Positions 1 to 64,000 of a stretch of DNA of 64,000 nt are shown here, in pieces. The notes below the pieces were generated by a model. The model did no database searches. It was not told the DNA's origin and was given only the letters and a program-made list of their open reading frames with translations. Source of the DNA: Branchiostoma floridae (lineage: Eukaryota; Chordata; Leptocardii; Amphioxiformes; Branchiostomatidae). Positions within the stretch are counted from its first letter, which is position 1. The number at the start of each line of letters is the position of its first letter. The position numbers and the translations under genes were made by a program. The stretch lies in assembly GCF_000003815.2 (NCBI RefSeq), contig NC_049984.1:18292326-18356325 (forward strand), written 5' to 3'.

Positions 1-511
1 AGATATTAGTCATTCTCTTCATAGGAATCACCCAGAGTTATGCATTTCTCCCATCGTTTGATGCAGCTCTGGACACCGTTTTTGTAGGACACCCCAGGTT
101 GGTCCTCCAACAGATGCCTCATCAATGGCAGAAGAGGGACGATCAGGTCTGGGAGCTGTTTCCACAGACTTCCGGCCACGTTTGAATTCAGGATGCCAGC
201 GTTTTACAAGGTCATATGATGGGGCATCATCACCATAAGTTTCTTTCATTTCATCAAAAGTCTTCTTTGGTGTGCGTCCTTTCAAATACAAAAACCGGAT
301 CACTGCGCGACACTCAACTGGCTCCATTTCACACCTGGTCAATTTCGCACCTGACTCAGTTCAAACACCAGTAAATCAGAAACCACAATTAGTTCAGAGC
401 TGTTTTTTTGCAACATAACCCATAGAGATATGAATCATTACACATACAAAATTTCATCTAGATCAAACGACTGGAAGTGGGTCAGGGACATTACTTATTG
501 AACGCCCCTCG
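1..511 (-). mobile_element. mariner-type transposon, 5' part, cut by window edge
   Basis: The minus-strand frame 342-28 encodes a mariner transposase N-terminal helix-turn-helix region (visible pieces: CRAVIRFLYLKGRTPKK, GDDAPSYDLVKRW, GRKSVETAPRPDRPSS). After about residue 75 the frame no longer looks like transposase, which suggests a frameshift. Upstream of the start codon the sequence ends at 511 in a mariner-like terminal repeat (reading out of the element, CGAGGGGCGTTCAATAAGTA), followed by TA at 512-513 as expected for a Tc1/mariner target. The 3' end of the element lies before base 1. It sits in an intron of the receptor kinase gene and is probably inactive. Family level is confident; subfamily is not determined. 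Confidence 0.8.
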
Positions 512-525
512 TATTTGCCCTGTAG

Positions 526-11502
<10,977 letters not shown>

Positions 11503-12111
11503 ACGGGAGACCATTGCTATTATGTTGCTATCTAACTTGTGTTAAATGGACATTAAAATAGATAAGCAAGAAAAAGATAGTTGTCCTGTTGTGTATTGAT
11601 GTTGACATGACCAAATAAGACAGAATCTGTAGTAAAATTGGGTATAGACTCAGATGAGTGAGTAAAGCAAGAAAATATATCTGATTCAATTAACCTAATA
11701 TCAGAAGCTTTTTGGTTAGTACCTTTCACTGGTATTCATGTTGGAAGTAAAAATGTAGAGTAGAGTTGTATAATAGTCAGATTAATCTGGTGCCCTCACA
11801 TAAAGTGGTGGTACTGGACGTTTGTCTAATTACAGAACATGTATGTCTATGTCAGTTTTTGTTTATATGTCTAAGATATGTAAAAGACTTGAATATATTC
11901 ATCCTAATATAATATGTTCTGTGTGTGTCCAGAATGCAATCATGCCACAGAAACAAAAAAATTGTTTGCAGAGCAGCATTTATTTACTATTTTCATGGTC
12001 TGGTTAGTCACCTGACCATGCTTAGTTTGTTGCATTTTTCTTTGAACAATGTCTTCAGTTTTACAACTGGTTACTTGGTAACAGCAATATGTATTATTAT
12101 AGCAGAGCTAC

Positions 12112-12117
12112 AATAAA
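12112..12117 (+). promoter_or_regulatory. Candidate polyadenylation signal of the receptor kinase gene
   Basis: AATAAA lies about 610 bp after the kinase stop codon. The rest of 11503-12503, between the two converging genes, is AT-rich 3' UTR/intergenic sequence in which I see no other feature. Confidence 0.45.
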
Positions 12118-12503
12118 AGGACACTGGGAAAAGCATATTTCCTCTTCCAGTTTCAGCTTCCCTGGTATGTTCTTTCAATACTAAACACTTAGTAACACAG
12201 CAGTTGAGGGAAGGAGGTCTCTAGATCTTCCTTTTTTCTTCAGTCCTCTGAGATCAGTTGGCACTTTTCTTCCCAATATGTCCATCTTCCCAAGCCCTGC
12301 CAGAAACAGTATTGGTACGTACCGAAAACAAACAAACAAAAAACATCATTTTGCAGTTTTGGGATTCAGAAATCAAATTTTGCTGCTCATTCCTTAAACG
12401 TTACATCAGAACTTCTGCTGTAGCTTGCTGTTTTGGCTCAAATAAAAATGCACATGCCAGAGAAGGAAGACATTGTGAGATTCTGCCTGTAGAATCTCTT
12501 GTT

Positions 12504-15500
12504 TTACAGTTTAAACAAGGTCTGTTGGTTTTCTTTGAGGCTCAGGTAGGATGTCTGTGCCATTCTCTCCAACTCTGCCAGCTCGCTCACAGTGGGGGCC
12601 AGCTGGGCTGCATGGCCCTTGTACGACCCACCTGGAATACACAAAGAATTCTCTGAAAAAATTTCTTTAAATCAAAAGCACTAACACACACATAACTTAC
12701 AGCTGACAAAGTCAGCAGTTGACACTTCTCCAGTACCACAAAGCTTTCTTAATGTTATTTTCATACAGTTTAATAAACTTGTCTCTCTTCAAATAGCTTC
12801 CTTTGTAGGAATGATTTCATTTTGCAAACACTCTGGCACCCTTGAACAATGTACATGTCATAATTGTTCAAACAGAATGTTGCACAGTGCAGGGGCACAA
12901 AATGGTCCCATCAATTTAATTCCTTGTTTCTCTAATTTTTTCAAATACAAAGTGAGAGGTCAAGATGAAAACAGTGGTGGAATAAGTACCTTTATTCCAA
13001 TGTCGAGTCGAGTGTGTACAAATTTCCCCCTCAGTCATTATTGGCATTTCAGTTCAGCAATATTTTAAAAAATCTGTGACCCAATAAATCATATTGGTGT
13101 ATAGAACATAGACCAAATCTCACCCCCAGCCTTCCTCTTCTGCCCGTACACCACCTTTCCATCAAACTCATCCACGGGGACCTTCATGTCTGCCTCCACC
13201 TGCTGGATAATCACCCCCAGGTGTTCTTCGATGTCTGCCAGGTACTGGGGCTCGTCAAACCAGATGGCACAGCCGCCCTGGGAGGTTAGCCTGGTGTTGT
13301 AACAGCCCCTCCCTCTGCTGGGACAGCCGTGGTACCAGACCTGGATGGTTACAGCACAAAAACTGGTTACAACACATAAACTGGTTACAACATGTAGTTA
13401 TCATTCATCAGCCTGGTGTTGTAACAGCCCCTCCCCCTGCTGGGGCAGTCATGGTACCATACTTGTATGGTTACAACAAATGTTAGATAGGTTTATAGCA
13501 AAACCAACACTTCGTCATCAGTCTGGTGTTGTAACAACCCTCCTCTTATTGGGACGCGGTTACAACACAAAACTTGGTTACAACACACAGCTATGTTGGC
13601 CAGGCTTATAGTAAAACCAGTAAAAACACAAGACTCAAACTCAATGTCTGTCAAGTAGAAAGCATAAATACCATGGTCTGGGCGGTCAGCAATCCCCAAA
13701 CGCCACAACACAACAACAAAAGTGGTTATAACACGAAACACTTAAAATGACAACACACAGACATGTCATAGTGTATTAGTATAAGGTTGGGAAATGTTTC
13801 ATTTAACACCTACCTTTTCCTTAACAGTGGACACAAAACTGATGGCAAGACCCATTCTGAAATGGAGAACAAACACCACAATTACTCTTGATAGTGACTG
13901 ATATTTGACTAAGGCAAAAAGTTAAGAGTCTCAAGTTGGTAAGGACACTGAGAGATGTTCAAAGCAGTCGGTTACTTACCTATCGGCTCTGCCAACACGA
14001 CCAATTCTGTGCACGTAGTTCTGCTTCTCATCAGAAGGGGGCAGAGTAACATTGATAACTGTGTGGTAAAAGGAGACATTGTACATAATAGACAAACTAC
14101 ATGTCTCTGAAATAACATACACTTTATAAGAGAGTCTAAAAAAACTTTCTCTTACTTTTACTGTATACAAACATTTGGACAGCTGTAGCCACACCTAGGG
14201 ATGTTCCTGTATTTGTGTCAGCAAGCTACCAACACATAGAGAATATACAATCATACAGAAAAAAAAAAATATTACTGTTACAAGAGCTTGTTAAGGTCTG
14301 TATACTGATGTTTGACAGCTGTCACTCACCATATGGAATCCCTTTAACATCCAGACCTCGAGCTGCAACATCAGTACAGATCAGGAAACGGACTCTACGG
14401 TCCTACAACAGAAAATATTACCATTGTACTAAAAGCTATGATAAAAGTATAGGGCAGAATAAAAAAACTTTTTTCATAACAAAGGAAGAACCAGACATAA
14501 TGTCAACATGCAACAGAAACCTGACATTGTTAGGAAGTGATGTGGTACAAAAATGTCAATGTACGGATACATCATTCCCAACCTTAAACAACTGTAGATT
14601 TTTCTTCCTTTCTGGTGGTTTTCTGTCTCCATGAAGACAAACACATGAGAACTGGTGGCCTGAGCTATTGGGTCCTGTTAGGGGAAAATATCGGGAGGAT
14701 AAATTTTGTACAAAAATTCTATGGTCATGATAGAAAATATGTTGTTTAACTCTATGGTTTATGCATACATTTACTTAGTAAAAAATATACCTTAATTTTG
14801 TCAGTTACATTACAGAGCACTTACCACATTTGTTTGTCTTTGGCATTTTCCTGTACATACAGGTGATTGAACACTTTTCCTCATGTTGATATTCAATGTA
14901 TCACTATCAGCATTATACTCTATACCAACAAATTAACTTGCTGTGGTATTACAAAGATAAAAAAAAGATTTACGCAAGCCTGACCTAGTCTCGAGTTCTC
15001 TCCCAAGATCGAGACTAGGTCATTCTCTGTGAACAAGATGTGCTGTCAGACATCGAAAATTTGGAGGTATGTACCTTGCCTTTAAAAAACAATCACTGTT
15101 GGAAGAAAGTTTGTAGTAACTGTATTCATATGTGACTGATGAACCTCTTCAACAATAAAAAAAGGTATTGAACAAAAAAATATGAGGTCTAACCTCCGCC
15201 CATCCTGATGAAGTATCTCTCCATGTTATCACAGTCCAGCTTGGTGCGACAGAAGATGATGCCCATGTCCATCTTGTGTTCCTTGATGACCCTGACAGTG
15301 TACTCTCCCTTCAGGATCTTCACTGCCTCAGATAGGGTTTCTGCATAGAAAAAAAGGAAGGAAAATGCAACTGTCTAGTTTCATCGTCATCATCATCATT
15401 CACTGTGCTTTGCATCTGTAGTCAGATGTCCTGCAGCTGCATTAAATCTTTCTTCATCTATCTAGTTTGGCCTATTGAAAAGATGACTTTCCAATGGCTG

Positions 15501-18500
15501 TGACAAGAATGTCAGGTGCTGCTTATAGGTTTAATCCATCATGATAGCAAAACCGAAAACAATTCCTTTTGTTGAAGGTAGATATGTTTCAGGGCAACTT
15601 TACAGTCATACAGCAGTGCTCAATATCCCCACTTCCACACTTGCAAATGTAACTACATTTTGCTTGGCGCAACTTGATTTTAAACCCAGGTAGCTCAGTG
15701 TGCAACCTCAAATTATATAGTTGGAGCACCGCTTTTGCCCCTACATATGTGCATGCATGCATGCTCTTCATAAGATAAAACATTAAGTAGTAACATGTAA
15801 CAGCTGAAAGAAAGATAATGGATAAGTAGCTGATTTGAAGAAAGTTATAACTTCAGGACTCGAAATACTTTTTTCTGCATACCTGCACTGGTGCAGGTAA
15901 CCTTGAAAATTACCTGCACCAGACAAATTTTACCTGCACCACTCTGAATTTAGGAAATATGGATCATACTAAAATTGTTCAGGAACCATTCCACATACAC
16001 TGACATCATAGGACATTTATGTATAAAACCCAGTACATGGACCAGTGCAGGTTAGGTGCAGGTAGACATCAGAAATACCTGCACAGCTCCAATTTTACCT
16101 GCACTAACGTGCATATGCAGGTGGTATTTCGAGCCCTGAACTTGGAAGTGGGGCAACATGAGATGTTGATGGTGTAACCTAGCTTTTGACTCGGGTTGCT
16201 GCCTGAGCAACTTGGCCGAAGAAATTGTTTAGTCATACCAAAGAGATGCAGAAACTAATGGCCAGGAACATTTCTAAGAAAGAGGACGGAATGAAATTCT
16301 CTTATCCTGTTCTAGGTAATGTGGCTATTGTGGCTAGATACATTTGCTTGGAAACTACTGCTGTGTAACAGAAACCAAATGTACCCGGAGTGTTGTTGCC
16401 GGGATGTACGTTGTCCTTATTGTGAATGCCATCCGTCTCCACATGGTTCCTCCCACAGTGCTGCCAGTAGGTGTCCCTCACTGGGTCTACCTTGGTCACC
16501 TGGAACATGTCAAGTTGTACAAGTCAAAACTTCAAACAGTAATTCTTCCACATTTCTGTTGGCAAGATAGAGGATGCGACTGCTATTGTTATTGTTGTTA
16601 GGTGGGCCGTCTACTCTCTCTTAGCAGCCAGGGGCTGAATTGCGAGGAGCTTACAATAGGTGGGGCTAAATCGCAAGGGTTTGGAGTGACTGCCATTCGG
16701 TGCCACTTAGGTGACCTGAATATGACAGTACTTGCGCCAGGTGCGGCCATAGGAATGTATGTTTTGAATCACTCACACCAGGAAGGAGCCCTGCTCTTTT
16801 TGATTGCAGTTACTGTTAGTGTTATACACTTTAGGTTTGCTACAGTTACTGTTACCACACAGTTTGTACCTACCACAGCATGAACAGTTTCTGGCACACT
16901 GTCCTCCCCCTTCAGATCAACCCACACTGGGAAATACATCAGCTTTTCCTGTAGGCAGAATCAAATGATGTAGAACACATGTCAACCAGATATACAAGAG
17001 TGGTTAAAAAATTGATGAATGAGATTTAAGAAAATCCTTTCCAATTCATCCAGGAGGGAATAAAAAGTGAAAGCAAGTACAACATGGTGTATAAATCATA
17101 ATACTTACAGCCATCTTTTTCACATCAAAGGAATGCAGGGTTGCAGAGCACACAATCATCTGCAAACAATGAAAGAAATTTATAACACCCTACGTCACAC
17201 CGTTTCTAACAGTCAAAACAATATTCAACCATCTTAATATGTACAAATTACTATGTACACAATTAGGAAAGGTACATCGTAAAACTAGGGTTAAGCACAT
17301 GGTGGATAGGAACTATACTTAAAGAGAATTAACAAGTCTCTGATGTCTATGTATTATTACATTGCAGCTATATATGTATAGTGCACCTTCATGACAAGAT
17401 GACAACAGTACAATGTATTAGCACTTCTGACTTTACCTGGAGCCTTTTACCATCTGCAAACACCTTAGTCATGGAGTCGTGTAAGCGCTGGATAAACTGG
17501 CCATAGCCTGCAGATAGGAGCCCATCCTGGAAAAATAAACAATTCATAACTGTTACAAGTTCCAAGTCCGGTAGGTTTCTTGACAGTAAATCATCAAGCT
17601 GTGCATAGTTGGAGCTAAAATATTCATAGACAAGAAGAGTACTTACACATTCATCCAGTACAAAGAATCGCACCTTAGGAGAAAAAACAAACTCTTGGTC
17701 AATTTAGTATAACATGTGCTTCTAAAACTGAAGAATAGTCCTAACCTCTCTAGTTTAAGTATTGAGGATATATATGAATTATTGTAGATGCCATCTACGA
17801 TCTAGTCTAAAACAACTTCACAACACAACTCAGTCAAAAATAATGCACTGTTACATCAAGGATGGTTAGACATCCAGGGAATAAGACATGCCAAAATAGC
17901 AGTTACACATTATTAACTGGATATGATTTCCATCACTGATGAAAGGTAGTGGATGCTACCTGAAACATCTGACCATTCCCAAAATCATATCCGAAAAAAT
18001 GCACTGTTTCAGCATATATATAATATACAATATTAGAACATCTATATTACTTTGTACGTACTTGTGAGAGGAGCAGCTTGCCGGTTGAGATTAGTTCTTC
18101 CAGCCGACCAGGTGTTCCCACTACAATATCCACCTGGGCAAATGGAAAGATGCCATGTCAAACAATCATCATTGTACAGATTAGGGGTGGGAACTACTGG
18201 TAAAAGAAAATTTAGGCACAGGTACAGTCTTGACCTGATCCTAATTGTTCGTGAAAACTTGTGAATAGGCACAATGGTGCAATTTTCTACAAAGGAATCT
18301 ATTTGGCGGAGTACCCAACTCCCACTGGTATTTTCAAAATCAAGCGTCTTCACGTAAACTCAGCAAGTTTGATTGTAGAAACTTGGTAGAAATGACTCTG
18401 TACTCTACTTCAAACTTATTATTTTCTAGAAGCGGTACAAGTGCCAAAATGTGTAAACTCCTTTTGATATAATGTAGTAATTTTCTACTGACAGTCCAAA

Positions 18501-21500
18501 ATCCGGTCTTCTGATTTTTCTCTGGCCCGATTTTTTACCGCTCCAACAAGTACATCGTACTGGTGCCCCTAGTATATCTAAGATTGCAAATTTTGTACAA
18601 AGGCTGAATTTCAAGCTCTTGTATTACCCTGCATGTTGTACCAGACTGCATTAAATGGACATGTACATATTGACTTCATGCACAAAACAGCAATTACAAT
18701 GTATACAATACAGTAAGTACATTCTTAGTTCTCACCCCATTGTCCAAGATTTGTAGTTGGTCTCTTACAGGTACACCACCAATGATAAGCAGTTCTCTAC
18801 AGTAAGAATGGGACAAGTAATACATATAAATCCCAAGACTTAAGTGCACAAAAACATCATTTCAAATTGATATGACAGTGACAACAATGAAGTCACAATA
18901 TCATTACAAAAACCATGAATACATACAGAGTGTATCTCTCCCAATTTTATAAGATTTATAATATTTAGAAATTACGTCTCTTCTGCCTATTTACTCATTA
19001 CTATAGACTCAGCTATAATCACACAAAAAGTACTACAAGAAACCTGTGATATCCAAAGTCAATACTGTTACAATGTTTTTGAAATGTGAAAATCTATGCC
19101 TACCTTATTGGAGGGTCATTGATGTGTTTTTTAAACATCTTGACATTGTTCAGTGTCTAGAATAGAGAAAGAAACAAGTTGTCATCATCATTTTGGACAG
19201 CCTACCCAGTCTTAATTCACATTCTAATTCAAGACCATTCTGTGTTTCATAATGTTCATATATTATATATATCAATGACATGACAATGACTGAGCAAAAG
19301 ATGATTATGTAAAAAAAGAAAGCTTTGAGCTGATTAATGTACCTGTTCAGCTAATTCTCTGGAGGGCTGTAAGGAAAATAGAAAACATATATCACAAACA
19401 GTAATCATATAAAAGATAAGTGGTACAAACTGACTACACAGAAAACATACATCTTGCTATTCATTCTACTCTTAATTCAAAATGTCCTTCACTGGAAAGA
19501 ATACTAAACTGCGTGGTTATGACTATGCACAAGTCACTGAATGCAAAATTTCAACTTCATCAACACTTTTGTACTGACCTCAATGATGAGGGCCTTTGGA
19601 GCATTTGGCTGTGGCTTACTGTGGGACGATGCTACACCACCTGTTATGGGTGTAAGTGATACATAGAAGTTATGACAAACAGTCAATTTTATCATAGTGT
19701 GAAATATGTGAGAGTTATGGACACCAGATATTCTCTTGCCAAAGATATAGCCAAGCTGCTCTGACAATAGCAATGAAAAATATGTGTTTCAGCTAAAGAT
19801 GAGGATTATTATTTCCCAAGACATGAAGTACATTTTTTTCATTCAGTATATTTTATATTATTCACTCACTCACTCACTCACTCACTCACTCACTCACTCA
19901 CTCACTCACTCACTCACTCACTCACTCACTCACTCACTCACTCACTCACTCACTCACTCACTCACTCACTCACTATTTCATTACATGTGCAAAGTAATTT
20001 TGATGTACTGGCTACATGCCATAAAATGCATTTGCACAATCAGCCAGTACAAATGTTGCAGTGTAGATCTTGCCAAGGTTAGGGACCGTACGGCATTTAG
20101 CGAGGGGGGAGGGCCGGTCGCCAGAGGGGGGAGGGCCTAGCAAAAAAATATTTTGCTAGGGGGAGGGCCTAGCAAAAAAATTTTGACTTGGGGGGAGGGC
20201 CAAGCAAAAAAAAAATAGCTTAGTCTACCAGCAATATTTGTCCCTTAAAATCCAAGAAACGGCGTTTCAGAGGGTCAAGATTTCAAAATTTTTCTGGACC
20301 TCCGCAAGGGATCGCCCAAGGTTGGCACTCGGGACACAGTGAAAATGCGAAAGGGGAGGGGGCGGGGCTTATGAATCGCCCTCGAAAACGTTTTTCACTT
20401 ATAGAAATGTTATTAAACTCTAGATTAGTCTGCCAGCAAAATTTACCCCTGTCCTGTTGCCCTCAAAATGTAAGAAATGGCGTTTCAGAGCTCGAGGGTA
20501 AAGATTTGCAAATTTCCCTGGATCCCTTTTGACGTGACCGGCCTCGCGCCTTTGGTAGCCGACATCGTGATAATGTGTTTGGGGGGATTTAATTTTGTAT
20601 TTCTAAATTGAAATTCCATTAAAGTTAGCTTTGTTTGCCAGCAAAATATTTCCCTCAAACTGCAGGAAATAACTTTAAAGAGGGTCAAGATTTCAAAATT
20701 TCCCCGGACCTACCTTGCGATTCTTCGTGCCTTTGGCGTCAGACATGCCGGTGTTGGAAACGTCGTTCTCAAAAAACTTGAAACCCTCGTATTTTTTTTT
20801 CCATAGAAATATCATTTAACCAGCAAATTTTCCCATAAAAATGCAATGCAGGAAATCGTGTCAAAAAAGCGTGGCATTTTTAAAAGATCTCCTGCAAGTC
20901 GCCGGCGGATAGAGCTAGAGAGGCACCGGTCTACCCCGTCGTGGGAAAATCAGCGTCATGCGTCAGCGCCCCCCTCCCCACTACAGTTTTGGTTTTGGTT
21001 AGTCCAATCGCGTTGTCGTTTTGGTTTTCATTTTCCCCCCGATTTACCGCAAGTTATTACCACCACAGAACCAGAAAAAAGTTAAAAATACAATGTATAT
21101 GTACATGTACATTGAAAATGGTTTCCGTCAAGCCGCTCAGGCCCGCGAGCTTGCAATACGTAAATTCAGGGGGCGGGGCGCGCACTGCTTCGTGGCGCAA
21201 ATCTACTAGAAATCCAGATACAAATGCTTTTTAGGTGTTGTTTTGATATCAAAACAATGAAATAGCTTCTATAAAGCAAATATTTATGCCTCCATGAAGC
21301 AGATATTTATCCTTCTATTATTAAGCAGATATTTTGAGCCATTCTGTTTTCCCTTTATTTCTGTGAGGTGTGAGAGATCTGCTTCGCGATGAAAATCATA
21401 AAAAAGTATGACGCATTTAAGCACATTTCCAAATGGGAGCGCATGTTTTATTGGCGTCTTGAATATTTTTTCAAAGTTGATAGGAGGGGGGAGGGCCTAG

Positions 21501-24500
21501 CAAAAAAATATTTTGCCAGGGGGAGGGCCTAGCAAAAAAATTTTTACCTGGGGGGAGGGCCTAGCAAAATTTTTTTGACCCGGCCCTCTGGCGACCGGCC
21601 CTCCCCCTCACTAAACGCCGTACGGTCCCTTAAAGCCTGCTTTCATCATAGTGTTTGCTAACAAAACCTTGAAACATTGACAGTACTGAATACACAGGCA
21701 CGTAAGACAGCCTTCTATAAGCAATAAGAAGGGCACAGTAAGCGAATGACAACAATGTGTTCTGACCCTTGGCTTCACCACCAACTGTGAAGTTCCAAAA
21801 GAGACAGAAAGGTCAGATTAAATGGAAAGTAACACCATTGTGGCTCTTGATACAGTGTTTAAAATACTGTCTGCATCCTAGACAGTTCAAATTCAAAAGT
21901 TGTGAAGAAAGATGAGTTACAGAAAATTACAGATTGTATACAGCTAATACCTAAATCATTTTCAATATTGCATTATGTGGTCAACTCTTCTGTAAAGGGT
22001 ATATGCCTATGTATTTGTAGAAAAGGGCATACAGCTAACATAATTTCTCTTTGATTAAAACAAATCCCTCATCGGAGTCATCCAGAGATAAATACCTGTG
22101 TTGACTGACTTGACCACACAGTCTGGAGGTGCTCTGGTCAGGGCTACGTAGTTGCCTTGGGGAGGATGGTTGAAGGCAGTGTCTCCAAAGTTGAACTGCA
22201 TTTCTCCATTCTATAACAGGGAAATTTGATATTCACTATGAACTAGGAAATAATATAATGTAAATTAGACAATAAATTGGAAGTTCGTAAAGAAATTTCA
22301 AGCAAATAACGAAGGCTATGAAATACACGTTAACAAATAATATATTTCTTTCACTATATTTCTTTGACTTATTATAACTTACCTACATCTAGCTGCTTTT
22401 CCATGCCTACAAACCTTGTGTGTATAACAGTAGGGCAACTTATACCAGCTAGACAGATTATTTATCTATACTACACTCTTATATGAATGCCATGGTCACA
22501 TTTACCTTGAGCACCACAGCTGCGAATATGGGCTGTTTCCTCAGATGGGGAGGGATCTCAAACGCAATACCAAGATCACTTCCTACAAGAAAAACATTAC
22601 AGGGTTACAATAGACTGCAATTGTGACATACAATAGAAGCCAGTTAATTGCACAACGGATTAACGCACACTTCTGTTAATTGCACTGAATCCCCAAATCT
22701 CAAACCTGTGCTGTCCAGCTGGATAACTTTGCGTTATTGCACCATCTGGATAATTACACGAAAAACACCGGCAAATGGGGTGTGCAATTAAACAGCTTTT
22801 ACTGTACTAGCAGATACTTCAATCTCTATTAAACAGCTTTTACTGTACTAGCAGATACTTCAATCTCTATGAGATTATACTGAAGAAAACTAATTTTGCT
22901 AGAAATGCCATTAGCACAAATGTAAAACCATAGCTAACCCTAATCATTTAGGATAAATCTTTACGCACACAAACATTCACTGTCAACAAACTGAACAAAG
23001 ATGTTACCATTCTTGGAGTAGCTGATAGTTCCATTGTCTAGGTCCAAGTAACATCCAATGGTGTCATTTTTACCGAAAGGCTGCAAAACATAGTTAAACA
23101 GTAACGCTATACATCAGTACTGGGTGACAGAATCAAGGTTATCAAGCTATAGACATGTATAAACTAAAGGCACATGTGGTACCCATGCAAAAGAAAATCA
23201 CAAATACAAATTAATTGTAATAAACATTCATTAAGAAAAAAAAAAACTACAGTATTTATACATACATTGTACAAGTGAGTGTGTAATGTATGTAAAAGAC
23301 AGTTTGTATGTACATGGTTTAAATCTGTCTACTAACTATTGACACTGTAAAGGCAATGGCAATATTTTCTTTAAAGTTGTCTATCTGTTGTCTTTTCTTA
23401 CCTCTCCATAGGTGTCAAACTGACGACCAAACGACTTCTTCCCAGTTCCACCAAACCCAAAACCGCTTTTGCATGTGCCTGAAAGTGAAACATACGTAAA
23501 AGCACATTGCAAGATTTGCCTTTCTTCAGGTTTATCTATATGGTGCCATCACTATAGTTATGTTATTCATAACTGACCTCTAAAATATAGTGTATGAGTA
23601 ATGTAACATCAGACTTCATCAACATTGTTGAGACAAAGTCACACTGTAAACCTGTACAGACTAGTAGAAACCAACACATACCGAGGTCCAGGTTTGCCTT
23701 GGAAGTAGAAAACCCCACTCTGCACAAGCCTTCATCAGTTACTGTAGCTTCATAGTAATACTTTCCTGTACAAAAGAGAAGAAGGGTACATACACTGTGT
23801 AAATCATTTCATGAAACTGTCATAGCCTTTCCATTTACATTAATATGTTTTATGTTGATCCTCAGCTTTAACTTTATCATGTATTCAATACAAGAAATAA
23901 CAAATTTACTTGATATAGCCCAATCTCTTAACTTACAAAATACTCTGGAAACACACCTTTGTTGACTACACCCTTGGTTGACCGCCCACCATGCCACTCC
24001 TTCTGTTCCCGACACTGGACCAACAGTCCATCTGGGCTGACCGCCAGGGAGAGACCCCGGTCGTATGGGTTGATCTGCCATTTATTGATAGCTGTATGCA
24101 TGTAAAACATCACAACATGGTTAATGATATACTGTAAATGTATTTAAGTTCGCGGGGATTTGATTTCGCGGTAGCGGGAAAAAGGTGGTTTTAAGTTTGC
24201 GGTAGCACCATGCACTGTAGTCTCTTACTGCTTTGGAAAAATGTTCGCAGTGGTTTCAATTTCGCGGTGAAGCGGCCACCGCGAAAACAACAAACATTTA
24301 AACCACTGCGAAAGTTTCTGCATTTACAGTACTACTTGTCTAAGTACATGTATGTACTAGGAGTGGTTATCGGTATAGTGTACCGTTACAAAACCATTTT
24401 TACTTGTTGAACCAGTCCGGAAAAAAAACAGACATGATGAAATTAAGTGAACCTGATGTTGAACCGATTAGAAAATGAAGAGATGATACAGGCAATACAG

Positions 24501-27500
24501 TGGCAAGCATTCACATTTTTTTTAGGCTTATGTCAGTTATGAATCCAAGAAAATTAAAGTAAAGGAGAGTCGATTGTCATTTTTACCAAGTTTCTACAGT
24601 CAAACTTAGCAGAGGCAGTTAGTGTTGTTTACATGAAGATAAGATACTCCACCGAACAGATTCCTTTGTAGTGAAATGGACCATTGTTTTGAGTATCGTC
24701 CATTTACAAACAATTAGGTACAGATTCAGGCCTGGACCAGGGCTTTGGACCTGGAATGTACCTGGGCCTGGACCTGAATTTTCTGTACTGGCACCCACCA
24801 CTAGTATGTATGATGTATTCAAAATATTTGTCTTGACAGTTGACAGGCTATCACTGGCCATAACTTCCAACACTCAGACTTACCTATTATCTGAATGAGT
24901 GATATATTTTTCTGTACTTCAGTGTACATTATTTCTAACTTTTCTCATACATTGAATGTAGCATACGTGCAACTCATATACATTCATCTAATAGTCACAG
25001 CAAGACTCAAACTAAGTTTAACATTAATATAAAAGTTTATCATATGAACCATATGAAACCTACTCGCTGAAACTCCAGCTTTCCTGATCTTTGGATTTTG
25101 TTCGTCCTTCAAAGTCTCCTGTACAATCTGGATCACTGGTATGGAGAAGGCCTGGAGAAATGGAAAGGCATTAGTTATATTCTATTTAGGCCATACCAAT
25201 TTAATTAATTGGTTCACGGATTCGCTCGCTCCTATTTTTTGGAAACAAAAAAAAAATTACTACTCAGCAAATTTTCACCATTAATGAAACCATTCACCAA
25301 CTTTCTGGTGTAGCAAATTGGCCTTTATATTATAAGCTCCTTTTAATAGAGTACTCTAAAATGTGGGTATTATTATTGCAGTTATATTTTTCACTCATGA
25401 AGAATGGGACAAACATAAAAACTGACACTACTTTTGTAATTTTCAACAAACAGGTGCTGTTACTGTACAGTAAGAGTGTTTTTGTACCTTTTTTCAAGCT
25501 GAAAACTTTTTATTCTTTATGTTTTGGATTAGCCCTTATCTTGACCTCAATCATTTTACAAATTTTTTTTCACCATATCGCTCCATATTTTTATGAAAAA
25601 ATCTGTGAACCAAGAAATTAAATTGGTGTGGCCTTAATAAGGATTATAAAGGATTTGCATTGCTTGTAAGAAATCAAATGACTTCCATTGTCATCTATAT
25701 ACAAATACAAATGCAAATGTACAGATACACAAGTTTCTTCTGCTCAAACCAAAAGTTGAAAAAAAGCTTACTCCAGTTTTACCACTGCCAGTCTCTGCTG
25801 CCTGCAACCAACAACAAACAACACAAATACATGTAAGTCAACAGTCCACAAGCCAAAACAGTGTTACAAACCAACCACAGTACAAAATTGGATTTGAGAA
25901 GATTGATTTACAGTTCCTTCTTCAGGATGAATACTGATGACTAGGGCTGGGTGCCGGTACAGAAAATTCAGGTCCAGGTAAAGATCCGGTTCAGGTCCAG
26001 AGGATCAGGTCCAGGTCCGGACCTGACCCTGATTCATACATGTAATGTAAAAACTTGTGAATGGACGGTTTGTACTGGTACACTGTACCGGTGTAATGTA
26101 TTATATCGTACATTATGTAACGTATTGAATTGTATTGAATGATCGTATTGTATTGTATATCTACTTGAATTTGTTTATTGTAACTGTCGCGTTCTGGCGA
26201 CCCTTCTTCGAACGGGGCGACCGCCCGCTCGAGTACCTCCGTTGCTCGGGCGGGCGATCTATACCTGTTCGGCGAAGGGTGTTCTAGAACCATCAGAACG
26301 CGACCAGTAATGCGATTTTGAATAAAAGTTAGTTTGGTTTGATCGTCTCCCAAAGACAGACGTGTCGTCAATTCGTCCGACCAGTTGTGTCATATCCAAC
26401 ACCGGTACCCAGCCCTACTGATGACCAATCACTTCTGAGCATAACTTGCGAGAGTTACAGACACATGATCTTCAAATATGTGACATCAGCATTTGGTCAG
26501 ACCTTTGTGTTGGAAGAAAGTTTATCATTGTATTATGAAACAGAGCATCATCAAACATAATGCACCTACCATCAGGACGTCACCCCCTCCTAAGATCAGA
26601 GGAATGGACTCAGCCTGGATATCTGTCGGGAGCCTGTTGAAGGATACAATTGATTGTTTACTTTGAAGTGTTTGCAGGGCTCGAAATACTGGGTGCACCT
26701 AAATATTTTCTTAGGTTTATGTATATAAAGATAAAAAAAGTATACTAGTATACATGTACATCATCTTCTTGACCTCTAAGTATTAGAAAGATAATAAAAA
26801 TGTCTGTCATGGTACTTGTTTAAGAATTTGATAGCTTGTAACTAAGTTTTGTTTATTGCATAAATTTGAGTGGTGCACCCAAAAAGTTTTTGGAACACCC
26901 AATTTTTTAAGCTGGGTGCACCAGTGCACCTAATCCCAAAAATGAATTTCGAGCCCTGGTTTGTCCCCAGATCCGACTGGACTGTCCACGCCCAGTGTAG
27001 AACAACGTGGCAAAAACTGTCTGAACTGTCTGTAGCCGCCACGCATCAACATATGATGCATGCGAACGATAGATTGATTGATTGTTTGTAAAAATTGGAT
27101 GATGTCACAGAGATAAAACATTTAAAGACAGAATGATTATGGTTCCCGAGTAAACCTACGGGGTAATGTTACATGTAGATGTACTGTTCATGGGAAATGT
27201 TTGTCACAGTAGTGAGAAGATGATACATGAGGGTAACTAGGCAGAAGACACAAAAAATTTTGAGGCAATTTTAAGTTTGCAGTGAAGAGGCAATTGCTAA
27301 AATGGTGAATCATTGAATGTTTTGAGAGTATTGTGAAAATTTCCCATTTTACTGTATAACTGTGTCTATCAATAATAATGGTATCTTTAGACGAGCGGTT
27401 TCAACTGGAGTGAGACTCCTGCCTATAAACCGAAGAACTCTACTCTACTCTACTCTACACTACTTTACTCTAACGTTACTCTATTGATTCCATGTGCATA

Positions 27501-29055
27501 AATCATCAAGAAATTGTTTTGGAAGATTCAAGAACCCAAAATGACATGCAAAGAGACGTGAACTGCCTGACATCATTCAGTCAAAAAGGCTGAGTTCCCG
27601 CAATGCACAAAATATTCTCCATGTACTTACAACCAATCCATCTCCTCCACGGCCTTTGAGATCTCCGGCATAACGCCCATTTCTGAGGAACACAAAAATA
27701 TTCCTCAGAAAAATCTTAAGCATACATCTCAAAAACATGACATCACGTGCAACAGTATATGATGATAATATACTGGAATGGCACATTGGCAGATTTTAGT
27801 TTAGATTTTTTTGCGTAGTGTAGAATAGATAAACCTGACGTTGCATTTGCATGCAGTGTCTATCCGGGTTCGCCACATGGACACTTGGTCTTGCCGGCAT
27901 CCAACTATGCACGAATAAATAGTGTAACAGTGGTGTTTAAGTACTGCCTATCGTCCTTGCCCAAACGTGTAACAGTGGTGTTCAAGGACTGCTAAACCGA
28001 AGACGCCTAAGGGCTTAAGCCTTTATGGCCGAACGGTTTGCACGTTCGATTTGTGATCCGGCTGCCCGGGTTTGGCGCGGGTTCGAATCCCGGGAGTCGG
28101 GGTGTTGTTTCTTTCTGTTCTTACTCGCCCCTCTGGTTGTTTCACTGGTTCCCACACCGGGAATCGAACCCGGGCCTTGGCGGTGAGAGCGCCAAATCCT
28201 AACCACTAGACCACTAGTGCTTTTGTGGCGACGGTGATAGCGTTCGTGATTTGTGATCTGCCGACCCCGGTTCGATTCCGGGTAGGGGGCATGTTGTTTC
28301 TTTCTGTTCTTACTCGCCCCTCTGAATTTCTACAATGGTTCCCACGCCGGCCCTGTGAGTAACAGGCTAGTATGTGCCACACAGGGATGTCGATCTCGGA
28401 GATTCGAGGACGAATCTTGAAAAGAAAAGGGGAGTAGTGTAACAGTGGTGTTCAAGGACTGCTAAACCGAAGACGCCTAACGGCTTAAGCCTTTATGGCC
28501 GAACGGTTTGCACGTTCGATTTGTGATCCGGCTGCCCGGGTTTGGCGCGGGTTCGAATCCCGGGAGTCGGGGTGTTGTTTCTTTCTGTTCTACTCGCCCC
28601 TCTGGTTGTTTCACTGGTTCCCATGCCGACCCTGTGAGTAACAGGCTAGCGGATGTGCCACACAGGGATGTCGAACTCGGAGATTCGAGGACGAATCTTG
28701 AAGAAAAGGGGGAGTAGTGTAACAGTGGTGTTTAAGTACTGCCTATCGTCCTTGCCCAACGGCACTAGTGCTTTTGCGGCGACAATGATAGCGTTCGTGA
28801 TTTGTGATCTGCCGACCCCGGTTCGATTCCGGGTAGGGGGCATGTTGTTTCTTTCTGTTCTTACTCGCCCCTCTGGTTGTTTCAATAGCTCCACAACTCA
28901 TTTGCATTCGACGCATTCCCATAAAAATTTCACAGTAAAGTACCAACTTGGTGCATTACATAGTACAACTTTCTGGGTACCAAGTTTCCCTATGGAACGG
29001 AAGAAAATAGCTTTTTCGGCAATAATCCTGAACATTTACCCTCAAACGCCGCCAT
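12504..29055 (-). CDS. DDX1: ATP-dependent RNA helicase DDX1, complete
   Basis: Twenty-eight coding exons (high to low): 29055-29040, 27682-27631, 26633-26570, 25801-25772, 25151-25064, 24091-23957, 23765-23682, 23478-23402, 23080-23008, 22582-22506, 22210-22096, 19640-19579, 19366-19343, 19156-19104, 18796-18736, 18133-18062, 17673-17647, 17526-17437, 17159-17109, 16948-16874, 16499-16385, 15340-15194, 14674-14583, 14402-14330, 14058-13980, 13856-13814, 13340-13124, 12631-12504. The sum is 2220 nt, 739 residues, against 740 in human DDX1. Order: [14 protein letters not shown] start, [12 protein letters not shown], Walker [10 protein letters not shown], an inserted SPRY domain (NPYDRG to VVLK), [14 protein letters not shown], motif II, SATLHS, then the second RecA lobe with TDVAARG and [11 protein letters not shown]1 acts in tRNA-ligase complexes, mRNA 3' processing and RNA-DNA hybrid removal. 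Motif II reads DECD, not DEAD: the exon ending at 17647 supplies D-E-C and the next exon supplies D. Some exons are only 24-30 nt. The start sits in an AAGATGGCGGC context. Confidence 0.97.
14982..15021. repeat. Perfect 13-bp stem-loop in a DDX1 intron
   Basis: GACCTAGTCTCGA at 14982-14994 and TCGAGACTAGGTC at 15009-15021 are exact reverse complements around a 14-nt loop. It is probably the end-to-end remnant of a small palindromic element. Confidence 0.7.
15854..16138. mobile_element. CAGGGCTCGAAAT-family MITE, copy 2
   Basis: The ends CAGGACTCGAAATAC and GTATTTCGAGCCCTG are inverted, flanked by the 5-bp duplication AACTT at 15849-15853 and 16139-16143. The interior carries repeated ACCTGCACC words on both strands. 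In a DDX1 intron. Confidence 0.8.
18182..18572. mobile_element. GGTACC-rich TIR repeat, diverged copy
   Basis: It begins TAGGGGTGGGAACTACTGG and ends CTGGTGCCCCTAG, with an internal GACCTGATCC and GTGAAAACTTGTGAAT. These are shared with the copies at 24354, 25941, 32700 and 48806. In a DDX1 intron. Confidence 0.5.
19862..19974. repeat. (ACTC)n microsatellite
   Basis: About 28 near-perfect tetranucleotide units. Read on the minus strand this is (TGAG)n, the same tail repeat that ends the LINE fragment at 9832. It could be the tail of a fully truncated copy on the minus strand (inference). Confidence 0.9.
20082..21629. mobile_element. 1.55-kb Harbinger-like element without an obvious transposase
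   Basis: The ends GGGACCGTACGGCATTTAG and CTAAACGCCGTACGGTCCC are inverted, with TTA on both sides (20079-20081 and 21630-21632). The subterminal regions are G-rich, with repeated GGGGAGGGCCTAGCAAAAAA words on the left and again on the right. The interior holds about four diverged tandem units of roughly 190-206 bp (starting near 20223, 20429, 20634 and 20820), each with a CCAGCAAA word and most with a GGCGTTTCAGAGGG-like word. One unit-like piece also occurs near 33500 in a DHODH intron. It sits in DDX1 intron 11. No transposase-like frame seen. Confidence 0.75.
22631..22804. mobile_element. Tigger/pogo-like MITE
   Basis: The left end CAATAGAAGCCAGTTAATTG and the complement of the right end CAGTAAAAGCTGTTTAATTG form inverted repeats, with TA on both sides (22629-22630, 22805-22806). 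CAGT-type ends and a TA target suggest pogo/Tigger. 174 bp, non-coding, in a DDX1 intron. Confidence 0.65.
22788..22869. repeat. Exact 41-bp tandem duplication
   Basis: 22788-22828 and 22829-22869 are identical, beginning TTAAACAGCTTTTACTGTAC. The unit spans the right end of the Tigger-like element plus adjacent host sequence, so the duplication happened after that insertion. Confidence 0.9.
24132..24329. mobile_element. CGCGGTGG-type MITE, copy 1
   Basis: The ends CTGTAAATGTATTTAAG and CTGCATTTACAG lie between TA dinucleotides. The interior repeats TTCGCGG / CCGCGAA words in both directions. The same family is at 34044, 45385 and 54704. The TA target suggests a Tc1/mariner-mobilised family. 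Confidence 0.75.
24354..24805. mobile_element. GGTACC-rich TIR repeat, copy
   Basis: It starts TACTAGGAGTGGTTATCGG and ends GGCACCCACCACTAGTA, with an internal run of GGCCTGGACC / GACCTGAATTTTCTGTAC words. Same family as 25941-26421 and 32700-33073. Confidence 0.6.
25189..25633. mobile_element. Harbinger-type MITE, GGCCATACC copy
   Basis: The ends GGCCATACCAATTTAATT and AATTAAATTGGTGTGGCC are inverted and flanked by TTA (25186-25188, 25634-25636). It also has a second inverted pair, TTGGTTCACGGATT at the left and AATCTGTGAACCAA at the right. It is about 85 bp longer than its relatives at 30802 and 47313. In a DDX1 intron. Confidence 0.8.
25941..26421. mobile_element. GGTACC-rich TIR repeat carrying an LTR-like insert
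   Basis: It begins GACTAGGGCTGGGTGCCGG and ends ACACCGGTACCCAGCCCTAC. Its interior is interrupted by an unrelated segment from about 26187 that starts TGTCGCGTTCTGG and has a GC-rich inverted repeat (GGCGACCGCCCG / CGGGCGGGCGAT) and an AATAAA near 26320. This may be a solo LTR of about 200 bp. No target duplication could be confirmed for the insert. In a DDX1 intron. Confidence 0.5.
26675..26958. mobile_element. CAGGGCTCGAAAT-family MITE, copy 3
   Basis: The ends CAGGGCTCGAAATACTGGG and TTTCGAGCCCTG are flanked by the 5-bp duplication GTTTG (26670-26674 and 26959-26963). The interior has GGTGCACC words. In a DDX1 intron directly upstream of exon 26633-26570. Confidence 0.8.
27968..28144 (+). 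repeat. Type B LTR inserted inside the type A 5' LTR
   Basis: 177 bp, nearly identical to the B LTR at 28438-28613. It starts TGTAACAG and ends TTTCA. Its core holds a box-A-like TGGCCGAACGG and a box-B GGTTCGAATCC whose surrounding T-arm stem CGGG/CCCG is perfect, with spacing like a class II (Leu/Ser-type) tRNA. The anticodon arm is not clean, so this is a tRNA-like core and not a functional tRNA gene. Confidence 0.8.
28146..28213 (-). pseudogene. Antisense copy of mature tRNA-Glu(CTC) lacking its first 7 nt
   Basis: Read on the minus strand this is tRNA-Glu from about position 8 to the 3' end: D-arm, anticodon CTC in GGCGCTCTCACCGCC, T-arm GGGTTCGATTCCC, the 3' acceptor strand TGTGGGA, discriminator A and CCA. 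The 5' acceptor strand is missing, so it cannot fold as a tRNA. CCA is not encoded in eukaryotic tRNA genes, so the copy derives from a mature tRNA. The CCA end abuts the LTR with one extra C, exactly where a primer binding site belongs. Confidence 0.88.
28438..28613 (+). repeat. Type B LTR of the TRIM-like element
   Basis: Begins TGTAACAGTGGTGTTCAAGG directly after a purine tract and ends TTTCA. It is followed after one base by the primer binding site TGGTTCCCATGCC. The tRNA-like core is as in the copy at 27968-28144. Confidence 0.85.
28718..28884 (+). repeat. Type A 3' LTR of the TRIM-like element
   Basis: 167 bp, TG...CA. It shares its first 15 bp and last about 45 bp (TGTTGTTTCTTTCTGTTC onward) with type B, but has a different core: a class I tRNA-like segment with box B GGTTCGATTCC inside a perfect CCCGG/CCGGG stem. 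It is uninterrupted, so it shows where the 5' copy was split. Confidence 0.85.
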
Positions 29056-29559
29056 CTTGACAGGGGAGCCTCGATTTGAGTGACGTCATGACCTTTAGAA
29101 GCATGCTAGATTGTACCATTAATAAGAAGGGAATAAGAGCAAAATAAACTGAAAAAAATATAATATATAGTACCACAAAAATGTTTATCGTACAAATCTG
29201 TAAGTTTTATAAGCAGAATAATATGCATATATAGTTTAATTTGCTTACTTTTGACTTATAAAACGTATATATAATTAAGTAAAATATCAACATCACCCTA
29301 CTGAATGGATGTTTCCGTTGACTTCTTTGGCGGGAAGCATGGTAGGGACAGACCTGCAGACTTCCGGGTAAATTCCCTGCAAATTCTCATGTCATCATAC
29401 TTTCTCGTTACCATCAACGACAGATCGGAGCGTTTTCTACAAGTGTTGAACAGGGGGTACATCATTTCCACAGCCAAATTTTCAATCGTCAACTGCAAGG
29501 ACACTGTTTTGTAACGCCCCCCTCCCCACCCGAGCAACATATCATCAAGTTGATAGATC
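29056..29559. promoter_or_regulatory. Divergent DDX1/DHODH promoter region
   Basis: About 500 bp lie between the two start codons. A perfect cAMP-response element TGACGTCA sits at 29081-29088, 26 bp upstream of the DDX1 ATG. The DDX1 start AAGATGGCGGC matches the YY1-type start-site motif. Transcription start sites cannot be placed from sequence alone. Confidence 0.6.
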
Positions 29560-32500
29560 ATGACAGCAAGAACGGCATCGGTAAGCAAGATTATTATGAC
29601 TCACAATGTAGGATATTAGATGAAAGTTTGTATGCAGTTTTGAAAGCTATTATATTTACTTAGATGTCCATACCGAAGATTATCTATGAACTATATGATG
29701 ATGATGATGATATATGATGATGAAGGCTCTATTCATGTTATGAACGTTGATGAACAATGTTACAGTATGTAATCCCTAAATTATATTATGCATTTCCATA
29801 ATTAAGGAGGTTCATGTTTCTTATTCCGTTTTGCAAGATCAAAGATCAAGGCCCCTGTGAAATACCGTAAATCAGTAAAAAAAAACTGCCTTTTTAAGTT
29901 TGTGGTGATTTCATTTCGCCCAAGGGAAAAATGGAGTGTTACCAGTAGGTGGTAGAAGTGCTATAATGACATACTAAGTAGTAATAGAAACACTGGTTTT
30001 AAGTTCACAGTGAAGCAGTTTTTGCAATTACCTGATGTGAAACGACTGCAAAGAATTGCAGTTGATAAAACACATCCAGCATTGTTGTGCTCATCAACGT
30101 CAATGTGGACTTCACCTTTGACCCTATTAGTCACCCTAAGCATGAATACTTAGCATCGTGAACCTCCTTATTGAAATTCAGTAATATTCTACTTCACTCT
30201 TGTTTCCCCAGAGGAAGTTCCGATCGTTATTCCCCATAGTAGGAGGAGGAACTGCAGTGTTTGTGGCCCATGCCCTGCTCACCGGGAATGAGAAGTTCTA
30301 CAGAGAGGCCTTCATGCCATGTCTGCGGTTGGTTAGTGCAGAGTCTGCCCACGTGCTGGCTGTGAAGACTGCATCATGGGGGCTGGCACCCAAGGCATGG
30401 CAGCACAAGGACTCACCCATATTGGTAAGGGTGTTAGAGTTACACCAAAAAGCAGTAACTGTTACACTAGCAACTGGATATGATTTTGGAAAAGGTCAGA
30501 TGTTGGATGTTAAAGTTAGTGAAAGCTGAATTATTTGCTGTATGGCTGTCTCCAGCTTTTAACTTTTTCCTTTCTCACTTGATGTTTGAAGGCCCATATT
30601 GTTAATTATTGTTGTGAAATCTGTTGAAGTATACATTTTCATTGATTTCATGTCATGAAGTTTTTGGATGGACCCGTGCGCAATTTTTATCTCTGTCCTA
30701 ACGAGTAACTTTTTATTCTGGGTTGAAGGGACAGGTCCTTGAGGAGACCGCCCTGGTTTGTAGGTACATGTATTGTGATACAAGTGTAAAGTGGGACTTT
30801 AGGCCACACCGATTTAATTTCTTGGTTCACGGATTCGCTCGCTCCTATTTTTTGGGAAAAAAAATAAAAATAAAAATTACTACTCAGCAAATTTTCACCA
30901 TTAATGAAACCATTCACCAACTTTCTGGTGTAGCAAATTGGCCTTTATATTATAAGCTCCTTAAAGTGTGGGTACAGGTGCTGTTACTGTACAATAATAG
31001 TGTTTTTGTACTTTTTTCAAGCTGAAAACTTTTTTTCTTAATGTTTTGCATTAGCCGTTACCTTTACCTCAACCATTTTACAATTTTTATTTTTATTTCG
31101 CCCTTTCGCTCCATATTTTTTATGAAAAAATCCGTGAACCAAGAAATTAAATTGGTGTGGCCTTATGGAGTTTTGGCTATACATGTACCTTAAGCCAGAA
31201 TAATTGAACTGTAAATCAGTAACGATACCACTGGGTGAGCAAACCTTGAAAAATATGAAATGAAATAAGATAAATTACATGTGCCTTTAATGTATGACCT
31301 TTTGATACATTAGCATTATACTAGTAGTCATGATACATTGTACATGGGTGAACAATGAAATATTTTCACATAACAACAGTATAGTTGGGGAATTATAAAG
31401 TATAGTGACCAATGGATCACAAGGTAACGTCCATGGCATTATGACTGCAACCCTCTCTAATAGCATGCAGATATTAAAGTAACAACAGTCAATATTTAAA
31501 TTCAGAACCTTCTGATCAAGAACCTAAATAAGTTTGAACATTGGACATGACTCACTATATAATGCCAAGGATAGCAATGATGTACACTGCTTTTGCCCTT
31601 CCACAGAGAAGTCAGGTGTGGGACAGACAGTTCAGAAACCCCATTGGACTGGCTGCAGGGTTTGACAAACATGGAGAAGCTGTGGACGGTCTCCTGTCCA
31701 TGGGGTTTGGCTTCGTGGAGGTGGGCAGTATCACCCCTCAACCTCAGGATGGAAACCCTAAACCTCGCGTCTTCAGACTTCTGGAAGACAAGGCTATCAT
31801 CAACAGGTGAAATTGTAGAAATGTTGCTACCTGCATCTTATTTCTGATCAGGTGTATGAATAGGAATGTCAGAGAAAATGACTTAAGAAGCTTATCTATC
31901 ACTATCAATCACAAGTGATTTTCTTTTTATTACTTTGATCTAATCAATGCAAGCTTTTTGACAGTCTCTCTAAAAAAACTAAGTTGAATGTATATGTATA
32001 TGGGTTATATGAGTTTTTCTTCTCAGATATGGATTCAACAGCATTGGACATGAAGCTGTCTTTGAAAGACTACAAAGAAGAGCAGAGTCCATGTCATCCA
32101 AGTCAGAAGGTACATGACATGTAAATTTGCTATTCCTGTACTGTAGTGCATTTTTTGCTACCCAGGGTTAACTTTTTCATACTTTGATAGCTGTGTCATT
32201 GTTCAGGTTATACTTAATAGAATTAATTTTTGCCATCCAATTTATATACAGTGACATATGATTGCCTCCCATCCTTGCCTGAGTAGTCAGACCAAAAGAA
32301 ATTGTCATATTGTGTATTGTATCTCCTCATCTTCAATTTAGACCTTTGCTCGTCAATTTGACATTTTTTTCTCAAGGTGAACCCAGGGGAATTCTAGGCA
32401 TCAACCTAGGTAAGAACAAGACGTCCCCAGATGCTGTGGGAGACTATGTGGAGGGTGTTCAGAAGTTTGGAGCCCTGGCTGACTACCTGGTCATCAACGT

Positions 32501-35298
32501 GTCCAGTCCTAACACACCGGGGCTCAGGACACTGCAGGGCAGACAGGAGCTGGAACAACTCATAGACAAGGTAACAGATTCTGTATACCTTACATGTATA
32601 CTGTGCATACTCAACACTCAGATCGTCTTACATGTAACTGCCAAGTGCTCCATTTCTAAAGCTTCTTCTGTGTTGCATTGACAGGTAGTTTGTGAGAAGT
32701 AGGGGTGAGTACAAAACCGTTTTTTTCCTGTTGGGCTGGTACAGAAAAATCAGTAGACCGGATTTTAGACCGATTAGAAAGTGAACAGATTTATACCGAC
32801 AGGTGTTTAAGTTGGCCAAGAAAATGAGTGAAGTAGAGGAGAGTTGATTGTCATTTTATCAAGTTTTTACAGTCAAACTTGGTAGAAGCTAACAGAGGTA
32901 GTTAGTGTTGTTTACATGAAGGTAGGATTTTACACTGCCAGCTTTAAGTCACCAAACAGAATCCTTAGCAGTGAAATGGTCCATCTGGGTTCAGGTCCAA
33001 CCCTGGACCTGATCCTCTGGACCTGGTCTGTACCTGTACCTGAATTTTCTGTACCGGTACCCACCCTTAGTGAGAAGAAAAAAGAGTTTAAAAATACATG
33101 TGACTAGGCCTCTGCTCAAACTCTCAAGTCATGTGGAAAACCTTTGCATTTCAATCTAAATGACACTTGTTTCAATCCACACTCAGGTACTGGAAGCCCG
33201 TCGTTCCCTGAGCTGTGAGAGGAAACCTCCCTTGTTGGTGAAAATTGCACCTGATTTAACACAACAGGACAAGGAGGATATTGCTGCCGTGGCAACAAGA
33301 CAAAAGGTAAGTGGAAAGCCAAATTCCGCAAAGAAGGGTTGTAGCCAGCACCCGTCCTTCCGTCCTTTGACAGAATTTTGCAGCTGGGGACAGAAAAAAA
33401 TGTTGCCCATTCCGTCCTCTGTGACAGACAAAAATCTGTATCCCTTGTGTAATTTTTCACCAAAACAGATGTCATTGAACAGCTGAGTCTACTAAAAAAA
33501 TCTAACCTCAAAATGCAGGAAATAGCGTTTCAGAGGGTCTAGACTTCAAAATTTTCTGACTTGTGCCTTGGGCACTTGATAGGATTCAAAATCGAGGGGA
33601 CAGAAAATTATTTCAGGCCGGCCACATTCCTGCTGCCAAGCACAGAATATTTTTCTCTGCAGTCGTTCCTAAAGTGCTGTCCTTTGAGTAGTAGTTATGA
33701 GTAAATTGTTCTGCCAAATGTAAACTGACCAGTGTTCTGTATAACATGTACACCACAGTGTGCTGTGGATGGTTTGATTGTGACCAACACTACCATCAGC
33801 AGACCAGAGACCTTACAGAGTACCAACAAGACGGAGACAGGGGGACTGAGTGGCCCTCCTGTCAGACACATGTCTACAGAGACTGTCAGGGACATGTACA
33901 AGTTAACCAAAGGTAAGCATTCATAATTGTGTAGCTCTTTTTTGCGCCTCCTACTATTGCATTCTTGTGGCACTGAGTTTGTATTTTGAATTGGTTTATG
34001 AGTTTTGATTCATGAGCTTGATATCAAATACTTGTACATGGTACTGTAAATGCAGAAAGTTTTGCTGTGGTTTTATGTTCACAGTTTTCGCGTTGCTATT
34101 TTACAGCGAACTTAAAACCACCGTAAACATTTTTCCATGGCAGTAAGAGGTTACAGTGCAGGAGGCTACCACAAACTTAAAACCACTGCGAACAGTCCTT
34201 TTTCCCGCTACCACGAATTTAAGTCCCTGTGAATTTAAATGCATTTACAGTACTTTAATACATACATGTATGCACTTGAGATTGTTTCTTCACCAAGGAA
34301 GACAGCTGTGCAATCAACATGATTTCTGTATAAGTGAAAGCTTGTTAATTATAGCTGCAAGTGCCTAGGAGTTAATTTTGTAAGCAATTGGAACATAATA
34401 TAGATGCTCTGGTGGGACTATGCAAAGGTACAAAATGTACTATACAGGACAGACTTTGAAAACTAATGCAGCAAGTGAAACAATGGCATAGATAAGTTAG
34501 AATAATTTCTCTGCTATTCCAGGCCAGTTGCCCATCATTGGTGTGGGAGGGGTCAGCTGTGGTGCAGACGCTTATGAGAAGATTCGAGCTGGGGCGTCAC
34601 TGGTACAGCTGTACACAGCCATGGCCTATCAAGGGCCACCCGTTGTGAACAGGATCAAAAGAGAACTGGAGAAACTGCTTAGGTGGGTTCTTGTGATTCA
34701 CTGAACACATTTCTCAGGCAACAAGAGTTTGGAGACCTCATACCTCTTTGATATATGCTGATTATGCAAATGACTTTCACATCTGCATAATTTATGCTTG
34801 GTTATGTACACTATCTTTAACAGGTCACAACGTTGACAATCCAATCATTTGCTATATGTGCTTATGAATTAGGTAATTATGAATTAGGTAATTATGAATT
34901 AGGACACTTTCACATTAATTGTGTAAATTAGAGACTGAGGGAATGGCATCCGGGATAAGGAAATGTTAGTCAGTGTAACACAAACTGCACTGTCTGGTGC
35001 TGTAACTGCAGTCTGGCCAGATGTTTGGTGGGCCACAAGATTTAATCACGCCAAGGAAATGGTAAATGTTATGTTCATTCCTCTTTCAAGAGCTTTGAGA
35101 AAAAAGTTGCATTTTTTTTCTTGAGGGGGTCTGAAGATCTCTTTCCAGAATCATTTCATAAACACTCTATATGTTTTTAGTTTCCACAATGTTATTTGTT
35201 GACTGTATGTCCTGTGTTAATGTGTTTACAGGGAGGACGGTTTTACATCAGTGAGCGAAGCAGTAGGAGCTGACCATAGAGCATCAACTCAAACATGA
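29560..35298 (+). CDS. DHODH: Dihydroorotate dehydrogenase (quinone), mitochondrial, complete
   Basis: Nine exons: 29560-29580, 30212-30424, 31607-31806, 32027-32109, 32377-32570, 33187-33306, 33759-33912, 34523-34682, 35232-35298. The sum is 1212 nt, 403 residues (human 395). It oxidises dihydroorotate to orotate in pyrimidine synthesis, passing electrons to ubiquinone at the inner mitochondrial membrane. The basic N-terminus ([15 protein letters not shown]) followed by a glycine-rich hydrophobic stretch ([15 protein letters not shown]) fits the class 2 targeting and membrane segment. FMN-barrel motifs: [49 protein letters not shown] with the class 2 catalytic Ser, KIAPDL, VTNTT, GGLSG, GVGGVS and QLYTA. 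The first exon carries only seven codons; it was chosen for its in-frame ATG, good GTAAGC donor and matching phase. Confidence 0.97.
30802..31162. mobile_element. Harbinger-type MITE in DHODH
   Basis: The ends GGCCACACCGATTTAATT and AATTAAATTGGTGTGGCC are flanked by TTA (30799-30801, 31163-31165), with an inner inverted pair TTGGTTCACGGATT / AATCCGTGAACCAA. It is nearly identical over its full 361 bp to 47313-47673, so this subfamily moved recently. Confidence 0.85.
32700..33073. mobile_element. GGTACC-rich TIR repeat in DHODH
   Basis: It starts TAGGGGTGAGTACAAAACCG and ends GTACCGGTACCCACCCTTA, with internal GACCTGATCC and GGACCTG words. It resembles 24354-24805 throughout, including the shared GTTTACATGAAG segment. 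Confidence 0.65.
34044..34250. mobile_element. CGCGGTGG-type MITE, copy 2
   Basis: CTGTAAATGCAGAAAG at the left, GCATTTACAG at the right, TA on both sides. Many CpG positions are decayed to TG/CA relative to 45385-45592. Confidence 0.7.
34710..34960. repeat. Interspersed repeat shared with 51430-51790
   Basis: Shared words include GAGACCTCATA, GATTATG(T/C)AAATGACTT, TTATGCTTGGTTAT, GGTCACAA and GTCCAATCATT / ATCCAATCATT. An internal three-fold run of TAATTATGAATTAGG is seen here. Class unknown; non-coding. Confidence 0.6.
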
Positions 35299-35877
35299 CA
35301 CAGAGATATCAATGTGTCCAGCTGTAGTGGACTGAGTATAGGGCTGGACAGGACCATTTGCAAGAGACTTGTCATCATGTACTGGCCTGATCTTGCCAAC
35401 GCAATTTGAGAGACTGTGAATGCAATCCTTTGGTGCTCCAAATTGCTAGTCTGGGTATAACAAAATTTGGTTAGTTCTTGAAATTATTTTATTCAAAAAT
35501 TGGTGGCATGTTCTGAAAATTCCCCATTTGCGCCTGACATCTGGCAGTCTGTAACCTTACATACGTAGATGTAAAACGGTGTCACTCTAAAATTATAAGT
35601 CACTTTTGCAACATTTTACATTACTCAGTAGGAATTGCTTTAGACACATGGGAGCATCCATTCCTAAAACGTATAGCAAGACACACCCTTTTCCACCTTA
35701 ACATACCTCATTGAAAACGAAATTTCTATAGGAATCAGTTGGTGGTGGTTCAGTGTCTATGTGCATCTTCCAATGGTGAAAGAAAGTGACTTACAAGTTA
35801 CAGGTGTTAATGAATGCTTCATAGAAACGTACAGCATTTAGGGATAGCATGAACAATTACGCCTGTTTTAATCATGT

Positions 35878-35883
35878 ATTAAA
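35878..35883 (+). promoter_or_regulatory. Candidate DHODH polyadenylation signal
   Basis: ATTAAA lies about 580 bp after the DHODH stop. The stretch 35299-36859 between the converging DHODH and SR genes is otherwise 3' UTR-like sequence with no gene that I can see. Confidence 0.3.
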
Positions 35884-36859
35884 TGAGATTCAAAGTGGAA
35901 ATACTGTCTTTGTTGTTTTCCTGGAGACATCCTGTATTGTATACTTTTGACTGCACACCGCTTGAGGTAGTATTGGTGGCTGGTTTGCTATCAGCAGTAA
36001 GATCAGGCAAAGATGTATACAGCTCTCTGGCCATTGGGTGGCATCCTGAACTAGTGAGCTAATTCTGTGGGAACAACTAATTCCGCGGCAGGGCAAAAGA
36101 CAACTACACTATCATACATGTACATTGTCAGGAGAGATTGTGGGTTCCACAGACAACACAGCAAACTGAGATCATTGACGGCTGACAAAGTAGTGCCATA
36201 GGAGCTAAATTACAAGAAACTGATTAGACTATAGGTCAGGGAATATGAAATAATTTAAACAATGAACCACACTACAAAGTGATACAGTATTAAAAGGCTT
36301 TTAATGCACTGAGAAATGTACATAACACATCAAGTGTAAGGTCACCAGCTTGGAGGTAACCAACCTGTACACAAAAAGTCTCAAGGCTACCCTACCCATC
36401 CCCCAAGAAATTATTCAACAAAACAAAATGATTCACAAATGAATATACATCAAACTGTCCTACAAGACTACCTTGCACAATGTCTCGTGTCAGACCACTT
36501 TTCCTCGATACACTCGTGACCATGTGCAATTCTTCCCAACATTCAATATCCCATAAACTGACATTCTGGTTAGTTTGTTCATTTTAAGATAATTCCCATG
36601 TAACTGGACTAGTAAGATAATAAGGATGTGCACTGGTGTTTATATATTCCCCCCTGAAAAGATCTACTCACTCATACTTCTGACAATAATTCTGATTTGC
36701 ACCCATTGTACATGCCATTAAAAACTTAGTAAGGAGAAAGTGACATGCGAGGAACTGTCTATATACTGTGGGGCAAATTATTTACTTCAATATCTGGAAT
36801 GACTCAGTCATCATTAGATGGAAGGTGCCTGGTGCACACTTCTGCCTTAACCCGTTTTA

Positions 36860-43664
<6,805 letters not shown>

Positions 43665-43724
43665 GATTCTGCAAGGGAAAAGAAATTGTTTCAAATTAGT
43701 ACAAATAGTACAAGGAACAACTAT

Positions 43725-43935
43725 GTATGCTAAGGTCCACCACTCTGTGTAATTGTTTTCTTCATAGCTTCTGTCCAGTTTAATATTTTAGTATATAAAA
43801 AATATACTCTACTCTACTCATAAAAAATTAAAGGGCCATGTAATTGTATGCTAAGATCCACCACTCTTTGAGTAAATTGTTTTCTTCATAACATCTGTCC
43901 AATTTTTAGTACATTAAAAAATTAAAGGGCCTGGA
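43725..43935. repeat. Diverged ~120-bp tandem duplication
   Basis: TATGCTAAGGTCCACCACTC near 43726 and TATGCTAAGATCCACCACTC near 43848 start two copies. Both run through TTGTTTTCTTCATA and CTGTCCA to ATTAAAGGGCC. It lies upstream of the SR coding start, in its first intron. Confidence 0.75.
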
Positions 43936-44701
43936 ATTTGACCGAATTAGTTTACCTGAAAAGCAAAGGATGATTATGTTATATGTGTTCTTCATAAGTA
44001 ACTGGTAGTTTTCTTCCAAATTGCATCAAGCAACAGATAACCTTTGGAAAAAAATACGTTTTGCAAATCTTTTTCACACAAATTTTGATGAGGCTTTCGC
44101 ACGCCATTTTTGTTGCACAAGAAAAACAAAATGGTCAGACCAAACATACAGGTTTAGGTAAACTTTTCAGTTGACTCGAACAACCTAGCTAGCTAGGACG
44201 TCTTGTGTGCAACTTGCTGACGAAATAAGAGGTGGAAATTTCCCAGTGCGATGCCAAATTATTTGCCAAGTCAGGCGTTTGACTCTGGGCATCGATGGAG
44301 CGTGGCTGGAACAGCGGTGGGGCGTAGCCAACGCTAACATGGGTTAGAACACATACATGCAGCAAAACTCTTCGTAACCTAATCGTACTGCTTTGTTTCT
44401 TCTCAGTTTTTCATCTTTGACTATCAATCAATACATTGGGGGTTAAAATTTATTGGGTTCACAAGGAGAAAACAACAAGAGCACGGTCAACATTGGCAAA
44501 AGACGCGAACATCGACCTTTGTCCTGTGCAATCAGTCTCCCAAATCAGGTCGATTAAAAATGACGTTAAAAGCTACAAGTTGCGAAGTTATCCGAATATA
44601 ACTGCATCAAAAGTGTCTCAGTGATATAAACTTACTTTATAGCGGAGCAAAATATTAAAAGAGTCACACCTGACGCTAGGATGCTGTAGATTATAACTCA
44701 C

Positions 44702-44850
44702 CTTCTCTGCAAGTTTCTGTCCCTAAAATGGCTTCCTTCTTCCCCCTCGCTTGCTATGTATGACGTAGTAGCTACCAGGATTCAGTGCGTTAGTTCAGGA
44801 TTGGCAAGTCACGTGATCAACATGGCGACGAAAATGTGAAGATTCGCACT
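44702..44850. promoter_or_regulatory. Divergent SR-gene/MRPL36 promoter
   Basis: The region between the SR 5' UTR exon (donor at 44701-44700 on the minus strand) and the MRPL36 leader holds TGACGTAG (CRE-like) near 44760, GTCACGTGATC (E-box) near 44809 and AACATGGCGACG (YY1-type) near 44819, with no TATA box. This is a CpG-type housekeeping promoter shared by both genes (inference). Confidence 0.6.
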
Positions 44851-45384
44851 TTTGCTACGTTCTCGGCAAATTGTGGCGCTTTCTCATCCACGTTTCCAAT
44901 AATACAGGTCTACTGCTTATCCAGAAAACAGGTACCGTATTTTGGAACTGTATATGTGACTGCTCATGCTGCGTTGACAGCCCCATGGTCGGTTTTCTGA
45001 GCATGTGCCTGCTATCATTCATAGAATTTTATGTGTCCTTGCTTTGGTCCTCATGAATAGATGGACAGCAAGGAGAATCAGATCATGTATGGATAGAGAA
45101 TTTAATTTTTGTCCCATTAGTTAGCTATCATGATATTCTTTATAATATTGCGATATAATATGGATACTCATTTTTACTAGTTTGTACTATGTTTTCCCTA
45201 TGCAAGTATATGAGGTCATTTTCAATATAACGTTAGTTCACCTTTATTCGCTGGGTAACCTATATCCGTTGCTACTAAAAACGGGATGTTTAGGGATATT
45301 ACATAGATGGACAGTGCAAATTGCTTTTTTTTTTCAATATAATGCAGTTTGAAACCACCGTCAGTCGACTTGATATCCCAAATA

Positions 45385-45592
45385 CTGTAAATGCAGAAAT
45401 GTTCGCGGTGGATTAATGTTTGCAGTTTTCGCGGTGACCACCTCACCGCGAATTTAAAACCACCGCGAACATTTTTCTATTATGGTATTAGATTGCAGTC
45501 TATGGTGTTACCGCGAACTTAAATCCACCGCGAAAAGTCCTTTTTCCCGCTACCGCGAAATTAAATCCCCGCGAACTTAAATGCATTTACAG
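45385..45592. mobile_element. CGCGGTGG-type MITE, copy 3 (best preserved)
   Basis: CTGTAAATGCAGAAATG to ATGCATTTACAG between TA dinucleotides. Inside, CGCGGTGG / CCACCGCG words form nested inverted repeats. It lies in the inferred MRPL36 leader intron. Confidence 0.75.
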
Positions 45593-46033
45593 TACCCAGA
45601 TACCCCAAATACAATGGATAAAGGTTACCCCGTGAATAATGGTGAACTAGCGTTATCATATTTGGTGGAAAAATATCAACTTTGTGCTTCACCACATTAT
45701 GCTGCAACAAATTATAAGCCCTCTCATAGAGATCAGAACGCATGTGTGCCAACAGGAATTCTAGGTAGTACATGTATGTCAAGACAAAAGTAGAGACTGA
45801 GAGGCCCCGAAAAAGAAAGCAAAACCCCTCTGTACATTGTTATTCAGACAGAAATACTGGCAGAGACAAGGACTGTTTTCTTTTACAGGGCTTTTAGTTT
45901 TACCTTTGACATTTTACCTAGAATTCATGTTGCTGCACAAGCGTTCTGATCTCTGTGAGAGGGCTAATGCACAAATCACAGTGCTGATTACTTTTTTTTT
46001 CTATGCACAGGCATCAGCTGAACTGAGTGCAGC

Positions 46034-46420
46034 ATGGCTTTACGGGCTTTTGCAGTAATTTGGAACACAACCCTTCACAGCAGATGTAAGTTGGCCCTGC
46101 TACGTCCATCCGGGAGCCAAGTCTCTATGAAGTGCAGCTTCAGCACTTTATTCCAACCAATCAGCAGCATGGAACAGAAACTGTCATCAGCATTACTTCA
46201 GAGAAGCCTTCTACCATCCCAGATGACACAGATAGCAGGCTACAAGTACAAGGTGTACCCCAAGCTGAGGTGCCGGTCGTGCTACTTCCTGAAGATCAAA
46301 GGGGTGCTCCATGTGCACTGTAAGACCCACCCGCGGCACAAGCAGATTCAGTTACCGGAGCCAAAGAGAAAGCCCAATGGTTTAGAGGACACATGGGGCC
46401 ACAAGCCACTCAATGTCTGA
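46034..46420 (+). CDS. MRPL36: Mitochondrial ribosomal protein bL36m
   Basis: One coding exon of 128 residues. The N-terminal ~85 residues are weakly conserved and basic/hydroxylated, as in a mitochondrial presequence. The C-terminal core KVYPKLRCRSCYFLKIKGVL with CKTHPRHKQIQ is the L36 fold; CRSC, the later Cys and the His form the zinc site. It is a small protein of the large mitoribosomal subunit. The exon begins at the acceptor TATGCACAG ending 46010, so a non-coding leader exon near 44820-44931 (donor CAG|GTACCG) probably precedes it. Divergent from the SR gene. Confidence 0.93.
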   Translation: MALRAFAVIWNTTLHSRCKLALLRPSGSQVSMKCSFSTLFQPISSMEQKLSSALLQRSLLPSQMTQIAGYKYKVYPKLRCRSCYFLKIKGVLHVHCKTHPRHKQIQLPEPKRKPNGLEDTWGHKPLNV

Positions 46421-46540
46421 CATAGGCAAAATAGACATGAAAAAGAGTTGCATAACTTAAAAATACAAAGCACTGCAGCCTAGTTCAAGAATCTTTGTGT
46501 GTAATCTTCTACAAGTTTATGACTGGAAAACTCATCTAAA

Positions 46541-46546
46541 AATAAA
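46541..46546 (+). promoter_or_regulatory. Candidate MRPL36 polyadenylation signal
   Basis: AATAAA lies 120 bp after the stop codon. Apart from two transposons, 46550-49020 shows nothing else that I can support. Confidence 0.6.
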
Positions 46547-47312
46547 CCACCCCATATCAAGCGCAGACTCACTTTTTTATTACTGTACTATTTATTAGTA
46601 CACTATCAACGTTACGTAACAAGTTGATTCTTACAAATGTTATGGGACAGATCACTCCTCTTACTTATCTTAGTCCATCAAATTTCATTGCATCTCAAGG
46701 CTCCAGTAATACCAAACCTAGAAGGATAAATCAACTACACAAGGCAAACACCAATTTGAATATACTGTACTGAACGTATATTGGGGGCATATTTAGGAAG
46801 GACACTGCTTTGGAAACTCTTACTTTAGTTTAATTGATAGGGACTTATTTACAATGGGTCAACACAAGACATAAAGATTTGTCTACATTTTATTCTATGG
46901 CTTTATCAGTCACAGAAGCAATGCTAATCACAAAGGCAGTCGATTCAACCTCATTGTTAAGACAAATATCACTAACATTATATATAGAGGTATCCTGGAA
47001 GTAAATAATGACTTAAAACAATGCAATACACCCTAGTAGTATATATGTAACAGATCTGAGCAGAAATTGGAACAGACAGTTTTTGTTGTGAAGTCAATTC
47101 ATTTACAACTACACAATGTTGTGTGATTAATGAATTCAGTTACAGGAACTGAGAATTGGCACTGCGCAAAGATACAACTGTGTGCATTAAAATTTTGTCT
47201 TTCCTAGAGAAAATCAGGATTTTGCCCAGCATCCATTTTTAATGGAGTCTAGTTGATGAGGACAAAGATTAGAGCCTTCCTGTCATCTTGAAAAGCACGA
47301 TTGGCTTGTTTA

Positions 47313-47673
47313 GGCCACATCAATTTAATTGCTTGGTTCACGGATTCGCTCGCTCCTATTTTTTGAAAAAAAAAATAAAAATAAAAATTACCACTCAGCA
47401 AATTTTCACCATTAATGAAACCATTCATCAACTTCCTGGTGTAGCAAATTGGCCTTTATATTATAAGCTCCTTAAAGTGTGGGTACAGGTGCTGTTACTG
47501 TACAATAATAGTGTTTTTGTACTTTTTTCAAGCTGAAAACTTTTTTTCTGTATGTTTTGGATTAGCCGTTACCTTTACCCCAACCATTTTACAATTTTTA
47601 TTTTTATTTCGCCCTTTCGCTCCATATTTTTTATGAAAAAATCCGTGAACCAAGAAATTAAATTGGTGTGGCC
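47313..47673. mobile_element. Harbinger-type MITE, near-identical to 30802-31162
   Basis: GGCCACATCAATTTAATT to AATTAAATTGGTGTGGCC, TTA at 47310-47312 and 47674-47676, with the same inner inverted pair. Intergenic, between MRPL36 and the zinc-finger gene. Confidence 0.85.
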
Positions 47674-48805
47674 TTAGTGTTAAAAAAAAGTTATCATGTA
47701 CACTTGTTGAGCGATAAGCCTTGACAAATCTTTCAATATTATGTTTAATAAGTTATACATATGTAGTTCAACATTTTCCTGATCTGTTGACTATACTAGT
47801 AACTACATTAATGTCACAAACTATTCATATCATACACAGCAAAAGTTACAGGGTGCATATAGCATGTATATGTCAACATATTCCACTATCAAAAACGAAA
47901 TTAAATTAAATTTCAGTGACCGATATACTATTTGGTTTTATTCTACTGCATATATACATGTGCATGATTATAATATCATAGTCAAAAAGCCACAGACATG
48001 TTCCCAGGCAGCTCACTCCTGATCTTTGGTAATTTCACTGCCTCTTTTACACTGGAGCATATACAATGCTTTATTGTACTAGTGACACTTATTCAGCAAC
48101 AGTACATTATTTTGGGAGGATGTTTCAGTGCTTTCACAAAAATGGCATGAGTTCTTTTTTTCTTTCTTTTTTTTAAACAGAAGTGTTGCTAAGCCTTTAT
48201 AGAGAACTAGTAAATATCCAGAAACACTTCATTCAGTTCGTTGCCATATGGCAGTTTTAAAAAGGTAGCAAACTGACTTTACCTTTAGCACACTAAAGTA
48301 CATGTAGCTGTTTGGATACTACACAAACTACATGCAGTACCAATTCTCGATTGGTTGCAGTGTTAGATAGCAGGAAGAATATTAAGTCATGCTCAAGCAT
48401 TAGCCCTACATAATAGTGTAAAATATTAATATATATGTTCACACTAACGTCTGTACAACTGATTTCCCTATACCTGACACATACATGTATCTGCAGTGTG
48501 GCTATCAGTGCCACACATTTATATGCGATATACTAAAGACATTCTTGAGTCCAATAATACTTACTAGACAAATCATTCTTACACTCTGCTTTTCACAGCT
48601 AAGCCTAAACAGGAATTAAGTTATTACAATGATTCTCTCTTTGTTACTGTGATAATAAATCTAACATGATAATTTTTATCATTAGAAACATAAAAGAGAT
48701 AATAACATTAATATGCATATTATAATAGGGAAACATTGCTTACTGGCCACATGATACGGTACCTGTATATCACAATACTTACAGTATGTTTTTGTACGGT
48801 TCTAA

Positions 48806-49014
48806 CTAGGGGTGGGTACTGGTACACAAAAATCCAGGTCCGGTTCAGGTCCAGGACCAGACCTGAACCTGATACAGTACGTGAAAACTTGTGAATGGAT
48901 GATACTCAAAACAATGGTGCATTAAGCTATAAAGAAATCTGTTTTATGGAGGACTACATTCGACTGGCGTGTTAAAATCCTACAAGTTTTGTACCGGTAC
49001 ACCCACCCCTAGTT
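48806..49014. mobile_element. GGTACC-rich TIR repeat, short copy
   Basis: It begins ACTAGGGGTGGGTACTGG and ends CCGGTACACCCACCCCTAGT, with CAGGTCCGG / GACCTGAACC words inside. It lies within 10 bp of the zinc-finger stop codon, on the 3' side. Confidence 0.75.
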
Positions 49015-49020
49015 GTAACT

Positions 49021-52000
49021 CTAGTCACAACTAACATAGCGCTCCTCCTCCCTCTTGTGTTCATGGTGCCCCGGGTGTTGGCGTGGTGTGGTTGTCAGCT
49101 GCAGTGCTTGTGCCTGCCCATACTGCTGCCCATACAGCAGGTTATAGATCCCCTCCACTGTCTCCACACTGTTGACTGCACTCACCATCTCCTGGGGGTT
49201 GGTGGTGCTGGGGACGGGCGCGCCCGGGTACTGGTGGCCCTCCATGTTAGCGGCAGACTCCGCGTGGGCGCGCTTGTGCTTGTTGAACGCCTGGCGGACC
49301 GGAGTCTTGAAGTCGCACATGTCACAACGATACATTTCACCTGAATGGTAAAAATGTTTTACTTTATTCAGGTTGTAACAAAACCATACACTGTGGGCAC
49401 TGGTATCGTGGCCACAGACATATAGATATAGTAGAAGTTTGCTAGTTTGTATGAAAAATCAGCAGTTTGATAAAGAAGATGCTTCTACTCTCATGACTAT
49501 GATACATGTTGTAATGCTGGCTGCTTAACCTGAAAGTTGGGAGGTAAATTTCAATTTGTATATATAATAAGAGTTATGTGCAAAAACAATATACCTAATT
49601 ATGCAAATCTATCTGAATCTTCCAAGTTAAAAAAAACAGCATGGTATCTGTGCTGTCAAATTCTATAGCCCATATTCATAGATAAAACTGACAAGAGCAC
49701 CAAAGCTACATCAAAAGATATACAGTAGCTGGTTTTCAATCTGTATCAACTTGAAAATGTTTTGAAAAGGTAAGTTTTCTTACCAGTATGTTTTTTCCTT
49801 ACATGGATGTCCATGCATTGTTTCTGTATACAACTGAGGAGGATAGGAAATGGAAATTAGCTACATGTAAGTCAAAAACATTTTATATAAGAAAGAAATA
49901 TATATTCAATCCAATGAATCTACACGTCAAAACAGGGCTCAGAGGAAACTTGAATCTGACTACAAGTACGTTAATACTAACTGCACCAAGAAAGATAATA
50001 GCCTGGTATCCAGCAGTATTATAGCTCCCGAGTCTCTTCTGTCCTGTACACAAATTTGTAGTAGAGGACAGAAGAGACTTGGGAGCTATAATATGACTAG
50101 ATACCAGGCTACCGAGATAATTTTTCTTTAAACTTTGCTTTCATGTTCTTCTAGTTCTGTATTATCCATCTAAATCCATGAGCCAGCAAGTCAAATTGGT
50201 ATGGCCATACCTGTAGTCACACCAGTTACACTTGTAAGGGTTCTCATCCTTATGTCTCCAACGATGTCGCCTGAGACAGCTGCGGTCCACGGTCGCGTAG
50301 TCACAGAACTCACACTTGAACCTCTTGTCTCCTGCAACAATGCACAAGAATCCATCAATGGATGATTATCACTTTTGAGTTTGTCAGAAGGAACAACCAT
50401 AAGAATGTAATCAGCGATGGCAAACTTCACCCCCTTACTCTCCAGTCCCGCAGTCTAACTAGCAGCACTGGGTATGTATGGCAAATCTGCATTATGAACT
50501 GTAAATTCAGTTAACATTGAAGAAGAATTAACCTTTTAAAGGTGGATGCCTTTTATAACGTCTGTATAAAAATAAAGTATCCAGAAGTAAAGATTGATTC
50601 TTCTTCAATGTTAACGATACCTGGATGTCTAATCTTCACAAACGTGTAAATTCAGTTGTTTTAGATGAGGGGACTTTAGTTACTGAAACAATTCAGAAGT
50701 ACTGTCACATATTTTAGTCTTTTTGCTGCTCTTCCTATGTATGAAAATCATTTTCAAGGGGTTATGCTCTCATAATGAAGAGAACAACCACGAACACTGC
50801 AAAATAAAACCAACACAAAGATTTGAAGATTTACAGTGTACAGGGAATTTCATTTCCTTGATGTATCGTAAACATATCTAGGAATGCAAAAGTAATGACT
50901 TACTGAAATCAGTGCCTGTCTTTAAGTTGCATCCATTGATATAGTTTAACCATAAAGATTTTCCAAAACCTAGGAGCTAAGCACAAGAGTTACCTTTGTG
51001 AGTCCTCATGTGCAGTTCCAGCCCTGCCTTCCTGCGCGTGGCGAACCCGCACACGTCACACATGAACCGCTTCTCATCAGTGTGGACAATCTGGTGCTTC
51101 TGTAGGATCTACAATACAAAACAATAGAGTTTTTTCTTGTTGTACCAATCCGTAATAAACGGACTTGAAAAAAAATAATAAATTAGTAGACTGGATGTTG
51201 GACCTATTAGAAAATGAATAGATTATCATCTTGGCCTTGTATGTTTGATTTTAACCCCCAACAGAGCTTGATGTGCTTCCTTTTTTGTTGATGAACTGGT
51301 AATTACCTTTTCGTCCTTGAACGTCTTGGTGCAATGGTCACACTTGAGCCTGGGGCCATCAGGCGGGGTGCGCTTCCTGACCTGGGGGTGATCACTGTGC
51401 ATGTCTCTCTTATGGGCCTGGGTTAACAGTTCAGGAACAAGGGTTCAGAGACCTCATATCTCAATGAAATAGTCTGATTATGTAAATGACTTCTACATTT
51501 ACATAAATTATGCTTGGTTATCTACACCTTTAACTTACACCGGTCACAATGTTGATTGTCCAATCATTTACCACTTAGAAGAATTATGGCACTTTTACAT
51601 TAATTATGCATATTAGGGAATTATTTGCATAGTTGGTATCTGTTAATGTTCCACTTGCCACAAACTACTCACATACCAAATATCATCATAATTCATCCAG
51701 AGGTTCGTAAGTTGTGCTGACTACAAAAATCTGGAAACACAGACAGACAGACAAACAGACAGACACATCCAAAACGATATCTCATATATTTGTCATGGAG
51801 ACAACAAGGTGTTTTCACTGCATTCGAGTGTAAATAACTTTGGTTATTCTGAATAACACAGCATAACTGTATATGAACAAAAAAATAAGACAATTTCACA
51901 ACATGTAGGTTTAGTATCTGTTTGCCAGTAATTCTAAATAATACAGCCATAATAGCAAGGAATAACAGGATGTTTTATGTCCAGGTTTAAAGTGGTGAAC

Positions 52001-55000
52001 ATTTGAATATACAATGGTCATGTCTTTGTGGGAACAAAAATAAACAACTGAGTTAACGAAAACAACATGACAGATTATAGTTAGAAGAAGAATTATGGCA
52101 CTTTTACATAAATTATGCAAATTAGGGACTCATTTGTATAATTGGTATCTGTTAATGTTCCACCTGCCACAAACTACCCATTGTATCTCACCTCCTTGTT
52201 CCTTTTGTGCTTGAATCCTTTCCCACAGATCTCGCAGACAAACGGCTTGTCGGCAGTGTGGACAGACATGTGCCTGTTCAGGTCTCCCCTCTTCAGAGAG
52301 TTGAACCCACAGATGACGCACACGTGCGGACCCTGGATGTTGTGTTCCCGGTACATGTGGCGGAACACCTTGTTCCACTCGGTCTCGATGTGATCGCAGT
52401 GAAGACACTTGAGGGGAGGGAGTGGTAAAACAATACATGGTAAACCGTAAAGCCATGCAAAACCATCACTTAAAAATACAGTCAAACCTGTCTATAGCAG
52501 CCACGCAAGGGACTGGAGAAATGTGGCTGCTATAGACAGGTGGCCACTATAAAAAAAATCCTGATCAACTGACCATGAGCAATAAGTTACACATGATTTC
52601 AGTACCAACTGATCTTTCTCACCACCCTGCCAAAGTCAAATCTACCGTAAATGATTGATATTGCCATGCGCAATGTTTGGTAAATTTGCTGACAAAGACG
52701 CTAACGTTCCAGGCACGCATACCTTCTGTTACCGCCAAAATGACCCTGTCGGGAACTCCAAATCCTCGCAAACTACCATTTTAAACTGGCGCAAGGTGGC
52801 ATACGGCCACTCAATGGCTTAGGTCAATGGGAAAAATTCAAGGGATCGACAAGAAGTGACCGCAATGGCAAGATGGTCGCTATGCAAAGGTGGCCGCTAA
52901 TACAGGTTTGACCTTATATTACCTACATTTCAAACTGCAAGTCTTTACCCCCACTGCAAAGCTGAATTTGTCAAGTTTGTTTTGGTTAATAAAGCAACTC
53001 CGACATTTTAACGAGCTACAAAAGATGGTCATGATACCATGATTTCACCCCCTGTTCTAATGGATCAGTCCAGTCTGGCAACTGTAATTTGGAGGTCAAC
53101 TACAGGTCAAAGCATCCCAAAGGTCACAATTTTTGTCAAGATTTTAGAAAAAAATACATGCTTTAGTCCCTCTAACAGAAACCTTAAGCCTAATATGATT
53201 AAAATTTGCCCAGGAAAAAAATTATTTAAAAATATTGCCAATAAACAGGTCAAGGGTAGGCAAAGTGCACTTTCTGCACAACTCTGAAATGTAAATAAAG
53301 AAATGTTTTATTGCAAATTCATGCCCATGGGGCTAATTGCAAGTGAACAAATATAAAAAACATGAAACGATTAAGTGTGGTCTGAATAGTGGTAAATAAT
53401 CTTTAAGACATCATGTGGTTGATTGTACATACGGTACATAATAGTGCACTAAATCTACGCTGCTATTGCGGGTTTGACTTCTTCTTTGAAGACAGTTTAA
53501 AATGAAATAGTCCATATATTCTATAATAGACTGATTCGATGATCTTAGTAGAAAGAGTATCTTTTGTGGGTTTGTTAACAATCAAAGCAAAGTGTGATTT
53601 CGGAAACTCTTTCAAATAGTCTATTTCTTTTGGCATTGAATCGGGGACATTCACAAATGAAATGTGTTTCATTTTCCACTATATTCATTGTGCACTGCTC
53701 ACAGATTCTTTCATGAACAGATAGCTTTTTGTATCTTCCTTTCTAGTCTCACCTTGAAGTCTTTCCCCTCCTTCCGGTGACACTTGGTGTGGAGCTGCTG
53801 CTCCTCCTCCACAGAGAACCAGGTGAGGCAGGTGGGGCACTGGAAGTGCTTCTGGGAGATGTACTCCTTGGGGGAGCTCTTGCAGGAGCGCTTCTTGTGC
53901 TGGAGGAGGTTCCGGCGGTAGCGGAAGGCGCTGGTGCACTCGTCGCACTTAAACGGTCGGGCGTCAGAGTGCATGAGGAGGTGTCGCTCATGCTCACAAG
54001 CCTGGAATAAATGAATGAATGAAAGAAGATAAGACTACACTACATTTGTATGACACATAGCAGTCTCACGCTGAATTATATGTTCTTTACAAATAGTTAA
54101 ACTTAAAGCCAATCAATAGATGTCATTTCATCCTCCTATACCTTGAACAAATAAATGAAAGTCTTATAAGAGTAATAATACATCACCAGGGCTCGAAATA
54201 CTGGGTGCAGGTGCACCCAGGTGCACCCAAAATTGGAACTGTGCACCCAATTTTTTTCAGTGGGTGCACAGGGTGCACCTAAATATTTTCTTAGTTTTAT
54301 GTATGGAAAGATATCAAGTATACTAGTATACATCATATTCTTGACATCTAAGTGTTATGTTACTTGTTTAAGAATTTGATAGCTTGTAACTAAGTTTTGT
54401 TACTAGATTTTTTTACATTCAACTTCAATTTAAGTGGTGCACCCAAAAATTTTTTGGTGCACCCAATTTTTTCAGCTGGGTGCACCAGTGCACCTAATCC
54501 CAAAAATGAATTTCGAGCCCTGCATCACAGCGATGAACCCTATCTTAAGTATCCTTTACAAGCAATAAAACGTAGGTGTTCACCATTAGTTTATTACATA
54601 GACATAATTTCTAGAAAATACATGCAGTGAATGTATACATGAAGAAATTACATACATCATCATGTATGTCCATTTAGTACCTATGATATAAGAAGTCACA
54701 ATGCTGTAAATGCATTTAAGTTCGCGGGGATTTAATTTCGTGGTAGCAGGGAAAAGGACTTTTCGCGGGGGTTTTAATTTCGCAGTAACACCATATTCTG
54801 CAGTCTAATACCATAATAGAAAAATGTTTGCGGTGGTTTTACGTTCGCGAACATTAATCCACCGCGAACATTTCTGCATTTACAGTATCGTACGGATATC
54901 CTAAAATGTCATTGGCATCAAACAAGACAGCCATCTTCAAAGTTCAATATCAGCTGAAGTGAAGCAGTATGCTTATTCAAGCAACTAACACCATAATGGT

Positions 55001-56018
55001 ACCTGGTACTGAGTGGTAGTGCTATTGCTATAGAAATTTTCCTGATACTTACCTTCATGCACTTGAAGCCACAATCCTTGCAGACATACGGAGCTGGGAC
55101 ATCATGAGCCCTGAACATGTGTCTGTAGACCCTCCTCCAGTCCTTACTCCGCTCCTCACAGTGGATACACTTGAACCCTTCCTCACCCTCACAGTGGCAC
55201 TGCATGTGGAGCTTCTGCTCTTCCTCCCTGCAGAACTTCAGACCACAGATGTTACAGGAGTGCCTCAGCCCTCGCTGTGGGTTCCTCTTTCTCATGTAGT
55301 TGGGCCTCTTCTGGGGCTTTCTCGGCTTACGCTGACGTCTCTCGCTCGGCTCTTCGTCGAAGCCCACGTAATCGTCGTCTGAGTCATCGTGAGAATCCCC
55401 TTCACCGGTATTTTGTACCACCAGTATCCTTCCGATGTCCTTCTGCCAACTCTCCTGCACCTGCCTTTTCTGCTTGGCCTTGCGAGTTTTCTTCACCCGC
55501 GAGGTTGCTTTGCTAGGTTTGGGCACCTTTGCTTTCGGCTCTTTGCTCCGGGTCTGAAGTCTCTTGCTGCTGTGAGGCAAAGAACTCTCCGGGGCTTCTC
55601 TCTTTCGTGGCGGAATATTCAGGGCGCTATCAGACAGGCTTCTCTTTAATGCAGGTGCCGATTTTTCAAACCCTCTTCTAGAGTCACCATTCTCTGAGGC
55701 TGAATCCTTGAATAGCATGTCACCAGGCATATCCTCTACAGCGCTCTTGCCAATGTCATTTTCCTGTATGCCATTTGACTTCTCACCAGTGTCAAAGTGC
55801 GTGCTGTTTAGATGCGAAACAAAGTTGTCCACTAGGAAGCTGTTGAACTGACATGCTTTACATCTATAGAGGCGTAGGAGGAAAGTTTCAGTGTACTCTT
55901 CCATTTGCTCATCTTGGAAGACGCCATGCAGTCGAAAGTACGGCACTGCCAACTCTGCGGGAGTCGCAATGGGCGGGTGCTCCGTCAGCATCTCCATGGT
56001 TACAGGCATTGTTTCCAT
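49021..56018 (-). CDS. C2H2 zinc-finger protein with about 14 fingers, complete
   Basis: Exons (high to low): 56018-55053, 54001-53753, 52407-52192, 51417-51307, 51108-50994, 50331-50211, 49833-49784, 49340-49021. The sum is 2148 nt, 715 residues. One finger near residue 52 (YRCKACQF), then a long basic, disordered region (about 80-235) with KR-rich nuclear signals and acidic DDSDDDY, then about 13 fingers from [10 protein letters not shown] to YRCDMCDF, and a finger-free tail rich in Gln/His. Several fingers are split by introns, for example [22 protein letters not shown]. The 50-nt exon was found because it completes finger 13 (CNWC to HVRKKH) and restores phase. A nuclear, DNA-binding role is inferred. 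The orthologue is not recognised. A three-finger block is repeated within the protein. Confidence 0.9.
49999..50111. mobile_element. 113-bp hairpin MITE in the zinc-finger gene
   Basis: TAGCCTGGTATCC with TATTATAGCTCCC on the left is repeated inverted on the right, giving arms of about 46 bp. Flanks GAAAGATAA and CCGAGATAA look like a decayed 9-bp duplication. It shares the TAGCCT-type end with 3894-4010. Confidence 0.75.
50174..50210. mobile_element. Harbinger-type MITE end next to a splice donor
   Basis: On the minus strand GGCCATACCAATTTGACTTG matches the end of the 25189-25633 family. It begins within the donor of exon 50331-50211, where the intron starts GTATGG. No opposite end found nearby. 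Confidence 0.55.
51430..51790. repeat. Interspersed repeat, second copy, with a ~95-bp partial copy at 52088
   Basis: It matches 34710-34960 at the left (GAGACCTCATATCTC, TTATGCTTGGTTAT). The segment GAATTATGGCACTTTTACAT to GCCACAAACTACTCA (51580-51670) recurs at 52088-52178, next to exon 52407-52192. It ends near an (ACAG)n run at 51738. Possibly a SINE tail; class unknown. Confidence 0.6.
52479..52914. mobile_element. Tigger/mariner-like MITE (GTCAAACCTGT ends)
   Basis: The ends CAGTCAAACCTGTCTATAGC and GCTAATACAGGTTTGACC are inverted, with TA adjacent on each side, and contain repeated (C/T)AGCGGCCACC-like words. In a zinc-finger gene intron; non-coding. Confidence 0.65.
54187..54522. mobile_element. 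CAGGGCTCGAAAT-family MITE, copy 4
   Basis: CAGGGCTCGAAATACTGGG to TTTCGAGCCCTG, flanked by CATCAC on both sides (54181-54186, 54523-54528). The interior is rich in GGTGCACC words. In a zinc-finger gene intron. Confidence 0.8.
54704..54885. mobile_element. CGCGGTGG-type MITE, copy 4
   Basis: CTGTAAATGCATTTAAG to CTGCATTTACAG; TA on the right side, TG on the left. In a zinc-finger gene intron. Confidence 0.7.
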
Positions 56019-56857
56019 GACAACATAAGCCGATGCATCAATGTCCTAGACATCTGACCTATGGTAAAGAATGCAACGACAGTCAACATCTAATTCTCTA
56101 CACATGCTTCAGATACAGATTATTTCACTGACCAACATTTTAGTTTTTGAGATATTGCTAATACCAAAATGCCACTGAGTTACATCTACATCTACATTCA
56201 TATACCCCCAAATGGCCCCGCATGGGGCAAAAAGTCAGTTTAAAAACTTAAAGTCACAATTATTTCTCAAAATATGGACTTGTACATTCTTTTGTGAATT
56301 GCTAATACAGTGTCAGTACATTCTTTTGTAAACATCTAACCAAACACATTAACCAACGCGCTACCATCAAGTAAATTAAAACACTGTTCTAATAATATAT
56401 AACTTCTACAGTAAAATTTATTGAATCAGCATGGAAGGACCAGGTTATATTTTCAACGGTGGAAATCAGATGCGCTCCTGACTTTGTCTAAAACAAATAA
56501 TGTCCAAACAAGGTCCCTTGTATAAATAATACCTCCACAAATTGAGGGTAATTTGAGGCCTTTAGGACAAGCATTTTGCGTTAGAGAGCCCTGAACTGAT
56601 TTTCTGCGTGCATGCCATACCAATGGCGCATTTTCTTATTAGCCACTTATTCATCTACATATTTGACGATCGCTAAAAATGTCACAAAGCGCTTGTGCTT
56701 CAAAGCCGGCTGGTAAGGTCGTGCAGATTCATGAACGCTTAATTTTCGCACGGTGCTTGACCGAGATATTATTAAGAGTGGGAGGGGCAAAAACGGTGCA
56801 AGTTATTTCACCAAATTAACGTGTTTCACAACATTCTCCTACATGGCAAGTACCTAC

Positions 56858-57060
56858 CGACATTTGCAAAGGTCTCTACGTTGTCCAGCTGATTTCCTTT
56901 CTTGGTTAACGGAGAGAAGAAAGGCGGCGTTTGGTGATAAAAAGCCGCCGAAATTCCCGTCTTTTACTCCCTCACGTCGCCATTTTGGGTCACAACAGCA
57001 CCCGCTGCATGATGGGTAAAATTAATTTGCGCGGGACGTTCAAAAATGGCTACGAGGAGT
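56858..57060 (-). promoter_or_regulatory. Likely first exon and promoter of the zinc-finger gene
   Basis: On the minus strand a good donor (ATGTCG|GTAGGTAC) ends at 56858. The coding exon's acceptor (CTTTACCATAG, exon from 56058) lies 800 bp on, giving a 5' UTR intron. Upstream are CGCCATTTTG (57 kb side, YY1-like) and GCGCGGGA (E2F-like). Confidence 0.45.
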
Positions 57061-57422
57061 AAGAGGGGTGATAAACAACAAAATAAACAACAACGGTACA
57101 TATTGCCAACTTTAACTACACCAGAAATTAGGAGAAACATTTATGCATCCCCAACAAGAAAAAACGTTAATCACACATTTATCCTTCATCATACCCTCTG
57201 CTTGACTGACCAGAGCTGTTTCTTTATGAAATTCATATGGAATGTAACGTTAAATATGCCATTAAATACCACATGATTCTTGAATATTAGGTACCATATA
57301 TATTTGCCATATTGTGCCTCTTTCTTTTGTGTTTCCGCATACTTTGTGCAGCAATAACTTTATTTTAATGGGTATTTTTGTTGAAGACTTTCAAAGAGGA
57401 TAGCTCAAGAAAGCTTCCATAA

Positions 57423-60050
57423 GGCCACGTTGCTTCCATAAGGCCACTATGGCGACCAGGGGTGACAGCCGGCTGGATTCTATCATCACAAACCTTCACG
57501 GCATGTATCCACCCCCTATTCACCTGCCTCCAATCGGCTCCTCTGACCATCAGTCTATCTTGTGGTCAGCTGGAACGTGGCCAACCAAACCGATTCGTTA
57601 CATCACCCGTAGACGGTGCACACCTGAAGGAATGAGGCGGTTGGGTCTGTTGTTGAATACGGTGGATTTTTCACCTGTGTACAACGCGCCTGACCCAGAT
57701 TCTAAAGCTACTATACTAACAACAATGCTTGGAGTGATTTTGGACAAAGCTGTTCCCATGAGAAGGGTCAAAGTCACAAACAACGATAAACCGTGGATCA
57801 CTGTTACAATAAAGGAACTAATCGTGGCGAGACAGCAGGCCTTCCGCGCTGCAGATACAGAATCCTATTCTAAGCTGAGGAACACGGTGGCAAAACTTGT
57901 TAAAAGTGCCAAACGCCAGTTCTACAACAATGAAGTTCACCAGCTGATGAACTCAAATTCTGGCCAGTGGTTCAAGTCAATCAAAGCCCTGATTGGAATG
58001 GGAGGGATGAGGGGGGATGCTGACACCGCGGACCCAGCCACTTTGAAACGGGAGTGCGGCGCCCTAGCCGACCACTTTGCGTCGGTGTGGAGGCGGGTGA
58101 CACGCGTTGTGCCTACGGGACAGAGCGTTGAGCACTTGTTATCGGAAAATGGTCTTCCACTATTCTCTATCGGTCAAATCAAGTCAAAACTACGACAGCT
58201 GAACGGGAGTAAGGCTGCCGGGCCAGATAACATTCCTCCTTGGCTCCTGAAACACTTCCACGAGGAACTGGCACCAATTATATGCGACCTGTTTAACTCA
58301 TGTGTTAGTCACGGTACATTCCCTCAGCCTTGGAAAGTTGCTCTTGTTAGAGCAGTCCCGAAAAAGGCAAGACCAAGCTTTCCCGCGGAGTACCGGCAGA
58401 TCTCCTTGCTGAGCTGCGTCAGCAAGGTATTCGAGGGGCTTCTGCGAGACGCCTTACTACAGGACACTGTAAGGAATCTGGCTCCGTCTCAGCATGGGTT
58501 CATGGCGAAACGATCTACTGTTACAGCCCTTATCCACATTCTACAGTCATGGCATGAGGCACTCAATGCCAAACCCAAGATGGACATTCACGCAGTTTTC
58601 GTCGACTTCAGTCGAGCGTTCGATACCATCGACCATGGCCGACTACTGTCATCCTTGGCGGACATGGGCATCAGACAATCACTATGGACATTAATCAGTA
58701 GCTACTTAGAAGGTAGATCACAAATAGTGAAGTGGGGATCCTGTTTGTCAAAGCCGCACGATGTACTGTCAGGTGTGCCACAAGGTGGATTGTTGTCACC
58801 GCTATTGTTTGTTATCTGCATTAACTCGTTGGATGTATGTTTGCCTCAGTCTGTACTGCCTGTCAAATATGCTGATGATCTAACTAATTCGGAACTGTTG
58901 ATGGGGTCTTTACCCGGTCAGTCACAAAAGGCTGTGGACGCTGTTGTTGAATGGGGTGGAGGTTTTTCCCTCTCTGTGAATGCTAAGAAAACCAAAGATA
59001 TGGTAATTAGTACGAGGAACAAGGAAAATGTTCCCAATCCACCCCATCTGACAATAGCTGGCCTACAGATACAACGTGTTACTTCATTCAAACTCCTCGG
59101 TATTGTTATCTCCTCCGATCTGACTTGGGACGCACACGTCCAGTATATGCTGTCAAAAGCTCGTCCAAGAATGTACTACTTAACTGTAGCTAAGAAGTCT
59201 GGACTGTCTACTGATGTGCTTACACGCATTTACTTGGTATTTATTCGTCCCTTGTTAGAGTATGCCAGTCCAGTGTGGGGAGGGCTGCCTAATCACCTTT
59301 CCCATTCGCTCGAGGGAATACAAAAGCGTTGCTGTAAGATCATTGGGATACCTGTAGAGTCCTTGCCTTCCTTGTCCATGAGGCGAGATCAGGCAACATT
59401 GCGAACCATTCAAAACATACTGAAAGATGATGGCAGTCCTCTACATGAGTTTTTATCTACCACACAGAGCAACTACAGCCTGCGACGTCCTAAACAACCC
59501 ACTCCCTCTTTCAGTAGGACGAATAGGCACGCCCAGTCTTTCATGCCCCGTGCACTGAAACTCTACTCAAAGAGCTGTACAGTATAGTAGATTTTATAAT
59601 GTATGTGCTATCTTAATTTTATTGGAAATTGTATTTTAATTGATTTTAATCCTACCTGTGTATTATCTTGCATTATACGGTCTTAATGTGCAGCGCCCTT
59701 GTGGGCCAACAGATTTCATGTGCCTGTTTGTACAGTGCACGTGCAAGTTGGACTCAAATAAAACTGAACTGAACTGAACTGAACTGAACTGATTAGATTA
59801 TATGGATGACATCCTCTTGGAACTCCCAAACTGATGCGAGCGTGTAAATAAAATACGAATTTGGCCAAAAGTAAAAATTGAGTTCATTATGAAATCTAGG
59901 TGATCAAGAAGGTTGAACAAATGACTGAATGCACTGGAATATGATATACCAAACAATAGATTCTTCATTTTAGTGCTTTCACATTTTATTCCTTGATCTT
60001 GGACTCGATGCGCGTGCGGATGTCATCCATCTAATTCAATCAACATGGCC
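57423..60050. mobile_element. Harbinger-type element split by a LINE
   Basis: The left end GGCCACGTTG (57423-57432) and the continuation ATTAGATTATATGGATGACA (from about 59791) rejoin to the same terminal sequence seen at 4935-5103. The right end is GATGTCATCC...CAACATGGCC, with TAA outside at 57420-57422 and 60051-60053. The host element would be about 270 bp; the rest is the inserted LINE. Confidence 0.75.
57449..59587 (+). CDS. CR1/L2-like LINE reverse transcriptase, 5'-truncated
   Basis: A single uninterrupted frame of 712 codons. The first ~35 residues are the end of an APE-type endonuclease (TNLHG...GSSDHQSI). The reverse transcriptase follows: KAAGPDNIPP, VFVDFSRAFDTIDH, GVPQGGLLSPLLF, catalytic KYADDLTN, and a thumb ending in PLLEYASPVWGG. 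The upstream endonuclease half is missing, so it could not nick targets by itself. The RT is free of stops, so the insertion is young. After the stop come about 170 bp of 3' UTR and a short (CTGAA)n tail at about 59765-59788, as in CR1/L2 elements. Clade call is approximate. Confidence 0.92.
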   Translation: MATRGDSRLDSIITNLHGMYPPPIHLPPIGSSDHQSILWSAGTWPTKPIRYITRRRCTPEGMRRLGLLLNTVDFSPVYNAPDPDSKATILTTMLGVILDKAVPMRRVKVTNNDKPWITVTIKELIVARQQAFRAADTESYSKLRNTVAKLVKSAKRQFYNNEVHQLMNSNSGQWFKSIKALIGMGGMRGDADTADPATLKRECGALADHFASVWRRVTRVVPTGQSVEHLLSENGLPLFSIGQIKSKLRQLNGSKAAGPDNIPPWLLKHFHEELAPIICDLFNSCVSHGTFPQPWKVALVRAVPKKARPSFPAEYRQISLLSCVSKVFEGLLRDALLQDTVRNLAPSQHGFMAKRSTVTALIHILQSWHEALNAKPKMDIHAVFVDFSRAFDTIDHGRLLSSLADMGIRQSLWTLISSYLEGRSQIVKWGSCLSKPHDVLSGVPQGGLLSPLLFVICINSLDVCLPQSVLPVKYADDLTNSELLMGSLPGQSQKAVDAVVEWGGGFSLSVNAKKTKDMVISTRNKENVPNPPHLTIAGLQIQRVTSFKLLGIVISSDLTWDAHVQYMLSKARPRMYYLTVAKKSGLSTDVLTRIYLVFIRPLLEYASPVWGGLPNHLSHSLEGIQKRCCKIIGIPVESLPSLSMRRDQATLRTIQNILKDDGSPLHEFLSTTQSNYSLRRPKQPTPSFSRTNRHAQSFMPRALKLYSKSCTV

Positions 60051-60835
60051 TAAGTAGAAAAGAAGGTAACATTTGCAGGCAAATGCAAATGTTTTCATTC
60101 AAATGGTCTAGACTACTGTACTGTTTCTTACTCAAACACATTTGTGTGTATATATATAGTGACAAGCCCCTGTGTACAGCTCCATCCTACCACTTGCTAC
60201 ATAACGTAATTGAACGCCACAGGGTGCCTGCTACTTTACCCAATAACCGTGAATGAATGTATGTCCTGGCCGACCACCAGCTAAGACTGCGGTGATTGGT
60301 TGGGACAAGGAGGAACCTCCTTGGTTGGGAGGAAGGCCGGTGACCGTGCAATTCCCTAGTACTTCGCCTCACGGCGCTGTACCACCATGGTGCCTGCTAC
60401 TTTACCAATACTAGTAACCGAAAGTCTAAATCATATGCCTCTCGCCACAAAATGAGCCAATCAGCTGGTAGCGTTTTGCCACGCCCACGGGTGAACTCCC
60501 AAGGAAACTATTAAAGATAACTTTAGTCTGAAATCAGTACGCTTTATATCACGTTTATAAATGACAAGTTGGCATTTTATTCCCCATTTACTACACAAGT
60601 CATTTGCAGAAATATTTGAACAACCCCAGAACAACCTAAGACTGCTTACATGTACATCATCGGCTTAACTGATCAGCTGTTTCTTTATGAATTTCATGTT
60701 GACTGTAAATACGTCCTTGAACGTCCCATGGGTCTATAAGTAGCTATCAAGAGATTAACCTAACAATGGCAGGTAGAGTACCCTATTTCACACTACTTCT
60801 CACGTCGAAAATATCGCGTTTGTTTATTAGCATTA

Positions 60836-61537
60836 GGCCACAGCAAGTAAATTTATGAATGACATCCACGCGCTTATTAATTTTTCGCCTGATTTCAGAA
60901 AAAAAAGACAGATTTTTTTCCTTCTTCATGGGTGGTCAAATAGACCAAAATGGGCAAATAGGTTGTGTTGTAAGCTAATAATTGTATGTAGAAGTGAAAC
61001 TAGAGAGGTAGCCTTGACTGTAGTTGCAGAAGTGAAACTTGCTGGAAATAGCTGTAAGAGTGGCACCAATATGAAAGCCATGAATGTAGTAACCAACTTG
61101 ACAAGTGATGCCTGCAGTCTACCACACTAGGGTCACGTTTACTACACTAGCGTACTCTCCAAGCAGCGGTTAGGCTCTGGCTGTTTTTTAACGTGTTTTT
61201 TTAGTCGTTTTTACCGGGCTTTCTATTTTTTATTTTATCTTGCTGTATCAAAACCTAAAAAGAAAAATGACAAAATAGAAAGCCCGATAAAAACGACTAC
61301 AAAATGTTTTTAAGAAACCAGCCGGAGCCTAACCTCTGCTTGGAGAGTAACACTAGCACATAAGTGACTTGTTAGCTGTGGTGCCATACTTTGTCACTTC
61401 AACTCTTGTTACAACGTTTATTGTGTCTACTTTGAAAATTTGAAAGCTTGCTTTTTACCCATCTTGTATTTTCACGCTACCTCATTATTTTAGCAGTCTG
61501 AGTAGAATGTCATCCATACAATTTAATTGCTGTGGCC
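60836..61537. mobile_element. 702-bp Harbinger-type element with a nested MITE
   Basis: The ends GGCCACAGCAAGTAAATT and AATTTAATTGCTGTGGCC are flanked by TTA (60833-60835, 61538-61540). ATGACATCC subterminal words match 4935-5103. No transposase. It contains the hairpin MITE 61153-61349. Confidence 0.8.
61153..61349. mobile_element. 197-bp hairpin MITE (TACTCTCCAAGCAG ends), nested
   Basis: TACTCTCCAAGCAGCGGTTA at the left pairs with TAACCTCTGCTTGGAGAGTA at the right, and the stem runs on through AAAACGACTA-type sequence to a central AT loop. The flanks ACACTAGCG (61144-61152) and ACACTAGCA (61350-61358) are an 8-9 bp duplication. Same family as 10671-10780. Confidence 0.85.
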
Positions 61538-62085
61538 TTAATATCATAAAAAGTACACCTGTGATATTTGCACCGCTTTTAGATGAATGAACATAAGTTA
61601 ACCGTACCTTACGTTGCTTACAGTAATCAACGATAAGTATGTGATTTATGGATTACAACGATTGATCCCGAAACATTTTACGGTCAAACGAAGACAATGA
61701 TGTACTTCATAAGTTTACAACGTGTTGAACTTGGTTACCTAAATCCGACATGTAAACAAACGTACACAAGGAAACCCGTTGCCAAGGGTTTAAATACTTT
61801 CGACTCAGTAAAGTGTAAAGTTTGTCACTTCCGTCAGCACATCTCAGAGATCAGACTGGGGATCTGGAGTATCTACGCAGTACGGTTATTCAGGTATGTG
61901 CAATGCCGCTCCTTTTTATATCCCTTCACATTGTCGACGATCTTCGGTCGTACTTCGCGATCGCAGGAAGGTCGGCTGATTTTAAGATCGACAGAGGGTC
62001 GCGCGTATTTTTCGCATGAAGATCGTCCCTATCACATCAAAATCGTACGACGATCGCACGACCTATGTGACCGCGCCGTTACATG

Positions 62086-64000
62086 AAGCTCAAGTCAAGT
62101 TGTCACGGCTAATTCAAGTACACACCACCCGAAAATAACAATGCTCAAAATAACATTGACTGTTGTGACCGTGCAACTAATTACCGAAGAAGAATGGATG
62201 GATGACAAGGATACATTATTTTCTGCCAAAACGTTGTCAGTGAAGCGTTTTGTATACTTGCCATTAGTACGAAGCAGAGATCTCTTCATTTTGGTATGTT
62301 TGATTGTTTGATTTACCCCACCTTGAATATAACGTTAGGTTTCTAAGGCCGAAACGCCACAGACAACAAAGTGTGCCATTCGTGTTACTTTGCACCTGAA
62401 TTGTAACAATAGTTGACATTTAAGCCGCTGACAAAGGTGTATAGCTTCTTTCAAACTGCCGGTTACTACTATCTCATCAAACGTGTTACCTTATCAGTTA
62501 GACATGGGGAGACGGACAGGCTAGTAAACTCACCATTTTGATTGATTGTAAAATGTCTAATTTGGTCAGGGTGTTTTCGTGCCCCAACCTCTGCTTACTG
62601 TTGACTGTCTGCCAAGTTTATTTTTCTGTTTCTTCATAAGTTTTGTCACGTAGGAAGGAGCTGGCACACCTGGGGCATCTTGGATTTTGAAAGAATCCCG
62701 ACAGCTGAATTCAAGTGCAATATTTACACAAGAGTGCCCAGCCCCTTTCTAATCTTTCATGTCTACCTGCCTTCCCAAGTTCCAAGGAGATAAACGCGTG
62801 AAAGAATGTTAGACGTATCCTGCATGCTGTCTTGTTTTACATGTTGAAGAGTTTTATATATCATCAGATCACTTACTCGTTTACCTCGATACAACAACAT
62901 GGGGTTGCAGATGTTATGTATACTTGTTGTTAATCAATACATGTATATGATGGGAAGACGTGGAACTTAAAAACCAGATCTGCGCAAAACGTTTCTGTCA
63001 ACTTTAACTTATACATACCCGATCGCAAAAGTTCGTTTTGTTTTTCAAACTTACTTGGTAATCTGTTCTCTTGTTAAGAAGTGGTAAATTACACTTAAAA
63101 CCACACCCCGGCATGATCTATTGAAGGTAATGGTCACAGGTAACGTTACAAGAAGCTCAAGTCAAAATGCCACCACCCGGAAATAACGATCCTCAAAATA
63201 ACAATGGCTGTTGTAAACGTGTTTTTCTCGCTACAAACGAGCTGGAACGACAAGGCTTTGGTTTTCAATGAGGCTTTCAATGCTGAGACCAAAATCAGCG
63301 CACTGTAAAAGAATTTGGAACCAAATTTGAATTCTAGTACATGTGTAGTACAAAAAGGAGGATTCCGATCCCACTAATCACCCAAAACAACTGGGATGGT
63401 AAAATAGACCCATTATTTTCTGCCGAAGCGTTGTCACTGAAGCGTTTTGTAGACTTCTCAATAGTCTATTCATATCGTATGTTTGATTCAGCTCCGTGAA
63501 TGTAGTTTTCTATTGCCTGGGCACCAACTCGCTCTAGACAACAAAGTATGCCATTCGTGTTACTTTGCACCCGAATTGTAACAATACTAGACTATCAAGA
63601 CGCGTACAAAGGTGTATAGCTTCTTTGAAACTGCTGGTCCCTACTATCTCATCAAACGTGTCACCTTATCGGTTAGACATGTAGTGACGGACAGGCCAGT
63701 AAACACCGCTGTGATTGATTGTATAGTGTATAATCTATCCTGGTTGTTTTCATGCCGCAACCTCCGCTTACTGTTGACTGTCTGCCAAGTTTGCTTTTCT
63801 GTCTCTTCATACGTTTTGTCATGTAGGAAGGGCTGGCACACCTCGGCAATCTTAGGTTTTGAAAGAATTCCGACAGCTGAATTCAAGTGCAATATTTACA
63901 CAAGAGTGTCAGTCCCCTTTCTCAATTTTCATGTACAACGGCCTTCCCAAGTTTTGAAGAGATAAAATCGTGAAAGAATGTTGGACGTACCCTATCTTGT
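62086..64000. repeat. Tandem duplication of a ~0.75-kb non-coding segment
   Basis: Copy 1 is about 62086-62820 and copy 2 about 63152 to the window end. Matching landmarks are AAGCTCAAGTCAA (62086/63152), ATTATTTTCTGCC, CCATTCGTGTTACTTTGCAC, CATCAAACGTGT, TACTGTTGACTGTCTGCCAA and CAAGTGCAATATTTACAC. The offset grows from about 1067 to about 1175, so copy 2 carries roughly 110 bp extra near 63260-63380. No frame is preserved between copies, so I do not call a gene. The spacer 62821-63151 and the flank 61541-62085 show nothing else that I can support. Confidence 0.8.

Follow-up and report, generated by a model that had tools for sequence, protein, structure and literature searches.

How does an antisense copy of most of a mature tRNA come to lie beside a complete long terminal repeat (LTR), and both of them inside an LTR of another type? 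The question is raised by a small element of Branchiostoma floridae at positions 27919-28888 of the window, the 64,000-nucleotide stretch of DNA that was analysed. When plus-strand strong-stop DNA is made, copying of the primer tRNA is held to end some 18 nt in, and otherwise to fail. An earlier note on this locus proposed a plus-strand strong-stop DNA that had been extended through its tRNA primer, and this proposal is supported by 50 more tRNA-Glu sites and two tRNA-Lys sites in the genome.

A tRNA-Glu copy within a tandem LTR element

The composite spans 27923-28884 and lies between the two copies of a 4-bp target duplication, ATAG (left copy 27919..27922, right copy 28885..28888, both plus strand). 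On the plus strand it opens with nt 1-45 of a type A LTR (27923..27967), the interrupted 5' LTR of the composite. A complete, 177-nt LTR of type B follows (TGTAACAG...TTGTTTCA, 27968..28144, plus strand), which would be the U3-R-U5 of the captured strong-stop DNA and has a box B, GGTTCGAATCC, starting at 28080. Between the LTR-B end and the primer copy lies one spacer base, C (28145, plus strand), identical to that of the ordinary copy at 28614. The tRNA copy itself (28146..28213, minus strand) consists of 68 nt of mature tRNA-Glu(CTC), from nt 8 to CCA, of the A7-U66 isodecoder. The plus strand then continues with the remainder of LTR-A from nt 48 onward (28214..28334, box B at 28269), an internal region running from the ordinary primer site to the polypurine tract (28336..28437), a second type B LTR (28438..28613, box B at 28550), a second internal region with primer site TGGTTCCCATGCCGA and polypurine tract AAAAGGGGGAG (28615..28717), and the 3' LTR of type A (28718..28884, box B at 28820). 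The first ordinary primer site, TGGTTCCCACGCCGG (28336-28350, plus strand), is exact to one tRNA-Glu isodecoder, and TGGTTCCCATGCCGA, starting at 28615, has two mismatches to tRNA-Glu; at both sites the match to tRNA-Glu runs for about 15 nt, as had been noted before.

The composite is a tandem TRIM of the form LTR-internal-LTR-internal-LTR, with LTRs of 167-177 nt, internal regions of 102-103 nt that hold the primer site and the purine tract, and no coding region. An exact box B is present in all four LTR copies that cover its place and elsewhere in the 64 kb only in the tRNA copy, and within the window an exact box A is restricted to type B LTRs. In an Rfam search of 28430-28900 the tRNA model gave no match to the LTRs at E 10, and a weak tmRNA match (E 0.16) fell over one box B.

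The earlier reading, in which a complete LTR-B and one base precede 68 nt that are complementary to mature tRNA-Glu(CTC) between CCA and nt 8, proved exact. The copy matches the resident tRNA-Glu gene over nt 8-72 plus CCA with zero mismatches (gene copy in locus L049). Three tRNA-Glu(CTC) genes were found in L049 by ARAGORN, and the exact 72-nt tRNA-Glu occurs there on both strands and without CCA. At least 10 gene-like sites among the best 40 places are 100% identical over the 60 nt shared by query and gene. ARAGORN found no tRNA in the window, and the tRNA copy is detected there by an Rfam search. The LTR-B/tRNA piece sits losslessly between nt 45 and 46 of LTR-A, and the joined LTR-A flanks (42 nt) show 0 mismatches to the uninterrupted LTR-A of L039. 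The junction microhomology, earlier given as 2-3 bp, measures 2 bp, the CA at 28212-28213 that is common to the tRNA copy and LTR-A at the right joint. It had also been stated that there is no target duplication; this holds for the ends of the piece, whereas the whole composite does have one.

A genome-wide series of primer tRNA copies

The 18-nt primer motif occurs at 55 places in the genome; every one was inspected, and at 51 of them tRNA-Glu continues for at least 31 nt. The other four (L069, L079, L072 and L073; match of 18-20 nt) were classed as ordinary primer sites, L072 by match length alone, and L044 is counted among the 51 with no LTR family assigned. L068, with TGC for TGG a tRNA gene by sequence, was dropped from the counts. 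Chance is excluded because the reversed 31-mer control gave no match, against 27 for the 31-mer itself; the exact 21-mer was found at 40 sites (reversed control 0), and 15-mer primer sites number 235 in total (control 1). As expected of a read-through product, copying started at the CCA of the tRNA that primes the element and went beyond A58 at 51 of the 55 Glu sites and at two Lys sites. Many of the later loci are 300-600-base pieces with the LTR start outside them, so that LTR starts are seen in part of the 51; at 17 loci the product starts at LTR nt 1 (TGTAAC, with a target duplication on its left) and covers U3-R-U5. Several LTR families or types are involved.

CCA is present in 51 of 51 copies and absent from the tRNA genes of L049. 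It also adjoins the LTR in the relatives, as the earlier interpretation needed, with a spacing of 0-1 nt in nearly all of them and a longer gap in L047. Two tRNA-Glu isodecoders served as templates across the series, and neither nt 7 nor its pairing base departs in any copy from the isodecoder that fits best. The G7-C66 isodecoder accounts for six copies, five of which reach nt 7 with both bases; in L065, of this type, the nt-7 base could derive from the acceptor. Twenty-two of the 51 copies are free of any difference from the tRNA, and decayed old copies occur beside perfect ones. It is scarcely conceivable that LTR elements simply inserted beside ordinary tRNA genes, or that assembly or cloning produced the joints. 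Numerous as tRNA-Glu genes are in this genome, those read have no CCA, while the copies are cut off at many internal points, range from perfect to decayed and come with target duplications. Insertion beside tRNA genes was rejected on the CCA of the copies and its absence from the genes read.

With further LTR-antisense-tRNA junctions found genome-wide, as the earlier note had envisaged, the end points of the 51 Glu copies could be mapped: nt 1 accounts for nine, nt 2-6 for 12 (nt 5 for seven of these), nt 7-11 for 13, nt 12-23 for nine and nt 24-45 for eight, and the stretch nt 46-57 is empty. The preferred stop at nt 8-10, ascribed before to m1G9 or m2G10, did not hold up, since the ends spread from nt 1 to nt 45 with only 13 of 51 at nt 7-11. 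A modification stop at these bases is likewise unsupported by differences at nt 8-9, which occur in just three copies (L042, L045 and L047), too few. Small indels near nt 43-50 of the tRNA copy were seen in L058, L062, L065, L066, L071 and L077.

Joints, acceptors and target duplications

If the tRNA piece had been acquired once by a master element and spread by normal retrotransposition, its junctions would be shared. At least eight loci, the window among them, do carry LTR-B and tRNA over nearly all of a 246-nt query, so that the LTR-CCA junction recurs at many loci. The right-hand joints, however, are all private, no two of the 51 being identical; L037 and L040 have the acceptor point in common and differ in the tRNA end. 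No left flank was shared among the 21 loci compared. The end points span nt 1 to nt 45, and the series draws on several LTR types, on two tRNA-Glu isodecoders and on tRNA-Lys. Spread from a master element was therefore rejected and is extremely unlikely.

Sorted by reading, the acceptors of the 51 joints comprise 21 LTRs in direct orientation, three primer-binding sites (PBS) or internal regions, three Gypsy-C elements, five inverted LTRs and 19 unassigned sequences, the latter at L012, L032, L033, L038, L042 and further loci; several matches are short, those at L016, L076 and L078 resting on 10-12 nt. Copying landed on the PBS side in L013, a tandem array like the window element, in L036 and L052 (all Glu) and in the tRNA-Lys loci L082 and L083, and in the 3' part of a Gypsy element in L015, L043 and L046, the last with an integrase domain (rve). 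The LTR was re-copied and the element finished in L011, L037 and L039. Microhomology amounts to 17 bp at 16 joints, a mean of 1.06 against 0.33 expected (P about 6e-4), these being 16 resolved out of 17 submitted joints among the 51, with L062 not included.

Perfect 4-bp target duplications flank 17 of 19 composites, compared with 2 of 342 mismatched pairs. Twenty-two loci were tried, of which 19 have both ends and L050, L052 and L058 lack one; the mutated right LTR end of L062 was picked by eye, and L034 was omitted because it closes on the right with an LTR start in inverted orientation, a CCAC duplication offset by one base being possible there. The exceptions are L035, which has no target duplication, and L065, with three of four bp. 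On these sequence comparisons, integrase therefore most likely inserted the composites.

The note had left the choice between end joining and template switching. Many of the joints that could be resolved have the look of template switches made while reverse transcription was under way, followed by integration; the insertion in LTR-A is ambiguous in this respect. There, the piece starts exactly at an LTR terminus, lies within a second LTR and has no duplication, an arrangement that simple template switching accounts for poorly. An integrase-independent origin, in which end joining sealed LTR-tRNA DNA made by reverse transcription into chromosome breaks, draws on this same piece, seated between LTR-A nt 45 and 46 with neither duplication nor loss and with a 2-bp microhomology on one side. 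It also draws on the 19 of 51 copies that continue into unassigned sequence, two of which (L033 and L038) are without the first nucleotides of the LTR; integration after template switching is conjectural for these 19, which count against it. Against end joining stand the integrase-type duplications, present in 17 of the 19 composites that have two LTR ends, and the acceptors, which by reading are element sequence in 32 of 51 and in many cases were re-copied as far as the precise LTR terminus. We regard it as unlikely, and the composites as very probably integrated reverse-transcription products of read-through plus-strand strong-stop DNA. Some LTR-tRNA-LTR-tail forms could be solo LTRs left by later recombination of longer elements.

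Other primers and the m1A58 methylase

A Lys-CTT pattern gave seven matches, two with CCA (L082 and L083), and both of these are tRNA-Lys-primed elements with a read-through copy. Patterns for tRNA-Pro and tRNA-His, built on vertebrate tRNA sequence, had 0 matches each in the genome, which counts against the read-through explanation; sites could be missed where this animal's own tRNAs differ from those patterns. The Leu pattern had six matches (L085-L090), which lie outside all counts; L089 is a tRNA-Leu gene. In L085 and L087, known from the tRNA match alone, some 40-50 nt of tRNA-Leu(TAG) were copied as judged by eye, with a difference at the base opposite A58 in each.

Among the 51 Glu copies the base opposite A58 differs in only one, which argues for unmethylated templates; the template tRNA may have lacked m1A58, or the modified base may have been bypassed. 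Genome-wide loss of the m1A58 methylase was rejected as the cause, since the family is present: three stretches on C1 cover PF08704, the GCD14 profile of the m1A58 methylase family. GCD14 is the TRMT61A family, and its partner is GCD10.

Relation to known elements and retroviral products

The Helenus or TRIMp3 elements are tiny, gene-less, tRNA-primed LTR elements with a pol III box B in the LTR; those of animals have 4-bp duplications, with Gypsy as the likely helper (PMC10886601). The window element resembles them in its small gene-less LTR form, the putative pol III box B in the LTR, the tRNA primer and the 4-bp duplication. The main text of that paper does not contain lancelet, amphioxus, Branchiostoma or Cephalochord-, and no tRNA read-through appears in its abstract, Results or Discussion. 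For the animal Helenus elements the helper was inferred from likeness of the primer site (PMC10886601), whereas here it is suggested by a physical hybrid, L015, in which a TRIM LTR, the tRNA, a Gypsy-C 3' region and a Gypsy-C LTR follow each other within a CTTG target duplication. This arrangement points to a TRIM co-packaged with a Gypsy element. Tandem arrays of the form LTR-internal-LTR-internal-LTR, as in the window and L013, are also described for the pol III TRIM Cassandra, which differs in being of the 5S rRNA type and from plants, and the passages on its arrays mention no tRNA copies (PMC7215508).

In retroviral work, unmodified tRNA is copied to its 5' end, and in TRMT6-mutant cells extension proceeds past A58 (PMC13191261). 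The resulting read-through product 'P1' is the same intermediate, U3-R-U5 with a full or near-full tRNA copy. It came from unmodified tRNA or mutant cells and is said not to support strand transfer, however, whereas here it is found at 51 genomic sites, many of them finished and integrated. According to the same source, only shorter products are usable in HIV-1 strand transfer and the full-length product is not, and the m1A58 stop is held necessary for the second strand transfer (PMC13191261); this view of the full-length product in HIV-1 counts against our best explanation. Colicelli and Goff (1986) obtained a murine leukaemia virus circle with a near-complete tRNA-Gly between the LTRs and the 5' 4 nt missing (described in PMC12220202). 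Exactly 4 nt are also missing in 7 of 51 copies here, a figure that includes L045 and L047 only if the mismatch near nt 8-9 is bridged. Theirs was one cloned circular DNA with a spurious primer, whereas the copies here are chromosomal, many, and of the regular primer.

A mature tRNA-Gly with CCA, lacking 5 nt at its 5' end, has also been described joined to an HIV-1 provirus end (PMC12220202). There the tRNA is a different one from the primer, lies to the host side of the LTR and was put down to self-priming, whereas ours is the element's own primer. By analogy, self-primed reverse transcription of tRNAs, with the cDNA joined to LTR ends, would account for mature tRNA and CCA adjoining an LTR. 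But at 53 sites, from searches that targeted primer-position tRNA copies, the tRNA is the element's own primer, lies antisense where the primer belongs and is nearly always set off by 0-1 nt, and Glu copies accompany Glu-primed, Lys copies Lys-primed elements. We consider self-priming very unlikely here.

Proposed mechanism and significance

Judged by the genomic sequence, the template was mature tRNA with CCA, the isodecoders are unmixed, the primer spacing is kept and the joints are private; the same event is seen for Glu-primed and Lys-primed elements alike, across several LTR families. In the read-through reading, plus-strand strong-stop DNA would pass A58 of the primer tRNA and be extended as far as the 5' end of the tRNA or a point close to it. 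The over-extended 3' terminus would no longer match the primer-site complement on the minus strand, and would prime elsewhere. It might land in the LTR part of a minus strand, with the LTR re-copied and normal completion following, in sequence at or beside the PBS, far away on the minus strand, either of the element itself or of one packaged with it, or on the opposite strand. Finished linear DNA with ordinary LTR ends would then be integrated with 4-bp duplications. A type-B LTR with such a tRNA copy lies, with no base lost, within the type-A 5' LTR of the tandem TRIM in the window. We infer both the order of the strand transfers and the route of this piece into LTR-A.

This is the first natural series of its kind that we could find, with isolated precedents in retroviruses: 51 plus two events in which the stop failed, followed in many by integration. 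It offers data on the in vivo end points of reverse transcriptase on a tRNA, on the rescue of ends that were extended too far and on the sharing of particles between elements, and the L015 hybrid may name a helper for the putative pol III TRIM. The methylation state of germline tRNA-Glu becomes a testable candidate cause. On a balance that we judge to be about even, whole-primer-tRNA copying may be a regular branch of LTR-retrotransposon replication in the germline, driven by tRNA-Glu without m1A58 despite the methylase gene, in which the over-extended end would be rescued by jumping to an LTR, a primer site or a co-packaged element, creating new structures and TRIM-Gypsy hybrids.

Read-through copies of primer tRNAs across the genome

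The earlier note held that plus-strand strong-stop DNA, extended through its tRNA-Glu(CTC) primer, had been captured in the window, and this main point is borne out and is wider than supposed, with 51 tRNA-Glu and two tRNA-Lys sites in the genome at which antisense tRNA DNA (the tRNA copy) extends from the primer position. A 15-nt primer motif matched the genome 235 times against one match for its reversed control, an 18-nt motif 55 times against none, and a 21-nt motif, which requires copying beyond A58, 40 times against none. Every 18-mer site was inspected: tRNA-Glu extends for at least 31 nt at 51 of the 55, and the other four (L069, L072, L073 and L079, of which L069 and L079 are alike) match over 18-20 nt only and were counted as ordinary primer sites. 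Locus L068 proved to be a real tRNA gene and was removed.

Twenty-two of the 51 copies match the tRNA throughout. Two tRNA-Glu isodecoders occur in the genome, distinguished by nt 7 and the base paired with it; 45 copies are of the A7-U66 type and six of the G7-C66 type, and none of the 51 departs from its own type at either base. Five of the six G7-C66 copies reach nt 7 and carry both bases, the nt-7 base of L065 being possibly acceptor-derived. Judged from these bases, each copy is the product of one tRNA template. Small indels in six copies (L058, L062, L065, L066, L071 and L077) cluster near nt 43-50, in the variable loop and T stem, and a later insertion seems to split the L059 copy (G000:C7:18578236-18578736) after nt 23, the copy resuming to about nt 5.

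The element in the window

Very small LTR elements stand in tandem at 27923-28884 of the window, with a 4-bp duplication, ATAG, on both flanks. This gene-less small element (TRIM) has two LTR types, and the composite reads, in order, LTR-A nt 1-45, a complete LTR-B, one base, a 68-nt tRNA copy, the remaining LTR-A, a primer site with internal region, LTR-B, internal region and LTR-A. The copy runs antisense to tRNA-Glu(CTC), from the CCA as far as nt 8, and the match was confirmed as exact: apart from the CCA it is identical to tRNA-Glu(CTC) genes at L049, a locus in which ARAGORN calls three. Since these genes lack the CCA, the template was the mature tRNA. The primer sites at 28336 and 28615 read CACGCC or CATGCC, nearer to G7-C66, yet the A7-U66 type prevails among the copies; mismatched priming may favour read-through, or the A7-U66 tRNA may simply be commoner.

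LTR-B and the tRNA copy sit between nt 45 and 46 of LTR-A with zero bases missing, and the joined flanks reproduce the LTR-A of L039 exactly across 42 nt. At the left joint the LTR terminus is exact, and the microhomology proposed in the earlier note is present as two bases, CA, common to both sides at the right joint. Such an exact LTR start and clean return to LTR-A are not predicted by simple template switching; one-ended self-integration, or capture of an LTR-tRNA fragment at a break in LTR-A, fits this case as well.

The elements resemble the Helenus TRIMs of PMC10886601 in their size, in having a box B and in their 4-bp duplications, and may also share a link to Gypsy elements. The Rfam tRNA model found no match in the LTRs of the window TRIM (28430-28900 searched), and we therefore class the elements as Helenus-like only. 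The TRIM arrays at 28336-28884 and in L013 resemble the tandem LTR-internal-LTR-internal-LTR arrays described for Cassandra of plants (PMC7215508). Around the TRIM lie dispersed repeats about 5.5 kb apart (25185-25636 and 30798-31165) and about 8.3 kb apart (24607-24805 and 32890-33071); the two sets, one of which has an inverted third copy, also take in 25940-26029. A 41-nt unit is duplicated perfectly head-to-tail at 22787-22868.

Joints and integration

No identical joints occurred among the 51 copies compared, and even L037 and L040, which have an acceptor point in common, differ in their tRNA end; the joints are private, with no inherited tRNA copy at a fixed position. The acceptor, the sequence joined after the copy, was assigned, by our reading, in 32 of 51 joints: a direct-orientation LTR in 21, often just its final part to the exact LTR end, an inverted LTR in five, a primer site or internal region in three, and the 3' part of the Gypsy element Gypsy-C in three. 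Microhomology was tested on 17 joints and resolved in 16, which share 17 bases in all, a mean of 1.06 where chance would give 0.33 (P ~6e-4), with 0-1 bases in each of five joints at nt 1 and 0-4 in the other eleven.

A perfect 4-bp duplication flanks 17 of the 19 composites with both outer LTR ends placed, the exceptions being L065 (3/4 bases) and L035 (1/4); mismatched locus pairs agree in 2/342. The left flanks of 21 compared loci show no mutual likeness. By their flanking sequences, these composites were most likely inserted by integrase.

Where copying ended

With the tRNA numbered sequentially, so that A58 becomes nt 57, and single end points uncertain by a few bases through microhomology, copies end at nt 1 (nine), nt 2-6 (12), nt 7-11 (13), nt 12-23 (nine) and nt 24-45 (eight), with none at nt 46-57. 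The most frequent single end points are nt 1 and nt 5 (seven, L045 and L047 entering only by bridging a mismatch). A stop at nt 8-10, which the earlier note linked to m1G9 or m2G10, is thus not the rule.

Only one of 51 copies differs at the base opposite A58. Differences from the tRNA concentrate at CpG (34/489 cells against 38/2747 elsewhere), as later decay would give. Most tRNA-Glu templates probably lacked m1A58, and a profile search found the m1A58 methylase family (GCD14, PF08704) in the genome. Under-methylated tRNA-Glu is known elsewhere, since the tRNA-Glu(UUC) packaged in SARS-CoV-2 particles is described as low in m1A58 (PMC13191261).

Other primers and families

The tRNA-Lys(CTT)-primed L082 and L083 are laid out alike, as LTR, tRNA-Lys copy, LTR end or primer site, internal region and LTR, and ARAGORN calls tRNA-Lys(CTT) in L083. 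Gypsy-C (LTR 510 nt; an integrase domain, rve, within its portion in L046) shows read-through at L041 (target duplication ACAA), L043 (GTCC; LTRs 99.4% alike), L046 and L063, and one more LTR family does so at L067 (GATG). Patterns for tRNA-Pro and tRNA-His, modelled on vertebrate tRNA and possibly different in this animal, had no genome matches. The tRNA-Leu search yielded candidate sites: by eye, L085 (G000:C1:1840500-1840800) and L087 (C9:22691700-22692000) carry CCA and about 40-50 nt of tRNA-Leu(TAG) and, unlike the tRNA-Glu copies, a mismatch directly opposite A58 (G and A), the kind of difference that misread m1A58 would leave. At L090 (G000:C13:10738870-10739170) a tRNA-Leu-like extended primer copy precedes an apparent Gypsy RNase H motif, also by eye.

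Proposed mechanism and implications

Plus-strand strong-stop DNA would start at the polypurine tract and run through U3-R-U5 into the tRNA still joined to the minus strand, where m1A58 is described as normally halting it after 18 nt (PMC13191261). Once the tRNA was removed, the long 3' end would be unable to prime at the minus-strand primer site, and its tip would anneal elsewhere via 0-4 bases. A tip landing on an LTR minus strand would yield LTR-tRNA-LTR, with the second transfer following as normal (L011, L037, L039). Other tips would land on the primer site or next to it (L013, L036, L052, L082, L083), a long way downstream in the element itself or in a different one (L015, L043, L046), or on the opposite strand (L034 and L063 among others). 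All steps later than tRNA copying are inferred from end products.

Read-through is described for HIV-1 when the tRNA is unmodified or the methylase mutant (PMC13191261), and PMC12220202 describes single examples from murine leukaemia virus (Colicelli and Goff 1986) and from HIV-1, the latter with another explanation; these lack 4 and 5 nt of the tRNA 5' end, near our nt-5 group. Among open-access papers found by search and judged mostly by title and abstract, we recognised no such genome series, which older or subscription work may contain. The intermediate was already known, and its frequent rescue and genomic record are, as far as we found, new.

L015 (G000:C13:18474361-18480605) consists of a TRIM LTR, a tRNA-Glu copy to nt 10, the Gypsy-C 3' region and a Gypsy-C LTR, with CTTG at both flanks, so that a single molecule seems to have been started in the TRIM and completed on Gypsy-C DNA before integration. 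This one locus suggests that TRIM and Gypsy-C were in one particle, in which case Gypsy-C would be a candidate helper for the TRIM.
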